Assembly: GCF_003130405.1 (NCBI RefSeq)
Contig: NZ_QEAS01000007.1
Coordinates: forward strand, 89,754 to 146,290
From: Pararcticibacter amylolyticus
GTDB lineage: Bacteria > Bacteroidota > Bacteroidia > Sphingobacteriales > Sphingobacteriaceae
Reading direction: 5' to 3'
Length of the DNA stretch: 56,537 nt
Under the pieces are notes generated by a model that ran no database searches, had not been told where the DNA came from, and saw only the letters and a program-made list of their open reading frames with translations. Of this stretch, positions 1 to 56,537 are shown piece by piece (the first letter of the stretch is position 1; the number at the start of each line of letters is the position of its first letter). The translations under genes and the position numbers were made by a program.

Positions 1-17
1 TTTTTGAAAAACGTAGC

Positions 18-25
18 TATCTTTG
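18..25 (+). promoter_or_regulatory. Possible -7 promoter element (TATCTTTG)
   Basis: The octamer TATCTTTG matches the Bacteroidota -7 consensus TAnnTTTG exactly. It would place the transcript start near base 32, about 45 bases before the TonB-dependent receptor start. A -33 TTG at usual spacing would lie before the window begins, so only half of the promoter can be judged. Confidence 0.4.
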
Positions 26-77
26 TCGTCGAAAATCAGAATAAAATTTTCATTTTTTTATCAAACAGCAAATTTTT

Positions 78-2780
78 ATGAAGAAAATTTTACTTTCCTT
101 AGTTGTGGTAGCAATGATTGTTGCTTCTGCGGTGAATGCGTATGCTCAGGAAATAGTGAAGGGTAAAGTTGTAGATGCTTCGACAAAAGAAGCCTTACCC
201 GGGGCCTCTGTGCTTCTGAAAGGGACAAAAAAGAGTGTATCTACGGGTTTAGATGGTTCTTTCTCGATTTCGGCAACTTCCCCCGGTACCCTTGTAATTT
301 CCTACATTGGGTATATCCAGAAGGAGATCGAATTCAGTGGAGCGATTAATTTAGGTAATATTCAGATAGAACCTAATGCTACCTCCATGCAGGAGGTGAC
401 CGTTACCGGTAATGTGGCTATAGACCGGAAGACTCCCGTTGCATTTTCTACCGTCAAGGCTGTGGATATTGAATCCAAAGGGGTGAACAGAGAGTTTCCC
501 GAACTATTGAAAAGTACCCCTTCGGTCTACACAACTAAAGCCGGCGGTGCTTTCGGTGACTCACGTATCGTTATCCGTGGTTTTTCTCAGGAAAATATAG
601 CGGTAATGGTGAACGGGGTTCCTGTAAATGATATGGAGAACCAAAGAGTTTACTGGTCTAACTGGGCTGGCTTAACTGACGTTACAAGCAGCATGCAGGT
701 TCAGAGAGGCTTAGGTGCTTCAAAGTTGTCTGTTAGTTCAGTAGGTGGTACTATTAATATCGTTACCAAACCTACAGAGATGACCGCTGGTGGTTCCGTA
801 AGCGCTAATATGGGGAACGACGATTTTATGAAGTATACGGTGAGCTATTCAAGTGGTAAATTGCCGAGCGGACTGGCTTTGACGGTACTGGGAAGTTTAA
901 ACCAGGGAGACGGATATGTTCAGGGGACTCAGTACAGAGGCTGGAACTGGTTTGCATCTCTCGGTTACGAGATCAATTCAAAACACTTGTTAACTTTCAC
1001 AGCAACCGGTGCTCCTCAATGGCATAACCAGAGGTCTTTCTCTTTACCGTACCAAACTTACTACGGAAATCCTAATGATCCTTCAGTTATCGCTAGAGGA
1101 AGTAAATACAATGACTCATGGGGCTATTTAAATGGCGAGGAGTTCAACGCTAAGAAGAATTTCTATCATAAGCCGGTGTTTAATTTAAATCATTACTGGA
1201 ATATCTCTGATAAACTTGAGTTAAATTCAATCGCTTATTATTCCATTGGACGGGGTGGCGGTACTGCGGCTAGTGGCCGCATTAATAATACCACTTATGA
1301 AAGATTGCCTAGAACAGAGGATGGCCTTATCAACTGGGACGATATTTCAAAATGGAATTCTGGTACTGCAGTGAATGGCTTCGGTGCCCAAACCGCGAAT
1401 ACGCCTATTGCTTCGGGAACTTATCAGGGACAATATCAGTTAAGTACGTCTGGAAACAACTCAGGAATCTCTCGGATTTCTTCTATGAACGAGCATAACT
1501 GGTATGGGTTAATCAGTAATCTTGGTTATAGAATCAATGATAAATTCAACCTTTCTGCCGGTATCGACTATCGTGGTTATAAGGGATTGCACTACCAGAG
1601 AGTTGAAGATTTCATTGGTGGAGATGTCTTCTTTGAAACGAAAGATGCAAACGAAAATCCTAAGTACATCTTAAATGGAGATAAAAAAAGTACAGTAGGA
1701 TATGACAATCCCGGCTACGTTCAGCAATATGGTGGTCAGGCATCTTTAGAGTATACATATGGTTCATGGGATATTTTTGTAGCAGGTGCTGCTAATAATA
1801 CAAGCTATCAGAGAGAAGATAAATTTTTAGCTTCGGATGATGAGAACCGTAAGACGCCTAAATACAACTACTTTGCCTACACAGCTAAAGGCGGAGCTAA
1901 CTATCGTATTGATGAAAAGCACAACGTGTTTGCCAATATTGGTTATTTCACGCGTGCTCCTTTCTACAACGCGATTTTTGCGGCGAACAGCAACTTGCCT
2001 AATAAGATCAATAAGGATCTGGAAAATGAGAAGGTCTTTGGTACAGAGTTGGGTTATAGCTTCCGCAGCAGGGTGTTCAGTGCGAATGTGAATCTTTACA
2101 GGACTATGTGGTCAGATAAGACCATCTCCGGATCTTCCTATGTAGAACAAGGTGTCCGCTATCGTGATCTCACTGTAGGTGCAAAGCAGTTGAGCCAGGG
2201 ATTAGAGATTGACATGGCAACTACGCCGATTCGTAAACTCGAGCTTACTGGTATGTTTTCATTAGGTAACTTTGAATACAAAGATAATGCGCAGGCTTTA
2301 AAGATTAATGACGACACTAATACACCTACCAGCGACTTTAAGACAGTATACATTAAAGGTCTTAAGGTAGGGGATGTTGCTCACGTGACTTATGCATTGG
2401 GCGCTAGCTACGAGGTAGTAAAGAATGTTCGCGTAAGGGCAGATCTCAACTCTTTTGATAAGTTGTATGCAAGATATCTATACGAGCAGCGCACTGCAGT
2501 GGAGAGCGCTGGTACACAGCCATGGCAGCTTCCTTCTTATACATTAGTAGATGCTGGTGTGTCTTACCGATTCAATCTGTATAAGACTCCGATAACTTTG
2601 AGATTCAACGTGGACAATATTTTTGATGAAAAATATATTGCGGAATCTTACACTGATACTAAGTTTGATCCAACCGATGCTACCGATTTTGAAATTGGAA
2701 AAGGAGGATCAGGTAAGAGGAATACTGTTTTCCCTGGATGGGGCAGAACATGGAACCTGGGGCTTAAGGTCAATTTCTAA
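78..2780 (+). CDS. TonB-dependent outer-membrane receptor with N-terminal carboxypeptidase-regulatory-like domain
   Basis: The 900-residue protein has a signal peptide ending near residue 24 (NAYAQ), a carboxypeptidase-regulatory-like beta-sandwich at about 26-105 (VKGKVVDASTKEALPGASV), a plug domain at about 115-230, and a long 22-strand-type barrel ending in the outer-membrane signature LKVNF. It should move a ligand through the outer membrane using TonB energy. It is not followed by a SusD gene and lacks the SusC VVVGYGTQ motif, so it is more like the general Bacteroidota TonB receptors than a SusC. A bidirectional terminator follows the stop immediately, making it a single-gene unit. The substrate cannot be told from sequence; the next gene encodes a secreted phosphodiesterase, but the terminator between them argues against one operon. 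Confidence 0.93.
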   Translation: MKKILLSLVVVAMIVASAVNAYAQEIVKGKVVDASTKEALPGASVLLKGTKKSVSTGLDGSFSISATSPGTLVISYIGYIQKEIEFSGAINLGNIQIEPNATSMQEVTVTGNVAIDRKTPVAFSTVKAVDIESKGVNREFPELLKSTPSVYTTKAGGAFGDSRIVIRGFSQENIAVMVNGVPVNDMENQRVYWSNWAGLTDVTSSMQVQRGLGASKLSVSSVGGTINIVTKPTEMTAGGSVSANMGNDDFMKYTVSYSSGKLPSGLALTVLGSLNQGDGYVQGTQYRGWNWFASLGYEINSKHLLTFTATGAPQWHNQRSFSLPYQTYYGNPNDPSVIARGSKYNDSWGYLNGEEFNAKKNFYHKPVFNLNHYWNISDKLELNSIAYYSIGRGGGTAASGRINNTTYERLPRTEDGLINWDDISKWNSGTAVNGFGAQTANTPIASGTYQGQYQLSTSGNNSGISRISSMNEHNWYGLISNLGYRINDKFNLSAGIDYRGYKGLHYQRVEDFIGGDVFFETKDANENPKYILNGDKKSTVGYDNPGYVQQYGGQASLEYTYGSWDIFVAGAANNTSYQREDKFLASDDENRKTPKYNYFAYTAKGGANYRIDEKHNVFANIGYFTRAPFYNAIFAANSNLPNKINKDLENEKVFGTELGYSFRSRVFSANVNLYRTMWSDKTISGSSYVEQGVRYRDLTVGAKQLSQGLEIDMATTPIRKLELTGMFSLGNFEYKDNAQALKINDDTNTPTSDFKTVYIKGLKVGDVAHVTYALGASYEVVKNVRVRADLNSFDKLYARYLYEQRTAVESAGTQPWQLPSYTLVDAGVSYRFNLYKTPITLRFNVDNIFDEKYIAESYTDTKFDPTDATDFEIGKGGSGKRNTVFPGWGRTWNLGLKVNF

Positions 2781-2786
2781 GATCTT

Positions 2787-2840
2787 CCCATAAAAAAGAA
2801 GCCGTCTCATAGCAAAATGAGGCGGCTTCTTTTTTATGGG
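2787..2840. terminator. Bidirectional intrinsic terminator
   Basis: A 24-bp stem (arms 2787-2810 and 2817-2840, one G-U pair) closes a 6-base loop. It has an A-run on the left arm and a T-run on the right arm, so it can terminate from both directions. It ends the TonB receptor transcript. An in-frame ATG at 2817 lies inside the right arm and is not a credible start for the next gene. Confidence 0.85.
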
Positions 2841-2900
2841 AGTTGTTGTGAGTTTACTACTTCCAGATTGTATTTGACTCTCTGGGATATTTTCATTTCT

Positions 2901-2908
2901 TACATTTG
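2901..2908 (+). promoter_or_regulatory. Possible -7 promoter element (TACATTTG) for the phosphodiesterase gene
   Basis: TACATTTG fits TAnnTTTG. A TTTG lies at 2873-2876, 24 bases upstream, slightly longer than the usual 17-23 spacing. The element sits after the terminator and 34 bases before the ATG at 2943, which supports that downstream start. Confidence 0.4.
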
Positions 2909-2942
2909 CCTTTATAACTTTCTTAATATTCACTGCATTGCC

Positions 2943-4223
2943 ATGAGAGTTTTTACCGTTACTATCTATAGTCTAATTTTCTACGGCTTTACACTTAGTT
3001 CTGCCTTTGCTCAAACCGATACTACCCAACGCATAGAACCTGGCAGAAGAAATAGCCAGGGACAACAACAGAAGCCTTACGTAATTCTAATTTCAGCGGA
3101 TGGTTTCCGGTATGATTTTGCTACAAAGTATAATGCAACTTTTCTTCAATCGATGAAGAAGAAAGGCGTTAGCTCCCCTTATATGCAGCCGTCGTTTCCT
3201 TCATTGACTTTTCCGAATCATTATACGCTTGTTACAGGGCTGTATCCATCTCATCATGGCCTCATCGGTAATTCTTTCCAGGATCCGGAGAACAAAGAGT
3301 GGTATTCAAAATCAAAAAAGGAGGCCGTAACAGCTGGTAAATGGTATGGAGGGACGCCGTTATGGGTTTTGGCAGAACAACAGCAGATGGTGAGTGCCAG
3401 TTTTTATTGGGCCGGCTCGGAGGCGGACATTAAAGGTTTACGGCCAACATATTGGTATCCTTACAATGAAAAGATTTCTATGGACAGGAGGATTGCAACC
3501 GTAGTAAAATGGCTGAAGCTTCCAGAGGAACAAAGGCCGCACCTGATTACGTTTTATTTGCCGGAGGTTGATAATGCCGGACATGATTTTGGGCCTGATT
3601 CCAAGGAGGTTGAAGATGCTGTATCTGTTGTGGATTCTGCTGTCAGAAAATTAACAGAAGAGGTTGCGAAGACTGGCTTACCTGTTAACTTTATCTTCGT
3701 TTCAGACCATGGCCTTACGAAGGTTAATAACGAAAATCCTATTAAGATTTCTGAAATCCCGGCTGATACCACAAAATATACGATTTCGGGAAGTGGTACT
3801 ATGGTTGAAGTCTTTGTTAAGAATAAGGGGGATGTCAATGCGGTTTACGATAAGCTAAAGCACAATGCTATGGGATATAAGGTGTATACGAAGTACAATA
3901 CCCCTTCTTACTGGCACTTTTCGACCAATGATGATGTTTTCGGACGGATTGCTGATATTTTGCTTGAACCTCAGTGTCCTGAGTATTTCTCTGATAAGAA
4001 AGCTAAACCGGGTGCTCATGGCTATGATCCTGTAAAAGTAAAAGATATGCGGGCGATTTTTATTGCATGGGGACCGGCTTTTAAGTCATCTTTAAAAATC
4101 AGAGCTTTCGAAAATGTTCATATTTATCCATTAATTGTTAGAATTCTTGGATTGAACATGTCAGAAGAAATAGATGGAAGGAGAAGCGTGCTGGAGAATA
4201 CTTTAAATGCTAGAGTTAATTGA
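2943..4223 (+). CDS. Secreted alkaline phosphatase-superfamily nucleotide pyrophosphatase/phosphodiesterase (NPP/ectonucleotidase type)
   Basis: The protein has a signal peptide ending in SSAFAQ and one NPP-type type-I phosphodiesterase domain. Metal and catalytic residues are visible in order: the Asp of SADGFR, the nucleophile Thr in PSLTFPNHYT, Asp/His in EVDNAGHDFGP, Asp-His in SDHGLT and His in GAHGYD. Family knowledge says it hydrolyses nucleotide or other phosphodiesters using two zinc ions, here in the periplasm. The open frame extends back to ATG 2817, but that codon is inside the terminator stem; ATG 2943 begins a normal signal peptide and follows a possible -7 element. The protein is 426 residues from this start, normal for bacterial NPPs. 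The physiological substrate is not evident. Confidence 0.9.
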   Translation: MRVFTVTIYSLIFYGFTLSSAFAQTDTTQRIEPGRRNSQGQQQKPYVILISADGFRYDFATKYNATFLQSMKKKGVSSPYMQPSFPSLTFPNHYTLVTGLYPSHHGLIGNSFQDPENKEWYSKSKKEAVTAGKWYGGTPLWVLAEQQQMVSASFYWAGSEADIKGLRPTYWYPYNEKISMDRRIATVVKWLKLPEEQRPHLITFYLPEVDNAGHDFGPDSKEVEDAVSVVDSAVRKLTEEVAKTGLPVNFIFVSDHGLTKVNNENPIKISEIPADTTKYTISGSGTMVEVFVKNKGDVNAVYDKLKHNAMGYKVYTKYNTPSYWHFSTNDDVFGRIADILLEPQCPEYFSDKKAKPGAHGYDPVKVKDMRAIFIAWGPAFKSSLKIRAFENVHIYPLIVRILGLNMSEEIDGRRSVLENTLNARVN

Positions 4224-4774
4224 CAGGAATCGTATTTCATATTGTGAGCAGGGTAAAACTGAAGACATGTTTGTACCAAACGACGTTTTATGTTTTTGAT
4301 ATCTTGCAGGAAAATACAGACTATATTTGTAGTATGAGGTTTATTATTAGCCGATTTTCGATATTTTCCTTCATTTAGTCATTTAAAACTTAACCTTTGA
4401 AATGGATGCATTCTGTAAGTGATTTGTTGACTTATAAACAACAATAGTAGATTTTTAAGTTGTTTCGGGTGATTTTTGCTTGAAACCCTGAGAAAAGAAT
4501 CTACTGCAGTGGTTAAGAAAGATAGGTTGCGATTAATTTGATTAAATAAGACTTGATGTTTTTATTTAAATTCAACATGTGTTGATATTTATTTATCGTT
4601 AATCTTGGGATTAAGTGGTTCATTTTGTTATTTTTATAAATAGATGAACCGGGATCGCTTGACCAAATCAATGTTGTATTACTTAAGAGATGAACCGAGA
4701 ATTAGAAGTGAATAATGTTGTTTCTTGATTGTTCAGATTAGTAAAAAAATCAATTTAACTTCAAAATTCAAACC
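4224..4774. other. Long AT-rich intergenic region
   Basis: This stretch of 551 bases has no coding sequence I can support; the short ATG-started frames end within 10-15 codons. It contains one possible promoter (4295-4329) and no clear terminator for the upstream phosphodiesterase. The composition becomes clearly AT-rich here and stays so through the next gene. Confidence 0.6.
4295..4329 (+). promoter_or_regulatory. Possible Bacteroidota promoter
   Basis: TTTG (4295-4298) and TATATTTG (4322-4329) are separated by 23 bases, at the edge of the known spacing range. If used, it gives a leader of about 440 bases before the lipoprotein gene at 4775, which is unusually long, so confidence is low. 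Confidence 0.3.
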
Positions 4775-5038
4775 ATGAATATTAGAAAGGCATTACTTTT
4801 TATTATTTGCATTCTTGCGGTCATCTCTATAACATGTAGAAAAGATGTTGATAATAGAGAACGCAAGTCCATTGTCTTTACTTTAGAAGAAGTAAAGGCA
4901 CAATTCCTCAAAAAGAAAATAGAGAAAAAGCTCGTTTACTTGGTAAATGATACAATAACGGCACAATGGGCCCCTGTTTGGACAAATAATTCTTTTTTTA
5001 AAGAGGAATATATATATTCCTCTTCAACAGGTATTTAG
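4775..5038 (+). CDS. Lipoprotein of unknown function, 5' part of a frameshifted gene
   Basis: The reading frame starts with a lipoprotein signal peptide with the lipidation Cys at about residue 21 (ISITCRKD). Then comes a segment FTLEEVKAQFLKKK of a kind seen at the start of Sphingobacteriales cell-surface lipoproteins. The frame stops after 87 codons, just after a run of seven T at 4993-4999. If one T is removed, reading continues into the +1 frame (SFLKRNIYIPLQQVFRVNN) and runs to 5972 without interruption, giving about 398 residues. So this is most likely the front of one larger gene broken by an indel, or by an assembly or sequencing error in the homopolymer. The gene is AT-rich compared with its neighbours, which suggests acquisition. 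Function unknown. Confidence 0.6.
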   Translation: MNIRKALLFIICILAVISITCRKDVDNRERKSIVFTLEEVKAQFLKKKIEKKLVYLVNDTITAQWAPVWTNNSFFKEEYIYSSSTGI

Positions 5039-5165
5039 AGTTAATAACAAAAATAGGATCACTGCTCAAAACGAGACGAAAAGGTATTTAATTGCAAAAA
5101 AAAGTGCTGACACAATACAGTTCTTTTTAGCAAAGTATGTAAATGATCCGTCTGCAGAAAAAAGA

Positions 5166-5972
5166 GTGGGGAAAGAAAGTACAGTAAATTTTAAAGGCTT
5201 TAACGGATTGGCTGTCATATCTTCACTTGACAATGGATCTCAGAGAGCAGTACAATACAAACAAGGGAAAGAAACGACGAGTAAGAAGGCGACTGTAAGT
5301 TCATGTATAAAATGGTATTTTGCTGAATTCTATAGTATCTGTAATGGCCAGAATGATTTTGCAGAAACGTTTTCTCAAAATTCAGTTGCTTGTCCGCAGA
5401 GAGCACCGGCAGGTTATTGCGGTGGATGCGGCTATTGTGGTGTTCCTGGAACTTGTCAATATCCTTGGAGTAAAATATCAGAGATCGTTATAGAAAATTG
5501 TAATAACCCCGATCCTACCAATCCCGATCCAGATCCAAGCGATCCACCTACTAATCCTCCCTTACCTCCCGATAACGGTCTTATATTCGCAAGGTTGGAA
5601 ATGACAACTAATACAACCTCTGGCCATAATGGAGACGATGAATACACAAGAAATTCAGCTCATTTGTACGTGAGATTTTATAAGGATTTTCATTGTACAA
5701 TACCAATAGCCGCAGATCCGTCAATTTCCTTTGGCATAGCTGTTATTTATAGAAGTTCATGGTATAATGGAGGTACGTATAATGAGTCTACAATTACCGC
5801 GAGTAACGCAAATAATAACCAATATCAGTTAGATCTGGGAGTTTATAATACATATGACTATTATAAATATTACGACCTATCAATGGGGTACATGGAAGAG
5901 ATTTCATCATGGGAGTATACCTTGGCGGGAGGGGAAAAATATAACGCAATTTTAAATCCATACTATTACTGA
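5166..5972 (+). CDS. Cys- and Pro-rich lipoprotein of unknown function, 3' part of the frameshifted gene
   Basis: This frame has a formal GTG start at 5166, but it is open back to about 4980 with coherent protein sequence, so 5166 is not a real start. Visible parts are a Cys-rich stretch (residues about 75-100: GYCGGCGYCGVPGTC), a Pro/Asp-rich linker (NPDPTNPDPDPSDPP), then a beta-rich Tyr/Asn-rich C-terminal domain. The Cys cluster could form disulfides outside the cytoplasm, or bind metal; neither is proven. A terminator at 6024-6071 follows, so the unit looks transcribed. One sampled 60-base line here is 25% G+C and another 35%, lower than the flanking genes. No family is recognised. Confidence 0.55.
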   Translation: MGKESTVNFKGFNGLAVISSLDNGSQRAVQYKQGKETTSKKATVSSCIKWYFAEFYSICNGQNDFAETFSQNSVACPQRAPAGYCGGCGYCGVPGTCQYPWSKISEIVIENCNNPDPTNPDPDPSDPPTNPPLPPDNGLIFARLEMTTNTTSGHNGDDEYTRNSAHLYVRFYKDFHCTIPIAADPSISFGIAVIYRSSWYNGGTYNESTITASNANNNQYQLDLGVYNTYDYYKYYDLSMGYMEEISSWEYTLAGGEKYNAILNPYYY

Positions 5973-6023
5973 TTCAAATGAGAGCAAGTTCTGTCTTAAT
6001 TAGCCTCTAAGACGATTAAAGCG

Positions 6024-6071
6024 AAGGAATAAGGATCTCTGTATATGGGAGGAGGGACCTTGTTCCTTTTT
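6024..6071 (+). terminator. Intrinsic terminator after the lipoprotein gene
   Basis: Arms AAGGAATAAGG (6024-6034) and CCTTGTTCCTT (6058-6068) form an 11-bp stem with one G-U pair around a 23-base loop, followed by a run of T. Confidence 0.55.
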
Positions 6072-6363
6072 GCATACTATACAAAAAGACTAAAATATAT
6101 GCAAACGATTGAATAGCTCAAAAAGGGGCTACTATCTCTGGAGTCAGTTTAATATTATAGTTTTTGATAAAAAACCATATAATCAGTCCGGGTTGCCCCG
6201 GTACTGAACTTTTATGGCCGATAAGATTGGTGCCAAAATTTATATAAAAGGGAGACGCAGGGTAAGCATAGCTCTTTCTCATTCCTTCTTCTAAGAGGTG
6301 CTGTCCAGCTCCCGGATAAGTCCGGGAACTCAACAACATATCTGTTACGGCTATTGCTTCCCT

Positions 6364-6387
6364 AAACCAAGCCGTTTGGTTTTTATT
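6364..6387 (+). terminator. Intrinsic terminator, source transcript unknown
   Basis: AAACCAA (6364-6370) pairs with TTGGTTT (6376-6382) across a 5-base loop, and a T-rich tail follows. It lies 70 bases before the LanB start and could insulate that gene. Confidence 0.55.
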
Positions 6388-6457
6388 TCTGTAGCCTTAT
6401 TACCTGCTATAAGAACGTCAAAATGTAGTAATGCTGGTGTTTTTTTATTGAACGTGT

Positions 6458-9400
6458 GTGCATCAACTCTCTAAAGATAGCACAGAGTATTTCTTTTGTA
6501 AAAAAACTTACATGAATGTGGAGATTGTAGTGATGAATGCTCGTATTGTGAAGACGAATGAAACATTCATGTATATGGAACAGTTGAAATTTTACCCAAA
6601 ACTCATACTCCGTAGCCCATCAAGGAGTATTGAAGAGTACGCATCCGCTTCACTGGATCAACTCTTGGCAGATCGTGATTTTAAGCAGGCTTTAAAGCAT
6701 GCCAACCCCATGTTCTTCGGACTCCTCTCCAAAAAGGCATTCAACGCAGAGAAGTTGAATGATCAGGAAATTTCTACATTGAAAAAGTATCTGAACAGAA
6801 TGTGCTTCAGGCCTACCCCGTTTGGATTGTTCTCCTCTTTTTCCGTCGTTGATTGGAACGGGGAGAATCTACCGGCCGTTTTTCTAAGAGAACAACAACG
6901 CGTTCATGTGTTGCCTGATCAGATTATCAACCATTTGCTTAATAGCTTGCTGAAGGAAAATACCGATCCTTCCGCACTACATTACAGGAGTAATGTATCA
7001 TGTTATATCATTCACCAGGAGATAAGGTACTTACAAACATGTATTGTAAAAGGTACGATTGAGTATCAACTGCAAAGTGTTCCTGCAAACTTCGTAAACC
7101 GTAAGATCCTGAAATTTTGCGATAAGGGGAGGTCTTTAGCTGAAATTATCAGGTTTTTAATGGAGCAGGTATCCTGTGATTCTGAAGAAGCTCAGCATTA
7201 TTGTGAATTCCTCATAGAAAATGGAATGCTGGTTTCCGCATTCTTTTTTAATGTTACGGGAACTCCTTATTGGTCAAGATTTATTGATAAAGTTAGTGAG
7301 GATACGCCATTGCGTAGTGTGCTTTTGGATCTCGATGAGAAACTGAAATTGTCTGACCTGGATAAGGCCGGTGAAACAGTGAAGAAGCTTATGGCGGTTA
7401 ATGGTTATCCCGAAAGTGAAGAAAAATCACTGTTGTATGTTAATTTTGAAAGAAAAATCACGCCTGGAGGCGGTTTGTCATCCTTTATCCAGCCTCTCAT
7501 TCTGGATGCGATAGACTGTTGTAAACGACTTAGTCTTCCTGCCGTTGCTCCGGATATGACACAGTTTATCCGGCTGTTCAAAGATCGCTATGATTTGCAG
7601 CAGATACCTTTGCTGCAAGTGCTCGACCCGGAAGCTGGTATAGGATATGGAAATACGAATTACGAGGTGCTTCTTTTAAAGGATCTTACTTTTAAAGATC
7701 AGGCTGAAAGTCCCGGAAATAAATGGTCGGACGTACATGTTCTTCTTTTGAAATTATGGAACGAGGGCCGGGTTACAAAAGGAGGACTTCCTTTGATCAT
7801 GATAGACAAAGAAGCCTTGTATGCGCTGCCTGCTTCCGAAAATGTTTCTCTGCCTCCCAGTTCGTCTGTTATCTTCAGACTTACAGGAGAAAACGTTTTT
7901 ATTGAGTCTGCCGGCGGGGCCACTGCGATGCAGCTGGCCGGGCGATTTACCTTGTTTAGTGAAGAGTTGCTGAATGCAATGAGGGATATTGCGCGTGCTG
8001 AAGAAAGACTAAATCCCGAAGTTGTATTTGCAGAAATTATTCACTTAACGGGTGCGCATACCGATAACATCAATTTACGGGAAAATATCTATGAGTTTGA
8101 TCTGATCGTTTCGGGGCAATCGGTATTGCGGCCGGAGAAACAGATATTTTTAAATGATCTCCTTGTTTCAGTGCGAAACAACAAGGTGGTTTTGTATTCC
8201 AGGAGACTTGATAAAGTGATCGTACCCAGACTAAGTTCCGCATATAATTATCGACTTAATGATCTTCCTGTCTTTCGGTTCCTTTGTGACGTTCAAAACC
8301 AGGGTATCCAGCCGAATCTCTCTCTGGATCTTTCCGCTCTTTTCCCCGGATTGGACTTTTATCCCAGGGTAATGTACAAAAATAGTATTTTGTATCCGGC
8401 CACCTGGCGTCTTAAAGAATCAGTGATCCGAAAGATCTTGTCAGCATCTCCTGATGATCAAATTCGGTTATTTAATGAGTTTGCTGATGAAGCTATTTTA
8501 ACTGAATATTTTTCTATTAACCAAAGCGACAGATACCTGGTGTTTAACCGTAAGTCAGAGAATGATATTCGTTTTTTTCTAAAAACTGTAGCTAACAAGG
8601 AGGATGTGATATTGAAGGAGTTTTTTACTCCTGATTCTGCTTTATTTAGCCTGCGGGATGAGCAGAGCAAGTTATACGGACATCAGCTCATATGCTTCCT
8701 GGTAAATGATAAAAACGTATATAACGGAGGTTTTGTAGGGCATGCACCCGCTATTAAAAAGCAAAGACTTTTTTTGCCCGGCAGTGAATGGCTTTATATA
8801 AAAATTTATTGTAAACCCATCGCAGCGAATCATCTGTTAAGTCATGTACTGATGCCGCTTATCAGCAAGAAGCAGCATGCTATAAGTAAATGGTTTTTTA
8901 TACGATACAGTGATCCTCATCCGCATATCCGTTTGAGATTGAAGCTGTTTAATGAAGAGCCGGCTGGCATTATTGGATTTATCAGTAACCGGCTTGAAAA
9001 AGAGATCCATAGTGGTATAATAGTGTCTTATGTAGTGGATGCCTATCAAAGAGAACTTGAACGCTACGGGGCTGCAATAGAACTGGTTGAAGATGTTTTT
9101 CATGAAGGTTCGTTGCTGGTAGCCAGCCTTCTGAGAGGACTTCATGACTTTGAACAGACAGCTACAGAGTATTCTGTCACTTTTGTCAGCCTCTTGAGTT
9201 TGTTTAAATCTGTTAATTCAGATCTCTCCTTTAATATAGATCTTTTTGAAGACTATTATTCGGGCTTGTTTGCAGAATTCAGGGGAAATAAGCTACTAAA
9301 GATACAGCTCGATCAAAAGTACCGGATGTTTAAGAGAGATCTGGAGAGATGGGAGAGGTCGGGAGAAAAAGAGATTTATTCCTTTTCTGCAAGAAAACAT

Positions 9401-9601
9401 CAGCGGAGCTTTAATAAAGCTGTCCGCTTGTTGCTTCAAGCCATTCCCCAAAAGGGATATAAAAAATACCTGTCGGACATGGTACATATGCAGATCAACC
9501 GGATCTTAACTGATGAACATCGTAAGCAGGAACTGGTAATTTCCTATTGTTTGTTTAAGCACTATACGTCTATGTACAAGAGGCAATATCAGGAAGTATG
9601 A
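6458..9601 (+). CDS. LanB-type lantibiotic dehydratase with C-terminal elimination (thiopeptide/SpaB_C) domain
   Basis: The roughly 1047-residue protein is a full-length class I lanthipeptide dehydratase. The N-terminal glutamylation domain (about residues 40-720) carries the family hallmark RPTPFGLFSSFS near residue 127. The C-terminal elimination domain (about 760-1040) carries WFFIRYSDPHPHIRLRLK. By family knowledge it uses glutamyl-tRNA to activate Ser/Thr of a precursor peptide and then eliminates glutamate to give dehydro-residues, in the cytoplasm. No LanC cyclase, protease or ABC exporter is seen in the window. The start is uncertain: GTG 6458 is the longest, but ATG 6533 has a GGAG nine bases ahead, and ATG 6569 or 6575 lies just before the conserved FYPKLILRSP. 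The gene converges on a two-component pair, and a candidate precursor peptide lies at 11495. Confidence 0.9.
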   Translation: MHQLSKDSTEYFFCKKTYMNVEIVVMNARIVKTNETFMYMEQLKFYPKLILRSPSRSIEEYASASLDQLLADRDFKQALKHANPMFFGLLSKKAFNAEKLNDQEISTLKKYLNRMCFRPTPFGLFSSFSVVDWNGENLPAVFLREQQRVHVLPDQIINHLLNSLLKENTDPSALHYRSNVSCYIIHQEIRYLQTCIVKGTIEYQLQSVPANFVNRKILKFCDKGRSLAEIIRFLMEQVSCDSEEAQHYCEFLIENGMLVSAFFFNVTGTPYWSRFIDKVSEDTPLRSVLLDLDEKLKLSDLDKAGETVKKLMAVNGYPESEEKSLLYVNFERKITPGGGLSSFIQPLILDAIDCCKRLSLPAVAPDMTQFIRLFKDRYDLQQIPLLQVLDPEAGIGYGNTNYEVLLLKDLTFKDQAESPGNKWSDVHVLLLKLWNEGRVTKGGLPLIMIDKEALYALPASENVSLPPSSSVIFRLTGENVFIESAGGATAMQLAGRFTLFSEELLNAMRDIARAEERLNPEVVFAEIIHLTGAHTDNINLRENIYEFDLIVSGQSVLRPEKQIFLNDLLVSVRNNKVVLYSRRLDKVIVPRLSSAYNYRLNDLPVFRFLCDVQNQGIQPNLSLDLSALFPGLDFYPRVMYKNSILYPATWRLKESVIRKILSASPDDQIRLFNEFADEAILTEYFSINQSDRYLVFNRKSENDIRFFLKTVANKEDVILKEFFTPDSALFSLRDEQSKLYGHQLICFLVNDKNVYNGGFVGHAPAIKKQRLFLPGSEWLYIKIYCKPIAANHLLSHVLMPLISKKQHAISKWFFIRYSDPHPHIRLRLKLFNEEPAGIIGFISNRLEKEIHSGIIVSYVVDAYQRELERYGAAIELVEDVFHEGSLLVASLLRGLHDFEQTATEYSVTFVSLLSLFKSVNSDLSFNIDLFEDYYSGLFAEFRGNKLLKIQLDQKYRMFKRDLERWERSGEKEIYSFSARKHQRSFNKAVRLLLQAIPQKGYKKYLSDMVHMQINRILTDEHRKQELVISYCLFKHYTSMYKRQYQEV

Positions 9602-9605
9602 CACG

Positions 9606-10334
9606 TTAAATCTTCCTTTTTGAGTTAAGAAGCCGTTTTGACAACTTTTCCAGAAACGGTATTCTAAAGGTAGTGCCGATATCGATTTTTTCTCCGTTTA
9701 CAAGAAATATGCGGTTGCCTTCTACTGCTTTAATTTTCCGGTTGTTAATGATTGTCGATTTGTGTACACGTGAAAAATGCTCCTCCGGGAGAAATTGTTC
9801 AATTTCAGCCATTGTGAGGTAAACCAGGTGCTTTTCATTTTCCAGATTGATCTCTATGTAGTTTCCTTCGGATTTTACGAAAACAATCTCGGCAAATTCA
9901 AATCGTATGATTTTTCCTTTAAACTCACTTTTTGCAAAAAAGAAGTCCTCCTCTTTTGGAGGACTTGCTGTTTCTTTAGAAGCAAGGTGCTTCCTTGCTT
10001 TTTGTATGCTCTTTAAAAATCGCTGATACTGAACCGGCTTTACAAGGAAGTCGAACGCTTCTTTTTCAAACGCCTGTACTGCAAATCGGGGATGCGCCGT
10101 TGTAAAGATGATCAGGCTGTATACAGAAACATATCCGGCAAACTCCAGCCCGGAAAGCTGCGGCATATCTACATCAGCAAAAATGACATCGGGAAAATGA
10201 GTTTTGCCGATCTCACTTAATGCATGTAGTGGATTGGTTGTCGTACCAATCAATTTAAGCCCATCAGTCTTCCCTATATACTCTTCCAGAATTTCAATAG
10301 CATGAAATTCGTCATCCACTATGTAACAAGTCAT
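9606..10334 (-). CDS. LytTR-family response regulator
   Basis: The 242-residue protein has a receiver domain (1-120) with acidic pocket DDE at 7-9, phospho-acceptor Asp54 in FADVDMP and the conserved Lys of FLVKPV. A C-terminal LytTR DNA-binding domain (about 140-238) includes FVKSEGNYIEI and HKSTIINNRKI. It follows the histidine kinase by four bases, so the two form an operon. It ends four bases from the end of the convergent LanB gene. The likely role is controlling nearby promoters; the LanB gene or the small peptide gene are natural candidates, but no LytTR site was identified. Confidence 0.93.
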   Translation of the reverse strand: MTCYIVDDEFHAIEILEEYIGKTDGLKLIGTTTNPLHALSEIGKTHFPDVIFADVDMPQLSGLEFAGYVSVYSLIIFTTAHPRFAVQAFEKEAFDFLVKPVQYQRFLKSIQKARKHLASKETASPPKEEDFFFAKSEFKGKIIRFEFAEIVFVKSEGNYIEINLENEKHLVYLTMAEIEQFLPEEHFSRVHKSTIINNRKIKAVEGNRIFLVNGEKIDIGTTFRIPFLEKLSKRLLNSKRKI

Positions 10335-10338
10335 GTTT

Positions 10339-11394
10339 CTATAAAGATAGTTTTAATTCAGTAAAGAAAATTGATCCTTCTTTTTTTGTTTCCAAATGAA
10401 ACCTTTCCGGGTAATGCGTGGCGAGCCGGGTCTTCACATTGCTTAATCCAATGTTTCTTCCCGGAAGAGGATGTGAAGGCCTGATTTTATTCCTGCTTGT
10501 AAACGATAGTTCGTCGTTGTTTACGCTTATTTCAATTAATGCCGGGTTTTTATGGTCTGTCAGGTCGCCGTGTTTATAGATGTTTTCAACAAGGGTAAGA
10601 AGGATGAGTGGAGGTACTCTGATATCTTCAAAATCTCCGTTGAAATTTGCGTCTACATATAATTGATTTCTGAACCGAAGCTGGTTTAACTTCAGGAAGT
10701 TTTCAATTTGTTCAACTTCCTGATCAAGGTGAGTCTTGTTATCATCACTGATGTCTTCCAGTGAATACTGCATGAGTTGGGATAGCAGCATGATGCATTC
10801 TGCGGCTTCGGCAGAAGTACGTCTGACACTGTTATAGATAAAATTAAGAGTATTGAAGAGTAAGTGAGGATTGATCTGGGATTGTAGAAAGGCGTTTTCT
10901 GCTTTTATGAGGTTCTTTTCTACTTCCAGTTTGTGTTTTTCTGCATCGCTGAGTTTTTTTCTGTAATCGAGGAGGTACTTTGCGGCGCTGTATCCTATAC
11001 TGAATGTCATAAACTGAACACCTCTGGTAAGATTTCTAAAAACGTGTTCCCAGTCGGTCTCTTTCTTTCGTTGTACAGGGTAATATCCCATTACATAATA
11101 ATCCATAACCGTTTTTACAGCGAGATAAAGGATCAGCCCTAAGAGTGTTAATACTATAAATACATAAGGTGCTTTTGATTTGGAGAAACAATACTCCAGA
11201 ATACAAAAAGAACTGAAATAAAAATATCCAATGTTTAAAATGTAATATGCAATATAAGTGGAGGGGCCATAAATAAAGGAACCGAAGCTGATATAGATAC
11301 TGAGTAATTCATAGATGATGAAAATTGTCCAGACTAGTAAATGTTGAATATATGTTTGCCGGAGGAGCTCTCTGAATTGTTTTCTTTTTGTCAT
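10339..11394 (-). CDS. LytS/YehU-type sensor histidine kinase
   Basis: The 351-residue protein has four hydrophobic segments in residues about 18-95 plus one at 125-140, a short coiled coil (148-168), and a His_kinase domain with the phospho-acceptor His177 in QINPHLLFNTL. The ATP-binding part has LVENIYKHGD and GRNIGLSNVKTRL. It lacks a large extracellular sensor domain, so it probably senses within or at the membrane. It is the first gene of the kinase/regulator operon and is transcribed divergently from the 46-codon peptide gene, sharing the 100-base intergenic region with it. Confidence 0.92.
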   Translation of the reverse strand: MTKRKQFRELLRQTYIQHLLVWTIFIIYELLSIYISFGSFIYGPSTYIAYYILNIGYFYFSSFCILEYCFSKSKAPYVFIVLTLLGLILYLAVKTVMDYYVMGYYPVQRKKETDWEHVFRNLTRGVQFMTFSIGYSAAKYLLDYRKKLSDAEKHKLEVEKNLIKAENAFLQSQINPHLLFNTLNFIYNSVRRTSAEAAECIMLLSQLMQYSLEDISDDNKTHLDQEVEQIENFLKLNQLRFRNQLYVDANFNGDFEDIRVPPLILLTLVENIYKHGDLTDHKNPALIEISVNNDELSFTSRNKIRPSHPLPGRNIGLSNVKTRLATHYPERFHLETKKEGSIFFTELKLSL

Positions 11395-11494
11395 TGAAAT
11401 GTAATCACACTGGTTTCATCTTTCTAAACCTTACGCTCGTGTAAAAAAATTTTCTGACAGAGCATAAGCCATCAACTTGGGAAAAAGCAAAATT

Positions 11495-11635
11495 ATGAAA
11501 AAGCTCAATTCCAAGAAACTGGTTTGTAAGGCAACCGTTCGTTTTAAATTTAAGGGGAAATCGATTACTAACAGTTTTAACTTTCCGACTGATCCAACAA
11601 ATCCCACTGTTACAAGTAGTAGTCTTGTATATTGA
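11495..11635 (+). CDS. Small Ser/Thr-rich peptide, candidate RiPP precursor
   Basis: A 46-codon gene starts with MKKLNSKKLVCKATVRF, and its C-terminal half (TDPTNPTVTSSSLVY) is rich in Thr, Ser and Pro. Evidence that it is real: a GGGAAAAAG purine stretch ahead of the ATG, a basic N-terminus typical of leader peptides, a compact hairpin terminator nine bases after the stop, and a position divergent from the regulator pair beside a LanB dehydratase. Its only Cys is residue 11, in the likely leader, so it could not form lanthionine in the C-terminal core; dehydration without cyclisation, or another role, would be needed. No GG cleavage site or FNLD box is present. The assignment as LanB substrate is inference. 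Confidence 0.55.
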   Translation: MKKLNSKKLVCKATVRFKFKGKSITNSFNFPTDPTNPTVTSSSLVY

Positions 11636-11643
11636 TATTAAAT

Positions 11644-11662
11644 AAATCCTGCGAGGATTTTT
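11644..11662 (+). terminator. Short intrinsic terminator after the small peptide gene
   Basis: AAATCCT (11644-11650), loop GCG, AGGATTT (11654-11660) and a short T-tail. A 7-bp stem is modest, but its position right after a small open frame is telling. Confidence 0.5.
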
Positions 11663-11797
11663 AATGTGCTTTTAATATTCTCTTAATATTAAACCGCTTC
11701 TTTTGGCTCAGTAAGATCCGTCGATTCATGGTTGTCTGTTTTCTGGATACAATTATTGGATTTATCGTCAATGGTTATCCGAAAAGGAAGGGCCTGT

Positions 11798-11846
11798 AGA
11801 AATATTTTATATTCAGTTTAGTAAAAACCGCATATAAAATATTTCT
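11798..11846. repeat. Perfect 15-bp inverted repeat upstream of the ECF sigma gene
   Basis: AGAAATATTTTATAT (11798-11812) and its exact reverse complement (11832-11846) flank a 19-base spacer, 48 bases before the sigma factor start. It lacks a T-tail, so it is not a typical terminator. It could be an operator for a dimeric regulator or a leader hairpin. A TATCTTAG, close to a -7 element, overlaps its right end. Confidence 0.6.
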
Positions 11847-11894
11847 ATCTTAGTTGATAGAACACTGATATAACGCTGGTTAGCTGGTACGAGC

Positions 11895-12452
11895 ATGGAA
11901 GAAGATAAGTTTTTATTGAGAAGAATGCAGGAGGGCAGCAGTGAGGCGTTTGATGCCCTTTATGAAAAGTACTGGGAAGTCGTCTATTCAGCCGCATTTA
12001 AGAGACTTACTGACGCTGATTATGCAAAAGATATCACCCAGGATATTTTTCTTCAGCTTTGGACGAGGCGGGAGGAGCTGCTTATAGACAATTTGCCGGG
12101 TTATCTTTTTACAGCAGTAAGAAATAATGTATTTAAATGGCTGGAGAAAGAGCAGAAATATACTCCTATTCCTGAACTGCTTTCACAACTCGAAATATCC
12201 AAAGATCAGGCGGACGCTTACATCCTGAAAAAGGAATTTCTGAACGTTTATGAAATGCTTGTCGGTTCTCTTACTCCTTCACAACAAGTTATTTTTAAGA
12301 TGCGGTTTAACCAGGATCTCTCCACAGAAGAGATCGCAGAGCAACTAAATATTTCGCGCAAAACCGTACAAAATCAATTAGGCAAGAGCATTGCGCAATT
12401 GCGCCAATCACTCACTATCATTTGCCTTTTATCAATTCTCGGACTTTTTTAA
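11895..12452 (+). CDS. FecI-like ECF RNA polymerase sigma factor
   Basis: The 185-residue protein shows sigma region 2 (AKDITQDIFLQLWTRREEL, about 55-75) and region 4 helix-turn-helix (LSTEEIAEQLNISRKTVQN, about 140-160), the two-domain layout of ECF sigma factors. The next gene encodes a FecR anti-sigma factor and then a SusC with an STN signalling domain. By analogy with Bacteroides, ligand-loaded SusC signals through FecR to release this sigma and activate the SusC/D locus. An ATG start at 11895 is clear. Confidence 0.93.
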   Translation: MEEDKFLLRRMQEGSSEAFDALYEKYWEVVYSAAFKRLTDADYAKDITQDIFLQLWTRREELLIDNLPGYLFTAVRNNVFKWLEKEQKYTPIPELLSQLEISKDQADAYILKKEFLNVYEMLVGSLTPSQQVIFKMRFNQDLSTEEIAEQLNISRKTVQNQLGKSIAQLRQSLTIICLLSILGLF

Positions 12453-12516
12453 AAAAAGTTAAAATTCCTGTGGGACTTTTTCGTGTTCGGCGGTCATTGA
12501 TATAAAGAGCCGCTAA

Positions 12517-13725
12517 ATGAACATGGATAGAGATGAGTTTCTCCGGATCCTGAGCAAATACAGAAGGGGAGAAGCTACTGACGCAGAGAAAGAGTTCCTG
12601 CATTCGTATTACAATCTTTTTGATGCCCGGGAAAGTCCTTTGGATATTATCAGCACAACTGAGAAGGAATCTCTGAAGGACAGCATGAAAAAAGAACTGC
12701 AGCGGCAAATAGCTTTGGATAGAAAGGGGGAAGTACGGGATCTTCATCGTCGTCGTTCTGTCTTACGCTGGATGGCGGCTGCGGTGGTTCTGGTCGTATC
12801 GGCTCTTACTATTTGGTTCTATCAAAATAATGAAAAAAGAATAAGTACCCGGAATCTGGCAGAAGCCAACCCCGTTAAAGCTAAGCGGCAGGATATAGCG
12901 CCGGGTGGTAACAAAGCTACATTGACACTTGCAGACGGATCTTCGGTAGTATTGGACAACGCTGGGGCAGGATTGGTGGCGGATCAGTCGGGTGCCTCCG
13001 TAAATAAAACTAAAGATGGCGAACTGATATACAGTCCTCATGAAACGAATAACAGTTCAGCAATTTCTTACAACACGGTTTCTATACCAAGAGGAGGGCA
13101 GTATTCTCTTGTGCTTTCCGACGGCACGAAGGTTTGGCTGAACTCCGCTTCTTCGATTCGCTTTCCTACTATTTTCAGCGATAATGAAAGGCGTATAGAA
13201 GTTACCGGGGAAGCCTATTTTGAAGTCAGTCATGTTTTCTCAAAAGCGGGCGACAGAATCCCGTTCATTGTCAGTTCGCGTGATCAGGAGATAAAAGTAT
13301 TGGGTACTCATTTTAATATCAGTGCTTACGAAGACGAGGAGCATACATCTACTACATTACTGGAAGGAAGTGTTATCGTGAAAGCTGCAGGCAGTACAGG
13401 AAAAGAAGTAAAACTGCAACCCGGCCAGCAGGCTGTTGTCAATCCGGCTTCTTCATCTATCAGGGTACAGGATGCCGATCTCGAAAAAGCAGTTGCATGG
13501 AAAAACGGATACTTCAAATTCGACAAAGAAGATTTACCTGCCATCATGCGGCAGGTGTCGCGCTGGTATGACGTAGACGTGGAATACAGGGGCAAGGTTC
13601 AGTCGGACCAGTTTGTCGGGAAGATCAGAAGAACAGCTTACGTTTCCGGGGTTTTGCGCATTCTTGAATTAAGCAATGTGAACTGTCACATTGAGGGAAG
13701 AAAAATAATTGTAGGAAATAACTAA
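12517..13725 (+). CDS. FecR-family anti-sigma factor
   Basis: The 402-residue protein has a cytoplasmic N-terminal segment (1-85), one transmembrane helix (about 86-105, WMAAAVVLVVSALTIWFY), the periplasmic FecR domain (about 185-290) and a C-terminal DUF4974-type domain (about 325-400, YFKFDKEDLPAIMRQVSRW). It should bind the ECF sigma encoded just upstream and receive the signal from the STN domain of the SusC downstream. MNMDRDEF offers two possible start codons (12517 and 12523). Confidence 0.94.
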   Translation: MNMDRDEFLRILSKYRRGEATDAEKEFLHSYYNLFDARESPLDIISTTEKESLKDSMKKELQRQIALDRKGEVRDLHRRRSVLRWMAAAVVLVVSALTIWFYQNNEKRISTRNLAEANPVKAKRQDIAPGGNKATLTLADGSSVVLDNAGAGLVADQSGASVNKTKDGELIYSPHETNNSSAISYNTVSIPRGGQYSLVLSDGTKVWLNSASSIRFPTIFSDNERRIEVTGEAYFEVSHVFSKAGDRIPFIVSSRDQEIKVLGTHFNISAYEDEEHTSTTLLEGSVIVKAAGSTGKEVKLQPGQQAVVNPASSSIRVQDADLEKAVAWKNGYFKFDKEDLPAIMRQVSRWYDVDVEYRGKVQSDQFVGKIRRTAYVSGVLRILELSNVNCHIEGRKIIVGNN

Positions 13726-13780
13726 ATAAGGCAGAAACTATGAAAACATAACTACACGCCCCTGAAGTTTGATCCAAAAG

Positions 13781-13808
13781 AACCGGAAGTGCTGCAACAC
13801 CACCGGTT
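13781..13808 (+). promoter_or_regulatory. Hairpin in the FecR-SusC intergenic region
   Basis: AACCGG and CCGGTT flank a 2x2 internal mismatch and a GTG/CAC stem with loop CTGCAA. Without a T-run it is not a standard terminator. It may tune the step-up in expression from fecR to susC or stabilise the processed mRNA. Confidence 0.4.
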
Positions 13809-13885
13809 CGGTTCCCCGAAGGGATAGCCGGATTAACAAAAGATTTTATCTCGAACTCATCCATTAATCCAAACATCACAAATGT

Positions 13886-16800
13886 ATGCATTTACACTCT
13901 CATGGTAAAATGCCTGGGATCAGGACGTTTTTATCATCCAAACCGTTTCTGGTAATGAAACTCACAGCAATTTTACTCACAATTACTTGTCTGCAGCTCA
14001 GCGCGAGAAGCTTTTCCCAAAATGTAAGTGTCTCGGTGAGAAATGTGCCGCTGGAGAAAGTATTAGCGGCCATAGAAAAGCAAAGCGGCTATTTTGTGTT
14101 CTATAAATACAATGAACTGAAACAGGCTAAGCCCGTTACTCTTCAGCTCAATAACGTGCCCCTTCTGAAGGCTTTGGAAGAAAGCTTCAGGGAACAGCCG
14201 TTTAAATATGTTATTGAGAACAATACGATTATAGTTACAAAGAAGACTGAAAAGGAGCGGGAAAAAGAGGCTCAGTTAATAGAAGTCAGGGGAAAGATTA
14301 CCGATACAGAAGGACAGCCGCTGCCGGGAGCGACAGTCAGGGTGAAAAACTCGAATCAGGCGGTTGTTTCTGATGTGAACGGGACGTTTGTTCTGGGAAA
14401 TGTAAAAGACAATGCTGTTCTTGTGGTAAGTTATACCGGCTTTGCTCAGCAGGAAATTCCTGTGAATGGAAGAACACAGGTAAATATCAGCCTGAAAGAG
14501 GATTTGCAGAACCTGAGTGAGGTGGTGGTTGTGGGGTATGGAACACAGAAGAAGGTAAATCTGACGGGTTCCGTAAGTGTGGTCACAGGCGCTGATATTG
14601 AGAACCGCCCCGTCAGAAATACCACATCTGCGTTACAGGGCTTAATGGCTGGGGTGACAGTAGTGAGCAGTACTGCCCTTCCCGGGAATAATGCTACTTC
14701 GATCCGTGTCAGAGGAATCGGAACGCTGAATGATGCTAATCCTCTACTGGTCGTGGACGGTGTGCCGGGAGGAAATATGAATATTCTTAATCCGGATGAT
14801 ATAGAGAGCATTTCTGTTTTAAAGGATGCTTCTTCTTCTTCTATTTACGGGGTACGGGGATCCAATGGAGTTATACTGGTCACCACAAAAAAGGGAAAAG
14901 GAGAACAGCCGTCTATTGGCTATAGCAATTACTTTGGTTTTCAAACCCCCACTGCTTTGCCCAAAAGGCTGGGATCGGTTGATTATATGCAACTACTTAA
15001 TGAGTCGCGGGTGAATGTGGGGCTTAATCCTACTTATACCGATGGCCAGATTGAAATAGCCAGAAGTGGTTCAGATCCGAACTATTATGCCAATACCGAC
15101 TGGGTAGATGCAATCATGAAAAAAAGCGCACCCCAGCAGAACCATAATGTAAGTATAAATGGTGGGGCAAAAAATCTGAACTACTACCTATCGTATGGTT
15201 ATCTGAAAGAAGGAGGCCTGGTTACGGGTGATAAATATAAAGCCAAAAGGCAAAACATCCGGGCTAGACTGAACACAACCCTTTTCGACAGACTGGACTT
15301 GGATGCAAATGTGGGTTATATAGACAGGAATTATGCAGGATCGTCCGAGAGCGTTACATCTGCCGGTGGTCCCATTTATGCATCTATGCAGATCATTCCG
15401 CTCGTTCCTGTACGTTTTACTACAGGAGGTTGGGGGTATATCGGTGGGTCTCGTAATCCTGTAGCAGTGACAACTGACGGTGGAACGAACGATTTTGGTT
15501 CTCAGGAAATCACAGCGAATCTGCAGTCGAAGCTGAACCTTGGTAAGGGCTTAAGCTTAAAAGGGCAGTATGCTGTGATCCGCTCCAATTCTAAAAGAAC
15601 AGTTTTCAATAAAACGATCAATTATTATAGCCCGGACGACGGTTCTTTAATTTATCAGACCAATCCAACAAACAGTTTGACTGCATCTGATTATACCAAT
15701 TTCTATCAGTCGTTTTTAGGACTTGCAGAATATGAGAGAACTCTTGCCGAAAAACATGAACTAAAGGCGATGATAGCGTTTTCAAGGGAAGAAGAGATCA
15801 GTGATAATTTTTCGGCAAGCCGCCTGAGTCTTCCTTCCCAGGATGTACCTAATTTAAATATTGGTACAACCCAGCAGGAGAATAAAGCTAATGCCGAACA
15901 ATGGGCATTACAATCAGTTTTTGGAAGGTTAAACTACATTTATAATAAGAAATACCTGGTGGAAGGAAACTTCAGGTATGATGGATCCTCACGCTTTATA
16001 AGCAGCCTCCGTTGGGACTGGTTTGCTTCAGGGTCCTTGGGATGGGTGTTTTCTGAGGAAAGCTTTTTCGAACCATTGAAAAAGGTGTTTGATTTTGGTA
16101 AGATCAGAGCTTCTTATGGGAACCAGGGAAATGATAATGTATTGAATTCTGATGGTGACCGGCTAAATTATGGGTTCCTGGCAACGATAGGTCCTGTTCA
16201 GACCATGCCCCTTGGGAATACCCCCCAAATTGGATACAGGCAAAATGGGGTTGCTAATGAGATAATAAGGTGGGAAGCGGGATCAAAACAAGATATCGGT
16301 ATTGACCTCACTATGCTGAAAAGCCGCCTTGGGATTACAGCAGACTATTTTGTGAATAAAACCAACGCTATTCTTTTAAATGTTCCTCTTCCGGATGTAA
16401 TGGGAATACGAGGTAATTATCCTCCTCAGAACGCCGGAAAAGTAGAGAACAGAGGGTGGGAGTTACTCTTGTCATGGAAAGACAGAATAAAGAAGGTAGG
16501 TTATGGAGCCAGTTTCAATATTTCGGATGTAAAAAATGAAGTAACAAGTCTTGGTGGTGTCGCTACAACACCTGCAGACCGGGTTCGGATGTTAGGTTAT
16601 CCGATTGATGCTTTCTATGGATTTGTTTCTAATGGAATTGCACAGGAAGCTGATTTTGATTATAACCCTGCAACGAAGACATATACCCCGAGATTTCCTT
16701 ACGACTCTCAGTACACACCTAAGCCGGGAGATATCATGCTGAAAGACCTTAACGGAGATGGTAAAATCACTACTGCCGACGACAGGCAGGTAATCGGGAA

Positions 16801-17284
16801 TGCCATTCCCCGCTATACCTTTGGATTTCGTGGTGATGCGGAATGGAAAGGTCTGGACTTCCAGTTCTTCCTTCAGGGAGTTGGAAAAGCGAATGGTTTA
16901 ATTACAGGCTCCGCAAGACACGCGTTTACTTCCGAATCCACTATGCCGCAGGATGTTCATCTAGACAGATGGACCATCGATAATCCGGATGCAACTTATC
17001 CCCGTCTGACCTATAATCAAACTTATAATCAACGCTTATCAACGTTCTGGCTGGAAGATGCTTCGTATCTCCGTCTTAAAAACATACAGCTTGGATATAC
17101 ATTGCCGGCTTCTCTTCTTCAGAAGGTCAGGGTAAGCCGTCTGAGGATATATGCGTCTGCCGACAACCTGTTCACCCGGTCAGACTACTTTCACGGATAT
17201 GATCCGGAAAGCCCGGTAACTTCCGGAGGATACTACCCTCAGGTGAAAACATTTGTGTTTGGTTTGAACGTCAATTTGAAATAA
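13886..17284 (+). CDS. SusC-family TonB-linked outer-membrane transporter with STN signalling domain
   Basis: The 1132-residue protein has a signal segment (about 24-45, ending RSFSQ), an STN domain (about 48-115) that marks FecR-coupled signalling receptors, a carboxypeptidase-regulatory-like domain (about 130-205), a SusC linker VVVVGYGTQKK, a plug (about 220-335) and a barrel ending in FGLNVNLK. It imports oligosaccharides with the SusD encoded six bases downstream. Starts at 13886 or 13910, or at the Met of MKLTAILL, are possible. Sigma, anti-sigma, SusC, SusD and enzymes run in one direction, as in a FecI/FecR-controlled glycan-use locus. Confidence 0.95.
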   Translation: MHLHSHGKMPGIRTFLSSKPFLVMKLTAILLTITCLQLSARSFSQNVSVSVRNVPLEKVLAAIEKQSGYFVFYKYNELKQAKPVTLQLNNVPLLKALEESFREQPFKYVIENNTIIVTKKTEKEREKEAQLIEVRGKITDTEGQPLPGATVRVKNSNQAVVSDVNGTFVLGNVKDNAVLVVSYTGFAQQEIPVNGRTQVNISLKEDLQNLSEVVVVGYGTQKKVNLTGSVSVVTGADIENRPVRNTTSALQGLMAGVTVVSSTALPGNNATSIRVRGIGTLNDANPLLVVDGVPGGNMNILNPDDIESISVLKDASSSSIYGVRGSNGVILVTTKKGKGEQPSIGYSNYFGFQTPTALPKRLGSVDYMQLLNESRVNVGLNPTYTDGQIEIARSGSDPNYYANTDWVDAIMKKSAPQQNHNVSINGGAKNLNYYLSYGYLKEGGLVTGDKYKAKRQNIRARLNTTLFDRLDLDANVGYIDRNYAGSSESVTSAGGPIYASMQIIPLVPVRFTTGGWGYIGGSRNPVAVTTDGGTNDFGSQEITANLQSKLNLGKGLSLKGQYAVIRSNSKRTVFNKTINYYSPDDGSLIYQTNPTNSLTASDYTNFYQSFLGLAEYERTLAEKHELKAMIAFSREEEISDNFSASRLSLPSQDVPNLNIGTTQQENKANAEQWALQSVFGRLNYIYNKKYLVEGNFRYDGSSRFISSLRWDWFASGSLGWVFSEESFFEPLKKVFDFGKIRASYGNQGNDNVLNSDGDRLNYGFLATIGPVQTMPLGNTPQIGYRQNGVANEIIRWEAGSKQDIGIDLTMLKSRLGITADYFVNKTNAILLNVPLPDVMGIRGNYPPQNAGKVENRGWELLLSWKDRIKKVGYGASFNISDVKNEVTSLGGVATTPADRVRMLGYPIDAFYGFVSNGIAQEADFDYNPATKTYTPRFPYDSQYTPKPGDIMLKDLNGDGKITTADDRQVIGNAIPRYTFGFRGDAEWKGLDFQFFLQGVGKANGLITGSARHAFTSESTMPQDVHLDRWTIDNPDATYPRLTYNQTYNQRLSTFWLEDASYLRLKNIQLGYTLPASLLQKVRVSRLRIYASADNLFTRSDYFHGYDPESPVTSGGYYPQVKTFVFGLNVNLK

Positions 17285-17290
17285 GATACA

Positions 17291-18949
17291 ATGAAACGAT
17301 TAACACTATTTATCATTATAATATCGGGGTTGGCGCTATCGTCCTGTAAAAAGGATTTTCTCAATCGTGTGCCACTGGACCAGATTGTGGATGAAACATT
17401 CTGGACTACGGAAAATCAGCTTGTGCTGGCTGCGAACGGTCTATATGCCAATATCAAGAATAAGAATACGGTCGATATGGATCAGATTGGCGATAATACC
17501 TACAATTCCAGTACAACAGATTACAGAAATATTGCTGCCGGCCGGTATGGCATAGATGTAAACACTATCAATAATGAGTGGGGGAGTATGTATTCGGCAA
17601 TCCGGGAATGTAACGTCTTTCTTGCTAACTACAACAGGGCCACAACGGTTAGTGAAGCCAGGCGGGAAGAACTTGCTGCGGAAGCAAGGGTGATAAGAGC
17701 CTATACCTATGCGTATCTGACTCTTTTTTACGGGGATGTTCCTTTGATTACCACTCCAATTACAATAGAAGAGGCATACGGCCCTCGTGATCCGGCGGAG
17801 AAGATTCAGGACTTTATCCTGAATGAGCTGCAGGAAGCTTCCGAACACCTGAAGGCTGAACTGCCAGCAGCTGACAAAAGTGACCTGGGCCGTATTCGTA
17901 AGGGAGCAGCTTTGGGGTTGAAAGCCCGGTATGCGCTTTACTTTGGTCGTTACGATGTGGCAGAGAAAGCAGCGAAGGATGTAATGGATTTGGGAGTTTA
18001 TCAGCTTTACAATACGGGTAATCCGGATAATACATATAATAATTTTTTCACCTGGGCCGGCAAAATGAAAAATGGAAATAATAAGGAAACCATTATTGCC
18101 CGTCTCAATCTGATAAATGAGAGTGTACACAACCTAAGCCGGGAGATCCAGGTGCCTGATCAGAGTTCAAGATTTAATCCAACAAAGTCGTTGGTTGATG
18201 CTTATCTGTGCTCTGATGGTCTGCCTATAGACAAGTCTCCATTATACAAAGAGACTTCGTATAATGATGTATTTCAAAATCGAGATCCCCGGATGAAACA
18301 AACTGTTTTAGCGCCTGGAGCTCAATGGGGGGGCAGATATGATGGAAAGCCGGGAAATACGAATCCCGATATTTTTACTACGCCGAAATTCCTTTCAGAT
18401 AGAAGAGGGTGTGTTACCGTCACTGGATATTACTTCACGAAGTATGTTGAATTGTCAGCAGTTGGAAAAGTGGGACAGGATGAAAATGATATTCATGTAT
18501 TGCGTTATGGAGAGATACTTCTTACTTATGCTGAGGCTCGTTTTGAACAGGGTAAACTCACTCAGGATGATCTGGATAAAACCGTTAACCTATTGAGAGG
18601 GCGCGTCGGAATGCATCCTATGATTCTGACAGAGCTGGCGGCAAATGATATGGATCTCCGTACGGAGATCAGGCGTGAACGCCGGGTTGAACTTGTCCTG
18701 GAAGGTCAGAGATACTTTGATATTAAACGCTGGAAGCAAGGTAGCCTATTGGCCGAACCGATCAAAGGCATGAAAAAATCGTGGGCTATGGTTCAGGCCG
18801 ATGTTAGCAATTTAAGGGCTGATGCTCAGGGATATATAATAGTGGATGACGACCGCAGTTTTACTGATCCCAAGAATTATCTGTGGCCTGTGCCAATGAT
18901 ACAGCGTGACCGGAACCCTAACCTGGGACAGAATCCCGGATGGGAATAG
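17291..18949 (+). CDS. SusD/RagB-family outer-membrane lipoprotein
   Basis: A lipoprotein signal peptide has lipidation Cys19 (LALSSCKKDF) followed by NRVPLDQIVDETFW, the classic SusD opening. The SusD N-terminal TPR-like region (about 25-220) and the RagB/SusD C-terminal region (about 300-552, RRERRVELVLEGQRYFDIKRW) are complete, ending NPNLGQNPGWE. It caps the SusC transporter and binds glycan at the cell surface. The end overlaps the formal start of the next frame by 10 bases, implying tight linkage. Confidence 0.95.
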   Translation: MKRLTLFIIIISGLALSSCKKDFLNRVPLDQIVDETFWTTENQLVLAANGLYANIKNKNTVDMDQIGDNTYNSSTTDYRNIAAGRYGIDVNTINNEWGSMYSAIRECNVFLANYNRATTVSEARREELAAEARVIRAYTYAYLTLFYGDVPLITTPITIEEAYGPRDPAEKIQDFILNELQEASEHLKAELPAADKSDLGRIRKGAALGLKARYALYFGRYDVAEKAAKDVMDLGVYQLYNTGNPDNTYNNFFTWAGKMKNGNNKETIIARLNLINESVHNLSREIQVPDQSSRFNPTKSLVDAYLCSDGLPIDKSPLYKETSYNDVFQNRDPRMKQTVLAPGAQWGGRYDGKPGNTNPDIFTTPKFLSDRRGCVTVTGYYFTKYVELSAVGKVGQDENDIHVLRYGEILLTYAEARFEQGKLTQDDLDKTVNLLRGRVGMHPMILTELAANDMDLRTEIRRERRVELVLEGQRYFDIKRWKQGSLLAEPIKGMKKSWAMVQADVSNLRADAQGYIIVDDDRSFTDPKNYLWPVPMIQRDRNPNLGQNPGWE

Positions 18950-19008
18950 AAAATCAAGATGTTAGCATGGCAGATAAGATATTAATGAGAAAAAAGACTA
19001 GATCGGAT

Positions 19009-19875
19009 ATGTTAAAAGTGAAAATGTTAAAGGGAATGTGGCTGGCAATGATCATACTGGCTGCCTCATGCGGGAAATCTGGTTCTGACGGATCTGAAGA
19101 ACCCGAAAAGCCAGTGGAAGAAACGCTAAAGACGATAAAAGCCGGACAAACCATCAAGGTGATGACCTATAACATCCATCATGCGAACCCACCTGCGCAG
19201 GCAAATGTGATAGATATGGCAGCCATTGCAGCAGTGATCAATGCCGAAAAGCCGGATTTTGTCGCACTTCAGGAAGTGGATAAGAATACAAAACGTTCCG
19301 GTGTCTCTCTCAACCAGGCGCAGGATCTGGCGACCAGGACTAAAATGACCATGTTCTTCTCCAGGTCGATTGATTATGATGGTGGAGAATACGGGGTTGC
19401 TGTATTATCACGCTATGAAATAACAGATAAGACACGCTACGCTTTACCTCTCGCTCAGGGATCAAACGGTGAACTTCGCTCGGTTGCGATGATCTCTGTC
19501 GCTACGGAAGGAGGGACCGGCAAGTTCTATTTTGCATCTACTCATCTGGAAGTTTCGGATAACGCGAGCCGCCTGGCGCAGGTGAATGAGCTGCTAAGGA
19601 TTAATTCTGGAATTCAGTCGCCTTTTGTCCTGGCGGGCGATTTCAATGCGGTTCCGGGCAGCGAGTCGATTACAACCCTGCAGCAGGGTCTTACAGCAGG
19701 GTGTATTTCTGGTTGCCCGCTGACATCGCCGGCGGTAAGTCCCGCACGGACTATCGATTATATTTTTCTCAATCAGCATGCATCATCGGCATTTTCAGTT
19801 CAAAGCTATCGTACAGCCAGTGAAGCCCTGGCTTCAGATCACAGAGCTGTAGTAGCTGAGTTAAAATTTAAATAG
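19009..19875 (+). CDS. Endonuclease/exonuclease/phosphatase-family lipoprotein
   Basis: The frame is open from 18940, but the lipoprotein signal (WLAMIILAASCGKSG) starts at Met 19009 or 19024, so the earlier ATG inside the susD end is unlikely. The single EEP domain shows MTYNIHHANPP (metal Asn), ALQEVD (catalytic Glu), STHLE, AGDFNAVPG (Asp/Asn) and SDHRAV (Asp/His). Family members cleave phosphodiesters or phosphomonoesters, in nucleic acids, inositol phosphates or sphingomyelin. Being a lipoprotein in a glycan locus, it more likely works on a phosphorylated glycan or lipid head group; this is inference. It is followed four bases later by a paralog. Confidence 0.9.
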   Translation: MLKVKMLKGMWLAMIILAASCGKSGSDGSEEPEKPVEETLKTIKAGQTIKVMTYNIHHANPPAQANVIDMAAIAAVINAEKPDFVALQEVDKNTKRSGVSLNQAQDLATRTKMTMFFSRSIDYDGGEYGVAVLSRYEITDKTRYALPLAQGSNGELRSVAMISVATEGGTGKFYFASTHLEVSDNASRLAQVNELLRINSGIQSPFVLAGDFNAVPGSESITTLQQGLTAGCISGCPLTSPAVSPARTIDYIFLNQHASSAFSVQSYRTASEALASDHRAVVAELKFK

Positions 19876-19878
19876 AGT

Positions 19879-20703
19879 ATGAAATATTTTATAAGGAAGG
19901 AATTGTTTAAGAGTTTACTGTTACCAGTACTGTTCATTGTGCCGGCATTAAGTTCCTATGCACAGAAAAAGAAGACAGATGTCAGCATAAGGGTGTTAAG
20001 CTATAATATTCATCATTGCAACCCGCCTTCCAAAGCAAAGGAAGGGCTTATCGATATTCAGGCGATAGCAAAGGTGATCAGGGATTCGAAAGCCGATCTG
20101 GTGGCTTTGCAGGAAGTGGATGTTCATACCGCGCGTTCCGGCAAGGATGTACACCAGGCCAGGGAGTTGGCGAAGCTGACCGAAATGCATGCGTTTTTTG
20201 TGAAGACGATTGATCATCAGGGAGGTGATTACGGCATTGCTGTTTTGTCGAAATATCCTATCCTTGATTCGGCTGCTTATAAGCTTCCTATGCAGGAAGG
20301 ATCAGGAGGGGAGCCAAGAGGTCTTGCCGTTATTACAATACAGTTAAAAGGAGGAAAGAAACTGAGATTTGCAAGCACGCATCTCGATTTAAAAGCTGTA
20401 AACAAGCCATTGCAGGCTGCTGAACTGATCCGTCTTCTGGATAACGGAAAGACCCCGGTAATTCTGGGGGGCGATTTTAATTCGGTGCCTGACAGTGAAG
20501 TTATTTCTATCCTGGATAAAGCATTTACCCGGACCTGTACCGGCAACTGTGGGTTTACCATACCTGAAGTGAATCCTAACAGGACAATTGATTACATCAT
20601 GTTCAGGAAACCAGGACAACTGGAAGTTTTGTCGCACCGGGTAATTAATGAACCATATGCCTCCGATCATTTACCCATCGTTGCGGAATTTAAAGTGAAA
20701 TAA
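19879..20703 (+). CDS. Endonuclease/exonuclease/phosphatase-family secreted protein, paralog of the preceding gene
   Basis: The 274-residue protein has a cleavable signal peptide (VPALSSYAQ) instead of a lipobox. It shares the same EEP motifs as its neighbour: LSYNIHHCNPP, ALQEVDVHTARSG, STHLDL, GGDFNSVPD, SDHLPIV. The pair clearly arose by tandem duplication; one copy is membrane-anchored and the other soluble in the periplasm. Both keep all catalytic residues, so both are probably active, perhaps at successive steps or locations. Confidence 0.9.
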   Translation: MKYFIRKELFKSLLLPVLFIVPALSSYAQKKKTDVSIRVLSYNIHHCNPPSKAKEGLIDIQAIAKVIRDSKADLVALQEVDVHTARSGKDVHQARELAKLTEMHAFFVKTIDHQGGDYGIAVLSKYPILDSAAYKLPMQEGSGGEPRGLAVITIQLKGGKKLRFASTHLDLKAVNKPLQAAELIRLLDNGKTPVILGGDFNSVPDSEVISILDKAFTRTCTGNCGFTIPEVNPNRTIDYIMFRKPGQLEVLSHRVINEPYASDHLPIVAEFKVK

Positions 20704-20730
20704 AGACCAGGTTATAAAGGATTTTTATAG

Positions 20731-22059
20731 ATGAAAAGATTTATGCTTCTGCTTTTAGCAATAGGATTGTTAAATGCATCCTGTAAAAAAGATGAAAAAA
20801 CAGGGAACAGGCCTGATCCGGTGGTGAGTTCTATTTCTCCGGAGAGAGGCCGTGCCGGCACTGTATTAACAATTAGCGGTGAAAACTTCAGCCGTCTTCG
20901 TACAGATAACATAATCAGGATAAATGGAATTGAGTCTAAAATTGTAACGTTCAATGAACAGAATATTTATGTGGAAGTGCCGGAAAGCGAAGCGGTTGGG
21001 AATGTTCCGGTAAGTGTATCTATAGCTGGACGCCCGGTTGAAGGTCTTTCATTTGAGTATATGGAACCTATTATTCCCTATACGACAGAAACATTTGCCG
21101 GTGATGGAACGGCTTCGTTTGCGGACGGAACAGGTGTTGCTGCTAAGTTCAATAATCCTGAAGGGGTTGCCATTGATTCAAAAGGAAATATCATCGTGGC
21201 AGACCGGGTTAATAACCGGATTCGGAAAATAACGCCGGATGGCGTAGTCAGTACGCTTGCGGGTACCGGTACGGCTGGAAGAGTAGACGGGCCAGCTGCG
21301 ACCGCCCGTTTCAGCGGGCCCTGGAAGGTTGCTGTTGATAAGAATGATAATATTATCGTCGCTGACCGTACGAATAACATGATCCGTAAAATCAGCGCTG
21401 ATGGCATCGTGTCTACTATTGCCGGGAATGGTACCGCCGGAACCGCGGACGGTCTGGGTACGGCAGCCCGCTTCAGCTATCCCCAGGATGTAGAAGTGGA
21501 TGACAACGGAATTATCTATGTAGTCGATTATACTAACGACCGGATCAGGAAAATTACTCCGGATGGGACGGTTTCTACTCTGGCAGGAAGCTCGACCGGT
21601 TATGCAGATGGTACGGGAACCGATGCAAAGTTTGATAAACCCTGCGGGATTGCCATCGCTCACGATGGAAATCTGCTGGTAGTGGACAGGAACAATCAAA
21701 GGGTCAGGAAGGTAACTCCTCAGGGAGTGGTAACTACCTTCGCCGGGAGCGGAACTAAAGGACTGGTAGACGGAGATCTTGCCACTGCTGCTTTTTCGGA
21801 GCCATATGGATTGTGTGTGGATAAGAACGGGAATATTTTCGTGGCTGATCTGGCAGGGCATGCTATACGGAAAATAACCATTTATGGAGAGGTCATTACT
21901 ATTGCCGGAAACGGGACAGGCGGATTTGCTGATGGCACTGTTGCATCTGCCGTCATGCTAAAAAATCCGACGGATGTAGTAACGGATAGCCAGGGAAGGG
22001 TCTATGTCGCTGATCTCGCCAATCATAGGGTTCGCCGTCTGGTACAGCAAAGTAAATAA
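20731..22059 (+). CDS. IPT/TIG and NHL-repeat beta-propeller lipoprotein
   Basis: Lipobox Cys18 (LLNASCKKDEK) is followed by an IPT/TIG immunoglobulin-like domain (about 28-105, VVSSISPERGRAGTVLTISG) and six NHL repeats (about 120-440) of the type GVAIDSKGNIIVADRVNNRI. Such lipoproteins are common after SusC/D genes in this phylum and probably bind glycan at the surface; no catalytic residues are seen. A perfect 12-bp hairpin follows the stop, so it may end the first transcript of the locus. Confidence 0.9.
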   Translation: MKRFMLLLLAIGLLNASCKKDEKTGNRPDPVVSSISPERGRAGTVLTISGENFSRLRTDNIIRINGIESKIVTFNEQNIYVEVPESEAVGNVPVSVSIAGRPVEGLSFEYMEPIIPYTTETFAGDGTASFADGTGVAAKFNNPEGVAIDSKGNIIVADRVNNRIRKITPDGVVSTLAGTGTAGRVDGPAATARFSGPWKVAVDKNDNIIVADRTNNMIRKISADGIVSTIAGNGTAGTADGLGTAARFSYPQDVEVDDNGIIYVVDYTNDRIRKITPDGTVSTLAGSSTGYADGTGTDAKFDKPCGIAIAHDGNLLVVDRNNQRVRKVTPQGVVTTFAGSGTKGLVDGDLATAAFSEPYGLCVDKNGNIFVADLAGHAIRKITIYGEVITIAGNGTGGFADGTVASAVMLKNPTDVVTDSQGRVYVADLANHRVRRLVQQSK

Positions 22060-22078
22060 TTGGAATACTATTAACAAG

Positions 22079-22111
22079 AAGAGCATACGCAGGGAAGCGT
22101 ATGCTCTTTAT
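22079..22111 (+). terminator. Intrinsic terminator or processing hairpin after the NHL lipoprotein
   Basis: AAGAGCATACGC (22079-22090) and GCGTATGCTCTT (22097-22108) form a perfect 12-bp stem with a 6-base loop. The T-tail is short (TTTAT), so termination may be partial. The ATG at 22101 lies in the right arm. Confidence 0.65.
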
Positions 22112-22124
22112 GGACATTTTATCA

Positions 22125-24296
22125 ATGTATAAGAAAATCATATTGTTCTTTATCCTGGCTTCATGGAACGGAATTAACGTGGAAGCAAGACAAGTGGATG
22201 TGGGGAGTATCACAGCTAGTTCCCGCAACGTAATACGTCGCACGATCGGAAATAGAGCCGACGCCATTGATCTCCAGGTTGTTCCATCTGAGAATGGAAC
22301 GGATGTTTATGAAATTGAAGCCCGTGGTGGGGTGCTCACCGTCAGGGGAAGCAGTCCTTCAGCTATCTGCTCAGGTTTTTATGAGTATTTAAGAAAAGCC
22401 TGCAAAAGTATGGTAAGCTGGAGCGGAAGCAATCTTCATATACCTCTTAAATGGCCTGACTATTCTAAAGTGAAGGTAGTGTCTCCCTATAGGTATCGTT
22501 ATTATCTCAATGTCGTGACGTTTGGTTATACTACTCCATATTGGGACTGGGCGCGCTGGGAGAAGGAGCTTGACTGGATGGCCTTGCACGGTGTAAACCT
22601 GCCGCTGGCTACAGTGGCAAGTGAAACCATCGCAGCAAGGGTTTGGAAGAAACTCGGCTTAAGCAATAAAGAAACAGATGCTTTTTTTACCGGACCCGCG
22701 CATCTTCCCTGGCATAGAATGGGAAACCTGAATAAGTGGGATGGTCCTGTCCCCTCAGACTGGCACAAAGATCAGTTAGATCTGCAGCATAAGATACTGA
22801 AACGTATGCGTGAGCTGGGAATGAACCCGGTGGCACCTGCCTTTGCCGGTTTTGTTCCGGAAGGATTTAAAAAGAAGCATCCTGAACTCCATGTGAATGC
22901 ATTAAAGTGGGGAGGATTTCCCGCGGAGTATAACGCGTATGTCCTTTCGCCTGGCTCTCCGTGGTTTAAGACAATCGGAAAGATGTTTGTAGAAGAATGG
23001 GAGAAGGAATTCGGAAAGAATACGTTTTATTTATCCGACAGCTTTAATGAAATGGATGTGCCAGTGCCAAAAGATCATCCGGAACAGAAATATCCTCTCC
23101 TTGCCGGGTATGGCGAATCTATTTATAACTCTATAAAAGCCGGGAATCCTGATGCCGTTTGGGTAACCCAGGGATGGACATTCGGTTATCAGCACAAGTT
23201 CTGGGATCAGAGGTCATTGCAGGCGATGCTTTCAAAGGTGCCTGACGACAGGATGCTGATCCTTGATCTGGCTAACGAGTATCCTGAATATGTTTGGAAA
23301 ATACCTATGGTCTGGAAAACACACCAGGGCTTCTACGGAAAACAATGGATATACAGCTTCGTGCCAAACTTCGGCGGTAAAACTCCGTGGACAGGTGTTT
23401 TATCTTTGTATGCGTCGGGTTCGGCTGAGGCTTTAAAATCGCCGTTCAGCAAAAATCTCGTTGGCTTTGGTTCTGCTCCTGAGGGTATAGAGAACAATGA
23501 GGTGGTGTATGAACTTCTGGCTGACATGGGATGGAAAAGAGACGCGGTGGATCTTGACAAATGGCTGGATGAATATTGCCGCTCACGTTACGGTGCTTAT
23601 CCGGATAAGATGAAACTTGCCTGGGAGCAGTTGAGAAAGTCTGCATACGGGAGTTTTGGATCCTATCCACGGTTTTTATGGCAGCTGGTGGTACCGGATA
23701 CGCGAAGAAAGGGAAGTGTGAATTCCGATTCTTTGTTTATGAGATCAGCAGAGAATTTTCTGGATTGCTCGGAAGAGTTGAAAGCCAGTAAACTATACCA
23801 GAATGATGCCATTGAGATTGCCATGCTGTATCTGGGGGTAAGGGCTGATCAATGGTACTCCCGGGCGTTGAAGGCTGATGCTCAAAACGATCAGACTGTG
23901 AAACGCAAAGCGGGAGAAAAAGCTGTTGAGATCCTTTACCAGATTGACCGCTTGCTTGAGTCACATCCAAATAACCGTTTACAGACCTGGGTAGATTATG
24001 CACGGTCACACGGAAAGACAGAAGAGGAAAAGAATTATTACGAGGCCAATGCAAAACGTCTGATTACAACGTGGGGCGGTGTTCAGAACGATTATGCAGC
24101 CAGGATATGGAGCGGGCTGATCCGTGATTATTATATTCCAAGGATTCAAAAGCATCTCGCAAATGCCGGCTTCAGACGTTTGGATTGGGAGGAAAAGTGG
24201 ATAAAGACGCCGGGGGGTAGCAGGGTTGAACCTTTTGATGATCCCATACAAAAGGCGAAAGAGCTGGTTGCAGCTTATGGGAGTATTGAGTTGTAA
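22125..24296 (+). CDS. Alpha-N-acetylglucosaminidase, GH89 (NAGLU family), first copy
   Basis: The frame opens at ATG 22101, within a hairpin arm; ATG 22125 begins the signal peptide MYKKIILFFILASWNG and is preferred. Domain order is that of NAGLU: N-terminal (about 25-105, RGSSPSAICSGFYEYL), TIM barrel (about 115-450) and C-terminal helical domain. Counting from 22101, the acid/base Glu317 is in DSFNEM and the nucleophile Glu461 in APEGIENNEVVY, matching human NAGLU Glu316 and Glu446. It removes terminal alpha-linked GlcNAc, probably in the periplasm. It is followed by a diverged second GH89. Confidence 0.93.
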   Translation: MYKKIILFFILASWNGINVEARQVDVGSITASSRNVIRRTIGNRADAIDLQVVPSENGTDVYEIEARGGVLTVRGSSPSAICSGFYEYLRKACKSMVSWSGSNLHIPLKWPDYSKVKVVSPYRYRYYLNVVTFGYTTPYWDWARWEKELDWMALHGVNLPLATVASETIAARVWKKLGLSNKETDAFFTGPAHLPWHRMGNLNKWDGPVPSDWHKDQLDLQHKILKRMRELGMNPVAPAFAGFVPEGFKKKHPELHVNALKWGGFPAEYNAYVLSPGSPWFKTIGKMFVEEWEKEFGKNTFYLSDSFNEMDVPVPKDHPEQKYPLLAGYGESIYNSIKAGNPDAVWVTQGWTFGYQHKFWDQRSLQAMLSKVPDDRMLILDLANEYPEYVWKIPMVWKTHQGFYGKQWIYSFVPNFGGKTPWTGVLSLYASGSAEALKSPFSKNLVGFGSAPEGIENNEVVYELLADMGWKRDAVDLDKWLDEYCRSRYGAYPDKMKLAWEQLRKSAYGSFGSYPRFLWQLVVPDTRRKGSVNSDSLFMRSAENFLDCSEELKASKLYQNDAIEIAMLYLGVRADQWYSRALKADAQNDQTVKRKAGEKAVEILYQIDRLLESHPNNRLQTWVDYARSHGKTEEEKNYYEANAKRLITTWGGVQNDYAARIWSGLIRDYYIPRIQKHLANAGFRRLDWEEKWIKTPGGSRVEPFDDPIQKAKELVAAYGSIEL

Positions 24297-24372
24297 GTTA
24301 TAAGGTGAATCGGGTGGATACTTTGATTCAGGTGATCTAACAAGCCGTTTATCTTTAAACAGTGGTACGATA

Positions 24373-26607
24373 GTGAAAATAGTTATTTACAAACATTATT
24401 ATCTGTCAGGGCTGGTAGCCCTGCTTATTGTTCTTTCTGCTTTTTCCGGTTATTCGCAGACTAGCGGGAATCCGACGGACAAGCTTCAGGCTGTGCGTGA
24501 CCTTATTAAGCGCGTCCTGCCCCGCCATGCTGACCAGTTTGAGATCGGGGTTATTCCGAAGGTGAATGATAAGGATGTTTTCGAAATAGAAAACGGGCGG
24601 GGCAAGATCGTTTTGCGCGGAAGCAACGGCGTTTCGGTAGCCAGTGCTCTTCATTTCTACCTGAAAAAGTATACCCATAGTGACATCAGCTGGAATGGAA
24701 GTAATTTAAAACTTCCCGTAAAGTTGCCTGCCATAAAGGGCAAGGTAAGGGAAACTACGCCCTACCGTTATCGCTATTATTTAAATTATTGCACGTTTAA
24801 CTACAGTATGAGCTGGTGGGACTGGGAAAGATGGGAGAAAGAGATAGACTGGATGGCGCTTAATGGGATCAATATGCCGCTTGCTATAACAGGGCAGAAT
24901 TCGGTGTGGAGCAGGGTTTATAAAGGTATGGGCTTTACGGATAAAGATCTCGAATCTTTTTTCAGCGGCCCGGCCTACTTCAACTGGTTCTGGATGGGCA
25001 ACCTTGACGGCTGGGGAGGACCTTTACCTCAAAGCTTCATGGAAAAGCACGAGGAGCTGCAAAAGAAGATCCTTTCGAGAGAAAGAGAGCTGGGAATGAC
25101 GCCAATTCTTCCTGCCTTTACAGGACATGTACCCCCGGCATTTAAAGATAAATTTCCGGATGCGAATTTGAAGAAAACGGATTGGGCCGGATTTCCGGAG
25201 GTGTATATCCTGGATCCGGACGACCCGATGTTCACCGAAATTGGAAGGAAATTTCTCGAAGAAGAGATCAAAACCTTTGGTACAGATCATTTATACTCAT
25301 CAGATACCTTTAATGAAAACGCTCCACCGACCAATGATCCCGTTTTCTTGAATGCTGTTAGTAAAAAGGTGTATCAGTCTATGGCGGCAGCTGATCCAAA
25401 GGCTGTCTGGATAATGCAGGGCTGGTTGTTTCATTTTCATTCTAAGTTCTGGCAGCAGGAGCAGATTAAAGCGTTGCTGAATGCTGTCCCCGACGATAAG
25501 ATGATTATCCTCGATTTATGGAGTGAAAATCATCCTGTCTGGAACAGAACGGAAGCCTATTATGGAAAACCCTGGATCTGGTGTATGCTGCATAATTTTG
25601 GTGGTAATATTAGCCTGTACGGAAGAATGGATGAGGTGGCGAAAGGCCCTGCCGGGGCATTAAATAGTCCCGAGTCCGGAAAATTGATGGGTATTGGCCT
25701 TACGCCGGAAGCCATTGAGCAGAATCCGGTGATGTATGCACTGATGATGGAGAATGTCTGGAGAGATAAGCCAGTTGATGTTGACAGTTGGTTAAAGGAC
25801 TATTCAAGAAGACGGTATGGAAAACAAGATCCGGATGCAGAACGCGCATGGCAGATATTAAAGGAGACGGTTTACACAGGGGGAATCAGAAGCGGCGGAC
25901 CGGAGTCGATTATTACGGGGCGCCCGACATTCAATAAAAGTACAGGTGGGACGGATACACGCAAAAACTATAAGCCGGCAAACCTTATCCCAGCCTGGGA
26001 GCTTTTAATAAAGGCATCGCCGCGGCTAAAGGATAGTGAAGGATTTAAGTATGATTTAGTTGATCTGACACGGCAGGTCCTGGCAAATTATGCAGATACG
26101 GTTCAACAGATGTTCGCATCGGCCTATCAAAAGAAAGACTATGCTGTATTCGATAATCAAAGTAAGATGTTCCTGGGTATAATAGAAGATATGGATCTCC
26201 TTTTGGGAGCAAGAAAAGATTTTCTGCTCGGCGTCTGGTTGAATTCAGCAAAGTCTTACGGCACGAACGAGCAGGAAAAACGCTTGTATGAGAGAAATGC
26301 CCGTAACCTGATCACCCTGTGGGGAGACCGTAATTCGGGCCTGCATGAGTATTCAAACCGTCAGTGGAACGGAATGCTCAGTCATTTTTATCTTCCGCGC
26401 TGGACACAGTTTTTCGGTTATCTTAATCAGTGCAAAGGACAAGGGAAGGAACCTGATTTTAAATTATTTGAAGAACGAATAAAAGATTGGGAATGGCAAT
26501 GGGTTAACTCAACTGATGAATTTAAAGATCGGGCCGAAGGAGATCCGGTTGAGATTGCTTTAACTTTGTACAGAAAATATCATGATAAGATTATAGCACT
26601 TTACTAA
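24373..26607 (+). CDS. Alpha-N-acetylglucosaminidase, GH89 (NAGLU family), second copy
   Basis: The 744-residue GH89 enzyme has a GTG start and a signal peptide (SAFSGYSQ). Glu315 in DTFNEN (acid/base) and Glu446 in TPEAIEQNPVMY (nucleophile) are present. The neighbouring Glu found in NAGLU and the first copy (NEVVY) is replaced by Pro here, and the loop after DTFNEN is APPTNDP rather than DVPVPKDH, so substrate preference may differ. The tandem pair likely shares one operon with the PAP2 and GH97 genes. A TATCTTTA at 24350 resembles a weak -7 element. Confidence 0.93.
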   Translation: MKIVIYKHYYLSGLVALLIVLSAFSGYSQTSGNPTDKLQAVRDLIKRVLPRHADQFEIGVIPKVNDKDVFEIENGRGKIVLRGSNGVSVASALHFYLKKYTHSDISWNGSNLKLPVKLPAIKGKVRETTPYRYRYYLNYCTFNYSMSWWDWERWEKEIDWMALNGINMPLAITGQNSVWSRVYKGMGFTDKDLESFFSGPAYFNWFWMGNLDGWGGPLPQSFMEKHEELQKKILSRERELGMTPILPAFTGHVPPAFKDKFPDANLKKTDWAGFPEVYILDPDDPMFTEIGRKFLEEEIKTFGTDHLYSSDTFNENAPPTNDPVFLNAVSKKVYQSMAAADPKAVWIMQGWLFHFHSKFWQQEQIKALLNAVPDDKMIILDLWSENHPVWNRTEAYYGKPWIWCMLHNFGGNISLYGRMDEVAKGPAGALNSPESGKLMGIGLTPEAIEQNPVMYALMMENVWRDKPVDVDSWLKDYSRRRYGKQDPDAERAWQILKETVYTGGIRSGGPESIITGRPTFNKSTGGTDTRKNYKPANLIPAWELLIKASPRLKDSEGFKYDLVDLTRQVLANYADTVQQMFASAYQKKDYAVFDNQSKMFLGIIEDMDLLLGARKDFLLGVWLNSAKSYGTNEQEKRLYERNARNLITLWGDRNSGLHEYSNRQWNGMLSHFYLPRWTQFFGYLNQCKGQGKEPDFKLFEERIKDWEWQWVNSTDEFKDRAEGDPVEIALTLYRKYHDKIIALY

Positions 26608-26680
26608 CGAATGATAGCAGGATAATGATCATGGAGCGTGAAGTGTATGGGCAATTCTTATCTTTAACGCAAATGATCTT

Positions 26681-27271
26681 ATGCAAATAAAGATTACGAT
26701 AGCAGCTGTTTTCCTCTGTTGGGGTGTTAACTGCGCGGTGGCGCAGTCGCTCGTAGATAAGTTTGATGACCGGATCCTGATAAAGGTGGCAGACAACAGG
26801 ACGGAAGCGAAGAATGATATATTTCTTTTTCTCTCTAAGACTAATAACTATGTTAATATAGCGGTGCCTGTTGGTATGTTTGCTGCCGGCCTTATGGATG
26901 GCGACCAGCAAACGCGCAGGGATGCGATGTATGTTGCCAGTAGTTCTGCCGTATCGTTTTTACTGACTAACCTGATAAAGGTAGTCGTGAAACGCCCCCG
27001 GCCATTTATTAGAAATGTGAAGGTTGTGCCTTTATACCGGGCAGGGGGATATTCATTCCCGTCGGGACATACTTCTTCATCTTTTACCACTGCTACAGCT
27101 TTGTCTTCCGTGTACCCGAAGTGGTATGTTATTGCGCCTTCTTATCTCTGGGCTTCATCTGTCAGTTATTCCAGGATCTATCTGGGAGTCCATCACCCCA
27201 GTGATGTTTTGACCGGTGCTGCCCTGGGCGCGGGATCAGCGCTTTCACTGAAATTTATAAAAAAGGAGTAG
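26681..27271 (+). CDS. PAP2-family phosphatase
   Basis: The 196-residue protein with a signal peptide (NCAVAQ) carries the PAP2 acid phosphatase motifs: K-VVVKRPRP (motif 1), PSGHTSSS (motif 2) and SRIYLGVHHPSDV (motif 3, catalytic His). Membership is clear; the hydrophobic segments suggest membrane association facing the periplasm. Known members dephosphorylate lipid phosphates or phosphomonoesters. In this locus it could remove phosphate left by the two EEP phosphodiesterases, which is inference from context only. Confidence 0.9.
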   Translation: MQIKITIAAVFLCWGVNCAVAQSLVDKFDDRILIKVADNRTEAKNDIFLFLSKTNNYVNIAVPVGMFAAGLMDGDQQTRRDAMYVASSSAVSFLLTNLIKVVVKRPRPFIRNVKVVPLYRAGGYSFPSGHTSSSFTTATALSSVYPKWYVIAPSYLWASSVSYSRIYLGVHHPSDVLTGAALGAGSALSLKFIKKE

Positions 27272-27312
27272 TAAATCTTACACAACCAATTTAACCGATA
27301 TAATGCAAAAAA

Positions 27313-29274
27313 ATGAACAACTTTAAACAAATCTGTTTTGCCTCCGTATTTATCCTCCTCTGCTGTCTGAGTGCAGTGGCCCAACGGAAAACCGTCTCAT
27401 CGCCCGATGGTAAAATCACTCTGAATATTGACCTTTCTGAGGCTATAAAATGGTCTGCTTCATACCAAGGGAAAGAAGTGATATCGCCATCAGCAATATC
27501 GCTGGTAGTAAACAAGGAAGTACTGGGTAAAAAGCCGAAGCTTCTTTCTGAAACTAAGAGGAAGATTGACGAACGGATCAATGTTGATGTACCCAGAAAA
27601 AATAAGGTTGAGCACAATTTCTGTAATGAACTGAGACTGAATTTTAAGAACTATGCTGTTTCTTTTCGCGCGTATAATGAGGGCGTGGCATATCGTTTTG
27701 AAACGGGCTTTAAGAACGGGATTGAAGTGAATAGTGAAGAGTTGAATGTAAATTTTAATAAGGACAGCCAGGTGTTTTTCCCGGAAGAGGAAAGTATGAT
27801 ATCTCACTACGAGCGGTCATATGTGGATACGGCGCTGGTATCCTTGTCATCCAGCCGTTTTTGCTCTTTGCCGGTTCTGGTTACTTCTGCAGGGGTAAGA
27901 GTGTTGATCACAGAAGCAGATCTCTTTGACTATCCTAACATGTTCCTGTCGGCTACCGGTGGAAATTCGCTGAAATCAAAGTTTCCCCCTGTCGTTCTGG
28001 AAGCTGAAGCTGACCCCGGTAAACCCGACAGAAATGAGAGAATAGTTAAGGAAGCGGGCTATATAGCCAAAATAAGTGGCTCCAGAACGCTGCCATGGCG
28101 GGTGTTCACGATGACGCCTGATGATCGTGTACTGGCGGAAAGTGATATGGTATTTAAGTTATCACGCCCTGTCGCCATCGATACAAAATGGATTAAGCCG
28201 GGAAAAGTGGCCTGGGACTGGTGGAACGCTAACAATATTTACGGAGTGGATTTTGCGGCAGGCATAAATACCGCAACGTATAAATATTATATAGATTTTG
28301 CTGCCAAATATGGTTTGGAATATATCATTCTCGACGAGGGCTGGTCAAAAACTACTACGGATCTGACGGAACCTAATCCGGATCTTAATCTTCAGGAACT
28401 TATTAATTATGGAAAGAGTAAAGGAGTTGGCGTAATTCTGTGGATGCTATGGAAGCCGTTGGACGAGAATATGGACGTGTTGCTTGACAAGTTCGCTCAG
28501 TGGGGGGCGAAAGGAATAAAGGTCGACTTTATGCAGCGTGCAGATCAGTACATGGTCAATTATTACGAGCGTGTAGCGAAGGAGTGTGCGAAACGTCACT
28601 TGCTGGTAGATTTTCACGGCGCTTTTAAGCCGGCCGGTTTGCATCGCGCTTATCCTAATTTTATGAGCAACGAAGGTGTTAAGGGAGCGGAAAATAATAA
28701 ATGGAGCAAGCTTGTTACTCCTGATCATAACCTGATGCTTCCTTTCATCCGGCAGGTAGCCGGTCCGGTTGATTATACCCCCGGGGCTATGAATAATGCG
28801 AATAAAATCAGTTTCAGGGAGATCTTTGATAATCCAATGAGTATGGGTACCCGTTGTCATCAATTTGCGATGTATGTGGTTTACGAAAGTCCTTTGCAGA
28901 TGCTGGCTGATAATCCTACTCATTACTATAAAGAAGCCGAGTCGGCTGAATTTATATCCCGTATTCCGGCTGTCTGGGATGAGACGAAGGTGCTGGATGC
29001 TAAGGTTGGCGAATACATCCTTGTTGCCAGAAAGAAGGCTTCTAAATGGTACGTAGGAGCAATGACTGACTGGACTGCCCGGACGATGACCCTTGATTGC
29101 TCTTTTCTCCCTCGCGGAAATTACCGGATAGAAATTATGCAGGACGGTATTAATGCAGAGCGGAACGGCAATGACTATAAAAAAATGGTTCAGAAGATCA
29201 CGAACGGGACTAAGCTGAACCTTAAACTTGCTTCCGGCGGAGGATGGGCTGCTATCATAGAAAAGGCCGATTAG
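27313..29274 (+). CDS. GH97 alpha-glycosidase, retaining (alpha-galactosidase-like) subgroup
   Basis: The 653-residue protein has a signal peptide (SAVAQ), the GH97 N-terminal beta-sandwich (about 25-280), catalytic TIM barrel (about 290-560) and C-terminal beta domain. Asp405 in GIKVDFMQR occupies the nucleophile position of retaining GH97 alpha-galactosidases, and Glu454 in SNEGVKGAE is a candidate acid/base. SusB-type inverting alpha-glucosidases lack that Asp, so an alpha-galactosidase-like activity is more likely; related specificities are possible. The start at 27313 is preferred over an out-of-frame ATG at 27303. The glycerate kinase starts one base after the stop. Confidence 0.9.
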   Translation: MNNFKQICFASVFILLCCLSAVAQRKTVSSPDGKITLNIDLSEAIKWSASYQGKEVISPSAISLVVNKEVLGKKPKLLSETKRKIDERINVDVPRKNKVEHNFCNELRLNFKNYAVSFRAYNEGVAYRFETGFKNGIEVNSEELNVNFNKDSQVFFPEEESMISHYERSYVDTALVSLSSSRFCSLPVLVTSAGVRVLITEADLFDYPNMFLSATGGNSLKSKFPPVVLEAEADPGKPDRNERIVKEAGYIAKISGSRTLPWRVFTMTPDDRVLAESDMVFKLSRPVAIDTKWIKPGKVAWDWWNANNIYGVDFAAGINTATYKYYIDFAAKYGLEYIILDEGWSKTTTDLTEPNPDLNLQELINYGKSKGVGVILWMLWKPLDENMDVLLDKFAQWGAKGIKVDFMQRADQYMVNYYERVAKECAKRHLLVDFHGAFKPAGLHRAYPNFMSNEGVKGAENNKWSKLVTPDHNLMLPFIRQVAGPVDYTPGAMNNANKISFREIFDNPMSMGTRCHQFAMYVVYESPLQMLADNPTHYYKEAESAEFISRIPAVWDETKVLDAKVGEYILVARKKASKWYVGAMTDWTARTMTLDCSFLPRGNYRIEIMQDGINAERNGNDYKKMVQKITNGTKLNLKLASGGGWAAIIEKAD

Positions 29275-29275
29275 T

Positions 29276-30415
29276 ATGCGTATCCTCATCGCTCCTAATG
29301 CGTTTAAAAATAGCCTGGATGCGGCAGCTGCCGCACAGGCTATTCAGGAAGGTTTGAAGAAGAGCGGACTGGAATGTGTATGCGAGTGTTTTCCTGTGGG
29401 AGATGGAGGGGATGGTACGGGGAAATTGCTGGTAGAGCGCAAAGGGGGCCGCTTTATAAAAACGGAGACAACAGACTCCCTGGGAAGAAAAATTGCCGCT
29501 TCCTATGGACTTATTAACGAAGGGCGTACTGTCGTTGTTGAAATGGCTGAGGCTTCCGGTATCAAATTGCTTAAACAAGACGACCTTAACCCACTTTATG
29601 CGGTTACTGACGGCACGGGTATCTTAATCAGGAATGCGCTTGATCGTTCTATTGACGAAATTGTTGTTGCCATGGGAGGGTCGGCAACTGTAGACGGCGG
29701 ATCGGGTATCCTTAGGGTATTGGGTGTTCGTTTCCTTGAACCAGGAGGCAGGGAAATTACTGATCTTCCAATTGGACTGAAGGGACTAGATTCGATCGAT
29801 CTTTCAGGGCTGGATCAGAGGATTCTTCAATGTAAGGTTGTGGTGATGTGTGATGTGGAGAACAGGCTTTTGGGAGAGGAGGGAGCAGCAGCTGTATTTG
29901 GTCCTCAAAAGGGGGCAACAAAAGAGGTGATTTTGCATCTCGAAGAGGCTCTTTCCAGGCTCAGAGATATTGCATTAAAAGTGACAGGTGTGGATATGTC
30001 GGAAGTAAAAGGAGGCGGCACAGCCGGAGGGGCGGCTGCGGGTCTCTATGCTTTTCTGAATGCCTCTCTTGTAGATGGAATAAGTTACTACCTGGATTCT
30101 ACCGGGTTTAAAGATAAGCTGGAACATGCTGACCTTGTCATCACCGGGGAAGGAAGTATCGACATGCAGACATTGCAGGGAAAAGGTCCTTTCGGAGTAG
30201 CTTTAATGGCCAGGGAGAAGAAAATTCCGGTAATTGGCTTTGCTGGAAAAATACCTTTAAATGAAATTCCCGAACTTAGTGAGTATTTCCATGCGCTTCT
30301 GCCAATAGGTAATGGGCCTGCTGATGTAAATTCTGCGATGGCAGATACATACCTCAATCTCTTAAGAACGGCCTTTAATACCGGTGCCCTTTTGAAACTA
30401 AGTTCGGGCATTTGA
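29276..30415 (+). CDS. Glycerate kinase (GarK/GlxK family)
   Basis: The 379-residue cytoplasmic enzyme shows the family start MRILIAPNAFKNSLDA, the PVGDGGDGT loop, VVAMGGSATVDGGSG and ITGEGSIDMQTLQGKGP. It phosphorylates D-glycerate to 2-phosphoglycerate using ATP, feeding lower glycolysis. It is nearly contiguous with GH97. Its presence in the locus suggests that a three-carbon acid is released from the substrate or formed in its breakdown, but linkage may also be incidental. Confidence 0.95.
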   Translation: MRILIAPNAFKNSLDAAAAAQAIQEGLKKSGLECVCECFPVGDGGDGTGKLLVERKGGRFIKTETTDSLGRKIAASYGLINEGRTVVVEMAEASGIKLLKQDDLNPLYAVTDGTGILIRNALDRSIDEIVVAMGGSATVDGGSGILRVLGVRFLEPGGREITDLPIGLKGLDSIDLSGLDQRILQCKVVVMCDVENRLLGEEGAAAVFGPQKGATKEVILHLEEALSRLRDIALKVTGVDMSEVKGGGTAGGAAAGLYAFLNASLVDGISYYLDSTGFKDKLEHADLVITGEGSIDMQTLQGKGPFGVALMAREKKIPVIGFAGKIPLNEIPELSEYFHALLPIGNGPADVNSAMADTYLNLLRTAFNTGALLKLSSGI

Positions 30416-30472
30416 ACCCGATTTTGCATGTAAGCGACAAACAATTCTCTTTTTCCGGCTGTATTGATAAAC

Positions 30473-30856
30473 ATGTCGTTAACCGCACAAATAGTATGGC
30501 TTTTTGTACTGGCGATTCCGATAGCGTGTATAGCCTGGACTATAACCCATGAAGAAATATTCAGGGAGCCACGGGAATACTGCGTTCGCTGCAGCCGCGA
30601 GGGGAAGACCGCTTTAAAACGGAAATTCTTTTATCTTTTTACCTGTGAATATTGCTTTAGTCATTATGTCACAATCTTTATACTGGTCCTCAGTGGTTTT
30701 AAACTCCTGTTGCCCGACTGGCGGGGATACATTCTGTCGGGGTTTTCACTTGTATGGATCGCCAATGTGTACATGAGCCTTTATAACCTGGTGAGGATTG
30801 ATCTTAAGAAGGAGAAACTGCAGGCAAAAAAAGAAGAACAAGAACTGGAAGGATAG
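30473..30856 (+). CDS. Small membrane protein with two CxxC pairs, unknown function
   Basis: The frame is open from a TTG at 30464, but ATG 30473 (MSLTAQIVW) is preferred, giving 127 residues. Transmembrane segments lie at about 5-23, 60-78 and 85-105. A loop between the first and second holds two CxxC pairs (YCVRCS and TCEYCF), which could bind zinc or be redox-active. The C-terminus is charged (KKEKLQAKKEEQ). No family is recognised. It follows glycerate kinase and ends eight bases from the convergent acetyltransferase gene. Confidence 0.65.
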   Translation: MSLTAQIVWLFVLAIPIACIAWTITHEEIFREPREYCVRCSREGKTALKRKFFYLFTCEYCFSHYVTIFILVLSGFKLLLPDWRGYILSGFSLVWIANVYMSLYNLVRIDLKKEKLQAKKEEQELEG

Positions 30857-30864
30857 TGGATATC

Positions 30865-31983
30865 TCAGACTTTAATGATAATATTTTTTCTGTACATAGG
30901 CCAAAGGATCAATAACCAGAAGAGCACAAACGCAATTGCCCATGCGAGTGATGCGTTGATATCAGAAAGCCACGGTGTAAAGAACGAGTCGTATAGCCAT
31001 TGCTGCAAGCCAACTTCTTCGCCTTTCATATTTACTTTGATCCTCCACATAATCTTAACGATGATAGCAGACAGAAAAAATACTGTTATGGCGTTGACTC
31101 CGTAGGCGACAAACGGGGGAGTCCATTTTTTATATCCCTGTACATCAATTAACCAGTATAGAAATCCAAGCATCATCATGGCAAGTCCTCCTGCATACAG
31201 GACATAGGAGCTGGTCCAAAGTGATTTGTTGATCGGGAAGGCTAAGCCCCATATCTGGCCAAGAATAGCGGTAGCAAATCCTGCAACGAACAGCCAGGCG
31301 ATCTTCTCACTTTTGGTTCTATCTTTTCTTCTGATCCAGGTTCCGGTGAGCATACCGAGAATGCCAGTTCCGATTGCAGGGAGAGTGCTTAAAACACCTT
31401 CAGGATCCCATGTCTTCGCGGATTTCCAGGTGTGCTGCTCTGTAATGATAAGCCGGTCTATCCATGCCGCCAGATTCGTCTCTTTACCTAGATTGGGATC
31501 TCCCACTCCGGGCACAGGCACAAGTGTCATAAGCGCCCAATAAAGCAGCAGGATAAAAATCAGTATGTAAAACTGTGTTTTGGAATTCGTCTTAACGAAC
31601 AAAAACGCACTAAGAAAGAAAACAATCCCTATTCGCTGGAGTACGCCAAAAACACGCACTGTGCTAAAGTCGAATGAAGGAAAAAGTGCAAGAAAGAGGC
31701 CAAGAAGAAATAATATCGCCCCTCTTTTCAAAGCGCGTAATATTAATTGATGGTGTTGTGAGGGGTCTTCTTTTTTGGAGCTCATGGCGAACACGATGGC
31801 GACTCCTACAATAAATAAAAATGAAGGGAATACGAGGTCTGTAGGGGTACAGCCGTTCCAGTCTGCGTGTTCCAGTGGAGGGTAGATATGTCCCCAGTTT
31901 CCCGGGTTGTTGACGAGGATCATTGCTGCCACTGTGATACCCCTGAATACATCAAGAGAGAGAAGGCGTTGTTTCGGGATCAT
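30865..31983 (-). CDS. HGSNAT/NagX-like membrane acetyltransferase (DUF5009/DUF1624 type)
   Basis: The 372-residue polytopic membrane protein starts with RLLSLDVFRG and has YPPLEHADWNGCTPTDLVFP, which aligns with the catalytic-His segment of human heparan-alpha-glucosaminide N-acetyltransferase (HASWNGLT); the key His is residue 39. About ten transmembrane helices are visible. Known members pass an acetyl group from cytosolic acetyl-CoA to a terminal alpha-GlcN on the other side of the membrane. It converges on the GH89 locus, where the next catabolic enzyme after that step is present. Bacterial members also occur near cell-wall sugar genes. Confidence 0.88.
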   Translation of the reverse strand: MIPKQRLLSLDVFRGITVAAMILVNNPGNWGHIYPPLEHADWNGCTPTDLVFPSFLFIVGVAIVFAMSSKKEDPSQHHQLILRALKRGAILFLLGLFLALFPSFDFSTVRVFGVLQRIGIVFFLSAFLFVKTNSKTQFYILIFILLLYWALMTLVPVPGVGDPNLGKETNLAAWIDRLIITEQHTWKSAKTWDPEGVLSTLPAIGTGILGMLTGTWIRRKDRTKSEKIAWLFVAGFATAILGQIWGLAFPINKSLWTSSYVLYAGGLAMMMLGFLYWLIDVQGYKKWTPPFVAYGVNAITVFFLSAIIVKIMWRIKVNMKGEEVGLQQWLYDSFFTPWLSDINASLAWAIAFVLFWLLILWPMYRKNIIIKV

Positions 31984-32357
31984 GCCTGATTTATTTGGTT
32001 GTTATAATTAAAAGAAAGCTAAATATAGCTATTATCTTCGTTTTTTTTGATTGAAATGTGTTTGGACACATCTTAATGATGTGCATGTTGTGCATTTTTA
32101 TGCTTTTTTGTGTTAAATGTATGTAGTAATTTGCATTATTACTTATATAAGTTTAATTTCACTTGTCAATTTTGCCGTGCTATTTATGAAAGTTCACAAT
32201 GTGATATTTGAAATGCCCGGGAAGTATATTCCTCCTGTATGAAACAATGTCCATACCCGGAACAATCTAACTGCTCGTCCAGGTGCCAGTTAAATTTTGG
32301 TATAACTAAGGTCAAAATTTCTATAAAAATCAACAATTAATTAAACAAACAGCAAAC
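31984..32357. other. Intergenic promoter region between acetyltransferase and SusC
   Basis: The 374 AT-rich bases between divergent genes hold no supported coding sequence. A short palindrome ATGTGT-TTGG-ACACAT lies near 32063. No clean TTG/TAnnTTTG pair was found, so the promoters of the two divergent genes were not located. The SusC start is preceded by an A-rich leader (AAACAGCAAAC). Confidence 0.5.
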
Positions 32358-35300
32358 ATGAAAAAGGATTTACTAAAATTTTTCATTTTCCTGATGTTCT
32401 GCTCTTTTCAATCTTATGCGCAGGAAAAGACCGTTACTGGCAGGGTAACGTCGGCAGAGGATGGGATACCTCTGCCCGGAGTATCAGTGAAAATTAAAGG
32501 GTCGGAAAAAGGTACGAGTACTGCCCCGGATGGAAACTATTCAATCAGGGTTTCTCAGGGACAAACTCTGATATTTTCTTTCATAGGGACCCAGTCGCAG
32601 GAAATACCGGTAGGAACATCGAATGTGCTTAATGTGTCTATGCGGGCAGATTCCCGGTCTCTGAATGAGGTAGTTGTAACAGCCCTCGGTGTTAAGCAGG
32701 ACAGGCGTTCTTTGGGATATGCAGTTCAGGAGATTTCGTCGGATGTACTTGCACGGACGAATCAAACAAATCCTCTTAACGCCTTAAAAGGTACAGCCGC
32801 GGGTGTGCAGATTACAAGCGGCGGTGGAGCTGCGGGAGCGGGATCAAGAATTCAAATCAGAGGGGTGAATTCCCTCAATCCTTCCGCTAATAATCAACCT
32901 TTGTTTGTAGTGGACGGAATCCCGATCTCTAATAATACAGATCAGTTTGGGCTTGATCCGAATAATCGTTCTGGAGGAGATACCTTTCAGAATACAAACC
33001 GTGCGGCGGATATTAATCCTGATGATATCGAAACGGTATCTATCTTAAAGGGGCCCGCAGCTTCGGTTTTGTATGGCCTTCGCGCAGCGAACGGAGCGGT
33101 AGTGATCACCACTAAATCAGGAAAGGCTGGCAAGACGTCTTTCAATTATAAGGCATCTTACAGCTTTGATGATGTGGCCAGGACACCTTCTATTCAGACC
33201 AGGTTTGGTAATGGCAACAATAATGCGTTCGTTCCTAGCCTGAATTCATGGGGACCGGTGATAGACAGCAGTTTGCCGGTTTATAACCTCTATGATCTGT
33301 TTTTCAAAACAGGAAACCAACTTCAAAATTCCTTTACATTCAGCGGAGGAAGCGAGAAGGCTACCTATTTTACGTCTATCTCAAATCTTGATCAGAAAGG
33401 GGTAGTGCCGAATTCCGATTTCGGAAAAACGTCTATCCGTATAGCAGGTACTTTGAGCGCATCTGATAAGTTTAAGTTTGAAGGATCTGCTAACTATATC
33501 AATTCTGGTGGGAAAAACCCAAGGGCTGGAACGGCCTCGGGTGTGATCAGCTATCTCATCCGGCATACCAATACGGTGGATCCTTTAGATTATTTAAATC
33601 CGGATGGTACACAGAAGGTATATAATGCCAGTATCGATAATCCTTTTTATTTTTCTGAAAACGCTTTTCTCAAAGACAATGTAAACAGGCTCCTCGGGAA
33701 TGTTGGGGTTGATTATACGGCTAATAAATGGCTTTCTTTTAATTATAAAGTTGGGATTGACCATTATACCGATTTTAGGACTGCATATGTCGAAAGCGGA
33801 CTTATTCTTTCAAGCAGACTTGGATCTATGGCAGAACAACGTATCGGTTATACCGAAATTAATTCCAATTTTTTTGCGAAAGCAGTAAAAGATTTTGGAA
33901 ATAAGTGGATCGGTAATTTTTTACTGGGACACAGCTACACGCATATCAAAAAATCCGATATCTCATTGAATGGAGCTCAGGCAATTGTGCCGAACTTTGA
34001 GTCTATTAACAACTATAATGTTTATACAACGACTACCTATCCCGGGGAGAGAAATATTATAGGGGTGTTTGCAGATGCCAAGTTCAGCTATGATAATACT
34101 GTATTTCTGGACCTTACTGCCAGAAATGACTGGTCCTCCACGCTTCCTAAAAGTAACAGGTCCTTCTTTTATCCTTCTGTAAGTCTTGCTTATGTATTTT
34201 CGGAAACTTTGGGATTATCGGATAATCCCATTATGAATTTCGGGAAGCTGAGGTTGTCTTATGCAGAGGTAGGAAAGGATGCTGATCCCTACCAGGTAGG
34301 TACCTACTACTCAACTCTGCAGGCATTTAGCGGAGTTTCGGGTGTAAGGCGCGATATTAGGGTCGGTTCCGAAAACCTTCGCCCTGAGCGGACAAAAGGT
34401 CTTGAATTTGGTGGTGAGTTTAAGTTCCTGAGGGATAAGATCTCGCTTGATGCGAACTATGCCATCACAAATAGTATCGATCAGATCGTGCCAGTTCCTG
34501 TTAGTTATGCATCAGGTTTTGATATCAATGTGACCAATGCCGGGAAGATCAGGAACAGGTCGCTGGAACTCATATTGTCGGCTGATATCATCAGTAAGAA
34601 CGATTTTCGCTGGAGTATGAACGCAAATTGGGCCAGGACTAAAGGCCGTGTTCTGGCAATGCCACCGGGAGTGAATGAGATTATATTCAATCCCGAATCT
34701 CCGTGGGTGAAACAGATTATAAAAACAGGCGGAAGGCCCGGGGACTGGTATGGCTGGCCTATGTTGCGTGTAGATGACAAGGATAGTGAATATTATGGGC
34801 AGCTGATTATTGGTCCGACAGGAATACCCGGTATTACAACTGATCTTGCAAAGAACTACCTGGTGGGAAATGCTTATCCCGACTGGACAGGAGGATTAGG
34901 AAGTACACTTTCTTATAAAGGAGCTTCGTTGTCTTTTCTTTTTAACTTCAGAAAGGGAGGCGATGTGTTTGATATCGCCCGGCGCTTAAGATATGAAACC
35001 GGAATAGGTGCTGAAACAGAACTGCGAAATACTTTAGTCGTATTCAAGGGTGTGAAAAATATAGGTACTGCTGCTGCGCCGGTATATGTGCCGAATGATA
35101 TTCCGGCAACAATAGATCAGGCTTTCTACAATGCGACTTACAGTTACAGGCTTTCTTCCGAGAATAACGGACTCCAGGATGGATCCTGGGTAAGATTGCA
35201 GAATGTCTCTCTCTCCTATAGTCTTCCCGCGTCTTTGTTAAAGCGTACGTTTATTAAATCTGCATCGGTTTCTGTAACAGGGAATAATTTATGGGTAAGT

Positions 35301-35426
35301 ACTCCTTTTGTTGGTTTTGACCCTGAATCAAGTACTTATGGAGCGGGCTCGAATGCTGTCGGATATGTAGGAACGGGCATTCCGGCAACAAGAAGCTTTT
35401 TTATGGGATTAAATGTGAATTTTTAA
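32358..35426 (+). CDS. SusC-family TonB-linked outer-membrane transporter (no STN domain)
   Basis: The 1022-residue protein has a signal peptide (SFQSYAQ), a carboxypeptidase-regulatory-like domain (about 24-100), a linker LNEVVVTALGVKQDRRSLG, which is the ALG-type SusC variant rather than VVGYGTQ, a plug (about 115-235) and a barrel ending FFMGLNVNF. It forms a transporter with the SusD encoded ten bases downstream. No sigma or anti-sigma gene is adjacent, so its regulation differs from the 13886 system. No enzymes are encoded in its own operon, so the ligand is unknown. Confidence 0.95.
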   Translation: MKKDLLKFFIFLMFCSFQSYAQEKTVTGRVTSAEDGIPLPGVSVKIKGSEKGTSTAPDGNYSIRVSQGQTLIFSFIGTQSQEIPVGTSNVLNVSMRADSRSLNEVVVTALGVKQDRRSLGYAVQEISSDVLARTNQTNPLNALKGTAAGVQITSGGGAAGAGSRIQIRGVNSLNPSANNQPLFVVDGIPISNNTDQFGLDPNNRSGGDTFQNTNRAADINPDDIETVSILKGPAASVLYGLRAANGAVVITTKSGKAGKTSFNYKASYSFDDVARTPSIQTRFGNGNNNAFVPSLNSWGPVIDSSLPVYNLYDLFFKTGNQLQNSFTFSGGSEKATYFTSISNLDQKGVVPNSDFGKTSIRIAGTLSASDKFKFEGSANYINSGGKNPRAGTASGVISYLIRHTNTVDPLDYLNPDGTQKVYNASIDNPFYFSENAFLKDNVNRLLGNVGVDYTANKWLSFNYKVGIDHYTDFRTAYVESGLILSSRLGSMAEQRIGYTEINSNFFAKAVKDFGNKWIGNFLLGHSYTHIKKSDISLNGAQAIVPNFESINNYNVYTTTTYPGERNIIGVFADAKFSYDNTVFLDLTARNDWSSTLPKSNRSFFYPSVSLAYVFSETLGLSDNPIMNFGKLRLSYAEVGKDADPYQVGTYYSTLQAFSGVSGVRRDIRVGSENLRPERTKGLEFGGEFKFLRDKISLDANYAITNSIDQIVPVPVSYASGFDINVTNAGKIRNRSLELILSADIISKNDFRWSMNANWARTKGRVLAMPPGVNEIIFNPESPWVKQIIKTGGRPGDWYGWPMLRVDDKDSEYYGQLIIGPTGIPGITTDLAKNYLVGNAYPDWTGGLGSTLSYKGASLSFLFNFRKGGDVFDIARRLRYETGIGAETELRNTLVVFKGVKNIGTAAAPVYVPNDIPATIDQAFYNATYSYRLSSENNGLQDGSWVRLQNVSLSYSLPASLLKRTFIKSASVSVTGNNLWVSTPFVGFDPESSTYGAGSNAVGYVGTGIPATRSFFMGLNVNF

Positions 35427-35436
35427 CTTTTAAAAA

Positions 35437-36891
35437 ATGAAAGTATCATATAAAAAACACGCGGTGACCTTTTTGTCGATGGCTATGGTCATGACCGCTT
35501 GCAATAAACAGCTGGACATAAATGTGGACCCGTCGAAACTAACATCTGATCAGGTGAGTCTTTCAGCTCTTCTTCCTTCAACTATTCAGTTTACGGCTAC
35601 ATCTTTTTATAATGCCGGACAATACGGAAATTATTATCCTCAATATTTTGCCGGAAATGCAGGTCAGGAAGCCCAGATCGAATCTTACAATCCCTACGGT
35701 TTCGATAATATCTGGGAATCAGCGTACCGCGATGCCATGCCAAATTTAAAAGATATGATAAGCCGGGCTCAAACTGCCGGAGCTCCTCAATATCGGGGTA
35801 TAGGAAAACTTTTGCTTGCATTGAACCTGATGCAATGTTCGGACATCTGGGGTGATGTTCCATATTCAGAGGCATTTCTTGGGCTAAGTAACCTGAGTCC
35901 GAAATATGATCCGCAATCAGAGATCTACAATAATTACCTGAAAGATCTTCTCGACGAGGCAATAACCGATCTTTCTCAGCCTATACCGGCGTCAACTGTT
36001 TTACAGGTGGGTTCTACGGATCTGGTTTACGGGGGAGGAACCGCTGGTGCCGCCAATTGGCTTAAAGCTGCTTACGGAGCGAGGGCGCGATATTACATTC
36101 ATCTTTCTCTGAAAGACGCCTCAAATCTTCAGAAAGCTGCATCTGACGCGTCTCAGGCCATTAGTGACCAGACGGGAGCCCTCGATCTTCAATTGAAATA
36201 TAGCCAGGAGCGGCCTAATCCCTGGTTTACATATCTTTCCAATACAGCAGCGACTTCCAGATCGGCAAGGCCCGCTCAGTATTTTGTTAATCTGCTGAAT
36301 GGTAATTCATACTATAGTGGTATTGTAGACCCAAGAATATCAAAATTTGTCGACAAGGGAACTGCTGCTACGTATATTGGTAAACCTGCAGGAGTCAGGA
36401 ATGGCGTGGCGACGACTGACATTACTGCTAATACATTTTATGGCCAGCGTACCTCTGTTATTCCTATTCTTACCTATGCGGAAATTCAGTTTATAAGGGC
36501 TGAAGCTTTATTCAATACCAATAAGACGGACGCGTATGCCGCTTACCTCAATGGGATCAAGGGTAGTATGAAGAAATTGGGGGTGTCTGATACAGATGCT
36601 GGTACTTATATCAATAACCCGGCGGTTTCAAAAGGAGCTCAAAGTTTTACGCTTACGGATATTATGCTGCAAAAGTATATAGCTAACTTCATGCAGCTGG
36701 AAACATGGTCGGATATGAGAAGATATCAGTACAGTACAACGATCTATCCCGGTTTGACAAAACCTGATAACATTCCAAACGCTTTAAATCCATGGGTTCA
36801 AAGAGGGAATTTTCCTGACAACGAGCCGGGCAGGAACCCAAATGTCCCAAGTTCTGATCAATGGACAAAAATATGGTTGTTTAACAATTAA
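35437..36891 (+). CDS. SusD/RagB-family outer-membrane lipoprotein (SusD-like_2 type)
   Basis: The lipobox has Cys22 (MVMTACNKQLDI), followed by NVDPSKLTSDQVSLSALLPS, typical of the SusD-like subgroup that pairs with ALG-type SusC. The protein is 484 residues and ends with the usual PEPTIDE-binding-free C-terminal region (NEPGRNPNVPSSDQWTK). It binds the ligand at the surface and closes the SusC channel. A further lipoprotein gene follows after eight bases. Confidence 0.93.
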   Translation: MKVSYKKHAVTFLSMAMVMTACNKQLDINVDPSKLTSDQVSLSALLPSTIQFTATSFYNAGQYGNYYPQYFAGNAGQEAQIESYNPYGFDNIWESAYRDAMPNLKDMISRAQTAGAPQYRGIGKLLLALNLMQCSDIWGDVPYSEAFLGLSNLSPKYDPQSEIYNNYLKDLLDEAITDLSQPIPASTVLQVGSTDLVYGGGTAGAANWLKAAYGARARYYIHLSLKDASNLQKAASDASQAISDQTGALDLQLKYSQERPNPWFTYLSNTAATSRSARPAQYFVNLLNGNSYYSGIVDPRISKFVDKGTAATYIGKPAGVRNGVATTDITANTFYGQRTSVIPILTYAEIQFIRAEALFNTNKTDAYAAYLNGIKGSMKKLGVSDTDAGTYINNPAVSKGAQSFTLTDIMLQKYIANFMQLETWSDMRRYQYSTTIYPGLTKPDNIPNALNPWVQRGNFPDNEPGRNPNVPSSDQWTKIWLFNN

Positions 36892-36902
36892 TACTCTGAG
36901 TG

Positions 36903-37352
36903 ATGAAACGATACATTATAAAAGGATTTCTGGGCGTTCTCGCCATGGCGGCTGTCTTTCAGTCCTGCAAGAAGAATGATCCCGACCAGTGGCTAAAGGA
37001 TAATATTGAAATAGTAGGAAAGTTACCGGTTCCTGTGTCTTTAAGTGTGGTAGCGCCGCAAACAGCTAATGTGCAGCCGGGAAGTGCTGTGAACCTGGAT
37101 TTAAGATACTGGTCGGAAGCAGAGATTGAACAGGTTGTTTTCAGGGATAGTGTGGGAACCAATGCAAAAAGGGTGTTTCTTACTGCGCCTTATCAGAAGG
37201 CCTATTCGGCTGTCACCAGGACAGATTCGTTAAGAACGGTCTACCAGGTGCCTGCCGGGCTTGCTGCTTCGACTAAAATTATTATAGAAGCGGAGGTTCA
37301 GAATAAAAATGGATTAAAAAAGAGTATAACAACGACTTTGAGTGTTCAATAG
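36903..37352 (+). CDS. Small surface lipoprotein with Ig-like fold, third gene of SusC/D operon
   Basis: The frame starts formally at GTG 36900, but ATG 36903 is the natural start (149 residues). Lipidation Cys22 (VFQSCKKND) is followed by a beta-strand-rich, roughly 100-residue domain (LDLRYWSEAEIEQVVFRDS) that looks like a single immunoglobulin-type domain. Position after SusD suggests an accessory ligand-binding lipoprotein analogous to SusE/SusF, although it is much shorter. No enzyme motif is present. Confidence 0.75.
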   Translation: MKRYIIKGFLGVLAMAAVFQSCKKNDPDQWLKDNIEIVGKLPVPVSLSVVAPQTANVQPGSAVNLDLRYWSEAEIEQVVFRDSVGTNAKRVFLTAPYQKAYSAVTRTDSLRTVYQVPAGLAASTKIIIEAEVQNKNGLKKSITTTLSVQ

Positions 37353-37933
37353 GATAAACGTTTCTAAGTACCTCTAAATAATTAGGGCCAGGTTATGTGT
37401 TAAAGCAAGCCTGGCTTTATTATTGTCGTGCCTTATGATGCATTTTTAAATTTAATGCTGCATATTCTTGCATAATTGCATGAAAGTGCTTATCTTCACA
37501 CTAAACTAATTATAAATTTTCATGCTGTATGTTGCGTCTCTCTGATTAACTATGTGGTTTTCTATTTTATTATCTTTTTCTGTGAAGATAAAAGGAAGAT
37601 GTCATGCAGTAACAAAAAGCTGAATGTTTGAAAATCATAATGGATAATGTTTTTCAGGGAAATTATGCCTGGATAGCGTATAGAATCTAGTTCGTGTGTA
37701 GTGTTTCGGTTTTGGCTTGTTGTTTTTCATGAGCTCTCTTTTTTTTGCTATTATTTGCGTTTTATTGTTGGTTTTTTTTGAAATAAATAAGATAACGCAT
37801 TGTTTTGCTTGCAGGTTTTACTAATTTAGTGTCCAAGTCTTTGTTTGATTGTGCGTTTTTGTAATTGTTTATGCATTATTTTTTATAAACGCTGTAAAAG
37901 GCGCAGTTTCGCTATTCAATAAAAATAAATAAT
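37353..37933. other. Long AT-rich intergenic region before the third SusC
   Basis: The 581 bases hold the terminator at 37387-37420 and then AT-rich sequence with no supported frame. Several GCAT-containing short repeats occur at 37438-37480. I found no clean promoter match. The length suggests a regulated promoter or an untranslated leader for the SusC gene. Confidence 0.5.
37387..37420 (+). terminator. Intrinsic terminator after the SusC/D/lipoprotein operon
   Basis: GCCAGG (37387-37392) pairs with CCTGGC (37410-37415) across a 17-base loop, followed by TTTATTATT. Confidence 0.55.
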
Positions 37934-40900
37934 ATGAAAAAAAGGTTACTTGCACTCGTTTTGAGTATGGTCTTCATGATTGTGCATTCAATGGCACAGC
38001 AAAAGACGATCACAGGCAGGGTTACATCAGCGGATGATGGAACCGCCTTACCCGGAGTTTCTATAAAGATCAAGGGGACGTCTTTAGGATCCAGTACGGA
38101 TGTAAATGGGAGGTACAGCATCAGCGCCTCCACTGGCCAGATACTGGTGTTTTCATTTATAGGAGCGGCTACCCAGGAGAAAGTGGTTAGGACGGAAAGT
38201 GTCATCAATGTCCTTCTGGGCGCTGACGTTAAATCTTTAAACGAGGTGGTAGTTGTTGGATATGGAACGCAGAAACGGGCTAATCTGACTGGTGCCGTTT
38301 CGACTGTTGATACAGAGGTTTTGCAGTCAAGGCCGGTTGTTGATGTGGGAAGAGCATTGCAAGGCACCACACCGGGATTAAGCATAACCACGCCTAGCGG
38401 GGCAATCGGAGTGAATCCATCAATTAAATTAAGGGGAGCCACGGGGACTTTGACAGGTACGGCTGGCGCGCAGCCTCTGATATTAGTTGACAATGTTGAA
38501 ATTCCCAGTTTACAGCTTGTAAATCCCGATGATATTGAATCGATTTCGGTATTGAAAGATGCTGCATCTTCTTCTATATATGGGACGCGAGCTGCTTGGG
38601 GAGTAATATTGATTACCACAAAATCGGGAAAAAAGGGCTCCCCAAGCAGGATAACTTATTCTAATAATTTGTCAATCAGCGCCCCTACGACTACACCCAA
38701 AATAGCTTCAGGGGCAGAAGGTGCTGAAATGGCTCTTCTGGCATATAGAAGAACGAATCCTAGTCAGCCTTCTTTTGGTTTTATTGGAGTAACCATAGAT
38801 GATATAGCAGTTCAAAAAATGAGGCAATGGCAGGAGGAATTTGGAGGTAAAGATTTAGGCGCAGAAATGGTGCCCGGGAGGGATTTTGAAATCAGAGAGA
38901 ATAAATTGTTTTTTTATCGTTCCTGGGACGCTGGAGAGATGTTTATGCGGGATTGGACTCCCCAACAGAATCACAATATTTCTGTGTCTGGTGGAAGTGA
39001 AAAGACTACTTACAATTTAGGGTTAGGTTTTACAGGTCAGGAAGGGGTCTTGAAAGCAAATCCAGACAAGTTTAATAAATATAATTTAAGTTTAGGTGTA
39101 ACCACTACTGTAAATTCTTGGTTGGATGTCCGGAGTAAAGTTCTATATGCTAATACTCTGCTTTCTCAGCCATTTCAGTTTGCAGCTGCCGTTTATGATC
39201 CATGGTATTATTTATACAGATGGCCGGCGATATTTCCCTATGGTACCTATGAAGGCAGGCCATTCAGGAACGCAATAACAGAGGTTGACCAAGCTAAAAT
39301 GAACGAAACAACGAATGCTCTTACCAGGGTTAGTGTTGGTGGAACTTTAAAGCCTCTAAAGGGATTGACAGTTGATGCGGATTACACTTTTACAGGAGTG
39401 AATACACATGACCATCAAACGGGGGGCTCGGTTACTGCAATTGATTTTTGGAGTGGTTTAGTAGATGGACAGATGCCATATCGGACTTATACAAATAGCT
39501 CATATAATAAAGCTTTTTATAGGTCTGATTGGAGTGGGCTTAATTCAGGAAAAGCGTTTGCAACATATCAAAAAGACCTAAAAGATCATTCTTTCAAACT
39601 GATAGCTGGAGGAGACGTTGAGGTGTATACGAATAATTGGCAATCATCTTCGAGGGCCGATCTTATTGATCCGGAGAAAGGTGAACTAGCATTGGCCACA
39701 GGTGAACAATTAGTAGACGGGCGGCACGGTCGCTGGAATACTGCCGGCGTTTTCGGTAGAATTAATTACGATTTTAAGGACCGGTACTTGCTGGAAATAA
39801 ACGGAAGATATGATGGATCTTCAAGGTTGTCTCCTAACAAAAAGTGGGGTTTCTTTCCGTCAATGTCAGCAGGATATATAATTAGCGAAGAACCATTTCT
39901 GCAATTCGTTAAGCCTTTTCTGTCTTATTTGAAATTTCGTGGATCCTGGGGCGAAATAGGGAATCAGAATACCACAGTTAGTAATATTTATCTTGTACTT
40001 CCTACAACAAATTCTGATTGGCTTATTGGAGATAAAAAGGTGCTGATTGCCAATCCTCCATCCCCTATTTCAGGAAATCTCACGTGGGAAACAGTGGGGA
40101 CCCTTGATTTTGGAGCTGATGCTAAATTTCTCAAAGATAAATTAGGTGTTAGTTTCGATTGGTATCGCCGCACAACAAGTGACATGCATTCTGCCGGAGT
40201 TGCTTTGCCAAGTTCCTATGGCGCAGATGCTCCGAAACGAAACTATGGGGAACTTCGGACTACCGGCTGGGAACTGGCAATAGATTTTAATCATACACTT
40301 GATAATGGTCTCCGCTTTAATATTACAGGAACGCTGTCTGATTTTAAAGAAAGCCTAACGAAGTTCGAGGGATCACGTCTGATTTCGGGGAATTACCAGG
40401 GAAAAACATTAGGAGAAATTTGGGGGTATGAGACCGACAGATATTTTACGAAGAGTGATTTTGTTCAGGATGCAAATGGAAATCTCGTTATGCAGGATGG
40501 TAAATATATTCTGAAAGAAGGAATACCAAGCCAAGCACAGTTTGAAGGAAGTGGGTTCTTTTATGGACCCGGAGATGTAAAGTATAAAGATCTAAATGGT
40601 GACGGAGTAATTTTTAGAGGCGATAACACTGTTGAAAATCCCGGGGATCAGAGAGTGATTGGAAATTCGACTCCGCGCTATCAATATGGGCTGAGACTGG
40701 GAGCTGATTGGAAAGGATTTGATTTCAACCTCTTTATGCAGGGGGTTGGAAAGAGAAGCTATTGGGCTCAGGGACCGATGTTCATTCCCGGCTGGCGCCC
40801 CGGAGAAGCCTGGTATGCTAACCAGCTTGACTATTGGAGAGAGGATCATCCTGATGCTTTTTATCCCAGGCCCACCGTTATCGGAGAGGCAAGCGCCAAG

Positions 40901-41185
40901 AATTTTTATCCTCAGACTAAATATTTGCTAAACCTGGCATATCTACGTCTAAAAAATCTGGCTTTAGGGTACACATTGCCTAATAGAATAACCAGTAAAC
41001 TGCACATGGAAAGATTACGAGTGTATTTTAGTGGTGAGAATCTATTGGAGTTTGATAAGTTAGGAGATATCCCTATCGATCCGGAAGTGAATGTAACAGA
41101 AGCTGGGGCAAATGACCCAGCAGCGTTTGGGCGTGTCTATCCCTATCGCAGAACATTATCTTTTGGACTTCAAGTTACACTATAA
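37934..41185 (+). CDS. SusC-family TonB-linked outer-membrane transporter, third copy
   Basis: The 1083-residue protein has a signal peptide (VHSMAQQ), a carboxypeptidase-regulatory-like domain (about 24-100), linker LNEVVVVGYGTQKRANLTGAV, a plug (about 115-225) and a barrel ending LSFGLQVTL. It lacks an STN domain and has no sigma/anti-sigma neighbour. Its SusD starts 15 bases downstream. Codon use in the second half and in the SusD looks somewhat more AT-rich than the enzyme genes that follow. Confidence 0.95.
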   Translation: MKKRLLALVLSMVFMIVHSMAQQKTITGRVTSADDGTALPGVSIKIKGTSLGSSTDVNGRYSISASTGQILVFSFIGAATQEKVVRTESVINVLLGADVKSLNEVVVVGYGTQKRANLTGAVSTVDTEVLQSRPVVDVGRALQGTTPGLSITTPSGAIGVNPSIKLRGATGTLTGTAGAQPLILVDNVEIPSLQLVNPDDIESISVLKDAASSSIYGTRAAWGVILITTKSGKKGSPSRITYSNNLSISAPTTTPKIASGAEGAEMALLAYRRTNPSQPSFGFIGVTIDDIAVQKMRQWQEEFGGKDLGAEMVPGRDFEIRENKLFFYRSWDAGEMFMRDWTPQQNHNISVSGGSEKTTYNLGLGFTGQEGVLKANPDKFNKYNLSLGVTTTVNSWLDVRSKVLYANTLLSQPFQFAAAVYDPWYYLYRWPAIFPYGTYEGRPFRNAITEVDQAKMNETTNALTRVSVGGTLKPLKGLTVDADYTFTGVNTHDHQTGGSVTAIDFWSGLVDGQMPYRTYTNSSYNKAFYRSDWSGLNSGKAFATYQKDLKDHSFKLIAGGDVEVYTNNWQSSSRADLIDPEKGELALATGEQLVDGRHGRWNTAGVFGRINYDFKDRYLLEINGRYDGSSRLSPNKKWGFFPSMSAGYIISEEPFLQFVKPFLSYLKFRGSWGEIGNQNTTVSNIYLVLPTTNSDWLIGDKKVLIANPPSPISGNLTWETVGTLDFGADAKFLKDKLGVSFDWYRRTTSDMHSAGVALPSSYGADAPKRNYGELRTTGWELAIDFNHTLDNGLRFNITGTLSDFKESLTKFEGSRLISGNYQGKTLGEIWGYETDRYFTKSDFVQDANGNLVMQDGKYILKEGIPSQAQFEGSGFFYGPGDVKYKDLNGDGVIFRGDNTVENPGDQRVIGNSTPRYQYGLRLGADWKGFDFNLFMQGVGKRSYWAQGPMFIPGWRPGEAWYANQLDYWREDHPDAFYPRPTVIGEASAKNFYPQTKYLLNLAYLRLKNLALGYTLPNRITSKLHMERLRVYFSGENLLEFDKLGDIPIDPEVNVTEAGANDPAAFGRVYPYRRTLSFGLQVTL

Positions 41186-41199
41186 TTAAGCTAACGGTA

Positions 41200-42948
41200 A
41201 TGAAAAAGAATATAATTATAATCATACTTTGTACAATTGCATTGGTTAGTTGTAAAAAGGATTTTTTAGAAAAACCTCCATTGGATCAGCTGGACGACGA
41301 GACATTTTTTGTTAATGAGTCAAATGTCAGAACTTTTGCCTATAGTTTTTATGTAAAAACAACCACTCATCCTGACAATGAATTTAACGCCTATGGTTCA
41401 GGAAATACATGGGGGGCGTTTTTTTCCGGTCAATCATTGAACGACGATTTTGCTCCTGGAACACCAACGGAATACACCAGGGTTGTTCCGGCTTCAGAGA
41501 AAACCAAGTGGAATTTTGAAGTTGTACGAAGGGCTAATTATTTTATTGAAAAAGTTCAGAGTATGCCCGTTAGTGACAAGATGAGTGATGAGGCAAAAAT
41601 GCACTGGACTGGTATAGGCCGATTCTTTCGTGGACTGGAATATTATAGTTTGGTGAAAAGATATGGAGATATCCCCTGGTTCGATAAAGCTCTTGCTGAG
41701 AATGAAAGCGATGAAATTTACAGGCCAAGGGATCCAAGAAGTTCGGTTATGGATAAAGTTCTGGAAGATTTTAAGTATGCTGTGCAAAATGTAAGGGTTA
41801 ACGATGGGACAAAAGGTTTAACAGTAAATAAGTACGTAGTGCTGGCATTTATGTCACGGGTTTTTCTTTTTGAAGGAACATGGCAAAAATATCATGAAAA
41901 CAACAATGAAAAAGCAAAAGAGTATCTTGAAGCCGCAAAATGGGCGGCAACCCAAGTAATTTCATCTAATATTTATAGTCTTGGAAACTATAGGAGTGTT
42001 TTTAGTTCTTTGGATCTTACGGGGAATCCTGAGGTTATTATGTTCAGACAATATGTTGATGGAGTACTGACTCATAATTTAATGACATATAACAATAAAG
42101 AACCGCAAACTGGTGCTTCCAAAGATCTTATTGAATCTTATCTTGCATCCGACGGGTTACCCATTAAGATATCAAACTTATATCAGGGAGACCGTACGAT
42201 AGTTAACGTAATGGCCAACAGAGATCCCAGATTATCTGAGACATTTGCTCCTGACTTGAGAATATCAGGAGAAATCTCGAATTATTCGACTACCGGCTAT
42301 GCATCGAGAAAGTTTTTAAACGAATCCATAAAAGATCAAAATAGCGGAACTCTTGCTTTGAATCCAACAGATGCTCCTATAATCAGATATGGGGAAGTGC
42401 TTGTAAATTATGCTGAAGCATCTGCAGAACTTGCTACTGTCGGGGGGGATGCGTTATCAAATGCTGATTTGGATAAATCGATCAATGTATTGAGGAGCCG
42501 GTCTGGGATTAATATGCCACGTCTTACCCTGGAGGGTGATAAATTTAAAGTGAATGGAATTGTTTACGATGACCCGGACAGGGATCCTACTGTTCCTTCT
42601 GTAATCTGGGAAATTAGAAGAGAGCGCAGAATAGAACTTGTGTTTGAAGGGTTTAGATGGGATGATTTAAGAAGGTGGAAGAAGGGTGAGTATACAGATA
42701 CTGAAGCAAATCCTGATATTAATAGAGGGATGTGGATAAAGAAATCTGAGCATCCAAATATGTCGGCTTCGATAATCCTTAATAAGGATCAAAATGTTAC
42801 TGAGGGGTACATAACACCTGCGTGGAATACTCAATCTGTTCGCCGCTTTTCTAATCCGAGAGTTTATCTCAGCCCTGTTCCTCAAGATCAGATTGTTCTA
42901 TATAAAGAGCATGGTGTAGAGCTCAAGCAAAATCCCGGTTGGGAGTAG
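41200..42948 (+). CDS. SusD/RagB-family outer-membrane lipoprotein, third copy
   Basis: Lipobox Cys18 (ALVSCKKDF) leads into LEKPPLDQLDDETFF. The 582-residue protein is complete, with the RagB/SusD C-terminal motif RRERRIELVFEGFRWDDLRRW and ending LKQNPGWE. It pairs with the preceding SusC. A strong terminator 15 bases after the stop separates it from the glycosidase genes downstream. Confidence 0.95.
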   Translation: MKKNIIIIILCTIALVSCKKDFLEKPPLDQLDDETFFVNESNVRTFAYSFYVKTTTHPDNEFNAYGSGNTWGAFFSGQSLNDDFAPGTPTEYTRVVPASEKTKWNFEVVRRANYFIEKVQSMPVSDKMSDEAKMHWTGIGRFFRGLEYYSLVKRYGDIPWFDKALAENESDEIYRPRDPRSSVMDKVLEDFKYAVQNVRVNDGTKGLTVNKYVVLAFMSRVFLFEGTWQKYHENNNEKAKEYLEAAKWAATQVISSNIYSLGNYRSVFSSLDLTGNPEVIMFRQYVDGVLTHNLMTYNNKEPQTGASKDLIESYLASDGLPIKISNLYQGDRTIVNVMANRDPRLSETFAPDLRISGEISNYSTTGYASRKFLNESIKDQNSGTLALNPTDAPIIRYGEVLVNYAEASAELATVGGDALSNADLDKSINVLRSRSGINMPRLTLEGDKFKVNGIVYDDPDRDPTVPSVIWEIRRERRIELVFEGFRWDDLRRWKKGEYTDTEANPDINRGMWIKKSEHPNMSASIILNKDQNVTEGYITPAWNTQSVRRFSNPRVYLSPVPQDQIVLYKEHGVELKQNPGWE

Positions 42949-42962
42949 TTTTTATACAGAAT

Positions 42963-42998
42963 CCTCTCTTTGATTAAGTGAAGAGGGGGGCTTTTTTT
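42963..42998 (+). terminator. Strong intrinsic terminator between SusD and GHL10 genes
   Basis: CCTCTCTT (42963-42970) pairs with AAGAGGGG (42981-42988), one G-U pair, 10-base loop, followed by a run of seven T. It means the downstream enzyme cluster needs its own promoter, or read-through. Confidence 0.8.
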
Positions 42999-43013
42999 CG
43001 TTAGGATATTGTT

Positions 43014-44543
43014 ATGCTTCTAAGTAAAAGAATGTTTCTTGCCAGTGTTTTTTTTCTCTGGTCTTTAGCTCTTCTATCCCAGTCTCTTCCTCCCAAGCGA
43101 GAGTTACGAGGTGTCTGGGTAGCAACTGTTCAGAACATAGACTGGCCCTCAAAGCGTGGACTGGCCTCTGATGTTCAAAGGCAGGAGCTGATCAGAATCT
43201 TTGATGAACATCAAAAGACAGGGATCAATGCAATAGTTCTTCAGGTCAGGCCGGTTGCGGACGCGTTGTATGCAAAGAGCCGGGAGCCCTGGAGTATGTT
43301 TTTGTCGGGTAAGCAGGGACAGCCTTCGCTGCCGGTGTATGATCCGCTGGAATTTGCGGTGGGTGAGGCGCATAAAAGGGGGATGGAATTGCATGCGTGG
43401 TTTAATCCTTACAGGGCGACGACTGATACTATTGATTCGAATACGAGTGAACAACATATTTCGCGTACGAAGCCGGAATGGTTTTTTACTTACGGTGGAA
43501 AGAAATATTTTAATCCGGCGCTGCCGGAAGTGAGAGCCTATATTGTCCAGGTGATTATGGATGTGGTGAGGAACTATGATATCGACGGGGTTCATTTCGA
43601 TGACTATTTTTATCCGTATCCGGTTAAGGGGCAGATTTTGCCTGATTCTGCATTGTTTTCAAAATATGGGCAGGGTTTTTCTTCTGTTGATGACTGGAGG
43701 CGGAACAATGTCGATCTTTTGATAAAAACTCTTTCCGACAGTATTCATAGTGCTAAGCGTTATGTGAAGTTTGGTATCAGCCCTTTTGGTATATGGCGGA
43801 ATAAGAAAGATGATCCTGAAGGGTCGGAAACGAATGGGCTGTCAGGCTATAGTGCATTATATGCTGACGCGCGGAAGTGGATGAAGGAGGGATGGGTGGA
43901 CTATAATGTCCCGCAGGTTTACTTTCCGTTTAATTATGCTCCGGCGGCGTATGAAAAGCTGGTGGACTGGTGGAGCAATAACGCATTTGGAAAGCATTTG
44001 TACATCGGGCAGGGTGTTTACCGGGCGACTGAGGACAAGGAAGGCTGGCGCGACAGGAAGCAATTGCCTGAACAGGTGCGCTATCTCCGCCAAAATGAGA
44101 GGGTGCAGGGGAGTGTGTATTTTAGTTCCAAGTCGCTTACTAATAATCTTGCCGGTTTCCGGGACTCTCTGAAGAATGATTTTTATAAATACCCTGCGCT
44201 GCAGCCTCAGATGATCTGGCTGGATGCTATTCCTCCTCTTGCTCCGCTTGAACTCGAGGCGACGGCTTCGCAGGAAGGTGTTAAGTTGAAATGGAATCCA
44301 CCGCTTCCTGTCAGAGATGGAGAATCTGCCTACGGGTATGTCGTATACCGTTTCGACAAGAAAGAGCGGGTTGACATCAATAATCCCAAGAATATTATTC
44401 ACATTGGCTTTAACCGGAGTGAGACTTTCTATACGGACAAGTCTTACGGGCACACGGGCAAATATGTTTATTTGGTTACCGCGATCGACCGCCTCAAAAA
44501 TGAAAGTACTCCTTCAAATGTTGCGAAGGTGAAAGTAAAATGA
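43014..44543 (+). CDS. GHL10 (DUF187) family glycoside hydrolase-like protein with C-terminal Fn3-like domain
   Basis: The 509-residue protein has a signal peptide (LALLSQSLPP). The GHL10 barrel (about 28-340) shows ELRGVWVATVQNIDWPSK, VLQVRPVADALY, LHAWFNPYR and GVHFDDYFYPYP, whose acidic pair is the likely catalytic site. A fibronectin III-like domain (about 410-505, ELEATASQEGVKLKWNPP) follows. Characterised relatives are few; peptidoglycan or other amino-sugar polymers have been proposed for the family. Its position at the head of a peptidoglycan-processing cluster fits that, but activity is unproven. Confidence 0.88.
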   Translation: MLLSKRMFLASVFFLWSLALLSQSLPPKRELRGVWVATVQNIDWPSKRGLASDVQRQELIRIFDEHQKTGINAIVLQVRPVADALYAKSREPWSMFLSGKQGQPSLPVYDPLEFAVGEAHKRGMELHAWFNPYRATTDTIDSNTSEQHISRTKPEWFFTYGGKKYFNPALPEVRAYIVQVIMDVVRNYDIDGVHFDDYFYPYPVKGQILPDSALFSKYGQGFSSVDDWRRNNVDLLIKTLSDSIHSAKRYVKFGISPFGIWRNKKDDPEGSETNGLSGYSALYADARKWMKEGWVDYNVPQVYFPFNYAPAAYEKLVDWWSNNAFGKHLYIGQGVYRATEDKEGWRDRKQLPEQVRYLRQNERVQGSVYFSSKSLTNNLAGFRDSLKNDFYKYPALQPQMIWLDAIPPLAPLELEATASQEGVKLKWNPPLPVRDGESAYGYVVYRFDKKERVDINNPKNIIHIGFNRSETFYTDKSYGHTGKYVYLVTAIDRLKNESTPSNVAKVKVK

Positions 44544-44568
44544 TAATCAATGTAAACTCCGATAAATT

Positions 44569-46365
44569 ATGAGGAAAGGTCTCCTTTTGATTCTTTGTCT
44601 GGCATTTCTGACTACAGTAAAAGCTGAAGGGGATGCCTGGATCAGGATTAACCAGTTGGGATATACTCCCGCAGGTATAAAGGTGGCTGTATGGGTGAGT
44701 AAATCTGAGCAGAAGATAGGCAGCTTTCAGGTGGTAAATGCTGAAGCCAATAAAACGGTATATTCAGGAAAAGCCGGGAAGGCCTACGGTAAATATGGCT
44801 CCTTTATGCAATCATTTCGTCTTGATTTCTCTGCTTTTCAGGCTCCGGGCAAATATTATTTGACAGCCGGATCTGCAAAGTCGCCCGTCTTCAGGATCGG
44901 AGAGGATGTTTATAAAGGCACTGCCGACTTTGCTTTGCGTTACATGAGGCAACAGCGCAGCGGATTTAATCCTTTTCTTAAGGATTCATGTCATACCACG
45001 GACGGGTATACCATGTATGGCCCTATGCCGGATAGTACCCGCATTGATGTCGCCGGAGGCTGGCACGATGCTACTGACTATCTTCAGTATAGCACCACTT
45101 CCGCCAATGCAACGTATCATTTGCTTGCCGCTTATCGTGATTTTTCGCAGGTTTTTACAGACAAGCACCAGGCAAACGGACTGGATGGCGCGAATGGCAC
45201 GGCAGATGTGCTGGACGAAGCAAAGTGGGGGCTTGGCTGGCTTCTGAAGATGCATCCGAAAGAGGATTGGTTATTTAATCAGTTGGCGGACGACCGGGAT
45301 CACCAGGGGATGCGCCTGCCTACACATGACAGTGTTGATTATGGCGTCGGTCCGGGAAAAGGAAGGTCGGTGTATTTTGCGTCGGGACAACCACAGGGGC
45401 TCGGAAAGTATAAGAACCGGGCTACTGGTGTTGCCTCTACGGCCGGGAAATTTGCCTCGGCTTTTGCCCTTGGAGCCGTTCTTTATGAAAGAAAGGACCC
45501 GTCGTTATCGGCCCTGCTGAAGAACAAGGCACTTTCAGCCTACCTTTTGGGTGAGCAGAAGCCGGGAGTGTGTCAGACTGCTCCGAATGTCTCGCCTTAT
45601 TTTTACGAAGAGGACAACTGGGTGGATGATATGGAACTTGGAGCTGCCGCCATTTATCAGCTGACGGCCGAGAAGAAGTATTTTCAGCAGGCTTTTCGGT
45701 ATGGTTTAAAGGAGAAGGTCACTCCCTGGCTGGGTGCTGATACGGCACGTCATTACCAGTGGTACCCTTTCCATAATTTCGGACATTATGAACTCGCATT
45801 AAAAGCTGATCAGAAGACAAGGAAAGATCTCGTGAAATTCTATAAGGAGGGGATTGAACGGGTTTGGAAGAAAGCGAAAGAGAATGCTTTTTTCAGGGGT
45901 GTGCCTTTTATCTGGTGTTCAAATAATCTGACCACTTCTTTCGCAATCCAGTGTAATTTGTATGAACGGTTAAGTGGCGATAAGGAGTTTTCGGAGCTGG
46001 AGCAGGCGAATTTTGACTGGCTGTTCGGCTGTAATCCATGGGGAACAGGAATGGTATATGGATTGCCGGGAAACGGAGACACTCCTTCTGATCCGCATTC
46101 GTCTCTTTCTCATTTGTATAGGTATCCCCTGGACGGCGGACTTGTGGACGGACCGGTTTACGGGGCCATTTATAAACAGCTTAAGGGTGTCACTTTGCAT
46201 GGTGCAGATCCTTATGCGGAGTTCCAGTCCGACCTGGTCGTCTACCACGATGATTACGGAGACTACAGTACCAATGAGCCGACCATGGATGGAACAGCTT
46301 CCCTTGTATATTTACTGGCAGCAAAAGAAGCGGGGCTGAAGGAGGGAGCCTCCGCAAAAAAGTAG
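44569..46365 (+). CDS. GH9 glycoside hydrolase with N-terminal cellulase Ig-like domain
   Basis: The 598-residue protein has a signal peptide (TTVKAEG), an Ig-like CelD_N domain (about 24-110, IRINQLGYTPAG) and a GH9 (alpha/alpha)6 barrel (about 115-590) with the catalytic Asp region GGWHDATDYLQY and the acid Glu in YSTNEPTMDGTASL. GH9 enzymes are mostly endoglucanases, with some exo-glucosaminidase-type members; context with amino-sugar genes leaves the substrate open. The stop TAG directly follows GCA AAA AAG, an in-phase slippery heptamer, and a -1 shift would continue into a polysaccharide deacetylase (844 residues in total). Confidence 0.92.
   Translation: MRKGLLLILCLAFLTTVKAEGDAWIRINQLGYTPAGIKVAVWVSKSEQKIGSFQVVNAEANKTVYSGKAGKAYGKYGSFMQSFRLDFSAFQAPGKYYLTAGSAKSPVFRIGEDVYKGTADFALRYMRQQRSGFNPFLKDSCHTTDGYTMYGPMPDSTRIDVAGGWHDATDYLQYSTTSANATYHLLAAYRDFSQVFTDKHQANGLDGANGTADVLDEAKWGLGWLLKMHPKEDWLFNQLADDRDHQGMRLPTHDSVDYGVGPGKGRSVYFASGQPQGLGKYKNRATGVASTAGKFASAFALGAVLYERKDPSLSALLKNKALSAYLLGEQKPGVCQTAPNVSPYFYEEDNWVDDMELGAAAIYQLTAEKKYFQQAFRYGLKEKVTPWLGADTARHYQWYPFHNFGHYELALKADQKTRKDLVKFYKEGIERVWKKAKENAFFRGVPFIWCSNNLTTSFAIQCNLYERLSGDKEFSELEQANFDWLFGCNPWGTGMVYGLPGNGDTPSDPHSSLSHLYRYPLDGGLVDGPVYGAIYKQLKGVTLHGADPYAEFQSDLVVYHDDYGDYSTNEPTMDGTASLVYLLAAKEAGLKEGASAKK
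46339..46365 (+). other. Candidate programmed -1 frameshift site (or indel) at the GH9 stop
   Basis: The heptamer A AAA AAG (46356-46362) sits exactly in the X XXY YYZ phase of the GH9 frame, just before TAG TAG. AGGAGG (46340-46345) lies 10 bases upstream, as in the dnaX frameshift site; it also pairs with CCTCC (46349-46353). A strong downstream stem at the usual distance was not found. A one-base loss from a run of seven A would give the same picture. Confidence 0.5.
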
Positions 46366-46460
46366 TAGTTGATAGGTTTGGCGCTATTATCCGGGGGGAT
46401 CCGGGAAAAAAGGCAATAGCCCTTGTTTTTACGGGAGATGAGTTTGCAGACGGGGGAAAT

Positions 46461-47102
46461 GTGATCGCAGAGACATTGAAAAAGCATCATGTGAAATCAT
46501 CCTTCTTTTTTACCGGAAGGTTTTACAGGAATCCGGAGTTCAGGTCCCTGATAATGAGATTGAAGAAAGACGGGCATTATATGGGTTCACATTCGGATCA
46601 GCATTTGCTTTATTGCGACTGGAGAAAAAGAGATAGTCTGCTTGTTTCACGCAGCCAGTTTGAAGCTGATCTGAGAGAAAGTTATAAAACATTGCTTGGA
46701 TTTGGTATTAAAAAGAAGAATGCATTGTTTTTTCTGCCGCCTTATGAATGGTATAATGCCACAATCGCAGGGTGGACACGACAGGAAGGCCTGCTGCTCG
46801 TGAACTTTAGTCCCGGAACCCGTTCTACCGCCGACTATACCTATCCGGAAATGGGAAAACCATATCTCCCGTCGGATGAAATATTTAAGTCGGTAATTGA
46901 TTTTGAATTAAGGGATAAGAACGGGATGAATGGTTTTATCCTGCTTGTTCATGCAGGTACAGATCCGAGAAGGAAAGATAAATTCTACAACAGGCTGGAC
47001 GGGTTGCTGGAGGTGCTGAAGCGTAAGGGATACCGGTTTAAAACCATTGACAGGTTGTTGAGTAGTTTGCGTTTTTGTGCATGTTTGTGTAAGAAACTGT
47101 AA
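46461..47102 (+). CDS. Polysaccharide deacetylase (divergent NodB domain), probable C-terminal part of the GH9 protein
   Basis: GTG 46461 is the formal start, but the frame is open back through the GH9 stop. Conserved deacetylase sequence precedes the GTG (AIALVFTGDEFADGG, the motif-1 region), so 46461 cannot be the true N-terminus. No ATG, GTG or TTG is found between 46362 and 46461. Motif 2 is SHSDQH (zinc His pair) and motif 3 is FFLPPYEWYN, in place of the usual R-P-Y, so it is a divergent NodB domain. The protein has no signal peptide of its own; fused to GH9 by a -1 shift it would be exported. Likely role is removing N- or O-acetyl groups from a polysaccharide. Confidence 0.75.
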   Translation: MIAETLKKHHVKSSFFFTGRFYRNPEFRSLIMRLKKDGHYMGSHSDQHLLYCDWRKRDSLLVSRSQFEADLRESYKTLLGFGIKKKNALFFLPPYEWYNATIAGWTRQEGLLLVNFSPGTRSTADYTYPEMGKPYLPSDEIFKSVIDFELRDKNGMNGFILLVHAGTDPRRKDKFYNRLDGLLEVLKRKGYRFKTIDRLLSSLRFCACLCKKL

Positions 47103-47228
47103 ATAATGTTTGTGTTTAAGTGAATAGTTTGTATTTTTAATCAGGAATAAAACGAATTGGGGAAATCGGAAGATGCGTTTTTGTGCCTGATTTGTTTTTA
47201 GTCTGCAATATCTTCACAACTTACCGGA

Positions 47229-49100
47229 ATGAAACGTATTTTTAAGAAACTGGCTTTGCCATTATTGGTTCTGTTCCTTACTAAAGGAAATGCGCAACCG
47301 CTCAGGTTTGCTTTTGTCACCGACACGCACATCGGGAATAGTACAGGTGCTGAAGATCTCAGGAGAACTGTAAAAGACATTAATGATAACAGCTCCCTTC
47401 AATTTGTGGTTATAACAGGTGATATTACTGAGTTTGGTGCAGATGAAGAGCTGGCAACGGCAAAACGGATACTTGACAGTCTTAACAAACCCTGGCATAT
47501 TATTGCCGGAAATCACGACTCCAACTGGTCGGAGAGCGGCAGCAATAGTTTCAGAAAAGTTTTCGGGGGCGAGACTTTCTCCTTTGAGCAAGGGGGATAC
47601 CTGTTTACCGGTACAAGTTCAGGTCCTAATATGCGTATGGGGCCGGGACAGGTTCCAAGAGAGAATATTGTATGGCTCGACTCTGTCCTTAACCATATGA
47701 AAGATCCCCGTATGCCGGTTATTTACCTGAATCATTATCCCCAGGATTCTTCTCAGAATAACTGGTATGAGGCGATTGACAGGCTGAAGAAACGAAATGT
47801 CCAGTTGATTCTGTGCGGGCACGGTCATTCGAATCATCGTTATGAGTTTGACGGTATACCGGGAGTGATGGGACGGTCTAATCTTCGCGCGAAGGACAGC
47901 ATAGGAGGATATAACATTGTTACTATAAAAAACGAAGAGGCTGTATTTGAAGAAAGAAGGCCTGTTGTGCAGACACAGCGGCAGTGGCTGCAGGTTAAAC
48001 TTGAAGATCATCACTTTAGTTCTGACACGACAAAATACTTCAGACCTTCCTACGCTGTTAACGGGCGCTATCCATCAGTTAAGGTTCTTTGGGAATACCA
48101 GGACAAGAGCGATGTTGGTGCGGGAACTGTCGTCTCAAAGGGTTTGGTAATAGCTACAAATACCAGCGGGCATATTTATGCCCTCGATGAAAAAACAGGG
48201 AAACAGAAATGGGTTTACAAAACAGGGGGAAAGATCTATTCAACACCGGCAACGGAGGGCAGATTTGTCGTCGCCGGATCTTCAGATAATTATATCTATT
48301 GTCTTGATGTATCAGACGGGAAGCTGGTCTGGAAATTTCCTGCTCAAAAGCCTGTACTGGGGGCTCCGGTTATTCATAATAAGAATGTTTACATTGGCAG
48401 TTCAGACGGTCATTTTCGTGCGCTTAGCGTGAGTACTGGAAAGCTTATATGGGACTTTGATCAGGTGAAAGGTTTTGTTGTTAGCCGGCCGCTGATCTAT
48501 CAGGGAAAGATCTACTTTGGATGCTGGGCAAATGATTTTTATGCTCTTGATCTGGAGACGGGAAAATTAGTGTGGAAGTGGAACAATGGCTCATCTAACA
48601 GAATGTTTTCTCCTGCTTCCTGCTATCCCGTTGGAAGTAACGGGCGTGTCTTTATCGTTGCCCCTGACCGCTATATGACTGCTTTTGATGCCAGCACAGG
48701 TAAAGCAATCTGGAGAAAACAAATGAAGGACAAGAGGGTGCGTGAATCAATGGGACTCTCTGCCGATAGTTCCCTTATTTATGTGAAGACGATGGACGGG
48801 CAGGTGTATGGTGTATCCGCCAGGGCTGACTCTATGGAGATTGCCTGGCAGTCGGCACTCCAGTTGCCGTACGAACTTACACCTTCGGCAATAGTTGAAA
48901 ATAACGGAATTGTGTATGTCCCTTCTCATTCGGGACTTGCTTCTGCAATCGACAGAAAAGATGGATCTGTTTTATGGCAGTATAAGATATCAAATAGCCT
49001 TATGAATCCTGTGATGCCTTTATCCCGGGATAAGGTAGTGCTGAGCACGATGGATGGTAAGATTACTTGTCTCGAATACAAGAGTAATAAAGGTAAATAA
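47229..49100 (+). CDS. Metallophosphoesterase fused to a PQQ-type beta-propeller
   Basis: The 623-residue protein has a signal peptide (TKGNAQ), a calcineurin-like metallophosphoesterase domain (about 22-240) with all motifs (FVTDTHIG, TGDITE, AGNHDSNW, YLNHYPQ, CGHGHSNH), and a PQQ/quinoprotein-like propeller (about 285-615) with repeats such as GHIYALDEKTGKQKWVYKTGG. Phosphoesterase chemistry should be intact. The propeller resembles BamB-type repeats; PQQ binding is not established and it may only bind ligand or partner. It stands between the deacetylase and the NlpC/P60 gene, so a cell-envelope substrate is a fair inference. Confidence 0.9.
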   Translation: MKRIFKKLALPLLVLFLTKGNAQPLRFAFVTDTHIGNSTGAEDLRRTVKDINDNSSLQFVVITGDITEFGADEELATAKRILDSLNKPWHIIAGNHDSNWSESGSNSFRKVFGGETFSFEQGGYLFTGTSSGPNMRMGPGQVPRENIVWLDSVLNHMKDPRMPVIYLNHYPQDSSQNNWYEAIDRLKKRNVQLILCGHGHSNHRYEFDGIPGVMGRSNLRAKDSIGGYNIVTIKNEEAVFEERRPVVQTQRQWLQVKLEDHHFSSDTTKYFRPSYAVNGRYPSVKVLWEYQDKSDVGAGTVVSKGLVIATNTSGHIYALDEKTGKQKWVYKTGGKIYSTPATEGRFVVAGSSDNYIYCLDVSDGKLVWKFPAQKPVLGAPVIHNKNVYIGSSDGHFRALSVSTGKLIWDFDQVKGFVVSRPLIYQGKIYFGCWANDFYALDLETGKLVWKWNNGSSNRMFSPASCYPVGSNGRVFIVAPDRYMTAFDASTGKAIWRKQMKDKRVRESMGLSADSSLIYVKTMDGQVYGVSARADSMEIAWQSALQLPYELTPSAIVENNGIVYVPSHSGLASAIDRKDGSVLWQYKISNSLMNPVMPLSRDKVVLSTMDGKITCLEYKSNKGK

Positions 49101-49107
49101 TGAAGAT

Positions 49108-50334
49108 ATGAAAGCTGTTTATCTGGTGCTCCTGTTTTTTGTGGTTAATCTCCCGGTCCGGGCGGCGGGAACGGGTGATTCTTTGGAGTTTAAGAAAGCC
49201 AATGAACTTATTGAAAGTACACGGAAGAAGTTTGCTCCCGACAAACGAACGGCCCTCTTTGCAGCTGAATTTACTGTAACCAGCCCTCTTGCTGTTCACG
49301 TTGAAACAACAGAGCCTGATGCTGTTTTACATCTGAAACGGCTTTTTACTGACGCCGGCCTGAGTATTCTGATTAAAGAACATATTTTGCCTGATTCTGA
49401 TCTGCATGGCCTTATCTATGGCCTTGCAAACCTCTCTGTCTGCAACAACAGGGTCCGTCCGGAACAATCAGCAGAACTGGTTACTCAAGTATTGCTTGGG
49501 ACGCCTGTCATAATCCTGAAGAAGGAGAGGGGATACTATCTGGTCCGTACTCCCGATCAGTATTTATCGTGGATCGAAGATAATGCTGTCGCAGCGATGG
49601 ATAAATTTGCTTTTGATTCATGGAAGCAGGAAAATAAAGTGGTGTTTACTGCAGATTACGGCCATGCTTTTGAGGAGCCCTCTTTTGACGCCACCCGCGT
49701 TTCTGATCTGGTTGCGGGCAATATCCTTGTGTTAAAGGGAAAAGCAGGAAAGTTTTATCGGGTGATCTACCCTGATGGCCGCACTGGCTATGTGCCGGTG
49801 AAGCAGTGCCGCCCGTATTCAAAATGGGCAGGCAGAAAAGACCCGGATCCGTCACAAATAATCAATACAGCAAAAATGATGACGGGAGTGCCCTATCTTT
49901 GGGGCGGAACGTCAGTTAAAGGTGTCGATTGCAGTGGTTTTACTAAAACCAGTTATTTTCTTAACGGAATTATTCTGGCAAGAGATGCATCGCAGCAGGC
50001 TCTTTATGGAGAAAAGATTGATATTTACGAAAATGATTCTTTAAGCGTTACCAAATGCCTGAAGAACCTCCTTCCCGGTGATCTTTTGTTTTTTGGCACC
50101 AGGAGGGCCGATAGGAGCGATAGGGTTACTCATACGGCTATTTATATAGGGAAGGGCGAATTTATCCAGTCATCAGGGATGGTGAGGATCAGCAGCCTGG
50201 TCAGGAGTTCTCCCCTTTATGACACCTATCATTCTCCGGGCTTATTGAGTGCCAGAAGGATACTGACGGCTATCGGAACGGAAGGGATCACCAGAGTCAG
50301 GGAACATTCTTTATATCAGAATATATCAAATTAA
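49108..50334 (+). CDS. NlpC/P60-family peptidase with SH3-like domains
   Basis: The frame is open from 49054, within the end of the preceding gene, but ATG 49108 gives a proper signal peptide (VVNLPVRAAG) with GAAGAT ahead. Two SH3-like regions (about 125-165 and 185-245) precede the NlpC/P60 domain (about 255-400) with catalytic Cys275 in GVDCSGF and His342 in THTAIYIG. Relatives cleave gamma-D-Glu-diaminoacid bonds in peptidoglycan stem peptides. Context with the Ala-Glu epimerase, which uses the released L-Ala-D-Glu, strongly supports this. The 10-base gap to the epimerase indicates one operon. Confidence 0.93.
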   Translation: MKAVYLVLLFFVVNLPVRAAGTGDSLEFKKANELIESTRKKFAPDKRTALFAAEFTVTSPLAVHVETTEPDAVLHLKRLFTDAGLSILIKEHILPDSDLHGLIYGLANLSVCNNRVRPEQSAELVTQVLLGTPVIILKKERGYYLVRTPDQYLSWIEDNAVAAMDKFAFDSWKQENKVVFTADYGHAFEEPSFDATRVSDLVAGNILVLKGKAGKFYRVIYPDGRTGYVPVKQCRPYSKWAGRKDPDPSQIINTAKMMTGVPYLWGGTSVKGVDCSGFTKTSYFLNGIILARDASQQALYGEKIDIYENDSLSVTKCLKNLLPGDLLFFGTRRADRSDRVTHTAIYIGKGEFIQSSGMVRISSLVRSSPLYDTYHSPGLLSARRILTAIGTEGITRVREHSLYQNISN

Positions 50335-50343
50335 GATCCGGAC

Positions 50344-51474
50344 ATGTCAGGAAGAAGAGACTTTATTAAAACATCGGGTTTAATCACGGGAGCAACCATG
50401 GTAATGGGAACAGATAATTTATTTGCTTCTGCTAAAGGAAAGTATGCAGGCAAAGGTTCGTTGAAATTGCGCTTCAGGCCTTATACGCTGAATTTGAAAC
50501 ATGCTTTTAACCTGGCAACCAGTTCACGTACCACCACGCCTGTAGTTCTTACCGAGATAGAATACGATGGTATCATTGGATATGGAGAGGCTTCTATGCC
50601 TCCTTATCTGGGGGAATCACATGAATCGGTATTAAAATTCCTTTCAAAAGTCGATCTTTCCCGGTTCGATGATCCCTTTCAAATGGAGAATATTCTTCAT
50701 TATGTGGATGGTATCGAAGACGGAAATAAGGCAGCAAAGGCTTCTGTAGATATTGCCCTGCATGACCTTACAGGGAAGATCATGAAACAGCCCTGGCACC
50801 GGATCTGGGGATATGATCCGTCCAAAACGCCTGTTACTTCTTTTACAATTGGTATTGATACACCTGAGGTGGTCAGGCAGAAAGTGAAGGAAGCCGATCC
50901 CTATAAGATTCTGAAAGTAAAGCTCGGCAGGGATACTGATAAGCAGATGATTGAAACTATCAGGGAAATAACAGATAAGCCGTTATGTGTAGACGTTAAT
51001 CAGGGCTGGAAAGACAGGCAGTTCGCTCTTGATATGGCTCATTGGCTCAAAGAGAAGGGAGTGGTCTTCCTGGAACAGCCGATGCCTAAAGAGCAAATTG
51101 ACGATATGGCCTGGCTTACAGAAAGAAGTCCGGTTCCGACGATCGGTGACGAGTCCGTTCAGCGCCTTGATGATGTGCTGAGGGCCTATAAAGTATATAG
51201 CGGGATTAATATAAAACTAATGAAATGTACCGGTATGCGGGAAGCGCACAAAATGCTGACTCTTGCCCGTGCCCTCGGTATGAAGGTCATGATGGGGTGT
51301 ATGACTGAAACCTCCTGCGCTATTTCGGCGGCAGCCCAGTTAGCACCGATGGTGGATTGGGCGGATCTTGATGGTGCCCTGCTGATCAGCAATGATGTCT
51401 TTAAAGGTACAACGGTTGTAAACGGGAAGGTCACTTTGAACCCTTCTCCTGGTATTGGTGTGTCTAAATTATGA
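50344..51474 (+). CDS. L-Ala-D/L-Glu (dipeptide) epimerase, enolase superfamily
   Basis: The 376-residue protein begins with SGRRDFIKTSG, a Tat-like twin-arginine signal, which points to export. Enolase-superfamily motifs are LKVKLG (catalytic Lys pair), CVDVNQGW, EQPMP, IGDES and IKLMKC, the pattern of muconate-cycloisomerase subgroup dipeptide epimerases. It converts L-Ala-D-Glu to L-Ala-L-Glu so that ordinary peptidases can use it. It sits between the NlpC/P60 gene that would make the substrate and a NagZ fusion, overlapping the latter by four bases (ATGA). Confidence 0.93.
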   Translation: MSGRRDFIKTSGLITGATMVMGTDNLFASAKGKYAGKGSLKLRFRPYTLNLKHAFNLATSSRTTTPVVLTEIEYDGIIGYGEASMPPYLGESHESVLKFLSKVDLSRFDDPFQMENILHYVDGIEDGNKAAKASVDIALHDLTGKIMKQPWHRIWGYDPSKTPVTSFTIGIDTPEVVRQKVKEADPYKILKVKLGRDTDKQMIETIREITDKPLCVDVNQGWKDRQFALDMAHWLKEKGVVFLEQPMPKEQIDDMAWLTERSPVPTIGDESVQRLDDVLRAYKVYSGINIKLMKCTGMREAHKMLTLARALGMKVMMGCMTETSCAISAAAQLAPMVDWADLDGALLISNDVFKGTTVVNGKVTLNPSPGIGVSKL

Positions 51475-54440
51475 TGATGAATACTTTCTTGCCATTTTTA
51501 AACATTCAGAAACGCAGACTTTATGGCCTGATCTGCATCTTTTTACTGGTGTTTTCCTCTCAGCCACTCGTTGCTCAACGGTTCCTGGAAGAGGCTCCTT
51601 CATCGAAACGCTGGGCAGACAGTATTCTCAACAAGCTTTCAAGGCGTCAGAAAATTGCTCAGCTGATGGTCATCCGCATGTCGGAAAGGCGAGGGGATGG
51701 AGTCGCGTTTTATGAGAAAGAAGTTTCAAAATACCTGAAGAAGTATAACATCGGATCAATTTGCCTTTTTCAGGGCACCCCGCTCCAGCAGGCAGAGGTT
51801 GTGAACCGCCTTCAGCAAAAGGCCAAAACACCACTTTTAGTGTGCGTGGATGGCGAGACCGGTGTGGGGATGCGGTTTGCCGGAGTGGTGCCTTACCCTG
51901 ACCAGTTGACAATTGGAGCTGTGCAGGATGCCCGGATCGCTTACCAGGTAGGAAGAGCAATAGGTGAGCAGTGCAAACGGATAGGCATTCAGGTGGATTA
52001 CGCCCCTGTTGTAGATATTAATAATAACCCGGCGAACCCCGTTATTAATTTCAGGTCGTTCGGAGAAGATAAATACAAAGTTGCTTTGCTGGGTACACAG
52101 ATCATGAAAGGAATGCAGGATGAGGGTATAATGGCTTGCGCCAAACATTTCCCCGGACATGGGGATGTTGCTGTAGATTCTCATCTTGATTTACCGGTGA
52201 TCAATAAGTCGGTTGCGCAACTGGATTCACTCGAACTCTATCCTTTCAGGGAACTGGTGAAACAGGGAGTAGGCAGTGTCATGGTAGCCCATTTATATAT
52301 TCCGTCCATTGATGATACCCCGAACAGGGCGACTTCCCTGTCTCCGGCAAATATTAAAGGACTATTACGCCAGCAACTCGGATTTAAGGGACTCACCTTT
52401 ACTGATGCGCTGGAAATGAAGGGTGTTGCGAAGTTTTATCCGCAGGGGGAAGCTGCTGTGCAGTCACTTATAGCCGGAAATGATATGCTTTGTCTTCCCG
52501 GAGATATTAAAGGGAGCATTCGCAAGGTGAGAAGGGCGATCCGCAAAAACCAGCTGAACTGGAAAGATATCGACGATAAGGTTTACCGGGTTTTACTGGC
52601 TAAATATAACCTCGGGCTTAACGCCAGGGGAAGTATTGACACCAGCGCATTAACTTCTGACCTCAATACAAAAGCGATCCAGGTAAAGAAGGATGTTTAT
52701 GCAAATGCAATCACACTTTTAAGAAAGGATGCCGGGATGAGCTTCCCGATCTCTAAAAGTAAGAAAGTTGCTTATGTGGGGATAGGGATTGAAGGAGAGA
52801 ATCATTTTGCGGGTTTGTTAAAGAAGTCGTTTGATGCGGATTGTTTCTATTTTAAGAATACGGCTGATACTGCTGCCGCTGCAAGTTTGCTGGCGCGTAT
52901 AGCTAATGGGTACGATATTGTCCTGATGGGCTTACATCATTACAGGAAATATCCCGCTTCTAATTTTGGTATCAGTCAGGCTTCTGCATCTCTTGCCAGC
53001 CAGCTCAGCGAAAGAGATAATACGATCAGCCTTGTTTTTGGTAATCCCTACGCGATATCCAACCTGCCCGGTGCGAAGAACCTGATTGCCTGTTACGAAG
53101 ACGACAGCCTAATGCACGAAATTGCGGTAAATGTGCTGGAAGGTAAACTTTCACCTAAAGGAAAGCTGCCGGTGACTGTTGCTCCGTCTTTTGCGTATGG
53201 TAGTGGTATTATTCAAAACGAGTACTTCCCGTTGGCTCAACCGGAAGCTGCGGGACTGGATGAGACGGAATTAAATCATATTGATGATGTAGCATTGAAT
53301 GCTATAGAGAAAGGGGCTACTCCTGGTTGTGTTGTTCTGGTGGCGAAGGATGGGAAAGTGGTATTCAACAGGGCCTACGGGCACATGAATTATGATAAAA
53401 AAGAGCCTGTAACTGTCGAATCAGTGTATGATCTGGCTTCTGTGACCAAGATCTCGGCGACTACGGTAAGCGTAATGAAATTATACGAAGAGGGAAAGCT
53501 CAGTATCGAAAAAACATTAGGAGATTACCTTCCCTGGGTAAGGGGATCTGATAAGGCTTCTCTCAAACTAAAAGATATACTATTGCACCAGGCAGGGCTT
53601 GTTGCCTTTATCCCTTTTTATAAAGAAACCCTGGATCCTTCGGGAAAACCGAAACCGGGATTTTACAAACCTGCTCCTGACAGCACATATTCGGTAAGGG
53701 TTGCAGAGAATATGTATATGCGTAAGAATTGGACAGATACGCTCTATCAAAGGATCCTTCAAAGTAAGCTCGGACCGGCTAACAAATATGTATACAGTGA
53801 TAATGATTTTATCTTCCTGGGTAAAGTAGTTGAGCAGATAACCGGTATGTCGCTGGATCAGTATGCACGTAAAACATTCTATGAGCCTTTGCATATGCCC
53901 ACAACAGGCTTTAAGCCGCGTGAGCATCTCCCACTGAACAAGATCGCTCCAACGGAGAATGAGAAGTATTTCCGGCTTCAGCAGATCAGGGGAGATGTGC
54001 ATGATCCGGGAGCGGCGATGTTTGGCGGAATCGCAGGCCATGCAGGCTTGTTCAGCAATGCCTATGACCTGGCCCAGCTTTATCAGATGCTGCTTAACGG
54101 TGGCGAACTTAACGGTGTGCGGTTATTCAAAAAGGAAACGATCGACTTCTTCACGGCCTATCATAGTGAGATCAGCAGGCGCGGTCTGGGATTCGACAAG
54201 CCGGAAAAAGATAATGCGACCAGAAATGAGCCGTATCCATCTCTAAGTGCATCTCCTCAGACTTTTGGGCATACCGGTTTTACGGGCATTTGTGTCTGGG
54301 CGGATCCGAAGTATAATCTTCTGTATATATTTATGTCTAACAGGGTTTGTCCCTACGGAGACAATAATAATCTTGGAAAACTGAATGTTAGGACTGATAT
54401 TCAGGAGATTATCTATAAGGCCATAAAAAATAAAAAGTGA
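51471..54440 (+). CDS. GH3 beta-N-acetylhexosaminidase (NagZ-like) fused to a serine beta-lactamase-type domain
   Basis: The 989-residue protein has a signal segment (about 20-35, ending PLVAQ), a GH3 N-terminal barrel (about 45-385) with the NagZ loop KHFPGHGDVAVDSH and nucleophile Asp in FTDALEMKG, a GH3 C-terminal domain (about 410-570), and a class C/DD-peptidase-like domain (about 600-985) with SVTK (SxxK), YSDND (YxN) and GHTG (KTG-like). It may release GlcNAc from muropeptides and hydrolyse peptide or ester bonds, such as D-Ala peptides. Both halves keep catalytic residues. Overlaps: ATGA with the epimerase, and TGATG with the next gene, so translation is coupled. Confidence 0.95.
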   Translation: MMMNTFLPFLNIQKRRLYGLICIFLLVFSSQPLVAQRFLEEAPSSKRWADSILNKLSRRQKIAQLMVIRMSERRGDGVAFYEKEVSKYLKKYNIGSICLFQGTPLQQAEVVNRLQQKAKTPLLVCVDGETGVGMRFAGVVPYPDQLTIGAVQDARIAYQVGRAIGEQCKRIGIQVDYAPVVDINNNPANPVINFRSFGEDKYKVALLGTQIMKGMQDEGIMACAKHFPGHGDVAVDSHLDLPVINKSVAQLDSLELYPFRELVKQGVGSVMVAHLYIPSIDDTPNRATSLSPANIKGLLRQQLGFKGLTFTDALEMKGVAKFYPQGEAAVQSLIAGNDMLCLPGDIKGSIRKVRRAIRKNQLNWKDIDDKVYRVLLAKYNLGLNARGSIDTSALTSDLNTKAIQVKKDVYANAITLLRKDAGMSFPISKSKKVAYVGIGIEGENHFAGLLKKSFDADCFYFKNTADTAAAASLLARIANGYDIVLMGLHHYRKYPASNFGISQASASLASQLSERDNTISLVFGNPYAISNLPGAKNLIACYEDDSLMHEIAVNVLEGKLSPKGKLPVTVAPSFAYGSGIIQNEYFPLAQPEAAGLDETELNHIDDVALNAIEKGATPGCVVLVAKDGKVVFNRAYGHMNYDKKEPVTVESVYDLASVTKISATTVSVMKLYEEGKLSIEKTLGDYLPWVRGSDKASLKLKDILLHQAGLVAFIPFYKETLDPSGKPKPGFYKPAPDSTYSVRVAENMYMRKNWTDTLYQRILQSKLGPANKYVYSDNDFIFLGKVVEQITGMSLDQYARKTFYEPLHMPTTGFKPREHLPLNKIAPTENEKYFRLQQIRGDVHDPGAAMFGGIAGHAGLFSNAYDLAQLYQMLLNGGELNGVRLFKKETIDFFTAYHSEISRRGLGFDKPEKDNATRNEPYPSLSASPQTFGHTGFTGICVWADPKYNLLYIFMSNRVCPYGDNNNLGKLNVRTDIQEIIYKAIKNKK

Positions 54441-55669
54441 TGAGATCTGTAGGGGTATTAATAGTACTTTGTATGATCAGCATGATTTCTTCTGCTCAGA
54501 AAACTGATAAGTGGTTCGGTAGTTTGCTGCTAAAGGAAGGAAGCCCTGCTTTTAAAAAGGTACTGGATGCGCCTTCGGTATATCAATACCAGGTGATCTA
54601 TACCCGGATTGACAGGGACAGAAATAATAAGCCCCATTTTAAATCTTTTTATCTCAATACGGATGCCGGCAGGTATTTCAATCCTGCATCTACCGTAAAA
54701 TTGCCTGCAGCCCTGATAGCCCTGGAGAAATTAAACGATCTGAAAATAACCGGGGTTGACAAGTACTCCCCTATGATTACGGACAGTGTTTTTAGCGGGC
54801 AGACAAAGGTGCTGAAGGATGAAACATCTGAAAACGGTTATCCTTCTGTTGCCCATTATATAAAAAAAGTCTTCCTCGTGAGTGATAATGACGCTTACAA
54901 CAGGCTGTACGAATGGGACGGGCAGCAGGACCTAAACGAAAAATTATGGCAGAAAGGGTACGTGAATACCCGGATCAACCGCAGGTTTGTTCCTTTGAGC
55001 GAAGAGGAAAACCGGCATACCAATCCGGTTAGTTTCCTGAAAGAGGGAAAGACAGTTTATACCCAGGCTCCCGCTTACAGCAAGGTGACTTTTGATTTTA
55101 GCAGAAAAGTGTTGATTGGGAAAGCTCACTATAACAGAAGTGACGTTTTGGTGAACGAACCAATGGATTTTAGCCGGCATAACAACTTTCCTCTGGAAGA
55201 GCAGCAAGCGATGCTTCGTGCTATCTTGTTTCCCGAAGCGGTAAAACGGAAACAAACATTCCGTCTTTCCTCAGACGACTATCATTTTCTTTATCAATAT
55301 ATGTCCATGTTGCCGCGGGAAAGCCGGTATCCCAGGTATGATACCACGGAGTTTTTTGATGGCTATGCTAAATTCTTTTTAGGCAGGGATGGAAAAAGCG
55401 TCTTACCTTCGGCGGTGCGTATTTTCAGCAAGGCAGGCTGGGCTTACGGGTTTATGACCGATAATGCTTACGTGGCAGATATGGAGAATAATATAGAATT
55501 TTTGATTTCAGCAACTATCTATGTAAATAGCGATGGGATATTGAACGATGATAAGTATGACTATGACACGATAGGCTATCCCTTTTTTAAAGAACTGGGA
55601 GAAATAATCTATAAAAACGAATTGAACAGGAAGAAAAGATATAAGCCGGATTTCAGCAAATTTAGATGA
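54440..55669 (+). CDS. Class A beta-lactamase-like serine hydrolase
   Basis: The frame includes a GTG at 54437, but ATG 54440 overlaps the previous stop as TGATG and is the likely start. A signal peptide (MISSAQ) is followed by the serine hydrolase fold: SxxK motif STVKLP (about residue 77), SDN motif at SDNDAYN and K-A-G in SKAGWAYG in place of KTG. It could act as a DD-peptidase, esterase or beta-lactamase. With the fused serine hydrolase just upstream, two related enzymes occur in tandem, both in a peptidoglycan cluster, so D-Ala removal is more probable than antibiotic resistance. Confidence 0.88.
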   Translation: MRSVGVLIVLCMISMISSAQKTDKWFGSLLLKEGSPAFKKVLDAPSVYQYQVIYTRIDRDRNNKPHFKSFYLNTDAGRYFNPASTVKLPAALIALEKLNDLKITGVDKYSPMITDSVFSGQTKVLKDETSENGYPSVAHYIKKVFLVSDNDAYNRLYEWDGQQDLNEKLWQKGYVNTRINRRFVPLSEEENRHTNPVSFLKEGKTVYTQAPAYSKVTFDFSRKVLIGKAHYNRSDVLVNEPMDFSRHNNFPLEEQQAMLRAILFPEAVKRKQTFRLSSDDYHFLYQYMSMLPRESRYPRYDTTEFFDGYAKFFLGRDGKSVLPSAVRIFSKAGWAYGFMTDNAYVADMENNIEFLISATIYVNSDGILNDDKYDYDTIGYPFFKELGEIIYKNELNRKKRYKPDFSKFR

Positions 55670-55692
55670 GCATAGATTTTGCTGTAACTTTG
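55661..55692 (+). promoter_or_regulatory. Possible promoter of murQ
   Basis: TAACTTTG (55685-55692) matches TAnnTTTG exactly, with TTTA at 55661-55664 as a near -33 element, 20 bases away. It would start transcription near 55699, about 20 bases before the murQ ATG, allowing murQ to be expressed apart from the operon. Confidence 0.5.
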
Positions 55693-55719
55693 GTGTGACA
55701 GTTAGAATAAATTATTAGA

Positions 55720-56526
55720 ATGGAAATAGTAACAGAGAAAGACTCAAATTACAACGATCTTGAAAAAATGTCCCTTAGGGAGGTATTGGTTAATATAAAT
55801 AATGAAGATAAGACGGTTCCTCTTGCTGTAGAGAAGGCGCTGCCCCAGATAGAGAATCTATCGGCGATCACCTCTGCAAAAATGCGGGAAGGCGGTCGTT
55901 TGTTTTATATAGGTGCCGGAACGAGCGGGCGTCTCGGCATCCTGGACGCATCTGAATGTCCGCCTACTTTTGGGGTACCATTTGATTGGGTGATTGGCAT
56001 TATTGCGGGGGGAGATTCGGCTATCAGGAAAGCGGTGGAATTTGCGGAAGATGACCAGGAACAGGCCTGGACAGATTTGCAGGAATATGGAATTAATTCA
56101 GGGGACGTTGTGGTTGGGATCGCCGCATCGGGCACTACTCCTTACGTTATCGGCGGACTGAGAAAGGCTAATGAAAACGGTGTTACTACAGGTTGTATTG
56201 TGTGTAATTCGGGAAGCCCGGTAGCGGCAGAAGCGCAATATCCGGTTGAAGTGGTGGTCGGTCCTGAGTTCCTTTCGGGATCTACTAGGATGAAGTCAGG
56301 CACAGCTCAGAAGCTTGTTCTGAATATGCTGACCACCTCTGTTATGATACAGCTTGGCCGTGTGAAAGGGAATAAGATGGTCGATATGCAATTGACAAAT
56401 AACAAACTCTACAGCCGGGGAGTGAAGATCATCGTAAAGGAAACAGGAACGGATGAACAAACGGCGTCTGAGCTTCTGGAAAAATATGGAAATGTCAGAA
56501 AAGCTATTGAGGCGGTAGGGCAATGA
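55720..56526 (+). CDS. murQ: N-acetylmuramic acid 6-phosphate etherase
   Basis: The 268-residue protein has a SIS-fold with the MurQ motifs YIGAGTSGRLGILDASECPPTFG (the catalytic Glu lies in SECPP), AASGTTPYV and GSTRMKSGTAQK, and a C-terminal helical segment (ASELLEKYGNVRKAIEA). It cleaves the lactyl ether of MurNAc-6-phosphate to give GlcNAc-6-phosphate and D-lactate in the cytoplasm. The length is close to Bacteroidota homologs and somewhat shorter than the E. coli protein. It has its own likely promoter. A MurNAc kinase and transporter are not in the window and may lie beyond its end. Confidence 0.96.
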   Translation: MEIVTEKDSNYNDLEKMSLREVLVNINNEDKTVPLAVEKALPQIENLSAITSAKMREGGRLFYIGAGTSGRLGILDASECPPTFGVPFDWVIGIIAGGDSAIRKAVEFAEDDQEQAWTDLQEYGINSGDVVVGIAASGTTPYVIGGLRKANENGVTTGCIVCNSGSPVAAEAQYPVEVVVGPEFLSGSTRMKSGTAQKLVLNMLTTSVMIQLGRVKGNKMVDMQLTNNKLYSRGVKIIVKETGTDEQTASELLEKYGNVRKAIEAVGQ

Positions 56527-56537
56527 AATAGCTGATT

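Follow-up and report, generated by a model that had tools for sequence, protein, structure and literature searches.

A LanB dehydratase, a LytTR two-component pair and a small peptide as a probable signalling circuit in Pararcticibacter amylolyticus and its relatives

Class I lanthipeptides, such as nisin (NisABTCIPRK) and, from Bacteroidota, PedA15 and pinensin, share with the locus analysed here a full-length LanB dehydratase with matching catalytic positions, as well as a short precursor whose leader is charged and whose core is Ser/Thr-rich. In nisin the two-component system is moreover induced by the product. The present cassette however lacks an adjacent LanC, a core Cys, a LanT/C39 exporter and a protease, and whereas NisRK is of the OmpR/HisKA type, its regulator belongs to the LytTR family and its kinase to PF06580. 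Dehydrated Thr and Ser residues without lanthionine rings, as predicted here, are also known from linaridins and thiopeptides; linaridins rely on other dehydratases and thiopeptides on a split LanB plus YcaO.

The regulatory half of the cassette resembles ComCDE, BlpRH and AgrBDCA of Firmicutes, where a small peptide is likewise combined with a membrane kinase and a LytTR regulator. The available part of PMC6193735 describes LytTR operators as direct repeats of 9 bp with a spacing of mostly 12 bp, a 9-12-9 geometry that stands out at the peptide promoter across 15 lineages with the cassette but is weak in the window itself. The bacteriocin-like genes found behind the operator in some relatives of the cassette add to the likeness. 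In contrast, the cassette peptide has neither a GG leader nor an AgrB-type partner, the fourth part is usually a dehydratase, the hosts are Gram-negative and the kinase is of the PF06580 type, while PMC8895600, as far as its accessible text goes, reports no conserved domain other than HATPase_c or HATPase_c_5 for the LytTR-family kinases that it studied. The LytTR Regulatory Systems HdrRM and BrsRM share with the proposed circuit autoregulated LytTR regulators, the 9-12-9 repeat geometry and bacteriocin regulons, but they use a membrane inhibitor, and neither a RiPP enzyme nor a peptide gene is mentioned for them in the available portion of PMC6193735.

No description of a unit made of LanB, LytTR and a Cys-free peptide was found among the literature matches listed; a mention by Caetano 2020 (Pedobacter lusitanus) is not excluded. 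Class I lanthipeptide mining, as set out in the accessible part of PMC7268733, discards ORFs without a core Cys, so that such a search would miss most of the peptide family considered here. We propose that the four genes probably form a previously undescribed peptide signalling circuit and not a broken antibiotic cluster, because the four-gene unit recurs in many relatives.

The four genes of the window

The window, a 56,537-nucleotide stretch of contig NZ_QEAS01000007.1 of P. amylolyticus, carries the features collected in Table 1. The initial annotation had described a complete LanB dehydratase, a convergent kinase/regulator operon beside it and an unlisted 46-codon peptide gene divergent from the kinase. 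All three were upheld: the LanB contains both Pfam domains with its catalytic positions intact, the operon agrees in strand and Pfam domains, and the peptide gene is divergent from the kinase and recurs in relatives.

Table 1 Features of the cassette, with positions counted from the first nucleotide of the window
Feature	Positions	Strand	Remarks
LanB dehydratase, full-length, glutamylation and elimination domains	6575..9601	+	1008 aa
LytTR-family response regulator, 242 aa	9606..10334	-	Pfam Response_reg + LytTR
Histidine kinase, PF06580 type, 351 aa	10339..11394	-	Pfam His_kinase PF06580
Proximal half-site GTGTAAAAA, putative LytTR operator	11439..11447	+	one mismatch to GYGTAAYAA
Precursor-like peptide gene, 46 codons	11495..11635	+	divergent from kinase

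The LanB frame spans 6458-9601 on the forward strand and can also be read from a GTG at 6458; the ATG at 6575 is the likely start, judging from the first Met of a homolog in another genus (genome G044), which aligns there. The protein matched the Pfam profiles Lant_dehydr_N and Lant_dehydr_C with E-values of 8e-81 and 8e-52, respectively, and a whole-genome search returned it as the only LanB copy. The glutamylation and elimination residues that were checked are all present, which fulfils the criterion for a class I lanthipeptide enzyme. They correspond to NisB R83, R87, T89, H782, R784, R786, E823 and R826, positions that were counted by hand from the numbering and that we take to have catalytic roles; the placement of R14 and H961 is uncertain. 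MadB (PDB code 9G04) is covered by PMC12241602.

The regulator and kinase genes are co-directional and convergent with lanB. Two strong hydrophobic segments (residues 19-37 and 78-96) lie in the N-terminal third of the kinase, and as hydropathy-based counting of transmembrane segments is noisy, it was used solely to describe this third as hydrophobic. Pairs of PF06580 kinases and LytTR regulators are frequent in Bacteroidota, so adjacency is in itself no proof of pairing.

The peptide is Lys-rich in its first half and Ser/Thr-rich in its second, which includes the motif TDPT and is free of Cys, the sole Cys being residue 11. It has no GG site, and by eye neither of the leader motifs FxLD and LxLxKx5L (Walker 2020, PMC7268733, in the part available) was found in this one peptide. 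These peptides look unannotated by profile comparison: in NCBIfam, none of six (that of the window and five from relatives) was matched up to E 1, and the three of these five that were compared with Pfam had no match there up to E 0.01.

Recurrence of the unit and the question of LanC

G044 carries the identical four genes in the same order and on the same strands, with identities to the window listed as 34, 44, 31 and 53%: 34% is that of LanB, which is listed first, 31% and 44% are those of the regulator/kinase pair and 53% that of the peptide, which occupies the same slot. An ORF meeting a strict criterion (Thr-rich with a Lys-rich leader, chosen after the family had been seen) was divergent from 32/55 kinase genes in the clade loci and from 0/419 other genes there. 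On account of these counts and the relative in G044, the 46-codon gene is, at the level of sequence comparison, more than a chance ORF. A peptide candidate, Thr-rich, usually Cys-free and divergent from the kinase, was present in 54 of the 56 pair-bearing clade loci, and the last 26 residues were Cys-free in 26/32 peptides of the strict test. The initial single-sequence search had matched 23 of 301 genomes; seven were kept (that of the window, G044, G081, G193, G244, G245 and G287) and 16 were dropped by eye, many having in-frame stops or lying within long frames.

Comparison across relatives also establishes that the LanB residues remain intact, the checked catalytic positions being kept in 56/56 pair-bearing members of the clade, except T89 (53/56). 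Among 72 LanBs of the family not at contig edges, the kinase/regulator pair lay nearby in 57, LanC in 8 and neither in full in 7. The clade of the window LanB had the pair in 56/59 and LanC in none, an absence that this comparison demonstrates. In 42 loci (the window, the G044 locus L044, 20 picked by peptide and 20 mainly by LanB score), the recurring ORFs of at least 90 aa were the response regulator (42), the histidine kinase (42) and LanB (32). No other family was widespread, the next commonest being a 129-aa REC-like ORF (12 loci); C39/ABC proteins occurred in 4, and no exporter, protease or immunity family recurred with the cassette in the ORF clustering of these 42 loci. LanB was not adjacent in 10 of the 20 peptide-selected loci, where kinase and regulator still stood beside the peptide, and all 10 genomes concerned have a LanB match somewhere. 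The two-component pair is, in this comparison, a partner as constant as the peptide, which had been overlooked in the initial annotation; the cassette therefore points to signalling. A comparison of synteny, which that annotation had proposed, found LanB, the LytTR pair and the peptide recurring together; unrelated precursors beside LanB homologs and an unconserved 46-codon frame, which would have counted against its reading, were not what this clade displayed.

The distribution of the cassette is patchy. Among six genomes of the genus of the window, it was found only in that of the window; LanB occurred in 2/6, the other one (G076, locus L045) having neither the pair nor LanC adjacent. Chitinophaga silvatica and C. 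terrae have a related kinase-regulator-peptide-LanB order. A grasp-with-spasm graspetide was considered and rejected, as relatives of the SPASM and ATP-grasp proteins of L044 occurred in only 3/42 loci (L044, L116 and L117) and L044 has its own GG precursor beside them.

The initial annotation had left three possibilities for the missing LanC and exporter: a minimal dehydroamino-acid RiPP system, parts encoded elsewhere, or a decaying cluster. Neither LanC nor a C39 exporter is in the window, as it had stated, and the whole-genome search that it called for located one match to each on other contigs. The C39 peptidase lies in a type I secretion operon on contig C86, with no cassette genes seen in the first 9 kb of that contig. 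The only LANC_like match, on contig C101, was partial (E 8e-6, 26.6 bits) yet above the Pfam family cut-off; the protein has 330 aa, was matched only at profile positions 6-69 of 350, in the N-terminal part, and its gene adjoins a glycosyltransferase-like gene. By eye it lacks the zinc triad, given as C-gap-CH in the accessible part of PMC10352776. For these reasons it was rejected as the LanC of the cassette.

An ordinary class I lanthipeptide cluster whose LanC and exporter were lost or are encoded elsewhere could draw on these two matches, on the Cys in 6/32 cores of relatives and on Dyadobacter crusticola (L011), where a LanB outside the family has not only the pair but also a C39 exporter and two LanCs beside it. 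However, LanC lay within 2.5 kb of 0/57 pair-linked family LanBs and the pair beside 0/8 LanC-linked ones, a division that follows a supported clade split in the LanB tree, and the window core is Cys-free while LanB positions and peptide are maintained. LanC was matched in 115/400 genomes; G044 is not one of them, nor are 12 of the 18 from which loci L124-L143 come (assuming that both order searches drew the same 400 genomes). Because of L011, the pair and LanC cannot be called mutually exclusive in general; since its place in the LanB tree is on the opposite side, the weighing of readings is unchanged. We regard an ordinary class I cluster as very improbable and largely refuted. Decay is unsupported and was rejected, since LanB positions, synteny and peptide are all conserved. 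The idea of parts elsewhere retains one LanC-like protein above the cut-off and, given its N-terminal match, the missing triad and the lack of a LanC match in G044, is weak at best. The minimal system is the alternative that found support.

Peptide arrays and a putative LytTR operator

The peptide is present in up to six copies per locus. In four of six tandem arrays nearly one core is held by synonymous change, the pairwise codon differences between cores (synonymous/nonsynonymous) being 87/8 in L115, 93/8 in L121, 56/0 in L122 and 119/14 in L123, and the leaders of these arrays differ mostly by nonsynonymous change. The pattern is missing in L118 (6/47) and L120 (62/51), where unequal copy length inflates the nonsynonymous counts. 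Codon comparison thus demonstrates that the core is under selection in most arrays. Between near strains the cores differed little (by a single M to L change, for instance), and we do not claim pherotype specificity groups.

These arrays bear on the suggestion that LanB modifies another, unlinked precursor, the peptide ORF being a mere regulatory leader ORF for the kinase and regulator. Loci in which peptides lie between the kinase and regulator genes (layout B), together with the ten peptide-selected loci without a nearby LanB, would suit it. The peptide is nevertheless divergent from the kinase with its own operator in many lineages, its Lys-rich leader and Thr-rich core resemble a RiPP precursor, and neither the multiple copies nor the four cores held by synonymous change fit a leader ORF; the suggestion is scarcely credible.

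The half-site of Table 1 precedes the start codon of the peptide gene by 56 bp. A distal half-site, 21 bp further upstream, is weak (4/10 matches, counted by eye), so that the operator of the window is weak overall, with only the proximal half-site convincing. The repeat of genomes G400 and G014 is of the type TTGGTATA-N13-TTGGTGTAAYAA. Across 55 kinase-peptide intergenic regions, the exact half-site occurred in 18 and on the other strand in none, against a mean of 0.3 and a maximum of 2 in shuffles; 25/55 had none within one mismatch. A 21-bp direct repeat at the peptide promoter, with the 9-12-9 LytTR geometry, stood out across 15 lineages (0/2000 shuffles), and it is this comparison across lineages, and not the window, that shows the geometry. 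LanB promoters gave no such signal (exact half-site in 1/56, 0.35 by chance; within one mismatch 12/56, shuffled mean 7.05, maximum 13). The genus to which G014 belongs has the exact operator in 8/149 genomes; each of these is one of 12 whose matching peptide is strong, a co-occurrence that is partly circular. In two relatives bacteriocin-like and RiPP genes likewise lie behind the 21-bp repeat, as does an exporter in one; going by these putative sites, only G400 makes a convincing case for a wider regulon, and G014 a weaker one.

Two further readings are touched by these operators. A dehydrated, ring-free peptide might itself be the effector, as an antimicrobial or a thiol-attacking electrophile, with the two-component system controlling production on another cue. 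The intact LanB positions, the peptide as the coding output common to 54/56 loci and the operators before bacteriocin-like genes are compatible with this, and arrays could serve dose. The arrays nonetheless mostly keep one core without diversifying, no immunity or export family recurs (C39/ABC in 4/42 loci), and the kinase and regulator stay beside the peptide even without LanB; we consider an effector possible but unlikely. Alternatively, the peptide, modified in the cytoplasm with glutamyl-tRNA, could stay there and inform the kinase from within about the supply of glutamyl-tRNA or the activity of LanB. LanB enzymes (NisB/MibB) use glutamyl-tRNA as substrate, and such a check circuit would require no export, in keeping with the absence of a recurring exporter or leader protease. 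The operators that relatives have in front of genes for secreted peptides and exporters better match cell-cell signalling, though, and we know of no precedent for an intracellular circuit built on a LanB peptide, which we hold to be improbable.

Proposed signalling circuit

Peptide signalling remains our preferred reading. LanB would glutamylate and eliminate Ser and Thr within the C-terminal half of the peptide, which has no Cys, to give a linear Dha/Dhb product, in which no lanthionine rings are possible since the core lacks Cys and no LanC is adjacent. The mature peptide or a fragment may then act as ligand of the neighbouring kinase, which would drive the LytTR regulator to bind the 9-12-9 repeat at the peptide promoter and raise expression of the peptide. 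That operator would, in some relatives, also drive bacteriocin-like, RiPP and exporter genes. Action of LanB on the peptide is likely, in the absence of dehydration data. Sensing by the kinase is inferred, without ligand-binding data, and so is export, the cassette containing no exporter, protease or GG site. With dehydration, export, recognition and repeat binding all inferred, we lean, by a modest degree, towards a self-contained LanB-based signalling cassette. More tentatively, and with rather less than even confidence, we suggest a hitherto undescribed, autoinducing family of ring-free, LanB-dehydrated pheromones in Bacteroidota, in which RiPP chemistry would yield a signal in place of an antibiotic and which in some species may also switch on a regulon comprising bacteriocin-like peptides, a peptidase-exporter and a second RiPP pathway.

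If this is correct, these Gram-negative bacteria would have a candidate peptide quorum sensing analogous to Com, Blp and Agr, and the promoter motif would help to read its regulons from genomes. The role of LanC-less LanBs would become directly testable, and LanB would have a second job, that of making linear dehydro-peptides which work with a dedicated kinase.

The cassette and its LanB dehydratase

The cassette in the window comprises a LanB dehydratase, a LytTR response regulator and a PF06580 histidine kinase (together, the pair) and a small peptide gene, with the arrangement listed in the table.

Genes of the cassette, with positions in the full stretch
Gene	Position	Strand	Remarks
LanB	6575-9601	+	1008 aa
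LytTR response regulator	9606-10334	-	tail to tail with LanB
PF06580 histidine kinase	10339-11394	-	
Peptide gene	11495-11635	+	46 codons; divergent from kinase

The encoded peptide, MKKLNSKKLVCKATVRFKFKGKSITNSFNFPTDPTNPTVTSSSLVY, has a Lys-rich first half (the leader) and a Ser/Thr-rich second half (the core, TDPTNPTVTSSSLVY), with no Cys beyond residue 11. Catalytic positions of LanB were mapped via alignment with NisB, and R83, R87, T89, H782, R784, R786, E823 and R826 (NisB numbering) were all found to be present, as were the residues that we take to be R14 and H961. All positions checked were invariant in the 56 pair-bearing LanBs of the same tree group (the clade), except T89 (53/56). 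Since the catalytic residues are retained in the window and clade enzymes, LanB would be expected to dehydrate the peptide; the core without Cys and the lack of LanC mean that lanthionine rings are not expected.

Two other features of the window were noted. At 4775-5972, ORFs of 87 and 268 aa in different frames resemble one frameshifted lipoprotein-type gene, and positions 13886-56526, adjoining the cassette, form a long stretch judged by eye from ORF translations to serve glycan foraging, with SusC/D pairs, two alpha-N-acetylglucosaminidase-like genes and a MurQ-like gene.

Recurrence of the unit and absence of LanC

When 301 genomes from the family were searched with the peptide, a convincing relative emerged in another genus (G044, L021), whose neighbourhood holds the four cassette genes in identical order and strands, with identities to the window of 34% for LanB, 44% for the regulator, 31% for the kinase and 53% for the peptide. 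Of six genomes belonging to the window's genus, only the window's was seen to carry the cassette; the peptide search found no peptide in the other five, and the sole one of these with a LanB (G076, 28% identical) has neither pair nor LanC adjoining it. Across 400 sampled genomes of the order, LanB was detected in 230 (E <= 1e-40, profile built from the window and G044 LanBs), peptide-like matches in 127 (E <= 0.05, seven-peptide profile, weak matches unchecked) and LANC_like in 115. Eighty neighbourhoods were fetched, hand-picked as 20 by peptide match, 20 mainly by best LanB score, 20 from the middle and 20 of lower LanB score; within the second of these sets, L143 was chosen because one contig carried both LanB and peptide matches.

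Clustering of ORFs of >= 90 aa from the first 42 loci (the window, the G044 locus L044 and 40 fetched) gave only three broadly common families, namely the regulator (42), the kinase (42) and LanB (32). The next commonest, a 129-aa REC-like ORF, occurred in 12 loci and the remaining families in <= 9 each, several of them reflecting flanking synteny between close relatives; C39/ABC was found in 4. Across the full set of loci, we then scored the 72 LanB genes that did not touch a contig or fetch edge. Kinase and regulator lay within 2.5 kb of 57 (11 of which are the window, L044 and loci selected by peptide); LanC was beside none of these 57, and a C39/ABC match lay within 4 kb of four. Eight LanBs had LanC, seven of them also a C39 exporter, and none of the eight had the pair. 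The other seven lacked both LanC and a full pair, L171 keeping a regulator fragment and L186 a kinase. This exclusion is not universal: among 15 loci from named genomes, L008, L009 and L010 have the pair without LanC, and L011 (Dyadobacter crusticola) has both. L011:5887-19552 encodes LanB, two LanCs, regulator and kinase, along with a C39 exporter and GG precursors that contain Cys, and looks like a canonical class I cluster plus a LytTR-type pair.

The LanB tree (81 rows, quick method) has a side of 59 rows, 56 with the pair, three without and none with LanC, within which a set of 58 has support of 100; the window's LanB falls in this group on a long branch. On the opposite side are all seven LanC rows, the rows from named Chitinophaga, Dyadobacter and Emticicia genomes, and six rows with the pair (L189, L198, L008-L011). 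The gene order is LanB> <RR <HK in 40 of the 56 pair-bearing clade loci and LanB> <HK <RR in 12 (two with an extra regulator), with peptides between kinase and regulator in the latter layout; the remaining four have a different order or no full-length kinase.

A less favoured rival reading of the cassette is a lanthipeptide cluster with parts missing. In the window's genome, LanB and the peptide gene are each present once (a further peptide match, with E 2.1, is unrelated); a C39 exporter is encoded on a contig other than the cassette's, and a third contig carries a single partial LanC-like protein. The cassette itself differs from class I lanthipeptide systems in lacking LanC, a core Cys and the leader motif.

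Several neighbourhoods were of separate interest. In the window's genome, L295 (C86) carries a run of C39 ABC exporter, membrane-fusion, TolC-like and UDP-galactopyranose-mutase-like genes (named by eye), and L296 (C101) the LanC-like protein with a glycosyltransferase-like gene (named by eye); these are perhaps pieces of a single glycosylated GG-peptide cluster. Adjoining the cassette at L044:10411-15185 is a grasp-with-spasm-like cluster (C39 exporter, SPASM protein, ATP-grasp and GG precursor, named by eye), with similar neighbours in L116 and L117. L137:3207-6215 and L140:3347-6364 are second, very divergent LanBs on a long branch just upstream of the pair-linked LanB, without LanC or a two-component pair of their own. 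In Chitinophaga silvatica (L008:9117-9323) and C. terrae (L009:9168-9368), a Thr-rich Cys-free peptide lies in a one-strand HK-RR-peptide-REC-LanB run, which is the cassette theme in a different layout outside the window's family.

The peptide family and its promoter repeat

A relaxed automatic scan, run without a control, turned up small Thr/Ser-rich ORFs lying divergent from the kinase at 50 of 56 clade loci. Four more have a peptide candidate (L128, L138, L179, L184), and in the two missing one (L125, L169) the kinase frame looks broken. Under a strict criterion, fixed after the family had been seen, 32 of 55 kinases passed versus 0 of 419 control genes. The 32 peptides average 5.8 Lys+Arg in the first 20 residues and 9.75 Ser+Thr in the last 26, where 26 have no Cys, five have one and one has two; other cores are DPTNTTITVLTTVS (L124) and DPTTITTVTVTH (L130). 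A Cys-first subfamily (CSGGTVDTTTITTTTGF type; L131:7050-7184, L142:6303-6437, L179:6502-6642) is an exception to the Cys-free rule.

The peptide ORF might instead be a regulatory leader ORF. Tandem arrays of 5-6 copies each in L115, L121, L122 and L123 bear on this, as their core codon differences are mostly synonymous (synonymous/nonsynonymous pair counts 87/8, 93/8, 56/0 and 119/14, with 3, 2, 1 and 3 distinct core proteins, respectively) and those of the leaders mostly nonsynonymous (44/78, 35/61, 43/77 and 59/69). These frames are thus translated, and four of the six arrays retain close to a single core. L118 (6/47) and L120 (62/51) lack the pattern, with counts inflated by copies of unequal length; pair counts are not independent events.

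The motif GYGTAAYAA occurs exactly in 18 of 55 kinase-peptide intergenic regions, 46-72 bp upstream of the peptide ATG (shuffled control: mean 0.3, maximum 2), and on the opposite strand in none of the 55. Allowing one mismatch, 30 have it and 25 do not; some of these 55 regions come from close relatives or from loci that have no LanB beside them. LanB promoters lack the motif (exact in 1/56, chance 0.35). Fifteen of the 30 sites were chosen by eye to represent lineages, and in these the 10-nt half-site has its highest self-similarity exactly 21 bp upstream (4.87/10, compared with 2.0-3.5 for the remaining spacings between 14 and 31). When the upstream DNA was shuffled base by base, none of 2000 shuffles reached this peak at any spacing; without the KLK-leader lineage it was 4.71 (again 0/2000). 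A 9-12-9 geometry has been described for LytTR operators (PMC6193735), the same as in these promoters. The window's own site, GTGTAAAAA at 11439, has a poor distal half, so a putative operator there is merely suggestive.

A candidate regulon and the proposed signalling scheme

In six genomes of g15 (the genus including G014 and G400), all chosen for one peptide subfamily, zero-mismatch sites of the full operator TTGGTRTA-N13-TTGGTGTAAYAAC occur at the peptide promoter only. A slightly shorter pattern, scanned across 149 g15 genomes, was exact in eight, each of which belongs to the 12 genomes whose peptide match is strong (E <= 2e-12; 16 match at E <= 1e-3). The association is in part circular, since these promoters supplied the operator pattern. 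The 149 genomes contain 11 sites within one mismatch that are not near a peptide (G400 5, G014 3, and one each in G372, G380 and G212, these last three not matched to a peptide).

Behind operators of up to three mismatches we found GG-leader bacteriocin-like peptides (L226, L238, L239; L238, the one tested, matched NCBIfam leader_Chryseo below threshold) and a C39-VKOR-thioredoxin protein with a GG peptide after it (assigned by Pfam in L227 and by likeness in L229). L227 also has a C39 ABC exporter and its membrane-fusion-like partner. An MbnB/TglH/ChrH enzyme lies two genes further on from its operator, adjoining a small Cys-rich protein (assigned by Pfam in L228, E 1e-105, and by likeness in L231). 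Also present were a glucosamine-6-phosphate-deaminase-like gene (named by eye) in four of six genomes (L225, L230, L232, L236), with its ATG at a distance of 550-660 bp, as well as a protein of 1250-1295 aa (L237, L240) and HTH-like genes (L233, L241). At three mismatches each genome has 3-13 sites versus 1-5 for reversed-pattern controls, so single weak sites may be chance. The regulon case is strong in G400 (13 versus 1) and less so in G014 (6 versus 3), and the genes of L225-L242 (G400, G014, G230, G281, G371) are a candidate social regulon.

In G400, a second operator ~3 kb from the real peptide (L218, C1:3427949) is followed by a short frame that starts MKTSGNTRF and resembles a decayed peptide-leader copy; downstream is a phage-tail-collar-like protein.

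At the level of sequence, we regard as established the recurring unit, the clade LanBs without LanC beside them, their residues, the selection and the promoter repeat across lineages. As the most likely scheme, we propose that LanB would dehydrate the small peptide, that the product would act on the neighbouring kinase and that the LytTR regulator would switch on the promoter of the peptide gene, joined in some species by genes for secretion and RiPPs; the chemistry, ligand recognition and operator binding are inferred. Export is likewise inferred and is the main gap in the scheme, and rival readings make the peptide itself an effector or the system an intracellular sensor of LanB/glutamyl-tRNA.

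The cassette looks like Com/Agr in architecture and class I lanthipeptide systems in enzyme, but differs from Com/Agr in peptide processing and kinase type. Walker et al. 2020 dropped ORFs without Cys in the estimated core (PMC7268733), so most of the peptide family would be missing there. None of the literature matches listed describes the cassette, with most subscription journals outside coverage. There is a fair chance that it represents a new signalling class.
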